Source: Blautia parvula (GTDB taxonomy: Bacteria; Bacillota; Clostridia; Lachnospirales; Lachnospiraceae). From it: DNA of 64,000 nucleotides. Every line of letters starts with the position of its first letter. Position 1 is the stretch's first letter. The notes under the pieces were generated by a model. The model was given only the letters and a program-made list of their open reading frames with translations. It had not been told where the DNA came from and made no database searches. The position numbers and the translations under genes are program-made. The stretch is taken from contig NZ_CP084061.1 of the NCBI RefSeq assembly GCF_020215665.1, forward strand, positions 310,001-374,000, given 5' to 3'. Of the stretch, positions 1 to 64,000 are shown piece after piece.

Positions 1-262
1 GAACGCAGAGGCTGCAGAGGAACAGATGGGAGAATCCGGAAAAGAAGGTACTACAGGAATACTGTCGGGAGAATCCGGGAAAGAGGATACTACAGGGATA
101 CTGGCAGGAGAATCCGGGAAAAAAGAGACCGCAGAGGAACAGACGGGAGAGTCCGGAAAAGCAGGGACCGCAGAGAAACAGACGGAAGAGTCCGGAAAAG
201 CAGGGACCGCAGAGGAACAGACGGAAGCGTCCGGAAAAGAAGGGGCTGCAGGAGAACAGATG
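1..262 (+). repeat. Degenerate tandem repeat encoding Glu-Ser-Gly-Lys motifs
   Basis: About seven imperfect units of roughly 36-39 bases encode variants of ESGKxGTAExQT. The array runs off the left edge. It gives a low-complexity, charged linker before the folded domains and is a possible site of length variation. Confidence 0.75.
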
Positions 263-3200
263 GCAGGTGATCCGGATGCGCAGAAAGGAGAAGGAGCACT
301 GCTCTCTGAGACCGGAGCGGTGGTACAGAAAGGCCGGCTGCATCTAAGCCTGCTTTACACACTCCCATACAGTGACCCGGAAGCGCTGAACAGAGGACTG
401 CAGGCAGTTTTAACAGGTGGCGGCCGGCAGCTTACAGCATCCTTTTCCATGCAGGAGGGTGAGGGCGTTTCTAAAAAGGCGGAGGCATCTTTTACAGATT
501 TGGAACCCGGGCAGTACCATCTCAGTATAAGCGGAGACAGCTTTGCCTCGTATGACCAGGATGTGGAGATACAGGCCATGGAGCAGAAGATGCAGTTTCT
601 GGATGTCTATACAGGAATGGATTTTTCTGATATGGAAAAACATCCCGGTGTTATGGGATACGGTGACGTGAACAGGGACGGCGTGATTGATGAGCAGGAC
701 AAATCGGGATTGGTCTTGGCAGTTCATCAGGAAAGTACGGACAGTATCTATGATCTGAATCAGGATCAGAGTGTTGACCTTGTGGATCTGCAGTGGCTTT
801 CATACAGCTACGGATTTGAGAAAACGGAAGCTTATGTGTCAAGAAGTTATCTGATGGATGAAATCACAGCAGATGTGGGAGCGTCCACCCGGGTGTCGGA
901 TGGCAGTATTGAGAGTATTTTGGGCGACGGGGGAAGCGTTTCCCTGGAGCCTGCAGACGGCGGGGAGATATCAGAGGAAAATCCGGTGGAACTGCAGCTT
1001 GATCTGGAAAAACGTTCCGATATAACAGCAGGCGCGTTGGTTCTGACACCGCCGAGAGATTCCGCCAATGTCATCCGGGCAGGGTCCGTGACCGTGGAAT
1101 ACGATGATGAAAACGGGCAGCGGCAGACCATGGAGATTCCCATAAGCGGAGTGTCCATGTTTGCCCTCACAGCGGCACAGGCGGTCATGGAACCGGACGG
1201 TACCATAATCATCAATCTGGGAAAACAGGTTGCGATCAAGAAGGTAGTCATCAAGGTGACAGATGCCGGAGGAAGCAGTCTGGCAGATATCTCCAGGGTG
1301 GAATTTTTAAACGGAATGGAGGACAGGATTCCTGCCCCCGTGATGAATATTCCCGACAATGTAAGTACAGAGCCGGGCGATAAGAAATTCACAGTGACCT
1401 GGAACGCGCAGACAAATGTAGCCGGCTATGAAGTTATGGTGAAAAAGGACGGGAAGAGCAAAGTATATCCAACCGCTGAGAACAGTATCCTTATCACAAG
1501 CTTTGGCACAGAGAAGATGAAAAACAATGAGGAGTACACAGTTCTGGTACGTTCAGTGAACGGCGACTGGAGCAGTGCCTATTCAGAGCCGGTGACCGTG
1601 GTACCCAAGCCCTCAAAGGCGCCTGACGCTCCGGAGAATGTGAACATTTCCGGAGGATACAGAAAACTGGACATCGCCTGGAAGATGATGGAGGACACAG
1701 ATTTCTACACCCTCTACTACAGGGAACAGGGCACAGAAGAATTTGAAAAGAAAGAGAATATCAAACAGAACAAATATCAGCTTACAGACTTAAAAGACGG
1801 CACAACCTATGAGATATGCCTTACGGGAACAAATGAAATGGGAACCGGCGGCAAGTCAAAAATATACGCAGGAGAGACAACGGATATCAATCCTGCAGTC
1901 ACTTCCAATTACAGGCTGATCAATACGCCAAAGGAGGGCGGAGGACTGACCGCGCATATTAAATCTATTGAATATCCTTCCTCAAAACCGGAGACAGATG
2001 CAGCAGTGGCAGACAATGATTATACCACCTCCTGGAGTCTGGCATCCTGGGATGCAGGCGGATACAATGCCGGAAAGCCTTCTCCTGTCATTACCTTTGA
2101 TCAGAGCTATGAGATGGACAGGCTGGTGGTAGTACCGGATGAGAAGCAGCAGTATACATATGGATATGCCAAGACAAAATATTGGGATGAAGACGGCAAT
2201 GAGAAAATGATAGACGGCCATTTTACACAGAAGAAGAGTGTGAACGGCAAAGTATATTATGAATTTCAGTATTCCCAGCCATTTAAGACAAATCGGATAC
2301 AGATAAACTTTGCCATGGCTTGGGCACCAGCAGACGGAAGAATCTCCATAGCAGAGATGAAGTTTTATTATTATGACAGTCTGGAAAAAGAGGTCGACGG
2401 ACTGTTTGCGGATACCATGCATGTGGAGCTGCGGGAGGATGTGACCTTAAAGACCATCGAAGAGCTGGAGAAAAGGGCAGATACTCCGGATGAGGCGACA
2501 GGTGATTACCATCCGAAGCGGGAGCTGCTCCTTTCAGATCTGTCCTACGCGAAAGAACTTCTAAATGATAAAAATGCCGGCAGAGTTATGAAAGTGGACA
2601 CAGCCGTGACAAAGAAAAAGGACGGTGCCCTGGGCTTTTCCGGCGGTCTGAACGCATGGCAGCCTCTCGGCATCAGTGCTCATGCCGGAGAAGAACTGGT
2701 TGTGTATGTGGGCAGAGATGACGCAGAACTGGGGGCCAACACGAACCTGAATCTCATCGCCACACAGTATCACGCGGAATCAGGAAACTGGAGCAAGGTT
2801 GTGGTCCAGAATCTGAAAAACGGAAAAAATGAAGTTACCATTCCCCAGATCGGAAGCCTGAGTGCAGAACACGGCGGTAGCCTGTATGTGGAATTTACGG
2901 GAAATAATGACGCTCTCAATATGAGCGTGCGTGTGAGCGGAGGACAGGAGATACCAAAGCTTGACATTTCAAATGCGGCAGATGAGGCGGAAGCAAAAGA
3001 AGCGGTCAGGGCGTATGTGGAGAAATTAAATGCATATGTTCCGGAAATTTCGGATCTTCACAAAAAGTTTCATGAGGGGAATAAGGAAAGCGGCTGTGAC
3101 TACAGCTATGACAAAAAGAACTGCATTTTGGGAGCAACGGACATTGTACTGCATCAGATGATGTATTCCGTATCCGCGGAACAGATCTTAAACGGTATCA

Positions 3201-5272
3201 ACAACAAGCTGAAAAACCAGGGAAAAGAAAACAGCCTGGACAACCAGACAGAAGTATTATACGAATCCTGTCAGGCCATGGAACAGATGGTGACACTGTT
3301 TTACCAGCACAAAGGACTTGGCGATTATAATGGTGACAAGACACTGGCAGCCCGGTACGGCGGCAAGAACAATCTGCCATCCAGCCGTCTGAATATCCGT
3401 TACATGAGAATGTTTTCAGGGGCATTTATGTATGCCGGCGGGCTCCATATCGGTATCGAGTGGGGCAGCGCAGCAGGACTGGCAAACAGTGTACCGGTAC
3501 AGAGTGACAACGGCAGATATGTGAGCGGACAGCTATTTGGCTGGGGAATCGCCCATGAGATTGGCCATATCATCAATCAGCCATCCTATGCCATTGCGGA
3601 AATAACCAACAACTATTACTCCATTCTGGCACAGGCCAAGGAGACGAATGATTCTGTCCGTTATCAATATGCAGATGTATATAAAAAGGTCACTTCAGGG
3701 ACAAAGGGCCGCGCAGAGAGCGTATTTACAAGCCTTGCCATGTATTGGCAGCTCCATCTGGCCTATGATGAGGGATATAATTTCAGGACTTATGATAACT
3801 ATGAGGAGCAGTTTAATAATCTGTTCTTTGCAAGAGTGGATGCATACGCCAGAAATACGGCCATTGCGCCGGCGCCCGGAGGTGTCGCTCTCACAATTCC
3901 AAAAGATGTGGACAACACTCTGATGCGTCTTTCCTGTGCGGCAGCGGAAAAGAACCTGCTTGCATTCTTTGAGCAGTGGGGTATGACGCCGGATTCAGAT
4001 ACTATGGCGTACGCATCACAGTTTGAGGAGGAGACAAGAAGGATCAGCTATATTTCAGATGAAGCAAGAGCATACCGTATTGAGGGCGGAGAAAGCACGG
4101 CAGCACAGACTGCAGTAAGTGCGGATCTTTCATATGTTCCGAACTCCAACCAGGTTACGATCACGCTTTCCAATAATGCGGCTGACCAGAACTCCATGCT
4201 GGGATATGAAATATACAGAAACGGCCGGGTCATCGGGTTTGTGGAGGCGAAAGACGGTACCGTGACATTTACGGATACCATTGCGTCCATGAACAACAGA
4301 GTGTTTACTTATGAGGCAGTGGGATATGACAAGCTGCTGCAGCAGACAGAGAGGGCGGCCATAGACTCTGTGAAAATTTCCAATGACGGAAGTGTGGCGA
4401 AGGATGGATGGAAGATAACTACAAACATGACCTCATCAAGCGACCGTCAGGAGGAAGGAAATGAGGAAAATCCGGAAGGAATCACCATTTCCGGAATCAG
4501 CAGTATTTGCAACAATGACTATGCAGATGTATATACCGGAGAGGCAAAAAACCCGGAGATCGTCATCAGCTTCGGCAGAACCCTTCAGGCCGTTGCCTTT
4601 AAGGTGACAGCCGCTGACGATAAAACAGCAGTCAGGAAATTTGAAGCCTATGTAAGTCAGGACGGAAACCAGTGGACCCCTGTAAAAACAGGAACACTGT
4701 CCTATTCAGGGGATACGGCTGTTTCCTATTTTAACAAAGAGGGGGATTCCTGGCTGTATACCTACGACGCGGCTTATCTGAAGCTGAAAATCAAGGGCCA
4801 GAGTGCGGTCTCCCTGTCAGAGATAGATATTTTAGGACCTACGGGAGACAATGTAGAGCTGCTGGATAAGGGAATCGGCATCCTGGATGAAGATTACAGC
4901 TATGATGCTGAGGGCGGCAGAATACCGGCAGGCTCCCTGATCTTTACAGGGGAATATAAAGGAAATCCTTCCTATAATGTGGTAAAACTGTATGATCAGA
5001 ATGGAAATATCCTGGATGGTTCCCAGTTGATCTTTGCAGAGGTTCCGGCAGAAGGGGAATTAGGTGAGGTCTCCTCCGGTACCTGGATCTACTATATGGA
5101 ACCGGATCAGATTCCATCCGGTGTGACAAGCGTCAGAGCGGAATTATACAGAGTGGACGATGCGCATACAAATGAAGGGGAGCGTCTTGTGAGTGATACA
5201 CTGCCTATGGAAGTGCCTGACCCGCTGCCGCCCATTCATTTGAAGGACAATCATGAGGAGGGGAACGGATGA
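2..5272 (+). CDS. M60-like (mucin-type) metallopeptidase surface protein with dockerin-like module, 5' partial
   Basis: The reading frame is open to the first base of the window, so the true start and signal peptide lie upstream. The first ATG at 26 sits inside a repeat and is used only for numbering. Residues 1-80 are degenerate ESGKxGTAExQT-type repeats. Residues 211-263 hold two Ca-binding loops (DVNRDGVIDEQD, DLNQDQSVDLVD), a dockerin type I pattern. A beta-rich region and two fibronectin III-like domains follow (about 435-620), then an F5/8-like sugar-binding domain (about 625-790). The catalytic region contains HEIGH (1177-1181) and the third zinc ligand Glu1192 in AEITNN, the gluzincin arrangement of PF13402/M60 proteases that attack glycosylated mucins. 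A second F5/8-like domain lies near 1480-1610. No C-terminal anchor is seen, so attachment through the dockerin to the downstream cohesin-like protein is plausible (inference). The TGA overlaps the next ATG (ATGA). Confidence 0.85.
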   Translation, partial: NAEAAEEQMGESGKEGTTGILSGESGKEDTTGILAGESGKKETAEEQTGESGKAGTAEKQTEESGKAGTAEEQTEASGKEGAAGEQMAGDPDAQKGEGALLSETGAVVQKGRLHLSLLYTLPYSDPEALNRGLQAVLTGGGRQLTASFSMQEGEGVSKKAEASFTDLEPGQYHLSISGDSFASYDQDVEIQAMEQKMQFLDVYTGMDFSDMEKHPGVMGYGDVNRDGVIDEQDKSGLVLAVHQESTDSIYDLNQDQSVDLVDLQWLSYSYGFEKTEAYVSRSYLMDEITADVGASTRVSDGSIESILGDGGSVSLEPADGGEISEENPVELQLDLEKRSDITAGALVLTPPRDSANVIRAGSVTVEYDDENGQRQTMEIPISGVSMFALTAAQAVMEPDGTIIINLGKQVAIKKVVIKVTDAGGSSLADISRVEFLNGMEDRIPAPVMNIPDNVSTEPGDKKFTVTWNAQTNVAGYEVMVKKDGKSKVYPTAENSILITSFGTEKMKNNEEYTVLVRSVNGDWSSAYSEPVTVVPKPSKAPDAPENVNISGGYRKLDIAWKMMEDTDFYTLYYREQGTEEFEKKENIKQNKYQLTDLKDGTTYEICLTGTNEMGTGGKSKIYAGETTDINPAVTSNYRLINTPKEGGGLTAHIKSIEYPSSKPETDAAVADNDYTTSWSLASWDAGGYNAGKPSPVITFDQSYEMDRLVVVPDEKQQYTYGYAKTKYWDEDGNEKMIDGHFTQKKSVNGKVYYEFQYSQPFKTNRIQINFAMAWAPADGRISIAEMKFYYYDSLEKEVDGLFADTMHVELREDVTLKTIEELEKRADTPDEATGDYHPKRELLLSDLSYAKELLNDKNAGRVMKVDTAVTKKKDGALGFSGGLNAWQPLGISAHAGEELVVYVGRDDAELGANTNLNLIATQYHAESGNWSKVVVQNLKNGKNEVTIPQIGSLSAEHGGSLYVEFTGNNDALNMSVRVSGGQEIPKLDISNAADEAEAKEAVRAYVEKLNAYVPEISDLHKKFHEGNKESGCDYSYDKKNCILGATDIVLHQMMYSVSAEQILNGINNKLKNQGKENSLDNQTEVLYESCQAMEQMVTLFYQHKGLGDYNGDKTLAARYGGKNNLPSSRLNIRYMRMFSGAFMYAGGLHIGIEWGSAAGLANSVPVQSDNGRYVSGQLFGWGIAHEIGHIINQPSYAIAEITNNYYSILAQAKETNDSVRYQYADVYKKVTSGTKGRAESVFTSLAMYWQLHLAYDEGYNFRTYDNYEEQFNNLFFARVDAYARNTAIAPAPGGVALTIPKDVDNTLMRLSCAAAEKNLLAFFEQWGMTPDSDTMAYASQFEEETRRISYISDEARAYRIEGGESTAAQTAVSADLSYVPNSNQVTITLSNNAADQNSMLGYEIYRNGRVIGFVEAKDGTVTFTDTIASMNNRVFTYEAVGYDKLLQQTERAAIDSVKISNDGSVAKDGWKITTNMTSSSDRQEEGNEENPEGITISGISSICNNDYADVYTGEAKNPEIVISFGRTLQAVAFKVTAADDKTAVRKFEAYVSQDGNQWTPVKTGTLSYSGDTAVSYFNKEGDSWLYTYDAAYLKLKIKGQSAVSLSEIDILGPTGDNVELLDKGIGILDEDYSYDAEGGRIPAGSLIFTGEYKGNPSYNVVKLYDQNGNILDGSQLIFAEVPAEGELGEVSSGTWIYYMEPDQIPSGVTSVRAELYRVDDAHTNEGERLVSDTLPMEVPDPLPPIHLKDNHEEGNG

Positions 5273-6825
5273 AAAGAATGAAGAGCTTATGTATGGTCCT
5301 GATTTTGGCCCTGTTCGTGACTTATATACCCGTGCGCGCCGCAGAGCAGGATGATACAATGATCAAAATGCAGCAGAAGGATACGAGCCAGGTGGAACTG
5401 GCTCTGTACCCCAATGCAGATATGATAAAGAACCACGCAACAACACTCAGGATTCAGATGCAGATAAAGGAGACGGAAAGCGGGAGTATCCGTGATGTCC
5501 GGTTTGCTTTCTCAGAGGATTTACAGAATGATTGCAGAATCCGGGAGGCTATTTATGAAAACGGTATTCTGGACATTTATCTGTCATCATCAGGCGCCTT
5601 GTTTGAACAGGCCCGGGATGTAACAATCGGTACAATTTCAGGGACTCCCAGCAATGAAATGTTCCGGGCTTTTGTAATGCCTGTGAGCATAACGTTTGTG
5701 GACCAGAGCCATCAGATGAGATATGTGGATGAGGGAGTGCTGCAGGGGATATCTTATGAATGGGCAGTAGGGGAAAAAGTACCGGACAACCCGGATAACC
5801 CAGACAACCCGGATAACCCGGACAACCCAGATAATCCAGATCCAGACAATCCGGATAATCCAGATAACCCGGACAATCCAGACAATCCGGATAACCCAGA
5901 CAATCCAGACCCGGACAACCCGGATAATCCAGATAACCCGGACAATCCAGACAACCCGGATAACCCAGACAACCCGGACAATCCGGATAACCCAGACAAT
6001 CCGGATCCGGACAACCCGGACAATCCAGATAACCCAGACAACCCGAATAACCCGGACAATCCAGACAACCCGAATAACCCAGATTATCCAGATGGAATAT
6101 GCACAGCTTTCACATACGAGGAACTGGAAAAAGGTCTGGCGGATACCAGTGTTACAAGCCTGATCTACAAGAGCAAAGACGGAAACGGTTTAACCCGGGA
6201 ACAGCAGATGACCGTGTTCAAAAGCCTGAAAGGGACAGAAAGAACCCTTACCGTTATGGCAGAAGAGGACAACAGGCTTTTGTATTCCTGGAAATTTACC
6301 GGAACGGGAATTGCAGATCCGGATATTGCCATGGATTTTACCATTGCCCAAGAGAAAGAAAATAAAAAGGCCGGCAGCCTTATGGCCAAGGGATCAGAGA
6401 ATTTATATCTGGAATTTGCCCATGAAGGAGAGCTTCCGGGACTGGCTGAAATTGAAATTTATGTAGGCAGTAGTTTTAAAGATGGACAGAATCTTTACCT
6501 GTATTATTACAATACCGAGAAGAATGCAATGGAACCGGTACAGAAGAATATTAAGGTTGTGAACGGATATGTGACAGTGCAGATAAAACATTGCTCCACC
6601 TATGTTCTCACCACAAAGCAGATCCGCAAAAGTGAGCAGTTCCCTGCAGTGATTGTGGATAAAACGGATAACACGAAAAAGACACCTGCGAAACCGGCAG
6701 CAAAGACAGCAGCCAAAACAGCTAAAACAGGAGATTCCTCCCCAGTGGAAGCAATGATTCTGCTGGCAGGACTCTCTGCGGCAGTCATGATCATTAGCCG
6801 GAGGAGCAGAAAAAAGAATATTTAA
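5269..6825 (+). CDS. Sortase-type cell-wall protein with cohesin-like domain and Asn-Pro-Asp repeat
   Basis: The 518 aa protein starts with a signal peptide (about 1-25, ending VRAA). Residues about 40-150 form a beta-rich domain whose pattern (VELALYPNAD, then VRFAFSEDL, then ILDIYLSSSG) resembles the cohesin-like modules of gut Firmicute surface proteins. A linker of about 100 residues of NPD/PDN repeats follows, then a globular region (about 285-460) and an Ala/Lys/Thr linker. The C-terminus has TAKTGDSSP, a hydrophobic stretch and RRSRKK, the shape of a sortase sorting signal with a degenerate LPxTG. Translation is coupled to the protease gene by a 4-base overlap. The likely role is a wall-anchored scaffold or adhesin. 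The cohesin call is by eye only. Confidence 0.7.
   Translation: MKRMKSLCMVLILALFVTYIPVRAAEQDDTMIKMQQKDTSQVELALYPNADMIKNHATTLRIQMQIKETESGSIRDVRFAFSEDLQNDCRIREAIYENGILDIYLSSSGALFEQARDVTIGTISGTPSNEMFRAFVMPVSITFVDQSHQMRYVDEGVLQGISYEWAVGEKVPDNPDNPDNPDNPDNPDNPDPDNPDNPDNPDNPDNPDNPDNPDPDNPDNPDNPDNPDNPDNPDNPDNPDNPDNPDPDNPDNPDNPDNPNNPDNPDNPNNPDYPDGICTAFTYEELEKGLADTSVTSLIYKSKDGNGLTREQQMTVFKSLKGTERTLTVMAEEDNRLLYSWKFTGTGIADPDIAMDFTIAQEKENKKAGSLMAKGSENLYLEFAHEGELPGLAEIEIYVGSSFKDGQNLYLYYYNTEKNAMEPVQKNIKVVNGYVTVQIKHCSTYVLTTKQIRKSEQFPAVIVDKTDNTKKTPAKPAAKTAAKTAKTGDSSPVEAMILLAGLSAAVMIISRRSRKKNI
5784..6092 (+). repeat. Asn-Pro-Asp tandem repeat in the wall protein gene
   Basis: Nine-base units of the type CCGGACAAC/CCAGATAAT encode NPD about 30 times, with occasional six-base units giving PDPD. 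The result is a stiff, acidic spacer that would hold the N-terminal domain away from the wall. Silent differences between units show it is not a recent single expansion. Confidence 0.9.
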
Positions 6826-6826
6826 G

Positions 6827-6871
6827 AAAAAACAGCATCGGCATATCAATTCCTGGGCCGATGCTGTTTTT
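6827..6871 (+). terminator. Intrinsic terminator after the surface-protein operon
   Basis: A 14-bp stem AAAAACAGCATCGG / CCGATGCTGTTTTT with a 16-base loop starts two bases after the stop codon, and the T run is part of the right arm. Confidence 0.9.
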
Positions 6872-6900
6872 GCGTGCGGAAATTTTTTTTAGGATAGGTG

Positions 6901-6940
6901 TTGACAGGTGTGTATCTAATGTATATAATGAGTATATACA
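6901..6940 (+). promoter_or_regulatory. Consensus sigma-A promoter with overlapping GntR/YtrA operator
   Basis: TTGACA (6901-6906), 17 bases, TATAAT (6924-6929): a perfect consensus promoter. A perfect inverted repeat TGTATATA-N5-TATATACA (6920-6940) covers the -10 box. It lies just upstream of the GntR-family gene, so repressor binding here would block RNA polymerase and autoregulate the operon (inference). Confidence 0.8.
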
Positions 6941-6986
6941 ATAAATGATATATATACACGCGCGCACAGAAAGTTGAGAAGTAAGG

Positions 6987-7361
6987 ATGAATATTATAAT
7001 CAGCAATACAAGCGGGAAGCCCATATACGAACAGATCACGGAGCAGATAAAGCAGGCAATCATGAGAGGCCAGCTAAAGCCGGGGGAGTCACTTCCATCC
7101 ATGCGCCTTCTGGCAAAAGAACTCCGCATCAGTGTGATCACCACGAAGAGAGCATATGAGGAATTAGAGAGGGATGGATTTATTTGTTCTCAGGTCGGCA
7201 AAGGCAGTTTCGTAGCGGATACAAACCATGAGCTTGTGAGAGAGGAGCAGTTAAAGGAAATAGAAGGTTTATTGGAAAAAGCTGTAGAAAAAAGCAAGAT
7301 CAATGGAGTAGAACTGGAAGAATTGACAGAGATGCTTAGAATGCTCTATGAGGAGGAATAA
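6987..7361 (+). CDS. GntR family regulator, YtrA subfamily
   Basis: The 124 aa protein has a winged helix-turn-helix (residues about 10-75, with KPGESLPSMRLLAKELRIS and KRAYEELERDGF) followed by a short acidic helical tail instead of a large effector domain, which defines the small YtrA subfamily. Such repressors control an adjacent ABC exporter and respond to cell-envelope stress in known cases (Bacillus YtrA). The ABC ATPase starts three bases after its stop codon. It probably represses its own operon through the palindrome over the -10 box. The start has only a weak AGG-type ribosome site but gives the canonical N-terminus. Confidence 0.9.
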   Translation: MNIIISNTSGKPIYEQITEQIKQAIMRGQLKPGESLPSMRLLAKELRISVITTKRAYEELERDGFICSQVGKGSFVADTNHELVREEQLKEIEGLLEKAVEKSKINGVELEELTEMLRMLYEEE

Positions 7362-7363
7362 AA

Positions 7364-8227
7364 ATGGAAGCAGCGATCAGAATTGAAGGTCTGGTGAAAA
7401 ACTATGAAAAATTCTCACTGGACCACATTAATTTAGAAATTCCAAAAGGCAGTATTGTAGGACTGGTTGGAGCAAACGGAGCCGGTAAGACCACCCTGAT
7501 CAAGTGTATTCTCGGAATCATAAAAAGAGATGCCGGTGAAATCTATGTGGACGGCGAGAAACTGGAAGAAAAGAATGACAACTGGAAAAACCAGGTGGGT
7601 ATGGTTCTGGCAGAAGCAAACTTCCATGAGACCATGAACGCTGTACAGATTGGCAGGATCATGGAGAACATTTTCAGCCAGTGGGATGCAGGACTGTACG
7701 AAACATATCTGAATGACTTTAAGCTGGAACATAAAAAGCTGATCAAAGATTACTCCAGAGGAATGAAAATGAAGCTGCAGATCGCAGTAGCGCTCTCTCA
7801 CAGAGCCAAGATCCTTATATTTGACGAGGCAACCAGCGGCCTTGATCCTCTGGTTCGCGATGATCTGCTGGATATCCTGCTGGAATACATTCAGGATGAG
7901 GCACATACAGTGCTCCTGTCCTCGCATATTATCAGTGATTTGGAGAAGGTATCCGACTATATAGCATTTATCCAGAACGGCAGGCTGCTTTTTGTGGAGA
8001 ATAAAGACGAGATCCTTTACCGCTACGGTGTGGGAAAATGTTCCAAAGAGGATTACAGCACACTGGATAAAGAAGGAATCCTGCGGTTGAAAAGAGGCGT
8101 TTTAGGCTACGAATTTTTGGTGCAGGACAGACAGGCGTTTATGCGCAGATATCCGGATATGGTAGTGGATGCTCCGGATATTGAGGATGTTCTTCTGCTG
8201 CTGGAGAAAGGTGAGGTGGTATCATGA
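7364..8227 (+). CDS. ABC transporter ATP-binding protein (YtrB-like)
   Basis: The 287 aa protein has Walker A GANGAGKTT, signature YSRGMKMKL, Walker B ILIFDEATSGLD and the H-loop SSHI: a complete ABC ATPase. It has a C-terminal extension typical of ABC-2 exporters that partner with small permeases. It lies directly after the GntR repressor (2-base gap, GAGGAGG site) and overlaps the permease by ATGA, so the three genes form one operon. The substrate cannot be read from sequence; related Ytr/Bcr-type pumps deal with envelope-active compounds. Confidence 0.92.
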   Translation: MEAAIRIEGLVKNYEKFSLDHINLEIPKGSIVGLVGANGAGKTTLIKCILGIIKRDAGEIYVDGEKLEEKNDNWKNQVGMVLAEANFHETMNAVQIGRIMENIFSQWDAGLYETYLNDFKLEHKKLIKDYSRGMKMKLQIAVALSHRAKILIFDEATSGLDPLVRDDLLDILLEYIQDEAHTVLLSSHIISDLEKVSDYIAFIQNGRLLFVENKDEILYRYGVGKCSKEDYSTLDKEGILRLKRGVLGYEFLVQDRQAFMRRYPDMVVDAPDIEDVLLLLEKGEVVS

Positions 8228-8874
8228 AAGGGCTTATACTAAAAGATATATACAGTATCAGGATTACACAGAAAACATATGTACTATTATTTTTATTCCT
8301 ATGTGTGTTTGGCTACTTGATGAAGAGTCCGGGATATGTGGGAACCATGTGTATTGTGGTATTTGCCACAGTGGTGCTCAGTTTGTTCAACGCGGACCAG
8401 TACTATCACTGGGACACATATGCAGCCGCACTCCCGCTGGGAAAAAGGATAATTGTACGGGCAAGATACATGCTGATTATTGTTATGACTCTCGGTCTTG
8501 CTGTATTTACAGCAATCATGACCGGAGCAACAGCGGCACTTCTGGGAATGTCTGTGTCAGAGCAGGTAATTTCCTCGGTTTCCATGTGTATGATCATCCC
8601 TATTTTTTCCGGCATAATTATTCCAGTGATATACAAACTTGGAGTTGAGAAGGGAAGAGTAATTTTTATGATGCTTTTTCTGATCCCGTTTTTAGTGCTG
8701 ACGCTTTTAAAGGATTTGATACGAGGGACAGCTGTGGAAAAACTTCTGGTTAACCTTCAGCAGAATCCTAACGGACAAGTAATAATCGCAGGTATACTTT
8801 TAGCAGTAAGTATTCTGGTTTTAGCAGTATCTTACATGATTTCGATCAGGATATACAGCAATAAGGAATTCTGA
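8224..8874 (+). CDS. ABC-2 type transporter permease
   Basis: The 216 aa protein is strongly hydrophobic with about six predicted membrane segments, beginning MKGLILKDIYSIR, the usual start of ABC-2 permeases. It overlaps the ATPase stop by 4 bases and would form the membrane half of the exporter. Low sequence conservation means the call rests on hydrophobic pattern and context. Confidence 0.85.
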   Translation: MKGLILKDIYSIRITQKTYVLLFLFLCVFGYLMKSPGYVGTMCIVVFATVVLSLFNADQYYHWDTYAAALPLGKRIIVRARYMLIIVMTLGLAVFTAIMTGATAALLGMSVSEQVISSVSMCMIIPIFSGIIIPVIYKLGVEKGRVIFMMLFLIPFLVLTLLKDLIRGTAVEKLLVNLQQNPNGQVIIAGILLAVSILVLAVSYMISIRIYSNKEF

Positions 8875-8930
8875 TTCAGAAAAGAACCTGGTTTGCCCTG
8901 CATTGTCATACAGACGTGATAATTGTTTTC

Positions 8931-8959
8931 TTGACTTTAAAATTATACAGTGATACATT
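8931..8959 (+). promoter_or_regulatory. Probable promoter of the sirtuin-like gene
   Basis: TTGACT (8931-8936), 17 bases, TACATT (8954-8959), followed by a GGAGGAG ribosome site before the ATG at 9009. Confidence 0.55.
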
Positions 8960-9008
8960 ATTCTTAGTGTAAAAAACTGGATAAGTAAAAGTACGGAGGA
9001 GTGGGAAA

Positions 9009-9746
9009 ATGTCACAGGAAGAAAAGCTGCTGCGGGCAAAAAAAGTGATTGAAAACAGCAGGTATCTGGTATGTCTGCTGGGAATGCGGGTGAGCAGCCA
9101 GTGCGGATGCACAAACTGGAGATCAGACCAGGATGCGTATGATATTGAAACCAGATACGGATGTTCCCCTGAGGAAATGTTCAGTGCTGAGTTCTATAAT
9201 ACGAGAGTGACGCAGTTTTATGACTTTTACAAACGGGAAATCCTCAGCAAAAGAGGAAGAATCAATGAAGGTATGAAGACTCTGAAGCGTTTGGAGGACA
9301 GGGGAATCCTGCAGGCTGTCATTACCCGTGATATCTACTCCCTGCCGAAAAGGGCAGGATGCAAAAAGGTCCTGGAGATCCACGGAAGCATTTACCGGAA
9401 TGTATGTCCGAAATGCAGAACGAAATACCCCATGAAAGCAGTGGCAGAGTGTGCAGGAACTCCCAAATGTACCAAATGCGGCACAACCATCCGCCCGGAG
9501 GTATGCCTGCGGGGAGAAATGGTGAATAACGCACTTCTGACCCGTGCGGTTGACGAGGTGGGAATGGCAGATACCCTGCTGCTTCTGGGATGCAGCATGC
9601 ATTCGCAGCTTGCAAAGACATATGTAAAATATTTTGAGGGGGATAAGGTAATCCTCATCAACGACCAGGATCACTATGCGGATACGGCAGCCGATCTTGT
9701 AATTGATGGTAAGGCCATGGATATTATGAGCAAATTGGGATTGTAA
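9009..9746 (+). CDS. Sir2-like NAD-dependent deacylase-type protein
   Basis: The 245 aa protein has the sirtuin plan: a Rossmann-type N-terminus, the catalytic-type histidine in EIHGS, a four-cysteine zinc site (CPKC and CTKC) and the late IRPEVCLRGE and LGCSMHS motifs. Two hallmark sites differ from textbook sirtuins: GAGIS is replaced by LLGMRVSSQCG, and TQNID is replaced by ITRDIYSL. The NAD pocket may therefore be altered, and activity as a deacetylase should not be assumed. It is monocistronic with its own promoter and tandem terminator hairpins downstream. Confidence 0.8.
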   Translation: MSQEEKLLRAKKVIENSRYLVCLLGMRVSSQCGCTNWRSDQDAYDIETRYGCSPEEMFSAEFYNTRVTQFYDFYKREILSKRGRINEGMKTLKRLEDRGILQAVITRDIYSLPKRAGCKKVLEIHGSIYRNVCPKCRTKYPMKAVAECAGTPKCTKCGTTIRPEVCLRGEMVNNALLTRAVDEVGMADTLLLLGCSMHSQLAKTYVKYFEGDKVILINDQDHYADTAADLVIDGKAMDIMSKLGL

Positions 9747-9752
9747 AAGAGA

Positions 9753-9817
9753 AAAGGCTTGCATATGCAGGCCTTTCATACTGTAGACCCCCGGCTGGCA
9801 GCCGGGGGTCTTTTTTT
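9753..9817 (+). terminator. Tandem terminator hairpins after the sirtuin-like gene
   Basis: A first imperfect hairpin (AAAGGCTTGCA / TGCAGGCCTTT, 9755-9778) is followed by a strong 10-bp GC stem GACCCCCGGC / GCCGGGGGTC (9786-9810) and seven T. Confidence 0.9.
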
Positions 9818-9891
9818 AATGGAAATATACAATAAATATTATTTTGCCATATGTAATATTGCTGAATTTTCAGGAATGGGGTGAGAAACGG

Positions 9892-9920
9892 TGGACAGCA
9901 AGTTGTTAAGAAGATATAAT
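9892..9920 (+). promoter_or_regulatory. Promoter of the small hydrophobic peptide transcript
   Basis: TGGACA (9892-9897), 17 bases, TATAAT (9915-9920). The predicted start near 9927 gives a toxin-type mRNA of about 200 bases ending at the hairpin 10091-10122. Confidence 0.65.
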
Positions 9921-9962
9921 TAGATTGCTGTTGACTCTTTCCAGCAGGAAGGAGGTGGCATA

Positions 9963-10049
9963 ATGCACTACATAGATTCATTTTTTATTTTTGTCATGGC
10001 GGGTATAGTTTGTTACTATATTAGTAAATGGTTAGACAGAAAAAAATAA
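9963..10049 (+). CDS. Small hydrophobic peptide, candidate type I toxin (28 aa)
   Basis: The ORF has a very strong ribosome site (AAGGAGGTGG, 9949-9958). The peptide begins MHYIDSFFIF, has one membrane-spanning helix (about residues 5-21) and ends in the positively charged SKWLDRKK, the design of Fst-, TxpA- and holin-like type I toxins. It sits inside a convergent two-promoter arrangement with a shared bidirectional terminator and a 15-base direct repeat, as in par/Fst loci. Function is inferred from architecture. No homologue could be checked. Confidence 0.65.
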   Translation: MHYIDSFFIFVMAGIVCYYISKWLDRKK

Positions 10050-10156
10050 CAACAGCTAGCCTGGGTTATCCTACCCTATAAAGGAAAAAGAAACCCCAGG
10101 AAGATAGCGCTTCCTGGGGTTTCGCTTTTGTGACATAACACACATAGATTCATTTT
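9970..10156. repeat. 15-base direct repeat pair (DR) of the candidate toxin-antitoxin locus
   Basis: ACATAGATTCATTTT occurs at 9970-9984, covering codons 3-8 of the peptide, and again at 10142-10156, beyond the terminator. The second copy is transcribed in antisense, so the small RNA would be complementary to the mRNA at the first copy. Confidence 0.85.
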
Positions 10157-10161
10157 CTGTT
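10084..10161 (-). ncRNA. Candidate antisense antitoxin RNA
   Basis: On the minus strand TTGACA (10196-10191), 17 bases, TAATAT (10173-10168) predicts a start near 10161. The RNA of about 78 nt would cross the second direct repeat and end at the shared hairpin followed by CTTTTTCC. It would pair with the peptide mRNA at the first repeat and at the terminator stem, as RNA II does in par/Fst systems. Prediction from sequence only. Confidence 0.6.
10091..10122. terminator. Bidirectional terminator shared by both small transcripts
   Basis: A perfect 13-bp stem AAACCCCAGGAAG / CTTCCTGGGGTTT has a T-rich tract on each side (CGCTTTT to the right, CTTTTTCC on the minus strand). Confidence 0.85.
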
Positions 10162-10272
10162 ATTTTTATATTAAACTAGAATAACTTAAATGTCAAGAAA
10201 TACATATAATGTTTTTTGGCAAAACCATAAAATGGGGTTTGACTTTGCAAAATCTTGCTTATAAAGGTTTTC

Positions 10273-11283
10273 TTAGAATTTACCTTCTTTAGCCGCTTCC
10301 TCAACAGCCACAGCCACAGCCACAGTCATACCAACCATCGGGTTGTTGCCTGCGCCAATCAGGCCCATCATCTCAACGTGAGCCGGAACAGAAGAAGAAC
10401 CGGCGAACTGTGCGTCAGAGTGCATACGTCCTAATGTATCAGTCATACCGTAGGAAGCAGGACCTGCTGCCATGTTGTCCGGATGCAGGGTACGTCCTGT
10501 ACCGCCGCCGGAAGCAACGGAGAAGTATTTTTTGCCGGCTTCGATACGCTCTTTTTTGTAGGTACCTGCAACCGGGTGCTGGAATCTGGTCGGGTTGGTG
10601 GAGTTACCTGTGATGGAAACGTCAACGTCTTCCTTCCACATGATAGCAACACCTTCACGTACATCGTTAGCGCCGTAGCAGTTAACTTTTGCACGAAGTC
10701 CCTCAGAGTAAGATTTTCTGAATACTTCTTTTAATTCGCCTGTAGCATAGTCGTATTCTGTCTCTACATATGTAAATCCGTTGATACGTGCGATGATCTG
10801 TGCAGCGTCTTTTCCAAGACCGTTTAAGATAACGCGCAGAGGCTCTTTGCGGACTTTGTTTGCTTTCTCAGCGATACCGATAGCACCCTCAGCAGCAGCA
10901 AAGGATTCGTGGCCGGCCAGGAATGCGAAGCACTGAGTATCCTCTTCCAGAAGCATTTTTCCTAAGTTTCCGTGTCCGAGACCTACTTTACGCTGGTCAG
11001 CAACAGAACCCGGGATACAGAAAGCCTGAAGTCCTTCACCGATAGCAGCAGCAGCGTCAGAAGCTTTTTTGCAGCCTTTTTTGATCGCAATGGCAGCACC
11101 TACGGTGTATGCCCATTTTGCATTCTCAAAGCAGATCGGCTGGATGCCTTCTACCATTTTGTAAACATCGAGACCTGCAGCTTTTGTTACTTCTGCAGCT
11201 TCTTCGATGGTGTTAATGCCGTATTTATTCAGAGCAGCAAGAACTTGTTTTTCTCTTCTTTCATATGATTCAAATAAAGCCAT
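10273..11283 (-). CDS. GGGtGRT protein
   Basis: The 336 aa protein carries the name-giving SGGGTGRTLHPDNMAAGPA motif (about residues 258-276) and a Gly/Ala-rich C-terminus (VGMTVAVAVAVEEAAKEGKF). The family is a conserved, soluble Clostridial protein of unknown biochemical role that regularly sits beside a NifU/IscU-like scaffold. Here that scaffold lies 50 bases upstream on the same strand, so the two are co-transcribed. The start follows a clear AGGAGG site. A link to Fe-S or redox chemistry is context inference only. Confidence 0.85.
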   Translation of the reverse strand: MALFESYERREKQVLAALNKYGINTIEEAAEVTKAAGLDVYKMVEGIQPICFENAKWAYTVGAAIAIKKGCKKASDAAAAIGEGLQAFCIPGSVADQRKVGLGHGNLGKMLLEEDTQCFAFLAGHESFAAAEGAIGIAEKANKVRKEPLRVILNGLGKDAAQIIARINGFTYVETEYDYATGELKEVFRKSYSEGLRAKVNCYGANDVREGVAIMWKEDVDVSITGNSTNPTRFQHPVAGTYKKERIEAGKKYFSVASGGGTGRTLHPDNMAAGPASYGMTDTLGRMHSDAQFAGSSSVPAHVEMMGLIGAGNNPMVGMTVAVAVAVEEAAKEGKF

Positions 11284-11333
11284 TAATTTATCCTCCTATT
11301 CTTTCTATGACAGATGTTGCAGTGTATGTATAA

Positions 11334-12026
11334 TTATTCTTTTCTCGGGTCAATGATCTTCACTGCATCGTCAACGCGGCCGTACTGTCCCTGAGCTTTT
11401 TCATATGCTGTGTTTACATCATCGCCTGCTTTGATGAAGTCCATCATTTTTCCGAAGCTGATGAATTTGTAGCCGATGATCTCATCCTCTTCATTTAAAG
11501 CGATACCAGTAACGTAACCGTCTGTCATTTCCAGATAACGAGGTCCTTTTTTCAGGGTACCGTACATAGTACCGATCTGAGAACGAAGACCTTTTCCTAA
11601 ATCCTCCAGACCTGCACCGATAGGAAGTCCGTCTTCAGAGAATGCACTCTGGGTTCTTCCGTATACAATCTGTAAGAATAATTCTCTCATAGCAGTATTG
11701 ATAGCATCACATACAAGGTCAGTATTCAGAGCTTCCAAAATGGTTCTTCCTGGTAAAATCTCAGATGCCATAGCTGCAGAGTGAGTCATACCGGAACATC
11801 CGATCGTCTCAACCAGTGCCTCCTGGATTACGCCATCCTTTACATTCAATGTTAATTTACAGGTACCCTGCTGCGGTGCACACCAGCCAATACCGTGTGT
11901 TAAACCGGAGATGTCCTTAATTTCTTTTGCCTGTACCCATTTTGCTTCTTCCGGGATTGGAGCTGCGCCGTGGTTAACACCCTGATGTACCTGACACATT
12001 GTTTCTACTTCGTGTGAATAAATCAT
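11334..12026 (-). CDS. NifU/IscU-like iron-sulfur scaffold-type protein
   Basis: The 230 aa protein resembles the NifU N-terminal domain: Cys in GWCAPQQG, ETIGCSGMTHSAAMASEI and a third Cys in LVCDAIN, spaced for cluster or metal binding, but with a longer C-terminal part than IscU (VTGIALNEEDEIIGYKF). It is the first gene of a two-gene operon with the GGGtGRT protein. The start follows AAGGAG. It likely binds an Fe-S cluster or metal, though this divergent subgroup may not be a general Fe-S assembly scaffold. Confidence 0.8.
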   Translation of the reverse strand: MIYSHEVETMCQVHQGVNHGAAPIPEEAKWVQAKEIKDISGLTHGIGWCAPQQGTCKLTLNVKDGVIQEALVETIGCSGMTHSAAMASEILPGRTILEALNTDLVCDAINTAMRELFLQIVYGRTQSAFSEDGLPIGAGLEDLGKGLRSQIGTMYGTLKKGPRYLEMTDGYVTGIALNEEDEIIGYKFISFGKMMDFIKAGDDVNTAYEKAQGQYGRVDDAVKIIDPRKE

Positions 12027-12350
12027 TTTAAAACTCCTTTCAAGAATATATTTACTTCAAGTGCGTTAGAAATTTAACGTCCTATTCCAATTCATTTTCT
12101 CACAAAGTGACAAAAAAATCCAGAGTTATTTTTTAAAAAAGTAAAATTAAAAGCGGTCTGTCCCTGTAAATGGTAAAATATGGCGGGACACAGTTTTTCA
12201 CAAATCAAAAATATGTTCTTTTCGATTCATTTAAGGTTGATTATGTACACTAAAATCCCAACATTTGTTGTTTCGGTTGACAAAGCCAATTGCTCCTGTT
12301 AATATAGTTAAGTAAATTTAATTAAATTAGCAAAACCAATAAGCGGGAGG
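12027..12350. promoter_or_regulatory. Divergent intergenic region between NifU-like and MarR genes
   Basis: This 324-base AT-rich stretch contains no ORF I can support. Facing right, TTGACA (12277-12282), 17 bases, TAATAT (12300-12305) is a good promoter for the MarR gene. A perfect 14-bp palindrome AATTTAATTAAATT (12315-12328) lies just after it and is the likely MarR operator. Facing left I see no convincing -10/-35 pair for the NifU-like gene, only a short inverted repeat CGTTA...TAACG (12066-12080). Confidence 0.6.
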
Positions 12351-12356
12351 ATGCAT

Positions 12357-12794
12357 ATGGATCTTGTAAAAGAAATCAATGATTTCTACTATCACATGGC
12401 TCTGTACGAGCTGCAGGTGATGAATGGAAATGATTATTATAACGGGCTTTCCTACAACAGCCTTTTGTACATCAATGTGATGGAACAGATGGAGGAGTGC
12501 ACAGTCAGCAAGATGGCCGATGTGCTGAAGATCACAAAATCCGCCGTGACCCTGAAGATCAATGAACTGGTAAAACAGGGCGTGGTGGTAAAAAAACAGA
12601 GCGAAAAAGACAAGCGGGTCTATTTTCTGGAGTTAAGCCCCCATATGGAGCAGATCGTGGGAGTATATGACCAGGTATTTTATAAAATAGAGAGGGAATT
12701 AAAAGAGAAATATCCGCAGGAGCAGTTAGAGATGTTCGGGGATGTGCTGAAGACCATCAGCGGATACCAGTGGAGGGATATGCAGGATGATTGA
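12357..12794 (+). CDS. MarR family transcriptional regulator
   Basis: The 145 aa protein is a winged-helix repressor: TVSKMADVLKITKSAVTLKINELVKQGVVVKKQSEKDKR shows the recognition helix and wing. An ATG at 12351 directly abuts the GGGAGG site, which is too close, while the ATG at 12357 (MDLVKEIND) is spaced properly and is chosen. It overlaps the MATE pump gene by 8 bases and probably represses both genes through the palindrome at 12315-12328, with relief by a drug-like ligand (family knowledge). Confidence 0.88.
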   Translation: MDLVKEINDFYYHMALYELQVMNGNDYYNGLSYNSLLYINVMEQMEECTVSKMADVLKITKSAVTLKINELVKQGVVVKKQSEKDKRVYFLELSPHMEQIVGVYDQVFYKIERELKEKYPQEQLEMFGDVLKTISGYQWRDMQDD

Positions 12795-14124
12795 TCAGGG
12801 ACTGGAAAGAAAAATAACGGTTCCCTCTATCCTGAAATTCGCTCTTCCCTCCATGGTCATGATGGTCGTTATGTCCCTGTATACCGTGGTGGACGGTATG
12901 TTTGTGTCAAGGCTTGTGGGCACGGACGCTTTCTCTGCCGTGAATATCGTATATCCTCTGCTCAGCTTTGTGATCGCTCTGGGGACCATGTTCGGCACCG
13001 GCATCACTGCCATTGTGTCAAGAAAGCTGGGAGAGGGAAAGCAGCGGGAGGCCAATGAAAACGTAACGTTTATCACTCTGTTTGCCGTGGGGCTGGGCAT
13101 TGTGATCACGGTTCTCTCCTTTATATTCCTGGAAAGGCTCATTTACATGCTGGGTGCGGATGAGGATATCTACGCATACTGCTATGCCTATGCCTTTCCC
13201 CTGCTTTTCTTTCAGCCGGCCAATATACTGCAGCTGGAGTTCCAGAGCCTCTTTGTGGCAAACGGAAAACCACATATCGGCCTTACCGTCACAGTGGCGG
13301 GCGGACTGGCCAATGTGATACTGGATTATGTCTTCATCGGTGTGTTCCACATGGGTATTGCCGGTGCAGCGGTGGCTACGGGAATCGGCTACTGCATTCC
13401 TGCATTTTTCAGTGTTTTTTACTTTACATTTAACCGGAAGGCGCAGCTTCATTTTGTAAAGCCAAAGGCAGACTGGAGGGTACTGCTTACATCCATGACA
13501 AACGGCTCCTCAGAGATGGTGAGCAATCTGTCAGGAAGTATCACAACCTTCCTGTTCAACATAATCATGATGCGTCTTGTGGGAAATGAAGGTGTCGCAG
13601 CAATATCCATTCTGCTGTATCTGGACTTTGTGCTGATCGCCATAAGCCTTGGGTATTCCATGGGAGTGGCACCGCTGTTCAGTTATAATTACGGCGGGGG
13701 AAATGTGGCGAAACTACGAAAATTATATAAGATCAGCATCGGATTCTGTATGGGTGTGGGTGCGGTGATGACAGTGGGAACCCTGCTGTTTTCCGGAAAT
13801 CTGGCCGCTGTTTTTGCCCGGCGCGGCAGTCAGGTCTATGAACTTGCCACTGCGGGACTTTTGGTTTATGCGTTTGGGTATCTGTTCAAGGGATTTAATA
13901 TCTTCAGCTCAGCTATGTTTACCGCCTTTGGGGATGGGAAGGTTTCGGCAGTCCTGTCTTTTATGCGGACGCTGGTGTTTCTTGTCATCTTTTTGATCGG
14001 ATTTTCCGTACTGTTCGGTGTGAACGGAGTCTGGAGTGCGTCCGTGGCGGCAGAGCTTATGGCATTTGCCCTGGCTGTGTTCTATACCGTTAAAAAAAGA
14101 TCCGTATATCACTACCTTCCCTGA
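12787..14124 (+). CDS. MATE family efflux transporter
   Basis: The 445 aa polytopic protein has twelve hydrophobic segments and MATE signatures: KFALPSMVMMVVMSLYTVVDGMFVSRLVG at the N-terminus and a pseudo-repeat beginning MTNGSSEMVSNLSGSI. It is translated from a start inside the MarR gene, so regulator and pump are one unit. It is expected to be a Na+- or H+-coupled exporter of cationic drugs or metabolites; the substrate is unknown. Confidence 0.9.
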   Translation: MIDQGLERKITVPSILKFALPSMVMMVVMSLYTVVDGMFVSRLVGTDAFSAVNIVYPLLSFVIALGTMFGTGITAIVSRKLGEGKQREANENVTFITLFAVGLGIVITVLSFIFLERLIYMLGADEDIYAYCYAYAFPLLFFQPANILQLEFQSLFVANGKPHIGLTVTVAGGLANVILDYVFIGVFHMGIAGAAVATGIGYCIPAFFSVFYFTFNRKAQLHFVKPKADWRVLLTSMTNGSSEMVSNLSGSITTFLFNIIMMRLVGNEGVAAISILLYLDFVLIAISLGYSMGVAPLFSYNYGGGNVAKLRKLYKISIGFCMGVGAVMTVGTLLFSGNLAAVFARRGSQVYELATAGLLVYAFGYLFKGFNIFSSAMFTAFGDGKVSAVLSFMRTLVFLVIFLIGFSVLFGVNGVWSASVAAELMAFALAVFYTVKKRSVYHYLP

Positions 14125-14216
14125 GCGGGAATGATGGACGCGGATACGCGAATATAGTATAATGAAGATACGAAAATTCCGGAGTCCGTGAAGAGACCGG
14201 GGAAGGCGGTGCGTGC

Positions 14217-14873
14217 TTGAAGGGATGGGAAATGCTTCTTCTGCCGGCAGCGGCAGTGCTGATGGTTTTTTTGGGAACCACATATGTGAGAAAAAAACAT
14301 GAAACAGGCAGAAAGGAGATCGGATACAAAGTCTCTGCCACACTGATGGCTGTGCTTCCGGCGCTTTACCTGGCAATTCGGGAGCAGAACCGAGTCTCCC
14401 TGCTCATAGCAGCGGGAACGCTCTGCTGCATGGCTGCCGATGCGCTTTTGGAGGTACAGTTTGTGACAGGTGCCGCCGTGTTTGCTGCGGCTCATCTGTT
14501 CTTTATCGCGGGGATGCTGTGCCTGGTATCACCGGGTCTGTTTACGCTGGTATTGTTTGCCTGTGTGTACGCAGTACTCTTTGCCATACTCAGGCCGTAT
14601 ATCAGAAAACTTGGGAAGCTGGCGGTTTTGGGGGCGCTGTATGTGGCGTTTCTCTGTGCCATGTTTTCCATGGCGGGGACTGTGTTTTTTGAAAATCCGG
14701 GGCTGTCCGGCGGGGCTGCGGCTCTTGGCGGGGCCGCGTTTGTCGCATCGGATACCATACTGGCTGTGAATCTCATAGGGGAGAAGAACAGCAGAAAATT
14801 AGATAAAATACTTCTGGTTTTGTATTACAGCGCGGTTTACCTGCTGGCTGTGTGCAGATATTTACCGGGATGA
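14217..14873 (+). CDS. YhhN/TMEM86-like membrane protein (lysoplasmalogenase family)
   Basis: The 218 aa protein has about eight membrane segments and the family's acidic motifs in membrane context (MAADALLEVQF and VASDTILAVNL), matching YhhN/TMEM86, some of whose members cleave the vinyl ether of lysoplasmalogens. Plasmalogens are common in anaerobic Clostridia, so the role fits. The start is a TTG at 14217 with GGAAGGCGGT upstream; an in-frame ATG at 14232 is the alternative. It ends at a hairpin shared with the convergent efflux gene. Confidence 0.7.
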   Translation: MKGWEMLLLPAAAVLMVFLGTTYVRKKHETGRKEIGYKVSATLMAVLPALYLAIREQNRVSLLIAAGTLCCMAADALLEVQFVTGAAVFAAAHLFFIAGMLCLVSPGLFTLVLFACVYAVLFAILRPYIRKLGKLAVLGALYVAFLCAMFSMAGTVFFENPGLSGGAAALGGAAFVASDTILAVNLIGEKNSRKLDKILLVLYYSAVYLLAVCRYLPG

Positions 14874-14912
14874 AAAAAGGAGGAAGGCTGTGTGCAGCTT
14901 TCCTCCTTTTTT
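14873..14912. terminator. Bidirectional terminator between convergent genes
   Basis: An 18-bp stem, AAAAAAGGAGGAAGGCTG / CAGCTTTCCTCCTTTTTT with one G-U pair, serves both the YhhN-like gene and the minus-strand cation efflux gene. Confidence 0.9.
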
Positions 14913-16078
14913 CAGCTGTAACTGTGGTCCACCTGGATCACTGCGTAGTAGCAGCCCCGGAGCCCGCGGATCTGGTCTTTGACCTTGTTTACCACGTCCA
15001 CTTCAGTCATGGAGAAGTCATGGGGAATGACCAGGTCGAAGATCAGATTGGAATGGGTGGGGCCTTCCACCACACGAAAATCATGCATATTCAGCCGGGG
15101 TGAGATTTCGGCGAGGATGCGGTTCACCTCCGCCTTCAGTTGATTGATATGGACATTGTCTGTGACTACCGGGTCCATATGTATGGTGGCGGAACAGTGC
15201 AGCTTTTCCTGAAGCTCCTTCTCAATGTTGTCTATCTCGTCGTGAATCTGTAAAATGTCACCGCTTGCGGGCACCTCCGCGTGCAGAGATATCATCAGTC
15301 TGCCCGGTCCGTAGTCGTGGACAATCAGGTCATGGATGCCCTGGACTGTGGGATGGGCTGTGACAAGAGATTCTATGCTTTTTACAAAGTCTTCCTTGGG
15401 CGGTTGTCCCAGAAGCGGGTTCATGGTCTCTCTCAGAGCCTGGATGCCGGTGTAGAAGATAAAGAGTCCAACCAGAATACCGCACCATCCGTCAATGAGG
15501 ATACCCGTATACCGCCCCACCAGTGTGGCTGCCAGGACAACGGCCGTGGATACGGTATCACTGAGGGAATCCGCAGCCGTGGCGGACATGGCCGCGCTGT
15601 CCAGTTTTCTGCTCAGGGCCTTATTATAGTATGCCATGTACATTTTTACCAGGATAGAGGCGCAGAGGATGGCAAGGACCAGAGGACTGCTGTCCACCGG
15701 GGCGGGGTTTCTGAGCTTCTCAAAGGATGACTTCACCAGCTCAAAGGCCATGATCAGTACAGCGATTGACACAAAAAGGCCGGATATATACTCAATCCTG
15801 CCGTGTCCGAAGGGGTGTTCCGGGTCCGGCTTCTGGCCTGACATCTTAAAACCGATCAGGGTGATGACAGAGGAACCGGCGTCCGAGAGGTTGTTGAAGG
15901 CATCGGCCGTGATGGCAATGGAACCGCTGAGCATACCGGCCGCAAATTTTCCGGCAAACAGTACAAGGTTGAGAAAAATCCCCACCGCACCGCTTAAAAT
16001 ACCATATGCCTGGCGCACCCGGGGCATGGCAGTGTTTTTATAATCCTTGATAAACAGACGTGATAATAACTGAATCAT
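14912..16078 (-). CDS. Cation diffusion facilitator family transporter
   Basis: The 388 aa protein has six membrane segments with the CDF metal site (ITADAFNNLSD in helix II and TAADSLSD in helix V), the HPFGHGRIEY signature between helices II and III, and a cytoplasmic C-terminal metal-sensing fold (residues about 220-380). It exports divalent metal such as Zn, Mn or Fe in exchange for protons; specificity is not readable. It is monocistronic and divergent from the solute-binding protein gene. Confidence 0.92.
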   Translation of the reverse strand: MIQLLSRLFIKDYKNTAMPRVRQAYGILSGAVGIFLNLVLFAGKFAAGMLSGSIAITADAFNNLSDAGSSVITLIGFKMSGQKPDPEHPFGHGRIEYISGLFVSIAVLIMAFELVKSSFEKLRNPAPVDSSPLVLAILCASILVKMYMAYYNKALSRKLDSAAMSATAADSLSDTVSTAVVLAATLVGRYTGILIDGWCGILVGLFIFYTGIQALRETMNPLLGQPPKEDFVKSIESLVTAHPTVQGIHDLIVHDYGPGRLMISLHAEVPASGDILQIHDEIDNIEKELQEKLHCSATIHMDPVVTDNVHINQLKAEVNRILAEISPRLNMHDFRVVEGPTHSNLIFDLVIPHDFSMTEVDVVNKVKDQIRGLRGCYYAVIQVDHSYS

Positions 16079-16164
16079 ATAGCTCCCTCCAAATATTGGT
16101 TTTGTGAAATTCTCTGTTTATTTTATACGAAAGTTTGGAAAGACGCAAGAAAGCAGGAAAAAGA

Positions 16165-16193
16165 TTTACATTCTCGGGTGCGAATGATATGAT
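16165..16193 (+). promoter_or_regulatory. Promoter of the solute-binding protein gene
   Basis: TTTACA (16165-16170), 17 bases, TATGAT (16188-16193), 42 bases before the ATG at 16236, which follows an AGGGGGGA ribosome site. Confidence 0.6.
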
Positions 16194-16235
16194 AAAAAGG
16201 AATAAAATTGCAGATAACACAGGGGGGAAATACAT

Positions 16236-17804
16236 ATGAAAAAGAGAATGAGATATATCTGCTGCCTGATGCTGGCAGCTTCCCTGACTGCCGGACTTCT
16301 GGCAGGATGCGGAAATGATACGGCCGGTACGAAGGATAAAAGCACAACAGAGGATAAAGCGCAGACAAAAGAAAAGGAACAGGACAGCCAGGAGAAAACC
16401 GGAGAAGGGGAGCAAGAGGATGCAGTGAAGTTGAATCCCGACAAACCGCTCTCCATCACGATCTGGCATTATTATAACGGTGCCCAGCAGGTGGCGTTTG
16501 ACGAGCTTGTCAATGAATTCAACGAGACGGTTGGAAAAGAAAAGGGTATTTTTGTGAAAGGCTACAGCCAGGGAAATGTGAATGAACTGGAAGACGCAGT
16601 GATGGCCTCCATGAACGAGGAGGTGGGGTCTGAGGAAATGCCAAATATTTTCTCAGCCTATGCGGATGCCGCCTATACGGTGGACAAAAGGGGAAAGCTT
16701 GCGGATATCTCAGCCTACATGTCAGAGGAGGAACTGGATTCCTATGTGGATTCTTATATAGAGGAGGGAAGAATCGGGAAAGGCAATACGCTCCGCATTT
16801 TCCCCACAGCGAAATCCAGTGAGATCTTTATGATGAATAAGACAGACTGGGACAAATTTGCGGAGGCATCCGGCGCCTCCCTGGATGACCTCTCCACCCT
16901 GGAAGGGGTGACGGAGACGGCGCAGAAATATTACGAGTGGACAGATTCCCTGACCCCGGACGTGCCGGAGGACGGCAAGGCTTTCTATGGAAGAGATTCG
17001 GTTGCCAACCTCTTTGTCATCGGTTCCAAGCAGTTCGGCCAGGATATCTTCCGGGTGGAGGACGGCAAAGCTTCCGTTTCGGCGGACCGGGAAACCATGA
17101 AAAGAATCTGGGATAACTTCTATGTGCCCTTTGTGAAGGGATATTTTACGGCGTACGGAAAATTCCGTTCAGACGATGTGAAGATCGGCGAGATCCTGGC
17201 ATTTACAGGCTCCTCCACGGCGTCCATGTATTTTCCGGACGAGGTGGAGCAGGAAGACAGTGCCTACCCTATAGATTATGTGGTCCTGCCTGCACCCTCC
17301 TTTGCAGAGGGAGAGAATTATATTGTGCAGCAGGGAGCCGGAATGGTGGTCACAGAGACCACAAAGGAAGAGGAATACGCCTCCGTATTGTTTTTAAAAT
17401 GGTTCACAGAGTCAGAGAACAACATCCGTTTCAGCTGCGCTTCCGGCTATCTTCCGGTGAAGAAAGAGGCAAACAGTCTGGGGGCGGTTGACAAGGTAGT
17501 GAAAGAACAGGGACTGGAAATCCCGGATAAGACCTATGATGTCCTGGACAGCCTGTTCGGCACGCTTGAGACAGCAGTGCCTTATACCACCAAGGCGTTT
17601 GAACACGGAACCGAGGCCAGGAAAGTTCTGGAATACAATCTGGCTGACAAGGCGGCAGAGGACAGAGCAGCTGTACAGGAGCTGATCGCCCAGGGGCAGA
17701 CGCTTGAGGAAGCCTGTGCCTCATATATATCGGAGGAATCCTTCCAGAACTGGTATAACGACTTTGTGGCAGCTTTGCAGAATACCATGAATAAAGCAGA
17801 ATGA
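16236..17804 (+). CDS. Extracellular solute-binding lipoprotein (family 1 type)
   Basis: The 522 aa protein has a lipoprotein signal with lipobox LLAGC (Cys25), a charged linker, and a family 1 binding fold opening with PLSITIWHYYNGAQQVAFDELVNEFN. No ABC permease or ATPase is adjacent. Instead the next gene, 13 bases on, is a giant membrane hybrid kinase, so this protein may deliver ligand information to that sensor rather than, or as well as, feed a transporter (inference). It is longer than most sugar-binding proteins (about 420-450 aa). Confidence 0.88.
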   Translation: MKKRMRYICCLMLAASLTAGLLAGCGNDTAGTKDKSTTEDKAQTKEKEQDSQEKTGEGEQEDAVKLNPDKPLSITIWHYYNGAQQVAFDELVNEFNETVGKEKGIFVKGYSQGNVNELEDAVMASMNEEVGSEEMPNIFSAYADAAYTVDKRGKLADISAYMSEEELDSYVDSYIEEGRIGKGNTLRIFPTAKSSEIFMMNKTDWDKFAEASGASLDDLSTLEGVTETAQKYYEWTDSLTPDVPEDGKAFYGRDSVANLFVIGSKQFGQDIFRVEDGKASVSADRETMKRIWDNFYVPFVKGYFTAYGKFRSDDVKIGEILAFTGSSTASMYFPDEVEQEDSAYPIDYVVLPAPSFAEGENYIVQQGAGMVVTETTKEEEYASVLFLKWFTESENNIRFSCASGYLPVKKEANSLGAVDKVVKEQGLEIPDKTYDVLDSLFGTLETAVPYTTKAFEHGTEARKVLEYNLADKAAEDRAAVQELIAQGQTLEEACASYISEESFQNWYNDFVAALQNTMNKAE

Positions 17805-17817
17805 GGCGGAATAGATA

Positions 17818-20800
17818 ATGAGGAAAAGAAAGTGGACGATATTGGCTCTGTTTTGTATCCCTCTGATTGCGGTACTTGTGATACAAAGCCTTCTTTCATA
17901 CGGAACAGTCCTGATCGGCGGTACCATGCGGCTGCTGGACTCCTATGCTGTGGGAATGATGGAGCAGACAGTGGAGAACAGGAAGATCACCTTGGAAAAC
18001 AATATGGTCCAGCACTGGATGGAAGTCAGTGAATTTGAAGAGAAGATCACCAGAGAGCTTAACAGTCTGCTCTCATCCAACAGGACTTCCGTGGAAGACT
18101 TTCTGGGGGACAGTGTCCTCCAGAAAAAGCTTCTGCAGAATACAGCCATGTCCAGCCTGTACCAGCTCAGGAAAAATGAGGTGACAGGCAGTTTTATGAT
18201 CCTGGCAAATAAGGACGGGATAAATGAGGAGGGCAGCATGACCTGTAAGGGTTATTATTTCAGGGATGCTGACCCATCTGCAAATTCTCTGGATTACTCT
18301 GATGTGCTCATTGAGCGGGGAGGCAGGGATATTGTCCATCAGACCGGGGTTGCTCTGGACAGCTACTGGACTACAGATTTTACATTTGGACCCTCAGGGC
18401 AGAACTCCAGGGATGATTTTTTTTATAAGCCCTTTGAAGCGGCAGAGAAAAATCCGGATGCCAGCTATGCTAATCTTGGATACTGGAGCGACCCTTTTTC
18501 CTTAAATGAGGGAAAGAGCGGCGGAGAATACCCGGCTGTCACGTATTCCGTGCCCCTGATCAGTGACGGTGTGGTGTACGGGGTTATGGGAGTGGAGATA
18601 TCCGCCAGCCATATTCAGGATATGCTGCCGTCCAGTGAACTGAATAAAAATGAACAGAGCGGCTATATGCTGGTAAAGAGCACCGAGAAGGACCGGTGGG
18701 CGCCCCTTGTGGCTTCCGGTATTCTGGGGGAACGGCTCAAAGCAGCGGGAACGGTCCTGCGTGTGGAGGAGAGTAAGTTTGATCAAGTCTATGTCCTCAA
18801 TGAGGATAAGGCCGACGGGGAACTCTACGCGTCAGCCAAAAAGCTGCATCTCTATAACACAAACACCCCCTTTGAGGATGAGGAATGGTTTCTGGTAGGC
18901 GTGCAGAAGGATGATGCCATATTCGGGATCGGACGGCAGATTCTGTGGAAGGTGCTGGCAGCTATTCTGGTGGCCCTGGTATTCGGCATAATCTGTACAT
19001 ATCTGGTGGCAAGCCACGTGACAGACCCCATCCGGCGCCTGGCAGAATGTATACGCAGCAGCGCCGGTAAGAACCTGGAGCAGTTTAAGACCTCCGGAGT
19101 ATCCGAGGTGGATGAGCTTTACGATGTGGTGAAAAACCTGACCAGCCGGCAGGAGCAGGCTGAGAGGGGGCTTACAGAGGAGAAGGAGCGCTACCGGATC
19201 GCCCTGCAGAGCAGTGATGATATTTTCTTTACTTATGATCTGAGCGGAGGGGAGATTGAGCTGTTCAACTACCCCGAACGGGACGGGCAGGCAGTCAGAT
19301 ACAGAATAACAGAAGAAATGGATCGGCTGGAAACCCGTACATATCCGGAGGACAGCAGGAAGCTGGAACAGGCATTCTCGGGAGATGAGGATGTGATCTA
19401 TGTGGAGTTCCGGGGAAAACGCGACAGCACGGAGGATTACCGCTGGAGGCTGTTAAAGGGTGAGGTGATCAAGGACGAAAATGGCAGGAAGACTAAGATC
19501 ATCGGCAGTATCCGTGATATCCACGAACAGAAGATACAGGAACTCAGGGAGATTGAGTCTGCGAAGCGTGACCCCATAACAAAGCTGCATACCCAGAGAG
19601 AGGGACGCCGGTATCTGACGGAGGTACTCACACGGGGCGACAGCGGCTGCATGGTGCTTCTGGATCTGGATGGATTCCGCATTCTCAATGAGACCTACGG
19701 CCTTATCTTCGGGGATGTGATCCTGGAGGAGATCGGCACGCTGCTGCTTGCTAAAAAGGAGCGGTTCATGCAGACCCGGGAGCAGGAAATCCTGCTGGTG
19801 CGCCAGGGCGGGGATGAGATCCTTATCTGGCTTCCGGATTTTACCGGGGAACAGACCGTGCAGTTTATGGAGGAAGTGAGGGAAGAGATCTCACAGCTTT
19901 ACCAGGGAGCGGAATTCCGCGTCCATGTATCAATTGGTGCCTGTATGAGGAATAACTCCAATCTGGGATATGTCCAGCTTCTTCGCAGGGTGCGCTGTGC
20001 GCTGACCTTTGCCAAGCAGAAAAAAGACGGAAAGGTGTATTTCTACCGGGAGATTCCAAGCCAGACCAAAGAGAATATCCTGACGGAGATCAACGATATA
20101 GCCAGCATCACCAGCGGACCTCAGCTCAATATGGTTTCTCTTACCCTGAATTTCTTTGATAAGGGGGGAGACATGGCATCCATTCTGGCTGTGCTTTTTG
20201 TGAAGATGGGCCGCTATTACGGGGCAACGGATATTCTCATGACTTCCGTGGACCGGGATTTCCATACCGCGTATATTTCCCACCAGTGGCACAGAGACCC
20301 GTCGGATCATCAGGAAAAGGACATGAAGCGTTTTACGGCAGAGGAGTTTAAAGCGCTGACGGAGCAGTATGGCTCTGAACCTTTCCTGCTGGACGGAAGA
20401 AAAATGACGGAGCGCCAGCGGAAATTCCTTATGATGCCAAAGACGAAACAGGGATTCAGTGTTCCCATGACAGACGGAGGAAAATATATAGGTTCCATCA
20501 CGCTGACAGCAGAGGCAGACGCAGTTCTGTGGGATAAAAAAGAGCAGAGCAATATCCAGGAGGCTGCCAAGATCATTGAGAACAATCTGAACAAAGTACG
20601 TTACGACCAGGCGAGCAGGGCCAAGAGCGAATTCCTATCCAGAATGTCCCATGAGATCCGGACCCCTATGAACGCGATCATAGGTATGACGGAAATCGCC
20701 ATGCAGGATAAGGAGGTGCCGCCAAAGGTACAGACCTATCTGGAAAAAATCAGCAGCTCTTCAGACTATCTTCTTTCGCTGATTAATGATATACTGGATA

Positions 20801-21750
20801 TGTCCAAGATTGAGAGCGGCAAGATGAAGCTGGAGATGCTGGATTTTGACCTGGAGCAGTGGGTGAGGAACATAGATGATCTGATCGGGCCGCAGGCTGC
20901 GCAGAAGGGAATCTTCTATACAACGAAGACCCATTTGATACAGAAGTGGGTGATGGGAGATGCCATGCATCTGAAACAGGTGCTGATCAATCTTCTGGGA
21001 AATGCCCTGAAGTTTACAGGAAAAGACGGACATATCCTCTTTGCTGTAAGCCAGCGCCGGACGGCACCGGACAGGACAGAGATTTCCTTCTCTGTGGAAG
21101 ATACCGGAATCGGAATCGAAGCGGAGGACCAGAAACGCATTTTCCATTCCTTTGAACAGGCAGGCGAGAGCACGGCCCGCAAGTTTGGCGGAACCGGCCT
21201 GGGGCTTGCCATCAGCAGCCAGCTTGTGCAGATGATGGATGGGGAGATCAGCCTGGAAAGTGAGCCTGACAAGGGCAGCAGATTCTCTTTTGCCATTGTC
21301 CTGAAGGACGGCACAAAGCAGGCGGAGGAAGAGGCGGTTCCCGGAGAGCTGGATGCCCTGCAGGGCAGACGGATCCTGGTGGTGGAGGACAATGAACTGA
21401 ACGCGGAGATCGCCGGTTCTATTCTGAACCTTCACGGCATTGAGGCAGAGCGGGCGGTCAACGGGCTTTTGGGCGTGAAGGCATTTTCTGAGAAGGAGCC
21501 GGGATATTACGACGCGATTCTCATGGATATCCGCATGCCGGTCATGGACGGTTTGGAGGCCACTAAGGAGATACGGAAGCTGCCCAGAGAAGATGCCAGG
21601 ACCATCCCGATCATTGCCATGACGGCCAATGCGTTTGATGAGGATATGAAAAAGTCCATTGAGAGCGGTATGAACGGCCATCTGGCAAAGCCCATTGACT
21701 TTAAGGAACTGATGCAGACGCTGCTGAGAGTCATAGGCAGCAGGAATTGA
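17818..21750 (+). CDS. Hybrid sensor histidine kinase with Cache-like, HAMP, PAS, GGDEF, HisKA, HATPase and REC domains
   Basis: In order, the 1310 aa protein has a membrane segment (about 10-32), a large extracellular Cache-like sensor (about 33-365), a second membrane segment (about 375-400), HAMP (about 400-450), PAS (about 460-580), a diguanylate-cyclase-type domain (about 585-740, active-site variant GGDEI at 664-668), a GAF-like region (about 745-925), HisKA with phospho-His945 (MSHEIRTPMN), an ATPase domain (GTGLGLAIS) and a receiver with phospho-Asp1237 (ILMDIRMPVMDG). No output domain is present, so the signal must leave through an HPt protein or by cyclic-di-GMP if the GGDEI site works. 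The preceding solute-binding lipoprotein is the natural ligand partner. A free HPt protein is encoded at 34053. Confidence 0.9.
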   Translation: MRKRKWTILALFCIPLIAVLVIQSLLSYGTVLIGGTMRLLDSYAVGMMEQTVENRKITLENNMVQHWMEVSEFEEKITRELNSLLSSNRTSVEDFLGDSVLQKKLLQNTAMSSLYQLRKNEVTGSFMILANKDGINEEGSMTCKGYYFRDADPSANSLDYSDVLIERGGRDIVHQTGVALDSYWTTDFTFGPSGQNSRDDFFYKPFEAAEKNPDASYANLGYWSDPFSLNEGKSGGEYPAVTYSVPLISDGVVYGVMGVEISASHIQDMLPSSELNKNEQSGYMLVKSTEKDRWAPLVASGILGERLKAAGTVLRVEESKFDQVYVLNEDKADGELYASAKKLHLYNTNTPFEDEEWFLVGVQKDDAIFGIGRQILWKVLAAILVALVFGIICTYLVASHVTDPIRRLAECIRSSAGKNLEQFKTSGVSEVDELYDVVKNLTSRQEQAERGLTEEKERYRIALQSSDDIFFTYDLSGGEIELFNYPERDGQAVRYRITEEMDRLETRTYPEDSRKLEQAFSGDEDVIYVEFRGKRDSTEDYRWRLLKGEVIKDENGRKTKIIGSIRDIHEQKIQELREIESAKRDPITKLHTQREGRRYLTEVLTRGDSGCMVLLDLDGFRILNETYGLIFGDVILEEIGTLLLAKKERFMQTREQEILLVRQGGDEILIWLPDFTGEQTVQFMEEVREEISQLYQGAEFRVHVSIGACMRNNSNLGYVQLLRRVRCALTFAKQKKDGKVYFYREIPSQTKENILTEINDIASITSGPQLNMVSLTLNFFDKGGDMASILAVLFVKMGRYYGATDILMTSVDRDFHTAYISHQWHRDPSDHQEKDMKRFTAEEFKALTEQYGSEPFLLDGRKMTERQRKFLMMPKTKQGFSVPMTDGGKYIGSITLTAEADAVLWDKKEQSNIQEAAKIIENNLNKVRYDQASRAKSEFLSRMSHEIRTPMNAIIGMTEIAMQDKEVPPKVQTYLEKISSSSDYLLSLINDILDMSKIESGKMKLEMLDFDLEQWVRNIDDLIGPQAAQKGIFYTTKTHLIQKWVMGDAMHLKQVLINLLGNALKFTGKDGHILFAVSQRRTAPDRTEISFSVEDTGIGIEAEDQKRIFHSFEQAGESTARKFGGTGLGLAISSQLVQMMDGEISLESEPDKGSRFSFAIVLKDGTKQAEEEAVPGELDALQGRRILVVEDNELNAEIAGSILNLHGIEAERAVNGLLGVKAFSEKEPGYYDAILMDIRMPVMDGLEATKEIRKLPREDARTIPIIAMTANAFDEDMKKSIESGMNGHLAKPIDFKELMQTLLRVIGSRN

Positions 21751-21770
21751 CCCTTTTATTTTGGTAACTC

Positions 21771-21802
21771 TTATCTGCCGGGCAGATAATGGTTAATATA
21801 AT
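21771..21802 (+). promoter_or_regulatory. Palindromic operator and -10 box upstream of bacteriohemerythrin
   Basis: A perfect inverted repeat TTATCTGCC-G-GGCAGATAA (21771-21789) covers the place of the -35 box, 7 bases before TATAAT (21797-21802). No good -35 exists, suggesting an activator-dependent promoter or a repressor site. The regulator is not identifiable. Confidence 0.5.
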
Positions 21803-21822
21803 TGTACAGGAGGTATTGATTT

Positions 21823-22245
21823 ATGAGAGCAGAATTTGATGAGACACTGGTAACCGGCAATGACATGATCGATTCCCAGCACAAGGAGCTGATCGGCAAG
21901 ATCAACCAGCTTCTGGAGAGCTGTGAGGATGGACAGGGGAAGGTAAAGGCAGTTAAGATGCTGGATTACCTGCTTGACTACACAGAATTTCATTTCAGTG
22001 CAGAGGAAAAGCTCCAGGAGGAGATTGAATATCCGGGACTGGAAAAGCACAGGGAAAAACATAACGAATTCCGCCAGGCAGTGAAAGAGCTCCAGGAGAT
22101 GCTGGAGGAAGAGGAAGGTCCCACAGAGAACTTTGTAAAACAGGTGGAAAAAAATGTTGTGGACTGGTTATATGACCATATCAAGGGATTTGACCGCTCC
22201 GTGGCTGAATACAAATTTATGCGCTCCAATCCGGAGAGGCTGTAA
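21823..22245 (+). CDS. Bacteriohemerythrin
   Basis: The 140 aa protein is a four-helix bundle with all di-iron ligands in the expected spacing: His20, His57, Glu61, His76, His80, His119 and Asp124 (motifs HFSAE, HREKH, HIKGFD). It binds O2 and probably stores, scavenges or senses it in the cytoplasm of this anaerobe. It starts after AGGAGG, has its own -10 box, and follows the hybrid kinase gene closely, so the two may share a sensory role. Confidence 0.92.
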   Translation: MRAEFDETLVTGNDMIDSQHKELIGKINQLLESCEDGQGKVKAVKMLDYLLDYTEFHFSAEEKLQEEIEYPGLEKHREKHNEFRQAVKELQEMLEEEEGPTENFVKQVEKNVVDWLYDHIKGFDRSVAEYKFMRSNPERL

Positions 22246-22314
22246 AAAACATAGGGGGCGGGAGGCTTCAGGCTGTCCCGCTCCTTTTCTGTTAAATTTA
22301 TAGAAAGGGTAAGA

Positions 22315-22620
22315 ATGATGAGCGAAGAAAAATACTGGGAGGGAAAGCAGTACGCGTTTTTTAGCCATAAGGACTGCGAATACTTCCCCTGCCATAAGAC
22401 AAATGACCCGGAAAATTTCAACTGCCTGTTCTGCTACTGTCCTCTGTATGCCCTGGGCGACCAGTGCGGCGGAAATTTCAGCTATACAAAAGAGGGCATA
22501 AAAGACTGCAGCAAATGCGGCCTTCCCCACAAGCGGGACAATTTTGGGTACATCACAGGAAAATACAATGAGATCATGGAGATTGCAAAGAAGAACCGCA
22601 GGAATCCAGATAAGGAATGA
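22315..22620 (+). CDS. Cysteine-rich small domain protein
   Basis: The 101 aa protein has nine cysteines in pairs typical of metal binding (CEYFPC, CLFCYCP, CSKCGLP), matching the cysteine-rich small domain family (PF04071), which occurs alone in Clostridia or fused to cobalamin or radical enzymes. Function is unknown; zinc or Fe-S binding is likely. Its 3' end overlaps the convergent HAD gene by 47 bases. Confidence 0.75.
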   Translation: MMSEEKYWEGKQYAFFSHKDCEYFPCHKTNDPENFNCLFCYCPLYALGDQCGGNFSYTKEGIKDCSKCGLPHKRDNFGYITGKYNEIMEIAKKNRRNPDKE

Positions 22621-23248
22621 CCCGGGACAAATCTTCACATATGAGATCACAAAAGGGACGGATCTCATCCACAGCAGGTGTCAGGTCCGGTACCATACAG
22701 GACCAGGCACCTGCGGCTTTGGCGGCACGGATGCCGTTTAGACTGTCCTCCAGAATCAGGCACTGCTTGGGCGGTGTCTGTAGTTTTTCTGCGGCAGTCA
22801 GAAAGATCTCCGGGTCCGGTTTTCCCTTTGTCACCTCATCTCCGCAGACCGAGGCGGTGATATAAGGTGTGACACCTGCCATGTCCCAGTAACGGGAAGC
22901 CTCACTTCTGGCAGTGGAGGTGGCAACTGCAGCCGGGATCCTGTGATCCTCCAGGTATGTAAGAAGCTCCATCAGTCCTTTCTTGAGGGGAACCCCATGC
23001 TTTTCTATATATTCCCTTTGATACTGTGTCCGGATGGCACGGCCCCGGTCATAGTCCACAGCTCCGTCAAACCACTTTTCAAAAAGTTTGCTGCTTCGTT
23101 CCCTTGTGCCTCCCCGCATCTGGCTCAGATGGTATTCTGTCAGGGTAAAGCCCATTTCCCGGCTGGCTTTCTCCCAGCCTGCTTTCATCAGGCGCTCTGT
23201 GTCGAACATCAGACCGTCCATATCAAAAATCACTGCGTTTATTTTCAT
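22574..23248 (-). CDS. HAD superfamily hydrolase, beta-phosphoglucomutase-like
   Basis: The 224 aa protein has HAD motif I DMDGLMFDT, the Thr motif VATSTARS, a Lys motif in KGKPDPEIF and motif IV ILEDSLNGIRAA: a complete subfamily I phosphatase or phosphomutase with a helical cap. The substrate is undetermined; no sugar phosphorylase is adjacent, unlike the pgmB at 58985. The start follows AGGAGA. Confidence 0.85.
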   Translation of the reverse strand: MKINAVIFDMDGLMFDTERLMKAGWEKASREMGFTLTEYHLSQMRGGTRERSSKLFEKWFDGAVDYDRGRAIRTQYQREYIEKHGVPLKKGLMELLTYLEDHRIPAAVATSTARSEASRYWDMAGVTPYITASVCGDEVTKGKPDPEIFLTAAEKLQTPPKQCLILEDSLNGIRAAKAAGAWSCMVPDLTPAVDEIRPFCDLICEDLSRVIPYLDSCGSSLQSP

Positions 23249-23352
23249 TTTCTATATCTCCTGTAAAATTTTCTCAGACAAAAAAGCAAATCCATTATAG
23301 CATAGAATCCGGGAATATGCTAAACTTTTCGGGAGAGGAGATTCGATTACAT

Positions 23353-24093
23353 ATGAAGATCATAATTTCACCGGCTAAGAAAATGAATATAAATACAGAT
23401 GAACCCTTTGAGACCACCACGCCTGTCTTTTTAAAGGATGCCCGGGTCCTGAGAGGAAGACTGCGGGAAATGGAGTATGGGGAACTGAAAAAGCTGTGGC
23501 AGTGCAATGACAAAATTGCAGAAGAAAATTTTATGAGGCTAAAGGAGCTGGAGCTGGATACGCATTTGACACCGGCTGTGCTGTCCTATGAGGGCATCCA
23601 GTATCAGTATATGGCACCTCAGGTGTTTTCAGAGAGACAGTGGGCGTATGTAAAAGAGCACCTGAGGATCCTGTCAGGACTTTACGGTGTGCTGAAGCCC
23701 ATGGATGGCGTGATTCCTTACCGCCTGGAAATGCAGGCAAAATTAAGGACAGGGGATGCAAAAGACCTGTATGCCTTCTGGAGCGACAGGATTTACAGGG
23801 AGCTGTCGAAAGGAGAGGATTTTATACTGAACCTGGCCTCAAAAGAATACAGCAGGGCAGCAGAAAAATACGCAGGCAGAGAAACGCGCTTTGTCACCTG
23901 TATCTTCGGAGAGCTTCTGGACGGGAAGGTGAAGGTAAAGGGAACTATGGCGAAGATGGCCAGGGGTGAGATGGTGCGCTGGCTCTCAGAAAAGAATATC
24001 ACGGAGCCGGAAGAGATCAAAGCGTTTAGCGGTTTGTCTTATGGATACGACGAGGGCCGTTCCACAGAGAATGAGCTGGTCTTTTTAAAATAA
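23353..24093 (+). CDS. yaaA: YaaA family peroxide-stress protein (UPF0246)
   Basis: The 246 aa protein begins with the family signature MKIIISPAKKMN, has the central GLYGVLKPMDGVIPYRLEM motif and ends with FSGLSYGYDEGRSTENELVF. In E. coli YaaA limits free iron under peroxide stress and binds DNA. An in-frame ATG at 23317 would add 12 residues not found in the family, so 23353 is chosen even though the GGAG site is 12 bases away. Confidence 0.9.
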   Translation: MKIIISPAKKMNINTDEPFETTTPVFLKDARVLRGRLREMEYGELKKLWQCNDKIAEENFMRLKELELDTHLTPAVLSYEGIQYQYMAPQVFSERQWAYVKEHLRILSGLYGVLKPMDGVIPYRLEMQAKLRTGDAKDLYAFWSDRIYRELSKGEDFILNLASKEYSRAAEKYAGRETRFVTCIFGELLDGKVKVKGTMAKMARGEMVRWLSEKNITEPEEIKAFSGLSYGYDEGRSTENELVFLK

Positions 24094-24102
24094 TGTGATA
24101 AA

Positions 24103-24142
24103 AGAAAGCCCCCGAATCCCGGCAAAGGGATAAGGGGGTTAC
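24103..24142 (-). terminator. Terminator of the minus-strand MATE gene
   Basis: Read on the minus strand, AACCCCCTTATCCC and GGGATTCGGGGGCT form an interrupted stem followed by TTCTTTTATC. There is no T run on the plus side. Confidence 0.65.
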
Positions 24143-24148
24143 TGCGTG

Positions 24149-25507
24149 TCAGAAATCCCTGGTAATATTCTGCAGCCATTTGTAGCTCTTGTAATGCCGG
24201 TAAATAAAGGGCATTTTCACAAATTCATCCAGGCAGATGAGGAAATAGACCCACATAGGGGGAAGCTTCAGCAGGAAGGCGCTGATAAAGCCCAGGGGAA
24301 CAGCGAACAGCCACATATCAATAAAGTCACAGAGGAATCCCCACCTGGAATCCCCGCCGGAGCGGAAGATACCGCAGATCACGGTGGTATTCATGGCCTG
24401 TCCCAGTACATAGTACATATTGATATAGAGCATGGTGCTCAGATATCCCTGCGCCGTTGGGGTCAGGTCAGCCATGTTCATAAACAGGGGGCGCAGAAGG
24501 AAAATAATGATTCCCCCCGCGATTCCGCTTAAAAATGTGATCTTGCAGAACCGTGTGGAATCCTCCTTCACCGTGTCCATAAACCCGGCGCCAATGGATT
24601 TGCCCAGAAGGATGGCGCCTGCGTTGGCAAGGCCGAAGCATACCACTGTGCCCAGATTCCTGGCTACGATCACCACGGCGTTGGCGGCCACCATGTCACT
24701 TCCCAGGTGTCCCATGATCACAGAGTACATGGAGAAGGCCACACCCCAGGAGACCTCATTTCCGAAGGCCGGCAGGGAGTAGCGTATAAAATCCTGAAAC
24801 AGCAGCTTGTGGCGCTCAATAATGGTTTTTGGCCGGAACCGTATGGTCTTAAAACGGCAGGCATCCAGCAGACAGATGGCAAGCTCCACGCCCCTTGCAA
24901 TGGTGGTTGCCATAGCGACTCCCACAATGCCCATTTTGGGAAGCCCGAACAGTCCGAAAATAAAAACAGCATTCAGAACAATATTCAGCCCCAGCGCAGA
25001 TGCATTGGTGGCTGTGGCGAAGATCACCCGCTCTATGGAGCGCATGGTGCACAGATAGACCTGTGAGATGCTCATGAACAGGTAAGAGATACCCACGATC
25101 CTGAGATAGGGGATACCTGCGGTGATCAGCTCCTGGTCAGAGGTGAAGATCACCATGAGCAGTCTGGGGAAGAAACAGGCCAGTACAAAGAACAGGGAGG
25201 ATATGAGGATCGACAGGCGCATGCCGATTCCCATGATCCGCTCAATGGTCTCAGTATCCTGTTTGCCCCAGTATTGTGCAGCCAGCATGATGACACCGGA
25301 TGCTATGCCGGAGTAGACCAGATTCAGGATGAACATGATCTGGCTTGCCAGGGAACCGGCAGACAGGGCGGTCTGGCTGACCCAGCCCAGCATGATCACA
25401 TCAGCGGAGCTTACCGCGGTGGTGATCAGATTCTGGATGACAATGGGCAGTGCCAGCCGGAACATATCTTTGTAAAAGGTGGATTGTCTTGTTGCAGCGA
25501 TTTCCAT
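24149..25507 (-). CDS. MATE family efflux transporter
   Basis: The 452 aa polytopic protein begins MEIAATRQSTFYKDMFRLALPIVIQNLI, with MATE-type repeats and twelve hydrophobic segments. A longer in-frame start at 25585 adds 26 residues without a ribosome site, whereas the ATG at 25507 follows AGGAGAGG at correct distance. It is divergently transcribed from the HAD gene. It is expected to be a cation-coupled multidrug or metabolite exporter, and is a second, unrelated copy to the MATE at 12787. Confidence 0.9.
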   Translation of the reverse strand: MEIAATRQSTFYKDMFRLALPIVIQNLITTAVSSADVIMLGWVSQTALSAGSLASQIMFILNLVYSGIASGVIMLAAQYWGKQDTETIERIMGIGMRLSILISSLFFVLACFFPRLLMVIFTSDQELITAGIPYLRIVGISYLFMSISQVYLCTMRSIERVIFATATNASALGLNIVLNAVFIFGLFGLPKMGIVGVAMATTIARGVELAICLLDACRFKTIRFRPKTIIERHKLLFQDFIRYSLPAFGNEVSWGVAFSMYSVIMGHLGSDMVAANAVVIVARNLGTVVCFGLANAGAILLGKSIGAGFMDTVKEDSTRFCKITFLSGIAGGIIIFLLRPLFMNMADLTPTAQGYLSTMLYINMYYVLGQAMNTTVICGIFRSGGDSRWGFLCDFIDMWLFAVPLGFISAFLLKLPPMWVYFLICLDEFVKMPFIYRHYKSYKWLQNITRDF

Positions 25508-25559
25508 TATGTAGAACCTCTCCTGATCCAAATAGTATTTTTGCAGTCTATCCTCTAGT

Positions 25560-25654
25560 ATAATAGATTTTCCCGGAAATGTCATACAATAATTGGTGAA
25601 AAATCTATAATATTTTGACTTGTTCTTGTTTTTAAGAGGGTTTTTGTCTATAAT
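25560..25654. promoter_or_regulatory. Divergent promoters of the MATE and HAD genes
   Basis: Leftward: TTGTAT (25589-25584), 18 bases, TATTAT (25565-25560). Rightward: TTGTTT (25626-25631), 17 bases, TATAAT (25649-25654). Both are moderate matches. Confidence 0.5.
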
Positions 25655-25694
25655 GGAAAAAATAATGTGAATTTATATAAGGGAGAGAGAAGCC

Positions 25695-26348
25695 ATGTAT
25701 CGAGTATTGCTATTTGACCTGGACGGCACACTGACCGCATCCGGGGAAGGGATAACCAAGTCCGTTCAGTACGCCCTGCATAAGATGGGGAGAGAGGCGG
25801 AGGATTTGAAGGCGCTGGAGGTGTTTGTGGGCCCTCCGCTTCTGGAGCAGTTTATGCGATACTGCGGCATGTCAGAGGAGGAGGCGGTGCAGGCTGTCCG
25901 TTTCTACCGGGAACGGTACAATGTGACCGGCCTGTTTGAAAACAGTCCCTATGACGGCGTCAGGGAGATGCTGGAGACGCTGAGAGCCAGAGGATTTATA
26001 CTGGGCGTGGCATCCTCTAAGCCGGACGGCATGGTAAAACGCATCCTGGAACACTTTGAGCTTTCAGAGTATTTCCATGAAATCGTGGGAAGCGACCCGG
26101 AGAAGATGAAAATGTCCAAGGCGGATGTGATCGAAATTATCCTTGAGAGACTGGGATACCGGGACAGAAGAGGGGAAGCGGTCATGATCGGGGACAGGGA
26201 CCAGGATGTAAACGGCGCGGCTAAGGCTGAAGTTGCCTGCATAGGAGTCACATACGGATACGGCAGCTATGAGGAACTTTCACAGGCGGGAGCAGACAAG
26301 ATTGTCCGGAGTGTAAAGGAACTGGAGGAGTACCTGCTGAATGGCTGA
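25695..26348 (+). CDS. HAD family hydrolase, phosphoglycolate phosphatase-like
   Basis: The 217 aa protein has motif I DLDGTLTAS, motif II VASSKPDG, a conserved Lys in KMKMSKADV and motif IV VMIGDRDQDVNGAAKA, the Gph/PpaX type with an alpha-helical cap. It probably dephosphorylates a small phosphorylated metabolite; the substrate is unknown. The cyclase gene follows 27 bases later with its own ribosome site, so the pair is likely co-transcribed. Confidence 0.85.
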   Translation: MYRVLLFDLDGTLTASGEGITKSVQYALHKMGREAEDLKALEVFVGPPLLEQFMRYCGMSEEEAVQAVRFYRERYNVTGLFENSPYDGVREMLETLRARGFILGVASSKPDGMVKRILEHFELSEYFHEIVGSDPEKMKMSKADVIEIILERLGYRDRRGEAVMIGDRDQDVNGAAKAEVACIGVTYGYGSYEELSQAGADKIVRSVKELEEYLLNG

Positions 26349-26375
26349 ATGGTCAAGAGAAAAGAGGAATCAGAT

Positions 26376-26957
26376 ATGAATGGAAAGAAAATGTACGATA
26401 TAGGAAAAGAACTGTTCTCCACCCCGGCTTATCCCGGGGACCCGGTGCCGGGAAAGACACCCTATTATGAGATAGAAAAGGGAGATGACTGTAATCTGAC
26501 CGTGCTCACCATGGGAAGCCATAACGGCACCCACTTAGATGCGCCGAAGCACTTCTGTGCAGGAAAGCACGGAGTGGACAAAATCCCACTGGAAAAATGC
26601 ATGGGAGTGTGCAGAGTCGCGGAATCTGCAGGCACAGTACAGGCGGAGGATATGGAACGGATGCTGGCGGACGGCACAAAAAAGCTGCTGGTGAAGGGGG
26701 ATATTCTGCTGACGCCGGAAGCTGCCGCTGTGTGCGCCCGGGCAGAGCTGGATCTGATCGGCGTGGAGGACCAGACCGTGGGAGATTCGGAGACCCAGAA
26801 GGAGATACACAGAATACTTTTGGGAGCAGAGATCGTAATCGTGGAGGGACTTGTGCTTAAGGAGGTACCGCAGGGGGAATATTTCCTGGCAGCCCAGCCA
26901 ATGAAAATGGCGGATCTGGATGGCTCACCGGTGCGTCCGGTTCTGATCGAGATATAA
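26376..26957 (+). CDS. Cyclase family protein (kynurenine-formamidase-like)
   Basis: The 193 aa protein contains the metal-binding motif HNGTHLDAPKHF (His, His, Asp ligands) of the cyclase/KynB superfamily (PF04199) and a late VIVEGLVLKEV segment. Family members hydrolyse formylkynurenine or cyclic amides with Mn or Zn; the substrate here is not predictable, as no tryptophan pathway genes are nearby. The ATG at 26376 after AAAGAGG is preferred over one at 26349 that gives a polar extension. Confidence 0.82.
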   Translation: MNGKKMYDIGKELFSTPAYPGDPVPGKTPYYEIEKGDDCNLTVLTMGSHNGTHLDAPKHFCAGKHGVDKIPLEKCMGVCRVAESAGTVQAEDMERMLADGTKKLLVKGDILLTPEAAAVCARAELDLIGVEDQTVGDSETQKEIHRILLGAEIVIVEGLVLKEVPQGEYFLAAQPMKMADLDGSPVRPVLIEI

Positions 26958-26987
26958 AAAAGGTGTCGGCAATTGCCGGCACCTTTT
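26955..26987. terminator. Bidirectional terminator between cyclase and EamA genes
   Basis: The stem AAAAGGTGTCGGCA / TGCCGGCACCTTTT has one G-U pair and almost no loop, with A and T tracts on both sides. Confidence 0.85.
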
Positions 26988-26994
26988 AAAATAT

Positions 26995-27939
26995 TCAGGA
27001 TACGGTTTCCCCGTTAAGGGATTCTGCCCCTGCGCCCTGCTTTTTTGGGTTGACCTGGGCAAGGATGATGGCAGCAAACATAAGTACACAGCCGGTGATC
27101 TCCTTGGCAGAGAGACTCTGGTGGAGAATCACCCATCCCGCCAGAACCGATACCACAGATTCCAGGCTCAGGATCAGGGAAGCGATGGTGGGATCACAGC
27201 CCTTCTGCCCGATGATCTGGAAGGTATAAGCCACTCCGCAGGAGAGGATTCCCGCATAGAGAATGGGCAGCCATGCCTGCAGGATATTGCTCATGCGCGG
27301 TGTTTCCAGCAGAAACATGGGAATTGCCGACAGAGCGGCAGATATAAAAAACTGGATGCAGGACAGCTTGGTTCCGCTGACTTTCACAGAAAAGTGATCC
27401 ACGATCATAATGTGGATGGAAAAACAGAAGGAGCAGATCAAGATAAGAAAGTCTCCTTTGCTCAGGGAAAAGCTTCCTGTCATACACAGAAGATACAGAC
27501 CCACCAGCGCGATCACCACGCTGATCCAGATGCGCAGCCCGGGCTTCCTTTTCAGAAAGATTCCCAGTATGGGCACAAGGATGATATACAAAGCTGTGAT
27601 AAATCCTGCCTTGCCCACCGTGGTGTACTGAATGCCCACCTGCTGAAGAGAGGTGGAAATAAAAAGCATCAGGCCGCAGAGACCGCCGCCTATGAATAGA
27701 TCACGGGGGCGGTCAAAGGTCTGTGAGGACCGGCTGCCGTCATGGTCCTTCCGGACATTTTTTCTGCCCAGAAGGAAGATGCAGGGGATGAGGACCAGGC
27801 CGCCCAGCAGGGTCCTTACCATATTAAAGGTATAAGGACCCACATAGTCCATGCCTACGCTCTGTGCCACAAAAGCCACTCCCCAGATAACTGCGGCGGT
27901 GAACAGCAGCAGAAAATTCTTGGATTGTTTTGCTGTCAT
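26995..27939 (-). CDS. EamA/DMT family transporter
   Basis: The 314 aa protein has ten hydrophobic segments in two EamA repeats (first NFLLLFTAAVIWGVAFVAQS, second near LILICSFCFSIHIMIVDHF), typical of the drug/metabolite transporter superfamily. It starts 15 bases after the carB stop codon with an AAGGAG site, so it is the second gene of a carB operon. The substrate is unknown; co-expression suggests a metabolite linked to pyrimidine or arginine supply (weak inference). Confidence 0.88.
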   Translation of the reverse strand: MTAKQSKNFLLLFTAAVIWGVAFVAQSVGMDYVGPYTFNMVRTLLGGLVLIPCIFLLGRKNVRKDHDGSRSSQTFDRPRDLFIGGGLCGLMLFISTSLQQVGIQYTTVGKAGFITALYIILVPILGIFLKRKPGLRIWISVVIALVGLYLLCMTGSFSLSKGDFLILICSFCFSIHIMIVDHFSVKVSGTKLSCIQFFISAALSAIPMFLLETPRMSNILQAWLPILYAGILSCGVAYTFQIIGQKGCDPTIASLILSLESVVSVLAGWVILHQSLSAKEITGCVLMFAAIILAQVNPKKQGAGAESLNGETVS

Positions 27940-27954
27940 GTAGAAAGCTCCTTC

Positions 27955-30900
27955 TTACTGTTCCAGGCTCTTATGGTACTCCTGCAGGGATTTCAAAGAG
28001 CCGTGTTCCTTACGGATCACTGCTGCGATGCCTTTGGCACTTGCCAGGGCAGCAGACATGGTGGTCAGGTAAGGTATTTTTTTATTGATCGCTGTTTTTC
28101 TCAGGTAGGAGTCATCGTATTTGCTCTGTTTTCCGGCCGGAGAGTTTACGATCAGATCCACTTCCCCGTTTACCATGGCATCGTAGATGTTGGGACGGCC
28201 TTCCTGCAGCTTCTTGAGAATCTTGCAGGGAACTCCGTTTTCTGTAAAATACTGTCCGCAGCCCTCTGTGGATACAATGGTGAAGCCCAGCTCGTGAAGC
28301 TGTTTTGCAACCTCCAGAGCCTGAACCCGGTCTCCCTTGTTGACACTTACCAGTGCGTTGCCGGACAGCGGAAGCTTGGCGCCTGCTGCCTCCTGGGCTT
28401 TGTAGTATGCCAGGCCGAAGGACTCGCTCAGGCCCAGAACCTCGCCTGTGGAACGCATTTCCGGTCCCAGAAGAGGGTCAACTTCCGGGAACATGTTGAA
28501 CGGGAATACAGCTTCCTTGACACCGTAGTACGGATGTGCCTTTTCGGAGAAGGATGTCACGTCCGGGCGTTCCCCTGTCAGTTCATATGTCATGAGCTTT
28601 GTGGCGATATTGGCCATGTTGATGTTGCAGACCTTGGAAACAAGAGGCACAGTACGGGATGCACGCGGATTGGCTTCCAGAACGTAAACTTTTCCCTCGC
28701 AGATGGCATACTGCATGTTCATAAGACCTACAACGCCCATCTCACAGGCGATGGCTGTGGTGTACTCACGGATGAGCTTTTTGTTCTCCTCGGAGATCTC
28801 CACAGACGGAATCACGCAGGCAGAGTCTCCGGAGTGGACACCGGCCTGTTCAATGTGCTGCATAACGGTAGGAACAAAAGCGTGGGAGCCGTCAGAGATG
28901 GCATCTGTCTCACATTCCAGCGCGTTCTGCAGGAATTTGTCCATGAGGATGGGACGTTCCGGTGTCACATCAATGGCTGCTGCCATGTAGTCACGGAGCA
29001 TATTGTCATCATATACCACTTCCATTCCGCGGCCGCCCAGTACATAGGAAGGACGAACCATCATAGGATAGCCGATGCGGTGTGCGATTTCCAGTGCCTC
29101 ATCCACATTGACAGCCATTCCTGATTCCGGCATGGGGATATTCAGCTTCTTCATCATGGCATTGAACAGGTCACGGTCCTCAGCCATATCAATGACAGCC
29201 GGGGAAGTACCCAGGATGTGGGCGCCGCGTCTCTCCAGTTCCGCCGCGATGTTGAGCGGTGTCTGGCCGCCGAACTGTACAATGACACCCAGCGGTTTTT
29301 CCTTATTATAGATAGACATGACATCTTCTACGGTCAGAGGCTCAAAGTACAGCTTGTCGGAAGTGTCGTAGTCTGTGGATACGGTCTCAGGGTTGCAGTT
29401 GACCATGATGGTCTCGAAGCCTAAGTCTCTCAGGGTAAAGGCAGCGTGTACACAGCAGTAGTCAAATTCAATACCCTGTCCGATCCTGTTTGGACCGCCG
29501 CCCAGTACCATGACTTTTCGTCCGTCTGATACGGGTGCTTTGTCCTCCCCGTTGTAGGTGGAGTAATAGTAGGCAGCAGGTTCTTCCACACCGCTTACCG
29601 GAACTGCATCCCAGCGCTCATTCATACCCAGCGCTTCTCTTTTCCTGAACAGTTCCCATTCATCCACGTCCAGAAGCTCTGCCAGATATTTGTCGGAGAA
29701 GCCGTCCTTTTTAGCCTGAATCAGCAGTTCATCGGGCAGGCTGCTGCCGCGGCAGGCCAGAATCTTTTCTTCCAGGTCAACCAGCTCTTTCATCTGTTCC
29801 AGGAACCACATTTTGATGCGTGTCATCTCATGCAGTTTGGCAAGCGGAGCGCCCTTGCGGATAGCTTCGTAGATGATAAACTGTCTCTCGCTGGTAGGCT
29901 CTGCCAGTTTCACATACAGCTCATCCAGAGTAAGCTCATGAAAATCCTTGGCGAATCCCAGACCGTAGCGGCCTTTTTCCAGGGAACGGATAGCTTTCTG
30001 GAGGGCTTCCTTATAGTTCTTGCCGATGGACATAACCTCACCCACAGCTTTCATCTGTGTGCCCAGCTTGTCCTCTGCTTTTTTGAATTTCTCAAAGGCC
30101 CAGCGCGCGAATTTCACAACCACATAATCGCCGGAGGGCTTGTAGTCTGCCAGGGAGCCTCCCTTATAATAAGGAATCTCTGCCAGTGTGAGTCCTGCAG
30201 CCAGCAGTGCGGACACATAGGCAATGGGGAATCCGGTCGCCTTGGAGGCCAGCGCTGAGGAGCGGGAGGTTCTCGGATTGATCTCAATGATGATGATACG
30301 GTCTGTCTTGGGATCATGGGCAAACTGTACGTTGGTTCCGCCGATGACACCGATGGATTCCACAATGGCGTGTGCCTGTTTTTCCAGACGGTCCTGTACC
30401 TCCTGGGAAATCGTCAGCATAGGAGCGGAACAGAAGGAATCACCTGTATGTACACCCATGGGATCAATATTTTCTATGAAACAAATGGAGATTTTTTTGC
30501 CTGTTGCATCGCGGACAACTTCCACTTCCAGCTCTTCCCATCCGATAACAGACTCTTCAATGAGAATCTGGTTCACCATGGATGCCGCAATACCGCGGGC
30601 TGCCACTTTTCTGAGCTCTTCCTCATTATATACAATACCGCCGCCGGTACCGCCCATGGTGTAGGCAGGACGGATGACACAGGGATATCCAAGCTCGGAT
30701 GCAATCTTCACTGCCTCCTCAACGGTGTAAGCCGGTGCGCTCTTAGCCATCTCAATGCCCAGTTCGTTCATGGCTTGTTTGAAAGCGATACGGTCTTCGC
30801 CGCGGTTGATGGCGTCAACCTGAACGCCGATGACTTCTACCTTATATTTTTCTAAAACACCTGCGTTGTACAGCTCTTCGCAGAGGTTCAGTCCTGACTG

Positions 30901-31176
30901 TCCGCCCAGGTTTGGGAGCAGGGCGTCCGGTCTTTCTTTTTCTATGATCTCTGTGAGCCGGTCTACGTTCAGCGGTTCAATGTAAGTGACGTCAGCTGTT
31001 GCCGGGTCTGTCATAATGGTTGCCGGGTTGGAATTGACCAGTACGATCTCGTAACCCAGGCTTTTCAATGCTTTACATGCCTGTGTTCCGGAGTAGTCAA
31101 ATTCGCATGCCTGTCCGATGATGATAGGTCCGGAACCGATAATCAGAATTTTGTGAATGTCATTTCTCTTTGGCAT
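27955..31176 (-). CDS. carB: Carbamoyl-phosphate synthase large subunit
   Basis: At 1073 aa this is full length. The order is a first carboxy-phosphate ATP-grasp half (from KRNDIHKILIIGSGPIIIGQACEFDYSG), an oligomerisation domain, a second carbamate-kinase half (from RKVMVLGGGPNRIGQGIEFDYCC) and a C-terminal MGS-like regulatory domain (about 935-1073). It makes carbamoyl phosphate from bicarbonate, 2 ATP and ammonia supplied by CarA. The small subunit gene carA is not next to it, which is unusual, and an EamA transporter follows instead. The start follows a GGAGG site; TTGCGG-N18-TATAAT (31284-31255, minus strand) is a possible promoter. Confidence 0.97.
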   Translation of the reverse strand: MPKRNDIHKILIIGSGPIIIGQACEFDYSGTQACKALKSLGYEIVLVNSNPATIMTDPATADVTYIEPLNVDRLTEIIEKERPDALLPNLGGQSGLNLCEELYNAGVLEKYKVEVIGVQVDAINRGEDRIAFKQAMNELGIEMAKSAPAYTVEEAVKIASELGYPCVIRPAYTMGGTGGGIVYNEEELRKVAARGIAASMVNQILIEESVIGWEELEVEVVRDATGKKISICFIENIDPMGVHTGDSFCSAPMLTISQEVQDRLEKQAHAIVESIGVIGGTNVQFAHDPKTDRIIIIEINPRTSRSSALASKATGFPIAYVSALLAAGLTLAEIPYYKGGSLADYKPSGDYVVVKFARWAFEKFKKAEDKLGTQMKAVGEVMSIGKNYKEALQKAIRSLEKGRYGLGFAKDFHELTLDELYVKLAEPTSERQFIIYEAIRKGAPLAKLHEMTRIKMWFLEQMKELVDLEEKILACRGSSLPDELLIQAKKDGFSDKYLAELLDVDEWELFRKREALGMNERWDAVPVSGVEEPAAYYYSTYNGEDKAPVSDGRKVMVLGGGPNRIGQGIEFDYCCVHAAFTLRDLGFETIMVNCNPETVSTDYDTSDKLYFEPLTVEDVMSIYNKEKPLGVIVQFGGQTPLNIAAELERRGAHILGTSPAVIDMAEDRDLFNAMMKKLNIPMPESGMAVNVDEALEIAHRIGYPMMVRPSYVLGGRGMEVVYDDNMLRDYMAAAIDVTPERPILMDKFLQNALECETDAISDGSHAFVPTVMQHIEQAGVHSGDSACVIPSVEISEENKKLIREYTTAIACEMGVVGLMNMQYAICEGKVYVLEANPRASRTVPLVSKVCNINMANIATKLMTYELTGERPDVTSFSEKAHPYYGVKEAVFPFNMFPEVDPLLGPEMRSTGEVLGLSESFGLAYYKAQEAAGAKLPLSGNALVSVNKGDRVQALEVAKQLHELGFTIVSTEGCGQYFTENGVPCKILKKLQEGRPNIYDAMVNGEVDLIVNSPAGKQSKYDDSYLRKTAINKKIPYLTTMSAALASAKGIAAVIRKEHGSLKSLQEYHKSLEQ

Positions 31177-31414
31177 AGCTATCCTCCATTTTTTCTTTAT
31201 GCTATAGAAACATGATAATAGAAGGCCTGTATATCACGCCTTCGGTCAGGGACAATTATAGCATAGTCATATATTTTGCCGCAAGAGTAAATAGGTCGAA
31301 AAAAGTAGATAAAATTTGCGGTTTGCGGTATACTCTTCAGGTAACCTGCATAAGGAAGGGGAATCCTATCGCCCAAAGGCAGGCAAAGAACAGAAGAACA
31401 GGAGTGAAACACAC
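31177..31414. promoter_or_regulatory. Divergent control region of carB and nucleoid-associated gene
   Basis: Minus strand: TTGCGG (31284-31279), 18 bases, TATAAT (31260-31255), then a leader of about 75 bases with a small GAAGGC/GCCTTC hairpin. I see no PyrR-type anti-anti-terminator. Plus strand: TATACT (31329-31334) without a clear -35. Confidence 0.45.
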
Positions 31415-32440
31415 ATGATAGCAGATAAGGAAGAAATCCATATCGGACAGGTCATAGTACATATTCTGGATTCCACAGTGGGCATGCCGGTACTGTCCGA
31501 CAAGGTACTTGATTACGGTTCTGATTTTGCGGATTTTCTGAAAGCCCATATATTCAGGATCGACACAAGTGACGAGATACGAAGCTGCAGCTTTTCCGAG
31601 GAGGAGTCCACTATTTACAAGTACATGGAAGAATATGACTCTGAGAATTTTGTTGAGATTTCCAAGAAAACAGCCCAGGAGCTTTTCACCATCATGAACC
31701 AGAATATTGAGATTCCGCCCGCGGACCTTCTGGTGGCGGAATATCAGGTGGACCGTCATAAATATCTGGCACTTTTAAAAATGAATTACCGCACATCCTA
31801 CACCCATATGACAAGTGCGGACCCCTGGGGCAACAACAATGACATTATCATGCAGAAGGCCATCCTGCCGGGAGAGACACAGAAGCTTTCTGAGGCGGCC
31901 CTGCTTGACCTGGGAGCACCTAAGTATGTGCGCCTGGTGGAGAAAAAGTATGATGTGAACGGCGTAAAGACCAATTATTTCTCAAAACTGTTTTTAAAAT
32001 GTCAGGGCTCCCTGTCTGCCAAGACGCGGCTTTCCATTGTGAATAAAGCGGTGACGGATGTACAGAAAAAGTATTACAATGAGTCCGAGCAGTTTGAGGT
32101 GCAGATGGAGACCAAGAGCATCATCAATCAGGAGCTCTCAAGTGAAGGGGCACTGGATGTGCCTGTGGTTATAGAGAAGATCTTTAAGGAGCATCCCCAG
32201 ATGAAGGAGGAGGTGCAGGAGAAGCTGGAGAAATACAATCTGGCCGAGACCCGGGTGGAACCACAGAATCCCACCACCACCAAAAAGTTCACAAAACAAC
32301 ACCTGCTCACCGACACGGGAATTGAGCTTAAAATCCCCATGGAGGAGTACAATAATAAGGATAAAGTGGAATTTATCACCAATCCGGACGGAACCATATC
32401 CGTTCTCATAAAAAACATCGGGAGCATTGAGAGTCGTTAA
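31415..32440 (+). CDS. 37-kDa nucleoid-associated protein family (NdpA/YejK-like)
   Basis: The 341 aa protein begins with IHIGQVIVHILDSTVGMPVLSDKVLD, the N-terminal pattern of PF04245, and continues at the usual family length with a charged C-terminal half. Gram-negative members associate with the nucleoid; the role in Clostridia is not established. The ATG at 31415 is chosen for its AGGAG site; an upstream in-frame ATG at 31316 lies over the promoter region. Confidence 0.7.
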   Translation: MIADKEEIHIGQVIVHILDSTVGMPVLSDKVLDYGSDFADFLKAHIFRIDTSDEIRSCSFSEEESTIYKYMEEYDSENFVEISKKTAQELFTIMNQNIEIPPADLLVAEYQVDRHKYLALLKMNYRTSYTHMTSADPWGNNNDIIMQKAILPGETQKLSEAALLDLGAPKYVRLVEKKYDVNGVKTNYFSKLFLKCQGSLSAKTRLSIVNKAVTDVQKKYYNESEQFEVQMETKSIINQELSSEGALDVPVVIEKIFKEHPQMKEEVQEKLEKYNLAETRVEPQNPTTTKKFTKQHLLTDTGIELKIPMEEYNNKDKVEFITNPDGTISVLIKNIGSIESR

Positions 32441-32530
32441 TAAAATTGTGGCGTTTTATCAGACATTGTGATACAATATTTCAGCCGGAGGAGAAAAAAT
32501 CCGGGATAAAAAAATAATGAGGTTGAGGAA

Positions 32531-33898
32531 ATGGAAAGAGAAAAATTTTCTTCCAGACTGGGCTTTATCCTGATATCTGCAGGTTGTGCCATCGGTCTTG
32601 GAAATGTATGGCGTTTTCCCTACATAACGGGAAAGTACGGCGGTGCGGCGTTCGTTCTGATCTATCTGTTCTTTCTGATCGTTCTGGGGCTGCCGATCAT
32701 GGTCATGGAATTTGCAGTGGGCAGGGCCAGCCAGAAGAGTATTGCCACCTCCTTCAATGTACTGGAAAAGAAGGGCAGTAAATGGCATATCTACCGATAT
32801 TTCGGTATGGCAGGCAATTATCTGCTGATGATGTTCTACACCACCATCGGCGGCTGGATGCTGGCTTATTTTGTTAAAATGGTGAAAGGCGACTTTACAG
32901 GCCTTGACACGGAAGGAGTCAGTGCGGCATTCGGAAGCCTTTCCACGGACATGACCCAGATGATCTTCTGGATGGTCCTGATCGTAGTCATCGGTTTCGC
33001 AGTGTGCTCCATGGGTCTGCAGAAGGGTGTGGAAAAGATCACCAAGATCATGATGGTGGTGCTGCTGGCGCTGATGGTGCTTCTGGCTGTGCGCTCCTGT
33101 ACGCTGGAGGGTGCGTCTGAGGGACTGAAATTCTATCTGCTGCCGGATTTCGGCAAGCTCTCCGAGTATAAGATCCAGGAGGTTATCTTTGCGGCCATGG
33201 GACAGGCGTTCTTTACCCTGAGCCTTGGAATCGGCGCCCTGGCTATTTTCGGAAGCTATATAGGCAAGGAACATAAGCTCACCGGGGAGGCTGTCAGCAT
33301 TACGATCCTGGATACCATGGTGGCGCTCATTGCAGGGCTTATCATTTTCCCGGCATGCTCCGCTTTCAACGTCAATCCCGGAGAGGGCCCGGGTCTTGTG
33401 TTCGTGACCCTGCCCAATGTGTTTAATGCCATGAAGGGCGGAAGGTTCTGGGGAGCGCTGTTCTTCCTGTTCATGTCCTTTGCCGCGCTTTCTACCATTA
33501 TCGCCGTGTTCCAGAATATCATATCCTTTGCGCAGGATCTGTGGAACTGGAGCGTGAAAAAGGCAGCGCTCATAAACGGTATTGCCATATTTCTATTGTC
33601 CCTGCCCTGTATTTTCGGTATGACCATATTAAGTGACTTTACCATTCTGGGCAAGGATATCATGGGATTTGAGGATTTCCTGGTGAGCAACAACCTGCTT
33701 CCTCTGGGTTCCCTTGTGTATCTTTTGTTCTGTGTGACAAGATACGGCTGGGGATGGGAAAATTTCCTGAAGGAAGCCAACACGGGGGAAGGCATCTCTT
33801 TCCCCAGAAAAATAAAGGTTTATCTCACATTTATCCTGCCTGTCATTGTCCTTTATATCTTCGTGCAGGGATATTGGAGTCTGTTTCAGAGTTTATAG
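32531..33898 (+). CDS. Neurotransmitter:sodium symporter family transporter
   Basis: The 455 aa protein has the LeuT-fold signature at its N-terminus (GFILISAGCAIGLGNVWRFP, YITGKYGGAAFVLIYLFFL) and about eleven hydrophobic segments, the short bacterial NSS form. It couples Na+ entry to uptake of an amino acid (tryptophan-, tyrosine- or leucine-type in known members). It is monocistronic, with GAGG sites before the ATG. Confidence 0.93.
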   Translation: MEREKFSSRLGFILISAGCAIGLGNVWRFPYITGKYGGAAFVLIYLFFLIVLGLPIMVMEFAVGRASQKSIATSFNVLEKKGSKWHIYRYFGMAGNYLLMMFYTTIGGWMLAYFVKMVKGDFTGLDTEGVSAAFGSLSTDMTQMIFWMVLIVVIGFAVCSMGLQKGVEKITKIMMVVLLALMVLLAVRSCTLEGASEGLKFYLLPDFGKLSEYKIQEVIFAAMGQAFFTLSLGIGALAIFGSYIGKEHKLTGEAVSITILDTMVALIAGLIIFPACSAFNVNPGEGPGLVFVTLPNVFNAMKGGRFWGALFFLFMSFAALSTIIAVFQNIISFAQDLWNWSVKKAALINGIAIFLLSLPCIFGMTILSDFTILGKDIMGFEDFLVSNNLLPLGSLVYLLFCVTRYGWGWENFLKEANTGEGISFPRKIKVYLTFILPVIVLYIFVQGYWSLFQSL

Positions 33899-34052
33899 AA
33901 AATTCCCTTGAAATCAGTAAATTTTACAGGTATACTAGGGATAGAATGAAAATCTAAGTTACCGTTTATGGCGAAGCGTGTCTGACAGGTAACTGCCGAA
34001 ACAGCGGATGCTGTGCCGGGGAAGCATATTTTCCGGTATAAGGAGAATGTAT

Positions 34053-34406
34053 ATGGAACATGTAATGCTGACAAAACTGCGTGAAGCGGGGTGTGACATG
34101 GACGGCACACTGGAGCGTTTTATGAACAATGAAATGCTGTGCATGAAGTTTTTAAGAAAATTTCCGGAGGATACCACCTTTGGGGAGATGCAGAAGGCCT
34201 TTGCGCAGGGAGATGCGGAAGAGTTTTTTAAAGCTGCCCATACCATGAAGGGAGTATCCGGCAATTTGGGGCTTAGCTGCCTTTATGATGAGATGCAGCC
34301 TGCGGTGGAGAAGGGCAGAAGAGGTGAACTTCCCTCCCGGGAGGATATGGATGAAATCAAAAAGCAGTATGACCAGATAATAAAGATCATTACAGAAAAT
34401 GAATAA
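34053..34406 (+). CDS. HPt domain phosphotransfer protein
   Basis: The 117 aa protein is a single Hpt domain with the phosphoacceptor His63 in AAHTMKGVSGNLG. It relays phosphate between receivers and so could serve the hybrid kinase at 17818, which has a receiver but no output domain (inference). The ATG at 34053 is 7 bases after AAGGAG; the ATGs at 34008 and 34047 are worse placed. pyrH begins 16 bases after the stop, so it may be read into the pyrH cluster. Confidence 0.85.
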   Translation: MEHVMLTKLREAGCDMDGTLERFMNNEMLCMKFLRKFPEDTTFGEMQKAFAQGDAEEFFKAAHTMKGVSGNLGLSCLYDEMQPAVEKGRRGELPSREDMDEIKKQYDQIIKIITENE

Positions 34407-34422
34407 TGAAGAGGAATAACAG

Positions 34423-35118
34423 ATGAAGAGAATTTTACTGAAACTGAGCGGAGAAGCACTGGCAGGTCCAAAGAAGACAGGTTTTGATGAGGCGACAGTC
34501 ATGGAGGTTGCCCGCCAGGTAAAAGTTCTGGTGGACGAGGGAATCCAGGTGGGTATTGTCATCGGCGGCGGCAATTTCTGGAGAGGCCGTACCAGTGAGA
34601 ATATTGACAGGACCAAAGCTGACCAGATCGGAATGCTTGCCACAGTCATGAACTGTATCTATGTATCTGAGATCTTCCGCACAGCAGGCATGAGAACCAG
34701 CGTCCTGACCCCGTTTGAATGCGGCTCCTTTACAAAATTATTTTCCAAGGACCGTGTCAATAAATATTTCGACCGCGGCATGGTAGTCTTTATGGCAGGC
34801 GGCACCGGCCATCCTTATTTCTCAACGGATACGGCAACGGTACTGCGCGCAGTGGAGATTGAAGCGGATATGATTTTCCTGGCAAAAGCAGTGGACGGCG
34901 TGTATGACAGTGATCCCAAGAGCAATCCGGATGCCAAGAAGTATGATGAGGTGAGCATCCAGGAAGTCATTGACAAAAAGCTGGCTGTTGTGGATATGAC
35001 CGCCTCCATCCTCTGTATGGAAAATAAGATGCCCATGCTGGTGTTCGGGCTGAATGAGAAAGACAGTATTGTGAATACCGCGCACGGTAAATTCACGGGA
35101 ACAAAAGTATTAGTATAA
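34423..35118 (+). CDS. pyrH: UMP kinase
   Basis: The 231 aa protein of the amino-acid-kinase fold begins MKRILLKLSGEALAG, with GIVIGGGNFWRG and the PFECGSF and GGTGHPYFSTDTATVLRA motifs of bacterial UMP kinase. It phosphorylates UMP to UDP as a hexamer and is usually UTP-inhibited. It heads the conserved pyrH-frr-uppS-cdsA-dxr-rseP cluster. Confidence 0.97.
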   Translation: MKRILLKLSGEALAGPKKTGFDEATVMEVARQVKVLVDEGIQVGIVIGGGNFWRGRTSENIDRTKADQIGMLATVMNCIYVSEIFRTAGMRTSVLTPFECGSFTKLFSKDRVNKYFDRGMVVFMAGGTGHPYFSTDTATVLRAVEIEADMIFLAKAVDGVYDSDPKSNPDAKKYDEVSIQEVIDKKLAVVDMTASILCMENKMPMLVFGLNEKDSIVNTAHGKFTGTKVLV

Positions 35119-35136
35119 TCTGGGAGGAAAACGAGT

Positions 35137-35694
35137 ATGGCAACTGATGAGAGAATCGCAAAATATGAAGACAAGATGAACAAGACCATGGATGCCCTGG
35201 TAAAAGAACTGGGAACCATCCGTGCCGGACGTGCAAATCCGCATATTCTGGATAAAATCACCGTAGACTATTATGGAGCACCTACACCTCTGCAGCAGGT
35301 GGCAAATGTAACCGTTCCGGAACCCAGAATGATTCAGATCCAGCCATGGGAGGCTTCTCTGATCAAAGACATCCAGAAAGCGATCCTGACATCTGACTTG
35401 GGGATCAACCCCAATAATGACGGCAAATCGATTCGTCTGGTGCTGCCTGAGCTCACTGAGGAGCGCAGAAAAGAGCTGGTGAAAGACGTGAAGAAGAAAG
35501 GGGAGGCTGCCAAGGTAGCTATCCGCAATATCCGCCGCGATGCCAATGAGGCATTCAAAAAACTGGCAAAACAGGATGTATCTGAGGATGAGATCAAGGA
35601 GCTGGAAGATGTGATCCAGAAACTGACAGATAAGTTCGGCAAGAACATTGATAAGACAGTGGAAGAGAAATCCAAAGAAATCTTAACCGTATAA
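35137..35694 (+). CDS. frr: Ribosome recycling factor
   Basis: The 185 aa protein has the standard length and motifs ([52 protein letters not shown]). With EF-G it splits the post-termination ribosome. It follows pyrH by 18 bases with a GGGAGGA site. Confidence 0.98.
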
Positions 35695-35703
35695 TTTATA
35701 ATC

Positions 35704-35743
35704 AAGAGGGGCACATACAAGAAAAAGGTATTGTGCCTCTTTT
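35704..35743 (+). terminator. Hairpin between frr and uppS
   Basis: AAGAGG-GGCACA pairs with TGTGCC-TCTT (one bulged G) and is followed by a short T run. It probably gives partial termination between the nucleotide/translation genes and the envelope/isoprenoid genes. Confidence 0.6.
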
Positions 35744-35763
35744 ACGCGTAGGAGGAGAAAAAC

Positions 35764-36471
35764 ATGGTGATTCCAAATCATGTGGCAATCATTCTGGACG
35801 GAAACGGCCGCTGGGCCAAAGCCAAAGGAATGCCGAGGACATACGGGCATGTGAAAGGCTGCGAGAACCTGGAAAAAATATGCTCCATAGCCAAGGGGCT
35901 GGGGGTAAAATATCTCACGGTCTATGCCTTTTCCACTGAAAACTGGAAACGTTCCAAAGATGAAGTGGACGGCCTGATGAAGCTGTTCCGCAATTATATG
36001 AAAAAATGCCTGAAAATCGCAAGGGACAATAAGATGCGCGTCCGCGTGATCGGGGAGCCCTCTGTCTTTGACGAGGACCTGCAGGCAAGGATCAGAGAAC
36101 TGGAGGAGTATTCCAGCCAGTTTGATGAGCTGCATTTCCAGATCGCGCTGAATTACGGCAGCAGGGATGAGATCAAAAGAGCGGTGCAGGATCTTGCCGG
36201 GGATGTGAAAAAAGGCGTGCTGGACCCTGCGCAGATCACAGAGGATACCATATCCGGATATCTGGATACCAAGGGACTTCCGGACCCTGACCTGTTGATC
36301 CGTACCAGCGGGGAGGAGCGCCTTTCCAACTTTCTCATGTGGCAGCTTGCCTACACGGAGTTTTATTTTACCGATGTGGCATGGCCGGATTTTAACAAGG
36401 CTGAGTTTGAAAAGGCCATTTGGAAATTTAATCAGAGAGACCGCAGATACGGCGGCGTGAAGGAGGAGTAA
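35764..36471 (+). CDS. uppS: Isoprenyl transferase (undecaprenyl diphosphate synthase)
   Basis: The 235 aa cis-prenyltransferase has the catalytic motif ILDGNGRWA, then TVYAFSTENW and the late RTSGEERLSNFLMWQLAYTEF. It extends farnesyl diphosphate to the C55 carrier lipid for peptidoglycan and teichoic acid synthesis. The following cdsA starts one base after its stop. Confidence 0.96.
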   Translation: MVIPNHVAIILDGNGRWAKAKGMPRTYGHVKGCENLEKICSIAKGLGVKYLTVYAFSTENWKRSKDEVDGLMKLFRNYMKKCLKIARDNKMRVRVIGEPSVFDEDLQARIRELEEYSSQFDELHFQIALNYGSRDEIKRAVQDLAGDVKKGVLDPAQITEDTISGYLDTKGLPDPDLLIRTSGEERLSNFLMWQLAYTEFYFTDVAWPDFNKAEFEKAIWKFNQRDRRYGGVKEE

Positions 36472-36472
36472 C

Positions 36473-37282
36473 ATGTTCAAGACAAGGCTGTTAAGCGGAA
36501 TTGTGCTGGTCATCATTGCCCTTGCCACCATTATTCCGGGAGGAATCGTGCTCTTTGCCACGCTGGCTGCCATCTCCCTCATCGGTATGCAGGAACTGTA
36601 CAAAGCCATGAGAGTACATGAAAATCAGGCCGGCAGCCTGGAGATCATGGGGTATGCGGGGGCCATGGTTTACTACCTGACCCTTCTGCTGGACAGGGAA
36701 GAATTTTCCCTTATTGCCATTTTATTTGCATTGGTCCTCATTATGTCCGTGTATGTGTTTACATACCCAAAATACCATGCAGACCAGATCATGGCTGCCA
36801 TGTTCGGTGTTATTTACGTGGCTGTCATGCTTTCTTATATCTATAAAACCAGGAATCTGGAAGGCGGTGCATGGCTTGTGGGCCTTATCTTTATAAGCTC
36901 CTGGGGCAGCGATACCTGTGCCTACTGTGTGGGAATGCTCATCGGCAAGCACAAAATGGCGCCTGTGTTAAGCCCGAAAAAATCCGTGGAAGGCGGTGTG
37001 GGCGGCGTTGTGGGGGCCGCGCTTCTGGGCGCCCTGTATGCAGTGGTGATTGCAAAATGGAACCCTGCTTCCGGCCATACGGCCCTTATGTATGCCCTGA
37101 TCTGCGCGGTGGGTGCATTGATCTCCATGGTTGGAGATCTGGCGGCATCCGCGATCAAGAGAAACAAAGAGATAAAGGATTACGGCAGACTGATCCCGGG
37201 CCACGGCGGTATTCTGGACCGTTTTGACAGTGTCATATTTACGGCACCGTTCATCTATTTCCTGGCAAATGTACTGCTGTAA
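36473..37282 (+). CDS. cdsA: Phosphatidate cytidylyltransferase
   Basis: The 269 aa membrane protein has eight or nine hydrophobic segments and the CdsA signature near the C-terminus (SMVGDLAASAIKRNKEIKDYGRLIPGHGGILDRFDS). It makes CDP-diacylglycerol from CTP and phosphatidate. It is tightly coupled to uppS and followed by dxr. Confidence 0.96.
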   Translation: MFKTRLLSGIVLVIIALATIIPGGIVLFATLAAISLIGMQELYKAMRVHENQAGSLEIMGYAGAMVYYLTLLLDREEFSLIAILFALVLIMSVYVFTYPKYHADQIMAAMFGVIYVAVMLSYIYKTRNLEGGAWLVGLIFISSWGSDTCAYCVGMLIGKHKMAPVLSPKKSVEGGVGGVVGAALLGALYAVVIAKWNPASGHTALMYALICAVGALISMVGDLAASAIKRNKEIKDYGRLIPGHGGILDRFDSVIFTAPFIYFLANVLL

Positions 37283-37298
37283 ATGAGGTTGTGATGAT

Positions 37299-38441
37299 AT
37301 GAAGAAAATTGCGATATTAGGTTCCACAGGTTCCATCGGCACACAGACTTTGGATGTGGTGGAGAGAAATGATGACCTGCAGGTGGTGGGAATTGCCGCA
37401 GGCAGCAATATCCGGATGCTGGAAGAACAGATTCGGCGCTTTCATCCGAAGCTGGCGGCTGTGGGGGATGAAAAAAAGGCGGCTGAGCTAAGAAAAAGGG
37501 TCGCAGATACGGATTGTACGGTGACAGGAGGCATGGAAGGGCTTCTCGCCCTGGCTGCCATGCCGGAGTCGGATATACTGGTCACAGCCATTGTGGGCAT
37601 GATCGGCATCCGCCCTACTGTGGAGGGTATCCGGGCCGGTAAGGATATTGCCCTTGCCAATAAGGAGACACTGGTGACAGCCGGGCATATTATCATGCCC
37701 CTTGCCAAAGAGTACGGCGTGCGTATCCTGCCTGTGGACAGTGAACACAGTGCCATCTTCCAGGCTCTGAACGGGGAGGACCCTTCCAGGATCCACAAAC
37801 TGCTGATCACAGCTTCCGGCGGGCCTTTCCGGGGAAAGAAGCGGGAGGAGCTTACGAATATCCGTGTGGAGGACGCTCTGAAGCATCCCAACTGGGCCAT
37901 GGGGCAGAAGATTACCATTGACTCCGCTACCCTGGTGAACAAGGGACTGGAGGTTATGGAGGCAAAGTGGCTGTTCCATATGGATCTGGACCGGATACAG
38001 GTTGTGGTGCAGCCTCAGAGTGTCATTCACTCCATGGTGGAGTTTGTGGACGGGGGCATCATTGCCCAGCTTGGAACTCCGGATATGCGGCTTCCCATTC
38101 AGTATGCCTTGTATGGGGGCGAGAGACGTTTTCTTCCCGGAGAGCGTCTGGATTTTGCGGCACTTGGATCTATCACTTTTGAGGAGCCGGATATGGACAC
38201 CTTTAAAGGGCTGCCGCTGGCTATGGAGGCATCCAAAAGGGGTGGTTCCATGCCCACGGTATTCAACGCTGCAAATGAAAAGGCAGTAGGTATGTTTTTG
38301 AACAGAAAAATCGGTTTCCTGGATATTTATTCAATAATTGAAGAAGCTATGGAAAGACATAAAGTGATTGAGAATCCGGACGTAGATGAAATTACAGGCA
38401 TCGAACAGGAGACTTACAGATGGATTGAAGGCAGGTGGTAG
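37299..38441 (+). CDS. dxr: 1-deoxy-D-xylulose 5-phosphate reductoisomerase
   Basis: The 380 aa protein has the NADPH-binding GSTGSIGTQTLDVV, ANKETLV, the metal and substrate motif PVDSEHSAIFQ and the SGGPFRG loop. It is the second step of the MEP isoprenoid pathway, supplying precursors for UppS. The rseP start lies one base after its stop codon. Confidence 0.97.
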   Translation: MKKIAILGSTGSIGTQTLDVVERNDDLQVVGIAAGSNIRMLEEQIRRFHPKLAAVGDEKKAAELRKRVADTDCTVTGGMEGLLALAAMPESDILVTAIVGMIGIRPTVEGIRAGKDIALANKETLVTAGHIIMPLAKEYGVRILPVDSEHSAIFQALNGEDPSRIHKLLITASGGPFRGKKREELTNIRVEDALKHPNWAMGQKITIDSATLVNKGLEVMEAKWLFHMDLDRIQVVVQPQSVIHSMVEFVDGGIIAQLGTPDMRLPIQYALYGGERRFLPGERLDFAALGSITFEEPDMDTFKGLPLAMEASKRGGSMPTVFNAANEKAVGMFLNRKIGFLDIYSIIEEAMERHKVIENPDVDEITGIEQETYRWIEGRW

Positions 38442-38442
38442 A

Positions 38443-39741
38443 TTGAGTTTTTCCGGTATTATAAATATTTTGATTGCAGTTATTATCTTTTCCCTGATCG
38501 TTATTTTTCATGAGCTGGGACATTTTCTGCTGGCAAAGAGGAACGGCATTGCAGTGACGGAATTTTCACTGGGTATGGGGCCGAGGCTGATTTCCACAGA
38601 GAAGGGCGGCACCAGGTATTCCCTGAAGCTGTTTCCCATCGGCGGTTCCTGCCTGATGGTAGGAGAGGATGACGATGACGACAGCGCAGGTTCCTTCAAC
38701 AACGCCTCTGTGTGGGCCAGAATCTCCGTGGTGGCGGCAGGTCCTGTGTTTAACTTTATCATGGCCTTTGTCTGCGCCATGATCATCACCAGCGTGGTGG
38801 GGTATGACCCGGCCAGAGTGACCGTTGTGCAGGAAGGGTCTGCGGCGGAAGCGGCGGGACTTAAGGAAGGCGACCTGATCACGGAATTCAACGGAAAGCA
38901 TATTTCCATAGGCAGGGATTTGAGTCTTTACCAGACACTGCACGGGTATCAGGATAAAACCATTGATATGAAAGTGAAGCGGGACGGGAAGACAGAGGAC
39001 ATTTCCTTTACTGCTGACAGCATAGAGAAGAAGATGCTGGGATTTACCTACAGCAGTGAAGGCCCTGCGCAGATCATGGAGATCTATATTGACAGTCCCA
39101 TGATGAAAGCCGGTCTGCAGGCCGGGGATGTGATCACAGGCATTGCGGGCACGAAGATCACAGACGGAAAAGAGCTTCAGGATTATATGGAGGCGCATCC
39201 GCTCACAGGGGATGAGATCACTCTGACTGTGGAGCGTAACGGCAAGGAGCGGGAAGTTACGGCAAAACCTCAGATGCGGACTGTGGTCAGCAGCGGGTTT
39301 GACTATAACCTGTACAGAGAGAAGACCGGATTTTTAGGCGTGCTCAAATACAGCGCCGTGGAGGTCCGCTACTGGATCACCAGTACGGTTCAGAGCCTGG
39401 GACTTCTCATCAAGGGGACATTTTCCGTAAATGACCTGTCCGGCCCGGTGGGGATTGTGGACGCCATCGGAGATTCTGTCCAGGAGGCAAAATCCGAGGG
39501 CAGCGTGATATTGAGCATGCAGATGCTCTACTGGGTGATCCTTCTGTCAGCCAATCTGGGCGTTATGAACCTGCTGCCCATTCCGGCACTGGACGGAGGT
39601 CGTCTGGTATTCCTCATCATAGAGGCCATACGCGGCAAAGAGGTGAACCGGAATGTGGAGGGTATGATACACTTTGCGGGGTTTGTTCTTTTGATGCTGC
39701 TCATGGTGTTTGTCCTGTTTAATGATATCAAGAGGCTGTAA
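38443..39741 (+). CDS. rseP: RIP metalloprotease RseP (site-2 protease)
   Basis: The 432 aa membrane protease has the zinc motif HELGH in the first helix, two PDZ-like domains (about 135-285) and the conserved late motif NLLPIPALDGGRL. It cleaves membrane-bound anti-sigma factors and signal-peptide remnants. The start is taken as TTG at 38443, just after dxr with AGGTGG upstream; an ATG at 38386 lies inside dxr in another frame and adds 19 non-family residues. In many Clostridia ispG follows, but here it is absent. Confidence 0.94.
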   Translation: MSFSGIINILIAVIIFSLIVIFHELGHFLLAKRNGIAVTEFSLGMGPRLISTEKGGTRYSLKLFPIGGSCLMVGEDDDDDSAGSFNNASVWARISVVAAGPVFNFIMAFVCAMIITSVVGYDPARVTVVQEGSAAEAAGLKEGDLITEFNGKHISIGRDLSLYQTLHGYQDKTIDMKVKRDGKTEDISFTADSIEKKMLGFTYSSEGPAQIMEIYIDSPMMKAGLQAGDVITGIAGTKITDGKELQDYMEAHPLTGDEITLTVERNGKEREVTAKPQMRTVVSSGFDYNLYREKTGFLGVLKYSAVEVRYWITSTVQSLGLLIKGTFSVNDLSGPVGIVDAIGDSVQEAKSEGSVILSMQMLYWVILLSANLGVMNLLPIPALDGGRLVFLIIEAIRGKEVNRNVEGMIHFAGFVLLMLLMVFVLFNDIKRL

Positions 39742-39744
39742 AAG

Positions 39745-39799
39745 AAAATCCGGGAGGGTTGGGTACAAAGAATCTGTACCCGGCCTTTCCGGATTTTTT
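39745..39799. terminator. Terminator at the end of the rseP cluster
   Basis: Outer arms AAAATCCGG / CCGGATTTTTT enclose an inner stem GGGTACA / TGTACCC. The T run serves the plus strand, and the A tract on the left could serve the convergent minus-strand gene. Confidence 0.85.
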
Positions 39800-39807
39800 G
39801 GTGATGG

Positions 39808-40266
39808 TTATACAAGTTCCGCGATTCTTGTGACGCCCACGTAGATCTCCTGTATTTTGTACCAGGTGGGATAATCCACAATGCCCGTGACAGGCAGGCT
39901 GAAGATCCGCTGAAAATCCCGTACAGCCCGCTGTGTGCCCTCCCCGTAGATGCCGTCCACGGTTACGGCCGGCAGTGCGGGATAGCCCTGGCGGATGGCA
40001 TTTAGCTGTTCCTGTAGCTGCTCCACCTTGTCGCCGGAGCTGCCGATATCCAGATTGCTTCCCGGCCATGAGATGGGGATGCCGGCAATCTCCTCAGCCG
40101 TATTGATATACATGTTGTCACCGTAGAAATTCCGGAGGATCTCAATGGCGGTGTAGCCCTGGTCGCCCAGATACTTGGACCCCCACTGTGTCATCCAAAT
40201 TGCAATAGCCCCTAGAGCGTGTTTGAAAATGCATTCCGACAATCTGTACGCCCCACTCTGCGGCAT
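39808..40266 (-). pseudogene. 5'-truncated peptidoglycan-binding domain protein
   Basis: From about codon 24 (MTQWGSKYLGDQGYTAIEIL) the ORF encodes the C-terminal part of a Clostridial peptidoglycan-binding protein: the NTAEEIAGIP linker, then a PG_binding_1 repeat (IGSSGDKVEQLQEQLNAI, VDGIYGEGTQRAVRDFQ, VTGIVDYPTW). The first 24 residues come from the palindrome-rich sequence next to the serine recombinase, so the N-terminal part of the gene has been lost at about position 40205. The missing half is not found elsewhere in the window. Without its original start it is probably non-functional. Confidence 0.7.
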
Positions 40267-40363
40267 ATTTGCCCCCTATTCAGTCAGCGTAGCCCGCTAC
40301 GCTAAATGCCTTTATGTTTCACGCAGAATAAATTTTCAGTCTGCAAGGCGGCTTCAAATTTAT
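40206..40363. repeat. Palindrome-rich element end next to the serine recombinase
   Basis: This non-coding block between the truncated gene and the recombinase stop codon begins CTAGAGCGTGTTTGAAAATG and contains a perfect hairpin AGCGTAGC-CC-GCTACGCT (40286-40303). It looks like a mobile-element end or a MITE-like intergenic repeat and marks the junction that truncated the neighbouring gene. Its identity cannot be confirmed from one copy. Confidence 0.45.
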
Positions 40364-41866
40364 CTATGAATAGTAATACTGTATATCTAGGCTGTCGTTG
40401 TCTCTATTATATACTATTTTTGATATGATTGATTGTAAAGATGTACTTTTTTGCTCTATGGTAAAATTAGAAGATGTGACGATATCATATGTGGTTTTTA
40501 TCAGTTCTTTCATTAAAGGAGTGTAGTCTTTGGAATCCGGTTGATCAAGCTCGGCTATTTTTTGCGCAATACTCTCGCGCTCTTTTTGAAGCAACAGCTT
40601 GTTTTCGCGGTATTCTTCTAAACTATCAATGCCATTTTGATAGGCAGTTTTGATTCGCTTTTCTTTCATATCTACTTTATCATACAGCTTTTTTAAAATA
40701 TCTGCTTCACTGTGATTTTGGTTCGATTTTCTTTTGATTTCAAAATATAAATTTTTACTACGTGTTGCATCTTTGAGTGCCTCGAAAAAGACAGGTTCTA
40801 TTTTGTGGGTGCTCAAAGTAAGGCTTGATAGACATTTTCCTTTTGAATATCCATAACAGGAATAGTAAAAAGTATCAACCGTTCCATTCTTTTTGTAGTG
40901 ATTTTTACAAACCATAGTTCGGCCACAGACGGGGCATTTTAATAGCCCACTCAACCAATGGCGGTAACTGGATGTCGGTCTTTTTCCCTTGGGCTTATAG
41001 GTGGTGTTATATCGTTCTTGGGCTTTATTGAATAATTCTTCGCTTATTATAGCCTCGTGATATCCTTTAGTAATAACCCACTCTTCTTTTGGCCGAATTT
41101 CATTAGTTTCATTTACGGTGCGATTCCAGCGGATCATACCGCAATAAGTAGGATTTTGTAAAATATATTCTATGCTGCGTCGCTCAAAGGGTTTATTATG
41201 ACTTGTTTTATAACCTAATGCGTTTAGGGCACGAGCAATCTCGAATAATCCCATTCCTGCATTAACATACTTGTTAAAAATCATTTTAACAACTTCAGCT
41301 TCTTCAGGAACTATAACAGGAGGCTCTCCTTTTCTATCTATTTTATATCCGAGAGGAGGTCGAGCTTGGTATCCTCCTCGAAGCGCTTTTTCCATCATTC
41401 CACGTGAAACTTCCCCGGAAAGGCGAATAGAATAATATTCGTCCATCCATTCTATAATTCTTTCAATCAGGCTGCCAAAAGGGCCTTCTATGATAGGTTC
41501 TGAAACACTAATAACTTCTATATTGCATTGCTTTCTAAGTAAAGATTTATAAAGTATAGACTCTTCCTGGTTTCGGGCAAATCGAGAAAATTTCCATACA
41601 TAAATCACTTTGAAAGGTGCAGGCTTTTGCTTAGCCAAAGAAATCATTCGTAAAAATTCCGGCCGTTTATCCGCCTTTTTTCCAGAGATTCCTTTCTCAA
41701 CGAATACATAGTCATTTGAAATTATAACACCATCGGTTTTTGCATGATCCATAATTAGCCTTTTTTGCGCGTCTGGAGACAGCTCATCCTGCATATGTGT
41801 TGATACTCTTATATATGCAGCTCCAAATTTTGCCTGGCTTATCTTTTTATCATTCATTTCTTTCAA
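40364..41866 (-). CDS. Large serine recombinase (resolvase/recombinase/zinc-ribbon type)
   Basis: The 500 aa protein has an N-terminal resolvase domain with catalytic Ser in YIRVSTHMQ and Arg in KFSRFARN, a recombinase domain (RPPLGYKIDRKGEPP, then NPTYCGMIRWNR), a zinc ribbon (LLKCPVCGRTMVCKNHY ... YYSCYGYSKGKC) and a coiled coil before the C-terminus. Such enzymes integrate phages, ICEs and transposons. The start is TTG at 41866 after GAGGGTGA. It appears intact and lies at the edge of the accessory block, transcribed toward the truncated gene, the usual position next to an attachment site. Confidence 0.93.
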   Translation of the reverse strand: MKEMNDKKISQAKFGAAYIRVSTHMQDELSPDAQKRLIMDHAKTDGVIISNDYVFVEKGISGKKADKRPEFLRMISLAKQKPAPFKVIYVWKFSRFARNQEESILYKSLLRKQCNIEVISVSEPIIEGPFGSLIERIIEWMDEYYSIRLSGEVSRGMMEKALRGGYQARPPLGYKIDRKGEPPVIVPEEAEVVKMIFNKYVNAGMGLFEIARALNALGYKTSHNKPFERRSIEYILQNPTYCGMIRWNRTVNETNEIRPKEEWVITKGYHEAIISEELFNKAQERYNTTYKPKGKRPTSSYRHWLSGLLKCPVCGRTMVCKNHYKKNGTVDTFYYSCYGYSKGKCLSSLTLSTHKIEPVFFEALKDATRSKNLYFEIKRKSNQNHSEADILKKLYDKVDMKEKRIKTAYQNGIDSLEEYRENKLLLQKERESIAQKIAELDQPDSKDYTPLMKELIKTTYDIVTSSNFTIEQKSTSLQSIISKIVYNRDNDSLDIQYYYS

Positions 41867-42245
41867 ATGTAATCACCCTCAATGTTTTATGTAAAACGCC
41901 CCGAACTTTATACTGTAGCTGCAGCCCTTGTCTGTGAGTCTGTTTTTGTCACAGATAATGCTGATATCCGGCTCAACGTAAGTTTTATCATCTGCAGTCA
42001 AATTGACTGCAAATGAGTATAACTCTTTTCTTTAAATAATGGCATAAAGATAGCTCCTTTCATTTTAAAATATATCAGGAGATATTATTATTTATTACCT
42101 TTATTTATATCATATCTTAATAAAAAATTCTTCAGCTGTTTGTCTGTATATCAAGGATACTAAAACGGCATGATGAATAACGGTATGCAAGTTGTACAAC
42201 CCATAGGTCATACCATTGAATAAAAGAAATAGGGGAGTGTTGATT
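41867..42245. other. Gap upstream of the serine recombinase
   Basis: This 379-base AT-rich gap holds the Uma2-like remnant (41890-42045, minus strand) and a nested palindrome GGTATG-CAA-GTTGTACAAC-N8-CATACC (42184-42214). The latter is a candidate operator just upstream of the small ORF at 42246. Nothing else was supported. Confidence 0.5.
41890..42045 (-). pseudogene. Remnant of a Uma2 family nuclease-like gene
   Basis: After an AAAGGAG site the minus strand starts MPLFKEKSYTHLQSI and stops. In another frame it continues DDKTYVEPDISIICDKNRL, then TDKGC, the diagnostic central motif of Uma2/PD-(D/E)XK proteins, before diverging. Most of the roughly 190 aa protein is missing, with a deletion and frameshift. 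These genes are often multicopy in Firmicutes. Confidence 0.5.
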
Positions 42246-42401
42246 ATGACATATAGAAATATTGTAATAATTAACGACAAAGAAGTAGATATAAAAGAAC
42301 TTACGGAAGAAGAGAGGAAATGCCTTGCAGAATTTTGGAACAGGAGAGCGGCAAATGCAATAGGATATCAGGAGGTTAAATCACCAAAGAAGATTTGTTA
42401 A
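42246..42401 (+). CDS. Small hypothetical protein of mobile-element type (51 aa)
   Basis: The ATG at 42246 follows AGGGGAG at 8 bases. The peptide starts MTYRNIVIINDKEVDIKELT, with EERKCLAEFWNRRAANAIGY in the middle. Similar short acidic proteins ending in a WNRRAA-type motif occur on Clostridial integrative elements. Function is unknown. It ends 14 bases before the hairpin that the IS1182-type element later duplicated. Confidence 0.6.
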   Translation: MTYRNIVIINDKEVDIKELTEEERKCLAEFWNRRAANAIGYQEVKSPKKIC

Positions 42402-42547
42402 GAGCCCTCTTGTATAAAGGTGCCATTACTGGCACCTTTCAGACTGTAGACAATCACCCTCTTTTTGGAGGCGGTTGTCTATTTTCAGTTTAACCTGCCC
42501 TTTCCAGATGGTATAATAGGATCATCAGGAAAGGCAGGTTTTTCTTT

Positions 42548-43976
42548 ATGATGGGGAAAAAAGATAACGCAGAAAGAACACAGATGGAAATCGCAAGTCT
42601 GGAGGATCTTGTACCTAGAAACCATCTGGTACGGAAGCTGGATGAAGCTATTGACATGAGTTTTATATATGAGGAAGTGAAAGATTTATACAGTGATTTT
42701 GGACGTGAAAGTATCGATCCGGTTGTATTGATTAAAATTGCCATGATCCAGTACATTTTCGGAATCCCTTCCATGCGCAAAACAATTCGTGAAATTGAAG
42801 TAAATTTTGCTTACAGGTGGTATCTGGGCTATGGAATGCATGAGGAAATCCCTCATTTCTCCACCTTTGGCAAAAACTATTCCAGACGTTTCAAAGACAC
42901 GGATTTGTTTGAGAAAATCTTCTCAAAGATACTGTCCGAGGTTGCAGCAAATGGTTTTCTTGATACAGAAAGCTTGTTTATTGACGGCACTCACATCAAA
43001 GCCAGTGCCAATTCTCATAAATATCAAAATGAGGTTATCCGAAAAGAAGCACGCAGTTATGAGAAGGAACTGCAGGAAGAAATCAAAAGGGATCGTCAGG
43101 AACACGGAAAGAAGCCACTGAAAGAAAAAGAAAAGGAACCGGAAATGATCACACAGAAGGTCAGCACCACTGACCCTGACAGCGGCTGGTTCCATAAAGG
43201 TGAGCATAAGCAGGTCTTTGCCTATGCTGCCAACACCTGTTGTGACAAGAATAATTATGTTTTGGATTTTGAAGTGACTGCGGGGAATGTCCATGACAGT
43301 GTGTCGTTCTGGCATTTATACCGACGATTAAGGCAGAATTGGAAATATGGGATATACTACGTAATGGATGCAGGATATAAGATACCGTCAATCGCCCGCC
43401 AGCTGATAAAAGATGGAAAGACTCCGGTCATGCCGTACAAAAGGCCTATGACTCAAGCTATTTTTCAAAAAATATGATTTTGTATACGATGAATTCTTTG
43501 ACTGCTATCTATGCCCGGATCACAAAGTGCTTCATTACACGACAACAAACCGTGAAGGATATCGGGAGTATAAAAGTGACTGGCTTATTTGCCAAAGCTG
43601 TCCTCACCGGGATCGTTGCACAAACAGTAAAGATTCCGTAAAAGTAATTACGCGTCATGTATGGGAAAACTACATGGAGCAGGTCGAAGAAATCCGTCAT
43701 ACAATCGGAATGAAAGAACGATACAAACAACGCAAGGAAACCATAGAGAGAGTCTTTGCAGATGCAAAGGAAAAACACGGAATGAGATACACTCAGTACA
43801 GAGGTCTGGCTAAGATCAAAATGGAGCTTAACCTCTTATTTGGCTGCATGAATCTAAAGAAACTGGCAATTTGGAAATGGCGGATAAAATGGGGAGCGAA
43901 ATACCGCTCTTCATCATTGCAATTTTTCTGTTCCAGCATAAAATTTAGAGAGTGTGAAACTTTTTCTGTAAAATAG
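42548..43976 (+). pseudogene. IS1182-family transposase, frameshifted and interrupted
   Basis: The N-terminal part runs in one frame from ATG 42548 (MEIASLEDLVPRNHLVRKLD, FIDGTHIKASANSHK, MDAGYKIPSIARQL) to a stop at 43475-43477. The family sequence then continues in the +1 frame (FFKKYDFVYDEFFDCYLCP, HYTTTNREGYREYK) from about 43452, so a one-base insertion in the ACTCAAGC stretch (about 43451-43458) has broken it. The C-terminus is cut at 43947 by the IS256-type element and resumes at 48920 (KFENWKWVKKRF, stop 48993). It is inactive as it stands. Confidence 0.85.
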
Positions 43977-44029
43977 GATTTATAAGATTCTTCTATGATA
44001 AAATAAAAATCATAGGAGGGCCTTTTATT

Positions 44030-45136
44030 ATGGCAAGACAAAAGAAACCAGTACACAGAGTACATATGACGGAAGGAAAGCGCAGCATTATCCATCAGCT
44101 TTTGGAAGAATACGATATTCAGACAGCTGAAGACATTCAGGATGCCCTGAAAGATCTTCTTGGCGGAACCATCAAGGAAATGATGGAGGCTGAGCTGGAT
44201 GATCACCTGGGATATCAAAAATCGGAACGCTCAGACAATGATGATTACCGGAACGGTTACAAACGAAAACGGGTCAACAGTAGTTACGGTTCCATGGAAA
44301 TCGATGTGCCGCAAGACCGAAAATCTACCTTTGAACCACAGGTGGTCAAAAAACGCCAGAAAGACATTTCTGATATTGACCAGAAGATCATTTCCATGTA
44401 TGCGAAGGGAATGACTACCCGGCAGATATCTGAAACTATTGAAGATATCTACGGATTTGAGACCTCGGAAGGATTTATTTCTGATGTTACAGACAAGATC
44501 CTTCCTCAGATCGAAGACTGGCAGAACCGTCCTCTGGATAATGTCTATCCCATCCTTTACATTGACGCCATCCACTATTCTGTCCGTGACAATGGTGTGA
44601 TCCGCAAGCTTGCCGCCTATGTCATCCTTGGGATCAATACAGAAGGAAAGAAAGAGGTACTGACAATCCATGTGGGAGAGAATGAAAGTTCAAAATACTG
44701 GCTGTCTGTTTTAAATGAACTGAAGAACCGGGGGGTAAAAGACATCCTCATCATCTGTGCGGACGGCCTTACGGGAATAAAGGAAGCCATTGCTGCCGCA
44801 TTCCCCAAAACAGAATATCAGAGATGCATTGTCCATCAGGTAAGAAACACATTAAAATATGTTCCAGATAAAGACAGGAAGGCATTTGCCGCAGATCTAA
44901 AGACCATCTACCAGGCAGCTGATGAAAAAAAGGCGCTGGCAGCACTTGACCGGGTAACAGAAAAATGGACGCCCAAATATCCGAATTCCATGAAGCGCTG
45001 GAAGGATAACTGGGATGCCATATCCCCAATTTTCAAGTTTTCAGCAATGGTCAGGAAGGTCATATATACGACTTATGCCGACAAAGAAACTATACCGACA
45101 TTTCTAAGAAATCCCGTATTTACAAGGTCTTTCTAA
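44030..45136 (+). pseudogene. IS256-family transposase, split by the RIT element
   Basis: After GGAGGG the gene runs from ATG 44030 (MARQKKPVHRVHMTEG). Two of the three catalytic acids are in this part (Asp in LYIDAIHYSV and Asp in CADGLTGIKEAI). True sequence ends at about 45072 (VRKVIYTT); the last 21 codons are RIT-end DNA. The third catalytic acid, Glu in NAIESLN, and the C-terminus to GRLPE are at 48553-48753, so the insertion separated the active site and inactivated the enzyme. Without the insert the frame joins perfectly. Confidence 0.92.
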
Positions 45137-45155
45137 AAAAATGTCGGTATAGTTT

Positions 45156-46211
45156 TTATAGCCGGTATAAAGCTTCCGATATTTTTTTATCCTTCCAGTT
45201 CTTTTCTGCATCTCCTCCATCCGGATTGGTCTGTTCCAATACCTTTGCTAATGTATCCAGGGTCACAAAGGCGTAGAATCCGGAGGTGGTTGAGATATTT
45301 TCATGTCCAAGCATCTGCTGGATATAGGATAAAGGACATCCCTCCTGGTATAAGCTCATCGCCCTGGTCTTTCTTACCATGTGGAAATGGATGTCCTCCG
45401 GCATTGGGACCCCTTCATTCCGGCATTTTTCCGCATACTTTTTCAAGACTTTCTGGATGCAGTCATCTGACAGCCCATGCCTCACCCCATGTGTGGCCGC
45501 ATAAAAGAGAGGCGCGTCCGGTTCAGGGAGATCCCCATGAAATTCCCCGAGATATCCCCTCAGGTGCTGCACAGTCTTTTTCATCAGTGGGACACTCCTG
45601 TATTTTTCGCCTTTTCCAAGTATCCGGATATAAGGTGTTTCCGCATTAAGATGCAGGTCATGGACCTTCACCCCTGTCAGTTCCCCTACCCGCATGGCGG
45701 CATCATATCCAAGGACCAGGAGCACCCGGTTCCGGCGTTCAGACCGTTTCTCCCTACCAGGCGCGTCAAGAAGTGCCTTTATCTGATGATCTTCAAAATA
45801 CCTGATCTCGCCTCCGGGAACATTCAAACTATGTATCGTCTGGCTTGAAACAAAGAGCGGGGTAATATCGATGCATTCTTCCGATGCATACGACAGCAGG
45901 GCTCTCGCTGCGGTCAGCCGGAGATTACAGGTCTTTGGACTCCAGCTCTTGATATCAGCCATCCATACAAGATAATCTTTCAGGCTTTTTCTGTCCAGGT
46001 CATTGAAACATACACGTTCACGGCAGATACCTTTCATCTCCTCCAGAAAGTCAATACAGGTGTTGAGCGAGGAGCGGTAAGAAGCAACTGTATTCCCGCT
46101 CTTTTTCCTGATCTTTGGAAGCTCGTGGTCCAGAAAGCGTCTGGCCGTCTCCCAGAAGAAAACGCTGTCAAACCTTTTGGGGTTGTTTTTATCATTCCTC
46201 CCTGCCATCAT
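45156..46211 (-). CDS. Tyrosine recombinase, third of the RIT trio
   Basis: The 351 aa integrase has a SAM-like N-terminal domain (SGNTVASYRSSLNTCIDFLEEM) and a catalytic domain with Arg in AMRVGELTG, Lys in LGKGEKYRSVPL, HMVRKTRA, the GHENISTT histidine and nucleophile Tyr in SGFYAF. It appears intact. Its start overlaps the stop of the middle recombinase by 20 bases, implying translational coupling. Its stop lies within the left inner repeat region. Confidence 0.92.
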   Translation of the reverse strand: MMAGRNDKNNPKRFDSVFFWETARRFLDHELPKIRKKSGNTVASYRSSLNTCIDFLEEMKGICRERVCFNDLDRKSLKDYLVWMADIKSWSPKTCNLRLTAARALLSYASEECIDITPLFVSSQTIHSLNVPGGEIRYFEDHQIKALLDAPGREKRSERRNRVLLVLGYDAAMRVGELTGVKVHDLHLNAETPYIRILGKGEKYRSVPLMKKTVQHLRGYLGEFHGDLPEPDAPLFYAATHGVRHGLSDDCIQKVLKKYAEKCRNEGVPMPEDIHFHMVRKTRAMSLYQEGCPLSYIQQMLGHENISTTSGFYAFVTLDTLAKVLEQTNPDGGDAEKNWKDKKISEALYRL

Positions 46212-47153
46212 CCACCTCCGGTATCAGCCCTTCCGAATGCCCGGACATCTCCAGGATCCCGCCATAAATATCCGGCACAAGATGGAAATAATACAGGGTA
46301 TTTTTGATCTCGGAATGCCCCATATACCGCATAAGGTAAGGGAGCATGGCGTTTACGTCCTTCCCCTCCCGCAGCCAGCGGTTCATGTTGGCATAGACAA
46401 AGTGATGTCGGAGATCATATGCACGGATGCTGATGCCCGAATCCTTCTTTTCCGGGAAAGCGGCATACCAGAAACGCAGGAAGTTCCGTTCCAGCCAGCA
46501 GGCACCGTATGGACGGCCTTTCCTGTTTGGGAAAAAGAACGTGCGGTCCGGGAACAGGCGGCTGATCCGGCTGTCATAGCCAGCCAGATATTCCGTAAGT
46601 TCTTGGGAAATATAGACTCTCCGGCTCTTGGGCCCCTTGGACTGGAGGACATCGAGATAACCCTGATCCAGATGTACGTTTTGCCTGGCAAGTGTGCGTG
46701 CCTCTTTACAGCGGAGCCCACAGCAGTACATAAGCCGGAAGATCGCGGGGAGGATCAGATGCCTTCCCTTTAAATAGGGTGTATCCGGCATTCGGTCGCA
46801 TTCCATGAAGAACGCGATGATCTCATCCTCCGTAAAAAATACGGTTGGGCCGGTGTGGGGGGATGCAGCCTTCCGGACGGGATAAGATATGCTTTGAGGC
46901 CCCGTGCATGAAGGTATCTGCTGAACTCACGCAGAAATGCGGCCGCATTATAAAGGCCTCCCGGGGTATCCTGGAGCCTTTCAAGAAACCCCTCAACGCT
47001 TGCTTTGTCCGGAACTGCGGTTTCAGGAGCTGTCTCCATGACAAACCGGACATACTTCTTTAGATAATAAGCTCCAGTCTCGTATTGATACCCATTAGCC
47101 TTTTTATAAGAAACAAACTGGCTGACAAGTTCCGGAAGAGATTTACTGTACAT
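46192..47153 (-). pseudogene. Tyrosine recombinase, middle of the RIT trio, frameshifted
   Basis: The start at 47153 (MYSKSLPELVSQFVSYKKAN) follows AAAGGGGG. The reading frame runs to about codon 93 (LKAYLIPSG), where one base appears missing at about 46872-46878. The family sequence continues in the other frame (KAASPHTGPTVFFTEDEI) to the catalytic domain (CGLRCKEARTL, YDLRHHFVYA, MGHSEIKNTLYYF). No slippery heptamer is present, so this is more likely a mutation or sequencing error than programmed frameshifting. The intact length would be about 320 aa. Confidence 0.85.
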
Positions 47154-48387
47154 GGGCGATACCCCCTTTCCAAACAGGAGGGAGCGGGAGCGTACAAGCA
47201 GCCAGACTGATGGCATCCGTTAAAAGATATACGGATACCGTGTTTGGATCTCTGTGCCCGAGAACTGCTGAGATATCTGGCATGGGGATGCCCGCCCGCA
47301 GCATGGAGGATGCGGCGTGGTGCCTTGTCATCCGGCTCCCCACAGGCCGTCCTTCGTTTTTGATCCCGGCAAGCCCCTCCAGTTTTTTCAGGATCTCATA
47401 AATGCTCCCCGTACCCAGGGGCCCAAACGGTGCAAAAGTTTTCAAAAAAACATTGTCTGATCCGCTCTTAGGGCGTTCCTTCAGGATGTAATCAGCGATA
47501 GCATTCCCGTAAGACGCCCTCAAGGGAAGGATGAGCGGTTTCCCCGTCTTATCCTGAATGATGGAAATGCAGTCCTTCTCCCAGTCGATATCTTTCAGCT
47601 TCAAAGAACAGACATCGGTCCCCCGGAGCCCTGTCTCTAAAAGAAGCTTACAGACAGCAGTATCTCTTTTTGTCAAAAGCCCTGATGAGAGCGTTGTTCT
47701 GAGAGCCGCAAGCTCCTCCTCCTGATAGATCTCTATGATCTTTATTTCCTTTGGCAGATGCACCGGTATCTCCAGAAGAAACTGTGCCGTGTGGCCATTA
47801 CTGGAAAGGAACCTGCGCAATCCTGCCAGGCCGCTTCCAATCGTGGACGGCTGGTACCGTCCATCTTTGTAAAGAGATACGATAAAAGTGCTCACATCAT
47901 CTGTCCTGATATCGGATAACTTCCCATACCCGTTTTTTTGGCAGAACAACAAAAAATAGGTAACGATACGCTGATATCCGGCTATGGTATTGGGGCTGAG
48001 TCCCTCCTGTTCCAGAACTTTGACAAAGCTTTTTATTTCCAATCGGAATCCTTCATTCACAAGTTTTTCGGATATACCTTCTGTATCCTGCCTTCTCCAG
48101 TCAACAGTCCCTGTTTGTATAAGCGACAGGAGCAGCCGGATACAGCGTTTTCGGTGGGTCAGTTCCTTCTGGATCCATTTTTCACTGCATGTGGCCGGAC
48201 TGTCCAGAAAAGTTTTTATGAGTTCCTCCGAAAGCCTTCCCTCTCCCATATGCTGTGCCAGAGATATCAGAAGCTGGTAACTGGACTGGTAATGTATAAG
48301 TGTCTTTTTTCCATACCTTCTTTCGGCCATCTGATCCATTACTTCCTGGATCGATCCATTAAGTTCCTTTTGTTTTTCCCTCATCAT
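47143..48387 (-). CDS. Tyrosine recombinase, first of the RIT trio
   Basis: The 414 aa protein has an N-terminal SAM-like domain (LSPNTIAGYQRIVTYFLLFCQ) and a catalytic domain with Arg in ETGLRGTDVCSL, Lys in DKTGKPLILPL, RMTRHHAASSML, GHRDPNTV and the nucleophile Tyr in VSVYLLTD. The gene appears intact and is the promoter-proximal member; its stop overlaps the middle gene's start by 11 bases. AGGAGG precedes the ATG. Confidence 0.92.
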   Translation of the reverse strand: MMREKQKELNGSIQEVMDQMAERRYGKKTLIHYQSSYQLLISLAQHMGEGRLSEELIKTFLDSPATCSEKWIQKELTHRKRCIRLLLSLIQTGTVDWRRQDTEGISEKLVNEGFRLEIKSFVKVLEQEGLSPNTIAGYQRIVTYFLLFCQKNGYGKLSDIRTDDVSTFIVSLYKDGRYQPSTIGSGLAGLRRFLSSNGHTAQFLLEIPVHLPKEIKIIEIYQEEELAALRTTLSSGLLTKRDTAVCKLLLETGLRGTDVCSLKLKDIDWEKDCISIIQDKTGKPLILPLRASYGNAIADYILKERPKSGSDNVFLKTFAPFGPLGTGSIYEILKKLEGLAGIKNEGRPVGSRMTRHHAASSMLRAGIPMPDISAVLGHRDPNTVSVYLLTDAISLAACTLPLPPVWKGGIAHVQ

Positions 48388-48552
48388 AGGAAACCTCCTT
48401 CTTTTTGTTCCATCATGAGGGATATTTAAGAAAAGGTCAAAAACTATACCGATATTTTTTCGAAAGAGCCAGTGAATGAGGGATTTGTTAAAAATGTCGG
48501 TATAGTTTTTTTGTCGGCATAAGTCGTACTATGCCGATTTCGTGATAGTACG

Positions 48553-48753
48553 ACAAATGCCATTGAATCGCTGAATTCCACTTATCGAAAGCTGAACCGC
48601 CAGAGAAGCGTATTTCCAAGCGACACAGCGTTGCTCAAAGCGTTATATTTAGCAACCTTTGAGGCCACAAAGAAATGGACCACAACCATCCGGAACTGGG
48701 CTCAGGTGTATGGAGAATTAAGTATCATGTACGAAGGACGGCTTCCGGAGTGA
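48553..48753 (+). pseudogene. 3' fragment of the IS256-family transposase
   Basis: It encodes TNAIESLNSTYRKLNRQRSV through to YGELSIMYEGRLPE and a TGA, the C-terminal end of the transposase begun at 44030, including the third catalytic acid (Glu in NAIES). It is separated from its 5' part by the RIT element. Confidence 0.92.
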
Positions 48754-49201
48754 TCGAACATGAGCGAATAACAGGCGGATTTACCGCCTGCTGTTGACAT
48801 GCCTTTTTGTAACTGTTATATATAAAGTAAGGGTGAAAAGCCTATTCTTAAGACTTTTCACCACTCATTATCATAGAAGAATCTTATTTACAGACTTTTC
48901 TTCATAGTCTCAAAATTTAAATTTGAAAACTGGAAATGGGTAAAAAAACGGTTCGCGGACATGACATCGCGAACCGTTTTGTCTACAGTCTGAAAGGTGC
49001 CATTACCGGCACCTTTATCAAAAATCGTCATATAGGAGGATACGAATATCCGCAATGCGCCACCCCTTCTCTTTTCCATTGCACAGGCCGCTGATACTGC
49101 AATTGGCTCACAGCTGCCTGTGATTATATTTATTAAAATTATAACAAATCCATTCTGATTCCGATATGGAACATGCGCTCAAAAATAGCACAATATGCTT
49201 A
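48754..49201. other. Gap: IS256 right end, IS1182 right end and remnant sequence
   Basis: The gap contains a hairpin CAGGCGG/CCGCCTG after the IS256 transposase (48771-48789), the IS256 right repeat (to 48911), the orphan 3' end of the IS1182 transposase (48920-48993) and the second hairpin copy (48993-49016). A short open stretch (about 49045-49158) reads NIRNAPPLLFSIAQAADTAI and ends TGA, but lacks a good start. It may be a gene remnant or chance. Confidence 0.5.
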
Positions 49202-49945
49202 TTATTCTACAATAGACGCAGTTTCTGATAAATACTTTTTTAGTAAATTTTTTCCAATCTCCTGGCTTTTAAATGAATGACTGCCCAACTTTTTTACAGG
49301 CATAATACCCAACAGAGAATTTGTCAAAAACATCTCATCATAATCTAATATCATATCAGGAGTTAAAATCCGTTCCTTAATTTTGCAGGAATCATATATA
49401 TATTTTCGAATAATTCCCGGCAGCATGCCGCAGGACATTGGTGGTGCGATAATGTCTTTGTCCTTTACAAAAAATATATTTGTGGTAGCGCCTTCTGAAA
49501 GTTCTCCTTTTGTATTCAAAAATATTGGTTCCTGAATTCCCCTCTTCCTGAAGCTTCTTTTTTCCATTAGGCAATCACCATAATTCAAAGTTTTGTGATA
49601 GGTCAAAGGAGAGGTTTCATTGCGCCGAACAGCGGAATAATCTGTAATAAATCCTTTTTCATAATCTTTTTTACGGTATGTATTTGGCCTGGTGGAAATA
49701 AGTACATTTTCTTTTGAAACTGTAATTTTTAACACCTTACTTCCCTTCTGCATATCTTGATTTTCTAAGGTATTTTTTACTTCCCTCTTTATTTCATCCA
49801 TGGATATATTCGTAAGATTTAAAAATTTTAGAGTATTCAAAAGCCGATCATAGTGGTGAGACAGAAGTATAGGAACTCCATCTTTAACTGCAATTGTTTC
49901 AAAAGCACCAATTCCAAAAAAAAATCCGTCATCTGCTATTATCAT
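49202..49945 (-). CDS. pabC: Aminodeoxychorismate lyase-type class IV aminotransferase
   Basis: The 247 aa PLP enzyme of fold type IV has GFFFGIGAFETIAVKDG at the start, the cofactor Lys in YHKTLNYGDCLMEKR, Glu in GELSEGATTNIFFV and FLTNSLLGIMPV near the end. It converts 4-amino-4-deoxychorismate to p-aminobenzoate and pyruvate. It lies 40 bases after pabB on the same strand. The N-terminus is about 15-20 residues shorter than typical PabC, which may reflect an undetected upstream start or a short variant. Base composition is clearly AT-rich. Confidence 0.88.
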   Translation of the reverse strand: MIIADDGFFFGIGAFETIAVKDGVPILLSHHYDRLLNTLKFLNLTNISMDEIKREVKNTLENQDMQKGSKVLKITVSKENVLISTRPNTYRKKDYEKGFITDYSAVRRNETSPLTYHKTLNYGDCLMEKRSFRKRGIQEPIFLNTKGELSEGATTNIFFVKDKDIIAPPMSCGMLPGIIRKYIYDSCKIKERILTPDMILDYDEMFLTNSLLGIMPVKKLGSHSFKSQEIGKNLLKKYLSETASIVE

Positions 49946-49985
49946 TTTTCTCCTTTCAAATCATGCTGCATAAAAACTTTTGTCA

Positions 49986-51341
49986 TTATTCATCACCAAT
50001 AGCTTCCAGAATAGCCTTTGCTTTCTGTAGGGTTTCTTCATATTCAAATTCTGAGTCAGATTCACAAGTAATCCCCCCTCCAACGCCTATATAATAGGTA
50101 TCATTTTGATAAACAGCGGTACGTATAACAATATTAAAATCACAATCTCCATTAAAAGAAAAGTACCCGATAGAACCGGTATATAAATTTCTTCTATCAT
50201 GTTCCAGTTCATCAATAATTTCCATAGAACGTATTTTGGGAGCGCCGGTAATAGAGCCACCTGGAAAAGTAGCTTCTATTAAATCAGTAGTCTGAATTGT
50301 TTTCTTCATTTTACCGATAATAGTAGTAACCAAATGAAACACTGTAGCATAAGTTTCTACTGCAAAATGCTCCGTTACTATCACGCTTCCTGGTTCACAA
50401 ACATGATTTAAATCATTCCTTTCTAAATCTACAATCATCAGTAACTCACTACGGTCTTTGGAGGATTGTTGTAATTCTAATTTTAACTGTAAATCTTCTT
50501 TTTTTGTTTCTCCACGCTTTCTGGTCCCTTTGATTGGTCTTGTTTCTATATTACCATTTTTCACCTGCAAAAAACGTTCTGGTGAAGCACAGGCAATTTG
50601 ATAATCTCCTCCTTGAAAAAAGACGCCAAAAGGAGATGGATTATATACACGCAAATAACGATAGACATCATAAGGTTCTTTCTGACTGTATATTTTTAAT
50701 TGCTGTGTCATATTTGCAATATAAATATCACCCTCTATGATGTAAGAAATCATTTTTTCAATGGCTTTTTTGTAATCTTCTTTTGTAAAATTTGGAGAAA
50801 ATAACGCAAGTTGATATTTTTTTGGGGGTTTTAGAGAAAGATTACAAGATTTAATTTCTTTTTCCAATTCTGTAATTGCTGTTTCCGCATCTTTAGTTTC
50901 ACCTCTTGCGGTGATATAAAGTGCTTTTTCTTTTTTATCATCAATAATCAAGAAATCATAAAATGCAAACATAGCTTCCGGCATATGGATTTTTTTTGGA
51001 TGACGGGTAGAAATATGTTCAAACTTTCTTCCATAGTCATACGAAAAGTAACCAATTGCACCGGAAACCAATGGTAATTTCGTTGGATTTTTTTCCTGAT
51101 ATTTTTGTAAGGCCTTTTTCATTCCAAATTCAAAAGTTTCAAACTGCGGTTCATCATTTTTATAAAAAACTCCATCCTCTTCTTTTAATATCAAATAAGG
51201 CTCTAAGCCGATAATCGAAAATTGCCCCAGTTGATTTTCAAGAGAAGAATCTAAGAAAACAGCCATTTTTCTATTTTTATATTGCTCAAAAATATCTTCT
51301 GATTTCACATAAAAATCTAATTTATGAACTATAGTTCTCAT
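49986..51341 (-). CDS. pabB: Aminodeoxychorismate synthase component I
   Basis: The 451 aa chorismate-binding enzyme has the C-terminal signatures IKGTRKRGETKKED, DRSELLMIVDLERNDLNHVC, FPGGSITGAPKIRSMEIIDE and GIGYFSF-like SIGYFSFNG. With PabA it aminates chorismate. Assignment to pabB rather than trpE rests on the adjacent pabC and on KGTRKRG at the lysine position. The ATG at 51341 is chosen; a longer in-frame start at 51398 lies inside pabA. It overlaps pabA by 20 bases. Confidence 0.9.
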   Translation of the reverse strand: MRTIVHKLDFYVKSEDIFEQYKNRKMAVFLDSSLENQLGQFSIIGLEPYLILKEEDGVFYKNDEPQFETFEFGMKKALQKYQEKNPTKLPLVSGAIGYFSYDYGRKFEHISTRHPKKIHMPEAMFAFYDFLIIDDKKEKALYITARGETKDAETAITELEKEIKSCNLSLKPPKKYQLALFSPNFTKEDYKKAIEKMISYIIEGDIYIANMTQQLKIYSQKEPYDVYRYLRVYNPSPFGVFFQGGDYQIACASPERFLQVKNGNIETRPIKGTRKRGETKKEDLQLKLELQQSSKDRSELLMIVDLERNDLNHVCEPGSVIVTEHFAVETYATVFHLVTTIIGKMKKTIQTTDLIEATFPGGSITGAPKIRSMEIIDELEHDRRNLYTGSIGYFSFNGDCDFNIVIRTAVYQNDTYYIGVGGGITCESDSEFEYEETLQKAKAILEAIGDE

Positions 51342-51936
51342 GTATCTTCCACCATCCTTTGCATAATTCAATATAATTTTTAAGTATTTCGTGACCATAT
51401 TCAGTTAACACGGCTTCAGGATGAAACTGCACACCAAAAATAGGAAATGTTTTGTGATGAATACCCATAATTATTCCGTCTTCTGAGCGTGCATCTATCT
51501 CCAATTCATCAGGAAAGCTTTCTTCACTGATAATTAAAGAGTGATAACGAGTTACATTGTAATGTAATGGAAGTCCTGTAAACAATTCTTTTTGATTTGT
51601 CACTATTTTAGATACTTTACCATGCATGGGTTTTAATCCCTTTTGAACGATCGCTCCAAACACATGACCTATAATTTGATGTCCCAGGCAAACACCTAAG
51701 ATTGGAAGTCTGCCCGCCATTTTATTAACAATTTCTTTGCAGTTTCCACAGTCTTCAGGGCTTTTAGGTCCCGGCGATATAATCAATCCTTCAATTCTTT
51801 TAAGGGATACTAAATCTTCAATTTCTTCCACAGAAATTTTATCATTACGCACTAACTCTACCTTTTCCCCTAATTCTTCCATATAACATACAAGATTGTA
51901 CACAAATGAGTCATAATTATCAATCATTAAATACAT
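51322..51936 (-). CDS. pabA: Aminodeoxychorismate synthase component II (glutamine amidotransferase)
   Basis: The 204 aa class I amidotransferase starts MYLMIDNYDSFVYNLVCYM, with the oxyanion motif LIISPGPKSPED, catalytic Cys in GVCLGHQIIG and His/Glu in FGVQFHPEAVLT. It supplies ammonia to PabB. The ATG at 51936 follows GGAGGAAAAAA directly; an upstream in-frame ATG at 52032 would lie over the promoter and attenuator. Confidence 0.93.
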   Translation of the reverse strand: MYLMIDNYDSFVYNLVCYMEELGEKVELVRNDKISVEEIEDLVSLKRIEGLIISPGPKSPEDCGNCKEIVNKMAGRLPILGVCLGHQIIGHVFGAIVQKGLKPMHGKVSKIVTNQKELFTGLPLHYNVTRYHSLIISEESFPDELEIDARSEDGIIMGIHHKTFPIFGVQFHPEAVLTEYGHEILKNYIELCKGWWKIHENYSS

Positions 51937-51942
51937 TTTTTT

Positions 51943-51993
51943 CCTCCAAAAAAACTGCCAAAAAAGTCCTTTCAAAGAACTTTTTTGGCAGTC
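51943..51993 (-). promoter_or_regulatory. Attenuator-type terminator in the pabA leader
   Basis: On the minus strand a perfect 14-bp stem ACTGCCAAAAAAGT / ACTTTTTTGGCAGT is followed by TTTTTTT and then immediately by the pabA ribosome site GGAGG. It is an intrinsic terminator between promoter and first gene. Regulation must act by read-through or by an alternative fold I cannot identify. Confidence 0.75.
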
Positions 51994-52030
51994 TTCCAAT
52001 TTCTGGGCACACCGATTATTGAGATAATTC

Positions 52031-52059
52031 ATTATATCAGATTTTAGTAAACTTGTCTA
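52031..52059 (-). promoter_or_regulatory. pabA: Promoter of the pab operon
   Basis: On the minus strand TAGACA (52059-52054), 17 bases, TATAAT (52036-52031). The predicted start near 52024 gives an 88-base leader containing the attenuator hairpin. Confidence 0.75.
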
Positions 52060-52200
52060 GTCTTTCTCATGTACAGGTTTTGATAAAAAAATGTCCGTGA
52101 CGAAAAGAAAAGCATTGTGCAAAATACATAAAAGATTGCACCGTAATTTGTAAAAAATATAAGAAAAACCTTATGATTTGTAGAAATACAAGAAAACCCT

Positions 52201-52258
52201 TTGACATTTAGATGTGAAAGGAGTATATTTAAATGCATCAAAGCGAAAACGTTTTTGA
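52201..52258 (+). promoter_or_regulatory. Promoter and operator of the LacI-family gene
   Basis: TTGACA (52201-52206), 17 bases, TATATT (52224-52229). A LacI-type operator with core AAAACGTTTT (52246-52255) lies just downstream of the predicted transcription start, so the repressor should limit its own expression. Confidence 0.75.
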
Positions 52259-52280
52259 AAGCGATATTGTAGGTGATTAT

Positions 52281-53306
52281 ATGGCAGTTTCTATTAAAGA
52301 TGTGGCTAAAAATGCCGGTGTATCTGTAAGTACAGTTTCAAGAGCCTTGAATGGTTATACGGATGTAAATGAAAAAACGAGAAAAAAGGTTCAAAAGACA
52401 GTACGCGAATTAGGATATGTGCCAAATCAGAGTGCTAAGAATCTATCCTCTAAGTCAAAGAGAAATATGGCATTGATCATATCTGATTTGTATAAAAATG
52501 AAAGAATGGATGAATTTACCGGCAATATACTCAGGGGAATTTATGAGTATGTGAACGAAAGAGGAACCACTGTAGCAACTTATGGAATCAGCACGAAAAT
52601 GCAGAAAGAAAAACTATTGGAGGATATGTGCAGTGAATATAGTCTTTCGGGCGTTATTATCATGGGTATGAAAATACAGGATGAATATTTAATAGAAGCA
52701 GGTAGACTGGATATTCCCTGCGTTGCTATTGATACAGTGCTTCAGGGGAAAAATATTGCTACTGTGATGACGAATGATGAAGCAGCTTTTGAAGAGATCA
52801 CAGACTATGTGTTGGATCAGGGACATAGAGAGGTGGTTTTAATAAAAGGTAAAGAAGATGCGGAAGTAACACATAAACGTTACCGGGGATTCAAAAAAGC
52901 CATTGAAAAGCATAGAATAGATATAGATAACATAGGGATTTTTGATTGCTATTTTAATGAAGCAAAAGCATTTGAAAATACAAAAGCATACATAGAAAAA
53001 TATCAAAAAACAAGAGCTACCGCATTTATCTGTATGAGTGATCTGATGGCGCTTGGTGTCTGCCGAGCAGTAAGTGAGTGTGGATACTCTGTACCAGAAG
53101 ATTTTTCTGTAACGGGATTTGATGGACTTTATACCCTGGACTATATAAAACCGGGAATTACCACCATAAACCAGAATATCAGGGAAAAAGGATATGTGGG
53201 GATAAAAGTTTTAAATGATATGCTGAATGGAGAAGTGGTTTCTGACAGGATATTTGTTCCTCATAAACTTATTGTAAGAGATTCAGTAAAGAGATTAGAT
53301 ATTTAA
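52281..53306 (+). CDS. LacI family transcriptional repressor of the alpha-glucoside operon
   Basis: The 341 aa protein has an N-terminal helix-turn-helix (SIKDVAKNAGVSVSTVSRALNG), a hinge helix (NQSAKNLSSK) and a periplasmic-binding-like effector domain (about 60-335). The ATG at 52233 has a good AAAGGAG but lies upstream of the transcription start predicted from the consensus promoter, so the ATG at 52281 (MAVSIKDVAKNAG, site AGGTGA) is chosen; it also gives the canonical family N-terminus. Operators of the same type stand before this gene and before the binding-protein gene. The effector is probably a glucoside or phosphosugar. Confidence 0.92.
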   Translation: MAVSIKDVAKNAGVSVSTVSRALNGYTDVNEKTRKKVQKTVRELGYVPNQSAKNLSSKSKRNMALIISDLYKNERMDEFTGNILRGIYEYVNERGTTVATYGISTKMQKEKLLEDMCSEYSLSGVIIMGMKIQDEYLIEAGRLDIPCVAIDTVLQGKNIATVMTNDEAAFEEITDYVLDQGHREVVLIKGKEDAEVTHKRYRGFKKAIEKHRIDIDNIGIFDCYFNEAKAFENTKAYIEKYQKTRATAFICMSDLMALGVCRAVSECGYSVPEDFSVTGFDGLYTLDYIKPGITTINQNIREKGYVGIKVLNDMLNGEVVSDRIFVPHKLIVRDSVKRLDI

Positions 53307-53330
53307 AAAGCAGCAGAGCCTGCTTTTTAA
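53305..53330 (+). terminator. Terminator of the LacI-family gene
   Basis: The stem AAAAAGCAG / CTGCTTTTT with a 6-base loop overlaps the stop codon of the repressor gene. Confidence 0.85.
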
Positions 53331-53332
53331 AA

Positions 53333-53356
53333 TATAATTTTTCAAAAACGTTTTTG
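53333..53356 (+). promoter_or_regulatory. -10 box and LacI operator of the alpha-glucoside operon
   Basis: TATAAT (53333-53338) is followed by the perfect 14-bp palindrome CAAAAACGTTTTTG (53343-53356), the same motif as in front of the repressor gene. No good -35 box is visible at 16-18 bases. Confidence 0.75.
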
Positions 53357-53389
53357 GAAATAAATAACATTCTTTAGGAGGTAAAATTT

Positions 53390-54739
53390 ATGAAAATCAA
53401 AAAAGTAACAGCATTGGTATTGGCGTCTGTTATGGCGCTTAGTCTGACGGCATGCGGCGGCAACAAAAATGAAACGTCAGAAGGTGGAGAGGCAAAAGAA
53501 AGCAAAGGAGTTATCGAATTAAAGTTCCCAACATATCTTGCTGGTGAAAATGTGGGAGCAACTTTCTTTCTTCCTGAAATAGAGCGTTTCAATGAAAAGT
53601 ATGAAGGAAAGTATAAAATTACAGTTGAAGAAGTTCCTCAGGCCTCTTATGCAGATAAAATCAAACAGCTTGCCCAGCAGAATAAGCTTCCTGTTCTGGT
53701 GCATGCTCCAGGTTCAGGCGGTATTGATACGCAGTGGTTCAAACAGATTGTACTGGCCAATGACATGGCATACGACTTGACAGAATTTGCGGAGGAAAAT
53801 CCAGATGTAGCAGCAAACTGGATTCCCGAATCAAGGGAATTTTGTACAGTAGATGGTAAATTAATCTGTAAACCAACGAGCGTGCTCAAACCTGTAGGCC
53901 TTTATTATAACAGTTCCATGTACACTCCGGATAAGGATATCAGGGATATGACGGTTGATGAATTTGTGGACAGCTTGGGAGACAACAAGATAGCGTTTAT
54001 GACGGCAGAAAACGGCTGGACAACTGCCTTAATGCTGACAGCTCTGATCGCAAACGAAGAGGGCGGTGTTGAACTGCTGAACAGTAGTGTGAATGATAAA
54101 TTATGGGATTACTCTGCTCCTGCTTTTGTAAACGGAGTTGCAAAATTGCAGACAATACTTCAGAATAATGCGTCATCAAATACGGTAGGTGCAGCATATG
54201 CAGACGCAGCAAATGCATTTATGAGCAAAAATGCGGCAGTCATTTGTAATGGTTCTTGGATGGCACCTGAATTTGAAGAAGGCTCAGCAGATAAATGGAG
54301 CAATGGTTTTAATGGTGAAGATGTAAAAGCAACCATTTATCCTGGAAATATTGCATTCGCAAACCCCAGTTCATACGGGGAATTCTGGATAGCCAATACA
54401 GCAACTGATGAAGAGAAAGAAGCGGCGGAGGCGTTCCTTGCATTTCGTGATTCTCAGGAGGAAATTGAGGAATTGGTATTGACAGAAGGCGGGGTTGCTC
54501 CTCAGCTTACTTATTCGGACAACTTTTTGGCAGAACTGAAAAAAACTCCTTTGTTATATGAACTGTCTGAAAGCATGAATGATGAAACCACCTATTGTGC
54601 GAGTCTTGGGGATGTATTCCCTGCGTCTGTAGCCGATACAGAATTTGGCAAGCTGCTTCCAAAACTCATTGACAACACACTGACACCGGAAGAGTTTTGT
54701 GATGAACTGACAAAGAAGGCAGAGGAAGCAAAACAGTAA
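53390..54739 (+). CDS. Sugar ABC transporter substrate-binding lipoprotein
   Basis: The 449 aa family 1 binding protein has lipobox LSLTACGG (Cys22) and a fold opening with VIELKFPTYLAGENVGATFF. As the first gene of the operon it should capture the alpha-glucoside outside the cell and pass it to the two permeases. It starts after AGGAGG. A hairpin after the gene may keep its expression higher than that of the permeases. Confidence 0.92.
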   Translation: MKIKKVTALVLASVMALSLTACGGNKNETSEGGEAKESKGVIELKFPTYLAGENVGATFFLPEIERFNEKYEGKYKITVEEVPQASYADKIKQLAQQNKLPVLVHAPGSGGIDTQWFKQIVLANDMAYDLTEFAEENPDVAANWIPESREFCTVDGKLICKPTSVLKPVGLYYNSSMYTPDKDIRDMTVDEFVDSLGDNKIAFMTAENGWTTALMLTALIANEEGGVELLNSSVNDKLWDYSAPAFVNGVAKLQTILQNNASSNTVGAAYADAANAFMSKNAAVICNGSWMAPEFEEGSADKWSNGFNGEDVKATIYPGNIAFANPSSYGEFWIANTATDEEKEAAEAFLAFRDSQEEIEELVLTEGGVAPQLTYSDNFLAELKKTPLLYELSESMNDETTYCASLGDVFPASVADTEFGKLLPKLIDNTLTPEEFCDELTKKAEEAKQ

Positions 54740-54795
54740 AATTTTGAAAAAGGGCAGCAGGAAAAGAGTAATTTCTTAAATCGCTGCCTGTAAGG

Positions 54796-54840
54796 AAACA
54801 AGCTGTCCAAAGGGATTTTCACGTTTGAGACAGCTTGTTT
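54796..54840 (+). promoter_or_regulatory. Intercistronic hairpin between binding protein and permease genes
   Basis: A 12-bp perfect stem AAACAAGCTGTC / GACAGCTTGTTT with a 21-base loop ends in a short T run. It is likely a leaky terminator or 3'-end stabiliser that gives more binding protein than permease. Confidence 0.65.
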
Positions 54841-54862
54841 TAGAAGAAAGGAGAGAAAATTT

Positions 54863-55762
54863 TTGGTCAAAAAACAAAAAGTTAAGATCAGTAAGCTGGA
54901 AAGAAGAAATTATAAATGGATATATCTTTTCTTGCTCCCATCCCTTCTGATTTTTCTGATATTTTACCTACAACCCATTATTACCGTATTTTATACATCA
55001 CTGACAAAGTGGGACGGATTTAATACACCAGTTTTCATTGGATTAAAAAATTATATGGATATGTTTACAAATGATGCATTCCGTATCTCTCTGAAAAATA
55101 TACTTTTGTGGTCCCTGATCGCCGGAACGCTTCATGTAGGATTCGGCGTTTTGGTTGCGTTCATCCTGTATCACAAACCAAAGGGATGGAAATTCACTCG
55201 TGCAGTATTTATGGTGCCTAACGTTATCTCAGCGGCGGCATGGGCCATGATTTACAGATTTATTTTCAATGATGACATGGGTATTCTGAACAACATTATC
55301 CGCAAAATCAACCCGGATTTTCACATACAGTGGTTTTATGAGTCACCGTATGCATTCTGGGCAGTTACATTTACCTGGTTATTCTATGCGGTTATTGTCA
55401 CGCTGATCGTACTCAATGACCTGATGGCTATTCCCGAAGAATTGACAGAAGCGGCAAAAGTGGATGGTGCAACGGGCTGGCAGATTACACGTATGATCCA
55501 TCTTCCGCTCTGCCGGAATGCCATTGGTACAGGTGTGATATGCTCCATTACTTCCCGTGTAGCTATGTATGAACAGATTGCGCTCACCACAGCCGGAGGT
55601 CCCGGAGATGATACCATGAACCTTCCAATCATTTTGGTAAAAGCTATCCAAGATATGAAATACGGCTACGCCAACGCCAATGGTGTGATTATGTTTATAC
55701 TTGGACTGATTATCTTAGCCATAGTCAACAGAGTGTTTAAAATGAACGAAAGTGTTTATTAA
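54863..55762 (+). CDS. Sugar ABC transporter permease (MalF type)
   Basis: The 299 aa protein has six membrane segments and the EAA loop (ELTEAAKVDGATGWQITRMIHLPLCRNAI) that docks the ATPase. The start is TTG at 54863 after AAAGGAGAG. It works with the next permease and the preceding lipoprotein. No ATPase gene is present in the operon. Confidence 0.92.
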   Translation: MVKKQKVKISKLERRNYKWIYLFLLPSLLIFLIFYLQPIITVFYTSLTKWDGFNTPVFIGLKNYMDMFTNDAFRISLKNILLWSLIAGTLHVGFGVLVAFILYHKPKGWKFTRAVFMVPNVISAAAWAMIYRFIFNDDMGILNNIIRKINPDFHIQWFYESPYAFWAVTFTWLFYAVIVTLIVLNDLMAIPEELTEAAKVDGATGWQITRMIHLPLCRNAIGTGVICSITSRVAMYEQIALTTAGGPGDDTMNLPIILVKAIQDMKYGYANANGVIMFILGLIILAIVNRVFKMNESVY

Positions 55763-55777
55763 GGAAGGAAGGTCATC

Positions 55778-56611
55778 ATGGAAAAAATGAAAAAGAAGAT
55801 CATAAAAATTTTTATGTATACAGTAATGATATTCACAATTATCGTATCTGTTTTTCCGATTATCTGGGTTATCATGTCCGCCTTTAAAACAAATGCTCAG
55901 ATTTTATCAAGTCCCTTTTCACTGCCTACCAGTATCAAGTTTGATGCATTTGTGTATATTTTTGAAAAGTATAACTTTGTCCAATACTTTATTAATTCTG
56001 CGCTGATCTGTGTGGTATCAACAGCTGCTTCCCTTGTGATATTTGCAATGGGCGGATATGTAATAGCAAAATTTAGATTTCCTGGGAAAAGTCTTATTTT
56101 TGCACTGTTTACCATTACTCTTCTAGTTCCGGCACAGTCTAAGGCTCAGCCTTTGTTTTCACTGGTCATGAAGTTAAATCTGTACGATAATATCTGGGGG
56201 GTTACGCTGGTATATCTGTCCATGGGGCTTGCCATGTCTATGTTTATTTTGAAATCAACCTTTATGGCTATTCCAAAATCACTGGATGAGGCGGCAACTT
56301 TGGATGGAGCGGGATTTTTCACTATATTCTGGAAGATAAATTTTCCACTGGCAAAAAGCGGACTTGCCACCGCAGGGATTCTGATGTTCCTGAATAACTG
56401 GAATGAATATTTCTATGCGTCCCTGCTTACTTCTTCTGACAAGAACAGAACACTGCCGCTGGCACTGCAGTTTTTTACGGAATCATTCTCTTATGACTAC
56501 ACAAAATTATTCGCTGCCCTGACAATTGTCGTACTTCCAGGCATTCTTTTATATGTATGTGCACAGGAACAGGTACAGGCATCTGTGGCGGCTTCAGGGG
56601 TAAAAGGCTAA
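55778..56611 (+). CDS. Sugar ABC transporter permease (MalG type)
   Basis: The 277 aa protein has six membrane segments and the EAA loop SLDEAATLDGAGFFTIFWKINFPLAKSG. It follows the first permease by 15 bases with an AGGAAGG site and forms the second half of the importer. Energy must come from a shared MsmX/UgpC-like ATPase encoded elsewhere (known for such operons). Confidence 0.92.
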   Translation: MEKMKKKIIKIFMYTVMIFTIIVSVFPIIWVIMSAFKTNAQILSSPFSLPTSIKFDAFVYIFEKYNFVQYFINSALICVVSTAASLVIFAMGGYVIAKFRFPGKSLIFALFTITLLVPAQSKAQPLFSLVMKLNLYDNIWGVTLVYLSMGLAMSMFILKSTFMAIPKSLDEAATLDGAGFFTIFWKINFPLAKSGLATAGILMFLNNWNEYFYASLLTSSDKNRTLPLALQFFTESFSYDYTKLFAALTIVVLPGILLYVCAQEQVQASVAASGVKG

Positions 56612-56636
56612 TATAGGAAGAGAGGAAAGCCGATTT

Positions 56637-58970
56637 ATGAATATGATGAAATACGATGCAGGAACCGGAGAACTGAAAAACTGGCTGATTCAGGAAAACG
56701 CTTTTGATGAGAGATATTTGGGAAAATGTGAAGCCATTTTTGCCCAGGGAAACGGATATCTTGGTGTCCGCAACGCTTTGGAGGAGGCATATACAGGAGA
56801 AGTAAGAAATACATTCGTTACAGGAACGTTTAATAAAGCTTCCAGGGAAGAAGTGACAGAGCTGCCAAATGCTGCGGATATGACTGGTATGACAATTATG
56901 ATAGACGGTCATAAAATCAATCTGTCCCAGGGAGAATTGAAAGCATATAAAAGAACTATGAACCTGAAAAATGGAGAGGTTATCCGTGAATTTACATGGA
57001 CAAGCCCTTCCGGTGTGACCATAAATGCCCGGTTTCAGAGAATTGTATCGCTGGCGGATGAACATGTGATGGCAGCAGCCCTCTGTTTATCAGTGGATAA
57101 AGACGCAGCAGTGAGCATTGAAACGGGAATAGACGGTAGTGTGACAAACAGCGGTTCTCAGCATTTCAAAGACCTGAAAAGAAGAATTTATGAAGCAAGG
57201 GACATGCAGTATCTGGCAAAGACCACAGAATCCGGAGTTTGGTTTGCACAGCACGCGGCATGCAGCTTGGATGCGGAGGCAGAGGTACTTCCTATTATGG
57301 GAAGGAGAACCCTGATGAATAAATTTAGCTTCAAGGTGCCGGCGGGGCAATCGATTCATTTTGAGAAGATTTCCATTCTGCATACCTCCCGTGACAAGGT
57401 ATATGAAGGCATGGATGCGGAAAATATTACGGAAACGCTGAAAAAAGATGGTATGACAGCTTTGAAAGCCGCATTTGCCAAAGGTTATGAAGTGCTGAAA
57501 CAGGAAAGTGAAAACAAATGGAAAGAATATTGGAAGGAAAGTGATATTCTTATTGAAGGAGATGCGGATTTTGACCAGTTGGCAGTTCGTTTTGCGTTGT
57601 ATCACTTAAATATTATGGTAAAGCATGATGATAACCGTGTGGGAATCGGAGCAAAAGCCCTCACGGGAGAAGGGTATAAAGGTCATTCTTTCTGGGATAC
57701 AGAGATGTTTATTCTTCCTTATTTTACCTTTACAAGGCCGCAGACAGCAAGAACACTGCTGGAATACAGATACAGGAATCTGTTTGGAGCGCACCTAAAA
57801 GCCAGAGAATGCGGTTATGAAGGTGCCATGTACCCTTGGGAATGTGCTTGGGTTGACGACGGTGAGGTGACTCCATTGTATATCGGAGCAGATGTTGTTA
57901 CAGGAAAGCTGACCAAATGCTGGACAGGAATTATTGAACATCATATTTCCGCAGATATTGCTTATGCAGTGGAACAATATTACCTGATTACAGGTGATAA
58001 AGAATTTATGAAAAATTACGGTTATGAAATTATTCTGGATACGGCGCTGTTTTGGGCAAGCCGGTTACAGTACAATGCAGAGAAAGATAGGTATGAAATC
58101 CTTGATGTTATCGGGCCGGATGAATATAAAGAACATGTGGACAATAATACATACACAAACTATATGGCTGCCAACAATATGAGCCAGGCTCTTAAAATTA
58201 TTGCTCAGCTTTCGGAGGAAGATTCGGAATCGTATCGAAAGCTGGATGAAAAATTGGATCTTTCTTATATTAAAGAAAAGATTGAAGCATGTATTGATAA
58301 GATTTACCTTCCTATCCCCAATGAGGATGGAATCATTCCTCAGTCTGATCAGTTTCTGAGTTTAAAAAAGCTGGATCTTACGAAGTATAAGACCTCCGAT
58401 AAGGTGCTGACCATTTACAACGATTTCAATACGGAACAACTGAATCAGTATATGGTTTCAAAACAGGCAGATACTGTTATGCTGCTGTTTCTTCTGGATA
58501 CATTGTTTGATCAGGAAATAAAACGTAAGAATTTTATTTTTTATGAAGATAAGACGCTTCATGATTCTTCTTTGAGTAAATCTACACATGCAATCCTGGC
58601 AAATGATCTCGGTCTGGAAAAAATGGCATATGATTTGTATGAGGGAGCATTGACCATTGATTTGGGAACTCAGATGAAATCTTCTAACGAAGGAATCCAT
58701 AGTGCATCCGCAGGCGGCATATGGGAGAGTACGGTAATGGGATTCGGCGGTGTGAGAATGGAAGGTGAGCATATGCGCATTGCTCCAAAACTGCCGGAAA
58801 AATGGAATAGGCTTATATTTCCGTTATGCTTTAAGGGGAATTCTTTCATAGTCAAAGCTGATCATAAATCAGTTGTGGTAGAAAACAATGGGAAAAAGGA
58901 TGTTGCGATCCTTCTTGGAAAAGAAATGGTGACAATAGCAGCAGGGCAGAAAGTTAAAAGAAATCTATAG
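56637..58970 (+). CDS. GH65 family disaccharide phosphorylase
   Basis: The 777 aa protein has the GH65 layout: an N-terminal beta-sandwich (FAQGNGYLGVRNALEEAYTG), linker helices, an (alpha/alpha)6 barrel with FWDTEMFILPYFTFTRP and the predicted general acid Glu499 in GPDEYKEHVDNNTYTNYM, the phosphate-contact segment SSLSKSTHAI, and a C-terminal sheet. It cleaves an alpha-glucobiose with phosphate by inversion, giving beta-glucose-1-phosphate. Acceptor specificity (maltose, trehalose, kojibiose, nigerose or other) cannot be decided by eye. The adjacent beta-phosphoglucomutase confirms the product. Confidence 0.93.
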   Translation: MNMMKYDAGTGELKNWLIQENAFDERYLGKCEAIFAQGNGYLGVRNALEEAYTGEVRNTFVTGTFNKASREEVTELPNAADMTGMTIMIDGHKINLSQGELKAYKRTMNLKNGEVIREFTWTSPSGVTINARFQRIVSLADEHVMAAALCLSVDKDAAVSIETGIDGSVTNSGSQHFKDLKRRIYEARDMQYLAKTTESGVWFAQHAACSLDAEAEVLPIMGRRTLMNKFSFKVPAGQSIHFEKISILHTSRDKVYEGMDAENITETLKKDGMTALKAAFAKGYEVLKQESENKWKEYWKESDILIEGDADFDQLAVRFALYHLNIMVKHDDNRVGIGAKALTGEGYKGHSFWDTEMFILPYFTFTRPQTARTLLEYRYRNLFGAHLKARECGYEGAMYPWECAWVDDGEVTPLYIGADVVTGKLTKCWTGIIEHHISADIAYAVEQYYLITGDKEFMKNYGYEIILDTALFWASRLQYNAEKDRYEILDVIGPDEYKEHVDNNTYTNYMAANNMSQALKIIAQLSEEDSESYRKLDEKLDLSYIKEKIEACIDKIYLPIPNEDGIIPQSDQFLSLKKLDLTKYKTSDKVLTIYNDFNTEQLNQYMVSKQADTVMLLFLLDTLFDQEIKRKNFIFYEDKTLHDSSLSKSTHAILANDLGLEKMAYDLYEGALTIDLGTQMKSSNEGIHSASAGGIWESTVMGFGGVRMEGEHMRIAPKLPEKWNRLIFPLCFKGNSFIVKADHKSVVVENNGKKDVAILLGKEMVTIAAGQKVKRNL

Positions 58971-58984
58971 GGAGAGACATAACT

Positions 58985-59635
58985 ATGAAATATCAAGGCG
59001 TCATTTTTGATCTGGACGGTGTAATCTGTCATACTGATGATTATCATTACCAAGCATGGAAAAGGCTGGCAAATAAACTTGGAATTTACTTTGATGAAAC
59101 CATTAACAACAGACTAAGAGGGATAAGCCGTATGGAGAGTCTGGACATTGTTTTGGAAAAATACCATAAGACTCTCACCTGGGAAGAAAAAGTGAAGTAT
59201 GCAGAAGAAAAAAATACCTTCTACAAGGAACTCCTTAGAAAAATGTCACCTGCCGATTTAAGCCTGGAAGTAAAGGAAACCTTGGATCAGCTTAAAGGAA
59301 AAGGTTTAAAACTGGCTATAGGCTCATCCAGTAAAAATGCGGGTTTTATTCTGGAAAGAATCGGGCTGGCCGCATATTTCGATGCAGTTTCTGATGGGAA
59401 CAATATATCTAATTCAAAACCGGATCCGGAAGTATTCTTCAAAGCAGCTCATTTTATGAAGCTGGAACCAAAAGACTGTCTGGTTGTGGAAGATTCAGTA
59501 GCAGGACTACAGGCGGCAGTAAACGGAAACATGGATTGCGCAGCAATGGGTGATGCTGTGAAATCAGAATTGGCCGCCTACCAGCTTCAGAATTTTAAAG
59601 ATTTACTGACGGCGGTGGAGGATGGCTTACAATGA
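58985..59635 (+). CDS. pgmB: Beta-phosphoglucomutase
   Basis: The 216 aa HAD enzyme has nucleophile motif FDLDGVICHTDDYHYQAW (with the family's cap-proximal Thr/Asp-His pattern), LRGISRMESL, AIGSSSKNA, SKPDPEVF and VVEDSVAGLQAA. It turns the beta-glucose-1-phosphate from GH65 into glucose-6-phosphate for glycolysis. It lies 14 bases after the phosphorylase gene. Confidence 0.94.
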   Translation: MKYQGVIFDLDGVICHTDDYHYQAWKRLANKLGIYFDETINNRLRGISRMESLDIVLEKYHKTLTWEEKVKYAEEKNTFYKELLRKMSPADLSLEVKETLDQLKGKGLKLAIGSSSKNAGFILERIGLAAYFDAVSDGNNISNSKPDPEVFFKAAHFMKLEPKDCLVVEDSVAGLQAAVNGNMDCAAMGDAVKSELAAYQLQNFKDLLTAVEDGLQ

Positions 59636-59697
59636 AATGATGAATAGAAATATATCTGGTTTTGTCAGAGCGTTTATTTGGAGGAGGACTTTGTATT

Positions 59698-61362
59698 ATG
59701 GAAAAAGCATGGTGGAAAGAAGCTGTAGTATACCAGATTTACCCTCGTAGTTTTATGGATTCCAACGGAGACGGAATCGGAGATCTGCAGGGTGTTATCA
59801 GTAAGCTGGATTATCTAAAGAAGCTGGGGATTGACGTTGTGTGGATGTCGCCCTGCTATAAATCTCCAAATGATGATAATGGATATGATATCTCTGATTA
59901 CAGGGATATTATGGATGAGTTTGGAACAATGGAAGACTTTAGGGCGCTGCTGACGGGAATTCATGAAAGAGGAATGAAACTGATTATGGACCTGGTAGTA
60001 AATCATACTTCAGATGAACATCCATGGTTTATAGAATCCAGGAAATCTAAAGACAATCCTTACCGGGATTATTATATCTGGAGGGATGCAAAAGACGGAA
60101 AAGAGCCAAACAACTGGACCTCATATTTCTCAGGTCCTGCATGGGAATTTGATAAGACAACAGAGCAGTATTATCTCCATCTATTTACAAAAAAGCAGCC
60201 GGATTTGAATTGGGAGAACGAAAAAGTACGCTATGAAGTCTACGATATGATGAAATTCTGGCTGGATATGGGATGCGACGGATTCCGCATGGATGTTGCA
60301 AACCTGTATTCTAAAGTACCGGGACTGCCGGACGGGGAGCCGCGCCAAGGAAGGATTGGGGCTGAGAATTATCAGAACGGTCCCCGCATTCACGAATTTT
60401 TTCATGAGATGAACAGGGAAGTGCTGTCTAAATACGACATCATGACCGTAGGAGAAATGTCAGATGTCTCTCTTGAAGAGGCATTAAAATATGCAGGTAA
60501 TGATAAAAATGAACTGAATATGGTATTCCAGTTTGAGCATGACGATCTGGATACCCTGGATGGGGAACGTTGGGCCTATAGAGAGGTTCCTCTTTCCGAA
60601 TTAAAAAGAGTTTTTAGTAAATGGCAGACTGCAATGGACGGTAGAGGATGGAACAGCCTGTACTGGACAAACCACGATCAGCCCAGAACCGTCTCAAGAA
60701 GAGGAAATGATAAAGAGTTCCGAAAAGAGAGCCAGAAAATGCTGTATACCATGTTGATGACCATGCAGGGAACGCCCTATATCTATCAGGGAGAAGAAAT
60801 CGCAATGACAAATGTTTCTTTCGACATTGAGGACTACGATGACGTGGAAATCCGTAACTGCTGGAGAGAGCGCGTGGTAAACGGAAATGCTGATCCCGAA
60901 AAACTGCTTGATGGCATTCGTTACCGTGCGAGAGATAATGCAAGAACACCTATGCAGTGGGATGATACAGAAAATGCAGGCTTTACCACAGGAAAACCGT
61001 GGCTTAAGGTGAATCCCAACTACAGGGAGATTAACGTAAAAGAAGCGCTTGCGGATGCAGATTCCGTTTTCTATTATATGCAGAGGCTTATCCGTATGAG
61101 AAAAGAAAATAAAGTTGCCGTTTACGGGGATTTCAAAGAGTATGAACCGGAAAACGAACAGCTTTATATTTATGAAAGAAACTTTGAAGGGGAAAAGCTG
61201 TTTGTAATTCTGAATTTTTCAGGGGAAAAAGCTAAGTTCCATATACCAGAAGAATGGAAAGATCAGAATACGGAGCTTTTGATCAGCAACTATAAAGGGG
61301 GAGCGTTGCAAGACAGAGAAATGCTTCCATACGAAGCGGCTGTGTATCTGAAAGTTAGATAA
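59698..61362 (+). CDS. GH13 alpha-glucosidase (oligo-1,6-glucosidase type)
   Basis: The 554 aa enzyme starts WWKEAVVYQIYPRSFMDSNG, with nucleophile Asp in GCDGFRMDVANLY, acid/base Glu in TVGEMSD, and the transition-state Asp in NHDQPRTVSR. The domain order and WWK start match subfamily GH13_31 (oligo-1,6-glucosidase, alpha-glucosidase or trehalose-6-phosphate hydrolase types). It has no signal peptide and is cytoplasmic. The ATG at 59698 after GGAGGAGG is chosen over an ATG at 59662. It hydrolyses linkages not taken by the phosphorylase. Confidence 0.93.
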   Translation: MEKAWWKEAVVYQIYPRSFMDSNGDGIGDLQGVISKLDYLKKLGIDVVWMSPCYKSPNDDNGYDISDYRDIMDEFGTMEDFRALLTGIHERGMKLIMDLVVNHTSDEHPWFIESRKSKDNPYRDYYIWRDAKDGKEPNNWTSYFSGPAWEFDKTTEQYYLHLFTKKQPDLNWENEKVRYEVYDMMKFWLDMGCDGFRMDVANLYSKVPGLPDGEPRQGRIGAENYQNGPRIHEFFHEMNREVLSKYDIMTVGEMSDVSLEEALKYAGNDKNELNMVFQFEHDDLDTLDGERWAYREVPLSELKRVFSKWQTAMDGRGWNSLYWTNHDQPRTVSRRGNDKEFRKESQKMLYTMLMTMQGTPYIYQGEEIAMTNVSFDIEDYDDVEIRNCWRERVVNGNADPEKLLDGIRYRARDNARTPMQWDDTENAGFTTGKPWLKVNPNYREINVKEALADADSVFYYMQRLIRMRKENKVAVYGDFKEYEPENEQLYIYERNFEGEKLFVILNFSGEKAKFHIPEEWKDQNTELLISNYKGGALQDREMLPYEAAVYLKVR

Positions 61363-61428
61363 GCTTCCTGTTGCTTGCAGCCTCTTTTGACACTATCTGG
61401 AAATATATTGACGTTTGGAGGAAACAGT

Positions 61429-63813
61429 ATGAGAGACATAAAGGCCAAAAACGAGGCAGTGATACAAGGTAAACATTACCGATTTACGGTGCTGACCCCC
61501 TGTCTGATAAGAATGGAATACAGTGAAAGCGGGAAGTTTGTGGATCAGGCCACCCAGACAGTGGTAAATCGTACCTTTCCGGTTCCGCAGTTCCGATTGG
61601 AGGAAACAGATTGTGAACTGAAGATCGTTACTTCTAAGTTGAGGTTGACATACAATAAAAAGCCCTTTTCTTCAGTGGGACTGAAGATTAACATTAGCGG
61701 AAATTTTCCGGGGATCCTGCCGGTATGGCATTATGGAGATGCAGTTTGTGATTTAAAGGGAACGGCCAGGACGCTGGATGGGGCTGATGGTGCGATACCT
61801 TTAGAAACGGGAATTTTATCTGCACAGGGCTTTAGCCTGCTGGATGATGGGGGAACCATGCTTCTGGATGAAAATGGATGGATTGCCAGTAGAGAGGACG
61901 CTGATGGGAAGGATTTATATTTCTTTGGTTATGGAAGAGACTATATCACATGTTTGAGGGATTTCCATATTCTCACAGGGGAAGTTCCGCTGCTGCCTAA
62001 GTTTGCTCTTGGAAACTGGTGGAGCAGATATTACAAATATACGGAAGAAAGTTATCTGAGACTGATGGATCGGTTTGCACAGGAGGAAATTCCTTTTACC
62101 GTGTCTGTATTAGATATGGACTGGCACATTACAGATGTGGATCCTAAATACGGAACCGGTTGGACCGGATATACCTGGAACTTAGACATGTTTCCTGATC
62201 CAAAGCGTTTCATGGATAAATTGCATGAAAAAGGGCTGAAGGTCACGCTGAATGTGCATCCGGCAGATGGTATAAGAGCCTTTGAAGACTGCTACAAACC
62301 TTTTGCGGATTATATGGGGGTTTTGGCAGAGCAGGAAGATCCGATTCCCTTCCAGCCAGGAGACGAGAAGTTTATGAAGGGATATTTTGATTATGTGCAT
62401 CATCCTATGGAAAAGCAGGGGGTGGATTTTTGGTGGATAGACTGGCAGCAGGGAAATAATTCAGGAATCGAAGGATTAGATCCCCTGTGGGTGCTGAATC
62501 ATTACCACTATGAGGATAGCAGGAGAAGTGGAAAACGTGGGCTGATCTTCTCAAGATATGCAGGACCGGGAAGCCACCGCTACCCTGTGGGATTTTCAGG
62601 CGACAGTGTGATCACCTGGGAAAGTCTTGATTTTCAACCTTATTTTACCGCGACTGCATCCAATATAGGATATGGCTGGTGGAGCCACGATATCGGCGGT
62701 CATATGCAGGGAATCAAAAATGACGAACTTGCAGTGCGCTGGCTGCAGTTTGGAGTGTTTTCACCTATTATGCGCCTGCACAGCACCTGCAATGAATTTA
62801 ATGGAAAAGAGCCCTGGAGATACAATTCTATTGCAGAAAATATAATGAAAAAATATCTGCGTCTGCGCCATAAACTGATTCCCTATCTGAACACCATGAA
62901 TCTGCGGGCTAATCAGGAAAGTATGCCTTTGATACAGCCCATGTACTATCATAATCCATTACAGGAGGAGGCTTATCATGTGCCGAACGAATATTATTTT
63001 GGTTCAGAACTCATAGTCTGCCCTATCACTTCACCGGTGGATAAGCGTACAGGAATGGCAAAATTTGCCGCATGGCTGCCGGATGGGATATGGGTTGACT
63101 TCTTTACAGGCGTGACTTATGAAGGTGGCAGAAACGTGGACTTTTACCGTGGAATTGATAAGATTCCTCTGTTGGCAAGAAGAGGTAGCATCGTACCTCT
63201 GGACGGCAGGGAAACGGGCAATGAACTGACCAATACAGATATCCTGGAACTTCATGTTTTCGCAGGAGACTCCGGAGAATTCTGCCTGTGGGAAGATGAT
63301 TCCGATGCTGCAGAATTTGACCAAAATAGCTGGGCAAAAACTAAAATGCAGTACCATTGGGATGAAAATGCCCGGCTGACGATTCACAGAGCGCAGGGAA
63401 ATCTGCAGGTCCTTCCTTCAAAGAGGGCATATAGAATTTGCCTTGCGGGCATGAAAGAAGGCTGTGACCCTAAAGTTCTCGCTGGAGGAAGAAAACTAAA
63501 GGGCATCAGCAGTAAATACTGTGCCGAAACAGGTTTTACTTGGATAGAAATTCCGGAGATAGATGTCACGGAGGATGTTATTATAGAAATGAACCAGGCT
63601 GCGGAAGGGGAAAATCAGATTGTACAGAGAATTTTTGACTTTCTGAATCAAGCTGAAATTGAGTTTGATCTAAAAACACGCATAATATCTGTTGTGCGCC
63701 AGCTGGAAACAGGAAAGAAACCTGTATATGTGCTTGGACAGTTACAGGCAATGGACCAGCCGGAAGAACTTATGGGGCCGCTGTGGGAAATTATTACGGC
63801 ATTTGAAGAGTAA
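61429..63813 (+). CDS. GH31 family alpha-glucosidase
   Basis: The 794 aa enzyme has an N-terminal beta-sandwich, a catalytic barrel with SVLDMDWHITDVDPKYGTGW, nucleophile Asp in FWWIDWQQG and acid/base Asp in VGFSGDSVITWESL, then beta domains and a helical tail of about 60 residues. It is cytoplasmic (no signal). The ATG at 61429 after TTGGAGG is chosen; an ATG at 61375 lacks a site. It complements GH13 in releasing glucose from alpha-linked oligosaccharides and is the last gene of the operon. Confidence 0.93.
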   Translation: MRDIKAKNEAVIQGKHYRFTVLTPCLIRMEYSESGKFVDQATQTVVNRTFPVPQFRLEETDCELKIVTSKLRLTYNKKPFSSVGLKINISGNFPGILPVWHYGDAVCDLKGTARTLDGADGAIPLETGILSAQGFSLLDDGGTMLLDENGWIASREDADGKDLYFFGYGRDYITCLRDFHILTGEVPLLPKFALGNWWSRYYKYTEESYLRLMDRFAQEEIPFTVSVLDMDWHITDVDPKYGTGWTGYTWNLDMFPDPKRFMDKLHEKGLKVTLNVHPADGIRAFEDCYKPFADYMGVLAEQEDPIPFQPGDEKFMKGYFDYVHHPMEKQGVDFWWIDWQQGNNSGIEGLDPLWVLNHYHYEDSRRSGKRGLIFSRYAGPGSHRYPVGFSGDSVITWESLDFQPYFTATASNIGYGWWSHDIGGHMQGIKNDELAVRWLQFGVFSPIMRLHSTCNEFNGKEPWRYNSIAENIMKKYLRLRHKLIPYLNTMNLRANQESMPLIQPMYYHNPLQEEAYHVPNEYYFGSELIVCPITSPVDKRTGMAKFAAWLPDGIWVDFFTGVTYEGGRNVDFYRGIDKIPLLARRGSIVPLDGRETGNELTNTDILELHVFAGDSGEFCLWEDDSDAAEFDQNSWAKTKMQYHWDENARLTIHRAQGNLQVLPSKRAYRICLAGMKEGCDPKVLAGGRKLKGISSKYCAETGFTWIEIPEIDVTEDVIIEMNQAAEGENQIVQRIFDFLNQAEIEFDLKTRIISVVRQLETGKKPVYVLGQLQAMDQPEELMGPLWEIITAFEE

Positions 63814-63822
63814 ACGAAATTC

Positions 63823-63866
63823 ACTGTCCGCTCACACTGCTTGTGAGCGGCAGTTTGGTTTTTATT
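63823..63866 (+). terminator. Terminator of the alpha-glucoside operon
   Basis: The stem ACTG-T-CCGCTCACA / TGTGAGCGG-CAGT (one bulge) is followed by TTGGTTTTTATT, directly after the GH31 stop codon. Confidence 0.85.
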
Positions 63867-64000
63867 CAAGATATCACCTTCTTTCCTTTTTGTTTAGATG
63901 TTAAATATATTATATATAATTAATATATTTTGTAAAAAGCTAAAAATAATTAATATATAAAACGTATGAATATAGGGGTTAGTAAATTGGCTATTATAAT
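63867..64000. other. AT-rich right edge with repeated ATAATTAATATAT motif
   Basis: No ORF is supported in the last 134 bases. The motif ATAATTAATATAT occurs twice (about 63918-63930 and 63945-63958) in extremely AT-rich DNA, possibly the promoter/operator of a gene beyond the window. Confidence 0.4.

Follow-up and report, generated by a model that had tools for sequence, protein, structure and literature searches.

Organization of the locus

The window analyzed here, a stretch of 64,000 nucleotides from Blautia parvula, contains a short reading frame for a 28-residue peptide with a strong ribosome site, set between two promoter-like sequences that face each other across a hairpin (Table 1). 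A preliminary description had read these elements as a type I toxin-antitoxin locus. The window sequence, the list of open reading frames and a promoter/terminator scan showed every element in its place, the peptide gene, its ribosome site and the two promoters just as proposed. The hairpin is indeed seen on both strands, with 14 pairs by scan instead of the 13 first counted. Likewise, the 15-base direct repeat is exact, but the repeat is longer than had been noted, since a second block lies toward the start codon. This block precedes the exact repeat and reaches the start codon, and its two copies match by eye at eight of nine positions. A predicted duplex between mRNA and antisense RNA spans both blocks (-35.1 kcal/mol). 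The window's own elements are intact. Elsewhere in the window, an open reading frame at 5269-6825 has a long Pro-Asp-Asn repeat stretch, a C-terminal hydrophobic segment and a basic tail, and resembles a surface protein.

Table 1. Elements of the candidate toxin-antitoxin unit, numbered from the first nucleotide of the window
Feature	Position	Strand	Basis
Promoter of the peptide mRNA, TGGACA-17-TATAAT	9892..9920	+	Consensus scan, 11/12 matches
5' arm of the mRNA, GCTGTT	9927..9932	+	Sequence; complementary to 10051-10056 and, locally, to CAGC at 9942-9945
Predicted mRNA start	near 9927	+	Position of the -10 box
Anti-Shine-Dalgarno stretch, CTCTTTCC	9935..9942	+	Predicted pairing with the ribosome site (RNA fold)
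Shine-Dalgarno sequence, GGAAGGAGG	9947..9955	+	Sequence; family alignment
First repeat block (DRa-like), GTGGCATAA, up to the start codon	9955..9963	+	Family matching profile, -8 to +5; duplex prediction; window match by eye
28-aa peptide, putative membrane toxin, MHYIDSFFIFVMAGIVCYYISKWLDRKK; ATG 9963, stop 10047-10049	9963..10049	+	Open reading frame
Second repeat block (DRb-like), ACATAGATTCATTTT, codons 3-8	9970..9984	+	Exact repeat; cognate test
Distal complement of the mRNA 5' end, CAACAGC, right after the stop codon	10050..10056	+	Fold; family test
Shared bidirectional terminator hairpin	10090..10123	both	Scan
Copy of the first repeat block, GTGACATAA, read by the antisense RNA	10130..10138	-	By eye; predicted duplex
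Copy of the second repeat block, at the antisense RNA 5' end	10142..10156	-	Exact repeat
Predicted antisense RNA, ~78 nt, from 10161 down to 10084	10084..10161	-	Positions of promoter, repeat and terminator
Antisense promoter, TTGACA-17-TAATAT	10168..10196	-	Scan, 10/12

Compared with shuffled sequence, the scanned region holds four promoter-like sites, a number so close to the shuffle level (2.5 ± 1.5) that the window promoters on their own are no proof, and three terminator-like sites (0.9 ± 1.0 in shuffles). An exact 15-mer common to the mRNA part and the region past the hairpin arose in 3 of 10,000 dinucleotide shuffles, and in a separate run of 2,000 shuffles the longest shared exact match was also 15. 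The decisive support for the locus is comparative, across the family of related units described below.

A patchy family of related peptides, also found on mobile elements

Searching 397 genomes of the window's family (Lachnospiraceae, own genome included) with a profile of seven peptides at E <= 0.01 gave matches in 130, a patchy presence with up to seven matches in a single genome. With a 40-peptide profile at E <= 1e-4, 14 of 398 phylum-wide genomes were matched, again counting the window's own. The window peptide scores E 9.5e-19 against the family profile, of which it is itself one row. A pattern scan of named genomes yielded at least 588 stretches, at least 289 of which were confirmed and 80 kept. 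The titles among the matches listed include Hungatella, Robinsoniella, Lactonifactor, Clostridium symbiosum and Anaerobutyricum hallii, and also uncultured Oscillospiraceae, Acidaminococcaceae and Phascolarctobacterium. IMG/VR contributed 36 loci, 27 of them with a scored peptide, and one member peptide other than the window's, used as a query, was found in 4 of 50,697 phage records and 5 of 72,556 plasmids.

Individual carriers include an inovirus (PQ006100.1, positions 2040-2132 of locus L293), where the peptide overlaps an annotated coding sequence on the opposite strand, a 4.5-kb Mogibacterium plasmid (L295, 2705-2797) and a 20.6-kb plasmid of Lactococcus raffinolactis (L294, 2001-2096), each of these peptides having its own repeat. 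The gene tables examined for these three, which are incomplete for the plasmids, annotate no gene for the family peptide. Tandem arrays of at least three family peptides occur at L283 (580-1990), L281, L282 and L286. The earlier suggestion of a separate chromosomal version in Clostridia thus stands as to a separate version but not as to a purely chromosomal one, given these plasmid, inovirus, IMG/VR and array copies, and the version reaches beyond the window's family.

At the level of the peptide, pN/pS is 0.54 for codons in the repeat region and 0.29 in the second half, so that the family is under purifying selection.

The window's 6.25-Mb genome carries a second copy (L002) and a third, degenerate-looking one (L285, at G000:C1:5404276), downstream of which there is no clear terminator or matching repeat; L285 is probably an orphan or decayed unit. 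The second copy aligns over ~3.1 kb at 87% with a further locus (L013). As for the window unit itself, the gene next door (10273-11283) is matched in 14 of the 19 other genomes of the genus. In 13 of the 14 the match ends at or just past the gene end, and in the remaining genome (G002) the contig ends inside the gene. None of these matches in the 19 genomes runs on into the unit, a search that a much diverged unit could escape. In a sister genome (G008) the two neighbors lie ~2.5 kb apart, compared with ~0.5 kb in the window, with other sequence between them (C1, between 3928739 and 3931194). The unit's closest homologue in that genome sits elsewhere, and orthology by place was therefore rejected. 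From its surroundings the unit seems to be accessory, as a mobile element or one lost repeatedly would be.

Most start-codon segments are best matched by their own downstream copy

We examined the repeat in loci whose peptide scores 45 bits or more, 136 loci in all, 133 of which have full flanks. Four duplicates (L001, L017, L024 and L030) and seven loci lacking a start codon near the expected place were left out. Most of the loci come from the best-scoring places of the seven-peptide profile search, of which they are a subset, and places with an internal stop were not included, so that the sample favors intact units. A few came from a DNA search whose query contained the repeat region, while those from the family-profile search, the named-genome scan and IMG/VR were found via the peptide alone. 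The segment from -6 to +33 around each start codon was aligned to its own downstream region and to those of the other 132 loci. The own copy was the best of all for 102 of the 133 segments and at or above the 95th percentile for 125, with a mean score of 31.4 versus 15.7 for the others. Control segments behaved differently: codons 13-25 and the leader were each best matched by their own downstream region in 1 of 133 loci, and reached the 95th percentile in 12 and 3, respectively. With the start-codon segment, eight loci fell below that level, six of them below 0.65 (L056, L021, L135, L042, L062 and L034).

Further loci gave a similar picture. Scores were obtained for 85 from named contigs, 27 from IMG/VR, 3 from plasmids and the inovirus, and 21 from the phylum-wide draw. 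Once overlaps were removed (10 have the same coding sequence as a member of the family set, and a few are duplicates among themselves), the 95th percentile was reached by 67/73, 23/23, 3/3 and 17/21 loci, respectively, the degenerate third copy (L285) being among the four failures of the last group. Overall, 110 of these 120 loci reached it and 10 did not, which brings both sets together to 235 of 253.

For the shape of the repeat we used the loci that align with a score of 24 or more (128 of the 133). Their matched positions fall into two blocks, at about -8 to +5 and +8 to +22 from the start codon, separated by a dip at +6. Read from these alignments, the two-block repeat corresponds to the DRa/DRb layout in the published account of par on which we draw (PMC7472228), with one set at the initiation region and the other read by the antisense RNA.

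Promoters and terminator recur at the same places

A candidate antisense promoter matching at least 9 of 12 consensus positions is found in 106 of 128 loci, compared with 24 of 128 when the other strand of those segments is scored, and the mean score is 9.6 versus 7.5 in shuffles. Its -10 box ends a median of 10 nt before the repeat, so that the antisense RNA would begin with the repeat. On the toxin side, 79 of 127 loci have a promoter of at least 9/12 (mean 8.8, against 7.4 in shuffles). Promoters thus converge, on sequence, in both window and family, as in par. A hairpin of at least five pairs is present in 128 of 128 loci (a raw count, without shuffle control), with a median of 13 bp, and T-runs flank it on both sides in 51 of 128 at a length of at least five T and in 79 of 128 at a length of at least four. 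Together with the hairpin seen on both strands in the window, these hairpins are in keeping with par's shared bidirectional intrinsic terminator.

The par-like topology of the preliminary description, namely convergent RNAs, a shared terminator and a repeat present at both the peptide initiation region and the antisense 5' end, is therefore one that recurs family-wide, and it agrees with what the cited account says of par of pAD1 (PMC7472228). That description had also named what would speak against it, homologues in which repeat and antisense promoter are not conserved; the comparison across 133 plus 120 loci, with 106 of 128 antisense promoters, brought no refutation.

Predicted folding of the mRNA

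In the predicted fold of the window mRNA, the ribosome site is held in an 8-bp hairpin with the anti-Shine-Dalgarno stretch (mean unpaired probability 0.018), and the 5' end, GCUGUUG, pairs with the CAACAGC that immediately follows the stop codon. By prediction, then, the locus shares with par the sequestration of both the ribosome site and the mRNA 5' end.

The second of these pairings can be followed in the family, where a 5' arm was assignable by pattern in 195 of 228 loci. An exact complement of the arm lies near the stop codon in 112 of the 195, compared with a mean of 27 and a maximum of 39 for shuffled arms, which leave kinship in, and with 6 of 195 in a control stretch of the coding region. 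When G-U pairs are allowed, the numbers become 179 of 195, 110 for shuffled arms (kinship again left in) and 72 for the control stretch. Where the complement is exact, it falls within the coding region in 48 loci, past the stop in another 48 and across the stop in 16. Arm types and their complements may partly follow kinship. In the leader, a stem covaries, with G-C in 74 and A-U in 25 at one pair and U-A in 59 and C-G in 28 at another (115 leaders, after 4 misaligned ones of 119 were dropped). The local stem passes an exact-complement test in 76 to 82% of loci with the arms GTTGTC, GCTGTC or GCTGTT, in 3% with GTTACC and in 0% with GTTGCC. An H-type pseudoknot of the leader, made of this stem and an anti-Shine-Dalgarno loop, was considered and set aside: the loop pairing is less clear, and the two leader classes may follow kinship.

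Relation to known systems

The par locus of plasmid pAD1 of Enterococcus faecalis (RNA I/RNA II, Fst) is described as having convergent promoters, a shared bidirectional terminator, two direct repeats at the toxin initiation region, a folded-away ribosome site, a sequestered mRNA 5' end and a membrane peptide of ~30 residues with a charged tail (PMC7472228). As predicted here, the window locus is alike in all these features of the cited description. It differs in that its peptide falls below the cut-offs of the Fst models, that PxxxG occurs in 0 of 252 peptides of the family, and that the second repeat block lies within the coding region (codons 3-8). In this family the mRNA 5' end is predicted to pair with an element at the stop codon, which in 48 of 195 loci falls within the coding sequence. 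The same source reports that the U-turn motif in the terminator loop is absent from some par homologues. On the features compared, a par-type architecture is supported by sequence.

The peptide had been said to lie outside the known Fst family, and the models agree: none of 40 members reached the 26-bit cut-off of NF033608, and membership is not supported. Eleven of the 40 match this model at E up to 1, the best at 4.7e-4 (19.9 bits, over the full model, and not the window peptide, which scores 11.9 bits). The Pfam models Fst_toxin (PF13955) and Ldr_toxin (PF13940) match 2 and 6 of the 40, at best 0.022 and 0.019, and a profile-profile comparison (hhalign) with three Fst peptides of one genome was not significant (probability 2.7%). 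The family nevertheless resembles Fst/Ldr peptides in its helix, conserved tryptophan, charged C-terminus and weak full-length match in the best member. The tryptophan between helix and charged C-terminus, expected of Fst/Ldr toxins, is found after residue 15 in 249 of 252 unique peptides and is W23 in the window. As for the P/D/S/TxxxG helix motif, the window peptide has FVMAG there, and [PDST]xxxG occurs in 117 of 252; the motif is a soft criterion, since the cited account places it in 'the majority' of toxins only (PMC7472228).

One contig (G725:C10, locus L296, 1005-1670) carries a family unit with its own repeat ~500 bases from an Fst gene that does exceed the cut-off (35.4 bits). By eye, this Fst gene has its own repeat, terminator and facing promoter, the repeat lying over leader and start codon. 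The family unit and this Fst unit share their layout, and common descent of the two peptides is likely. A further terminator-plus-repeat-like stretch is seen by eye at ~1815-1880 of the same locus, with no obvious peptide.

Kinship might instead lie with the C. difficile type I toxins (NF047374; CD2517.1-RCd8 and relatives), an alternative that overlaps the preferred one and differs from it in kinship only. These toxins too are clostridial, have a convergent antisense RNA and are associated with prophages (PMC6563280), and their model matches more members than NF033608 does, 18 of 40 at E up to 1, with a better best value (1.4e-4). The matches listed score at best 21.5 bits, far under the cut-off of 60, and cover little beyond the helix; the window peptide itself had no match to the model in the NCBIfam scan. 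The C. difficile toxins are 34 to 59 residues long, with phage homologues that have lysine-rich tails (PMC6563280), and the two-block repeat, a published hallmark of par, is not described for C. difficile in the parts of the clostridial review consulted (PMC6563280). We consider this kinship unlikely.

Among RNA families, Rfam SpF66_sRNA (RF02442) of Streptococcus gives a full-length match over the predicted mRNA of the locus, at 9927-10134 with 28.3 bits, and 6 of 11 other loci scanned do so with up to 36.4 bits, all under the gathering score of 42. Window matches to the His leader, PyrR and others are likewise below gathering score, look like terminator hairpins and were discarded. For the window peptide, Pfam returned no match and NCBIfam none above cut-off, and sequence searches of Pfam, NCBIfam, PHROGs and PDB placed the 40 members scanned in no family with confidence. 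A hit to phrog_738 (25 of 40 members, best 1e-4) carries no function. Among the entries listed from the open-licence literature searched, none described this peptide family. The kind of system is already known; the clade, its size, the large-scale privacy of its repeats and the stop-codon element were not found described there. Units in asparagiforme that figure in an earlier survey may be family members.

Repeats appear to be private to each unit

We compared repeats within and between genomes using 128 loci of 90 genomes, the five loci without a clear repeat being left out. Non-cognate pairs from the same genome score 15.7 on average (98 ordered pairs, maximum 23), close to the 15.3 found between genomes, with 32.1 for a segment and its own copy. 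To judge by these scores, paralogues in one genome do not share repeats.

The four-unit array L283 illustrates how this looks among close neighbors. Mean identity is 91% in promoter and leader and 79% in the rest of the coding region, compared with 74% and 66% in the two repeat blocks, 72% in the terminator stretch and 55% in the second-block copy. In all four units the segment finds its highest score in the unit's own copy, although unit 1 reaches 30 with that of unit 2 (39 with its own) and the margins come to 1 to 6 points when just the second block is compared. Apparently, a short private repeat assigns each copy to its own antisense RNA. Specificity of this kind has precedents: two par-type systems of E. 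faecalis were known to give no cross-protection, their non-interference in one cell being ascribed presumptively to poorly conserved DRa/DRb in the account cited (PMC7472228), and antitoxin action in C. difficile is reported as mostly cognate-only (PMC6563280).

Discussion

The locus is best explained as a type I toxin-antitoxin unit laid out like enterococcal par, a reading to which we assign a probability of roughly 0.86. Its anatomy, family-wide recurrence, cognate repeat matching, purifying selection and covarying RNA complementarity can be read from the genomes compared, while transcription, pairing in cells, toxicity, unequal stability of the two RNAs and function are what we infer. In this mechanism, an RNA of ~205 nt (~9927-10131) would encode the 28-residue peptide, which has a single membrane helix and is presumably toxic in excess. 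Opposite to it, an RNA of ~78 nt would start at the copy of the two-block repeat and stop at the same hairpin. Pairing of the two RNAs, both at the terminator and along the repeats, would mask the start codon and codons 1-8 and thereby block translation. In the mRNA alone, the anti-Shine-Dalgarno stretch would fold the ribosome site away, and closure of the 5' end on the stop-codon element would hold translation back and protect the mRNA. If the antisense RNA were lost, for instance along with a plasmid, phage or chromosomal segment, the peptide would be released. Counting against a par-like unit are the 8 of 133 and 10 of 120 loci that fail the repeat test, the T-runs in 51 of 128 and toxin promoters in 79 of 127 loci, the accessory look of the unit and the third same-genome copy without a clear terminator or matching repeat.

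A second alternative accepts the antisense RNA and drops the toxin: the gene would encode a small membrane protein that is useful and not toxic, for example a modulator of a transporter or envelope enzyme, whose level a cis-antisense RNA keeps down. The toxicity is indeed putative, the locus is chromosomal here and the peptide family shows purifying selection. An addiction-type element is nonetheless a better fit to the several copies, with unlike repeats, in many genomes (up to seven matches), to the tandem arrays, to the plasmid, inovirus and IMG/VR copies and to the patchy presence in 130 of 397 genomes, which leaves a non-toxic role improbable. That the locus is a decayed remnant, or that promoter-like, repeat and hairpin sequences came together by chance, is very improbable indeed: near-chance promoter numbers and a 15-mer seen in 3 of 10,000 shuffles weigh little against cognate repeats that reach the 95th percentile in 125 of 133 and 110 of 120 loci, promoters that recur in place and intact window elements.

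Beyond the par-like unit itself, we tentatively propose, as an idea that is quite possible though short of probable, that these loci form a very large Clostridia clade in which the opening codons of the toxin also serve as a private RNA address and, in many copies, its final codons also serve to close the RNA. The units would increase in number, travel on phages and plasmids and line up in tandem arrays, their repeats diverging until each antitoxin silences its own toxin only, and the peptide N-terminus would be shaped by RNA recognition and not by protein function. The first half of the peptide might simply be under weaker protein constraint, and we hold the proposal at this level because such constraint could explain why that half evolves faster.

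About a third of the Lachnospiraceae genomes sampled carry the peptide, yet the protein models tried do not recognize it. If the peptide is a toxin, it would represent a hidden addiction system that is common among gut Clostridia and the mobile elements they carry. With 235 of 253 loci at or above the 95th percentile, the matched repeat pairs let one ask directly how antisense RNAs separate paralogous toxins. Should the address-driven proposal be true, each unit would be a separately addressed addiction element, and the arrays would be a natural series of orthogonal antisense switches.
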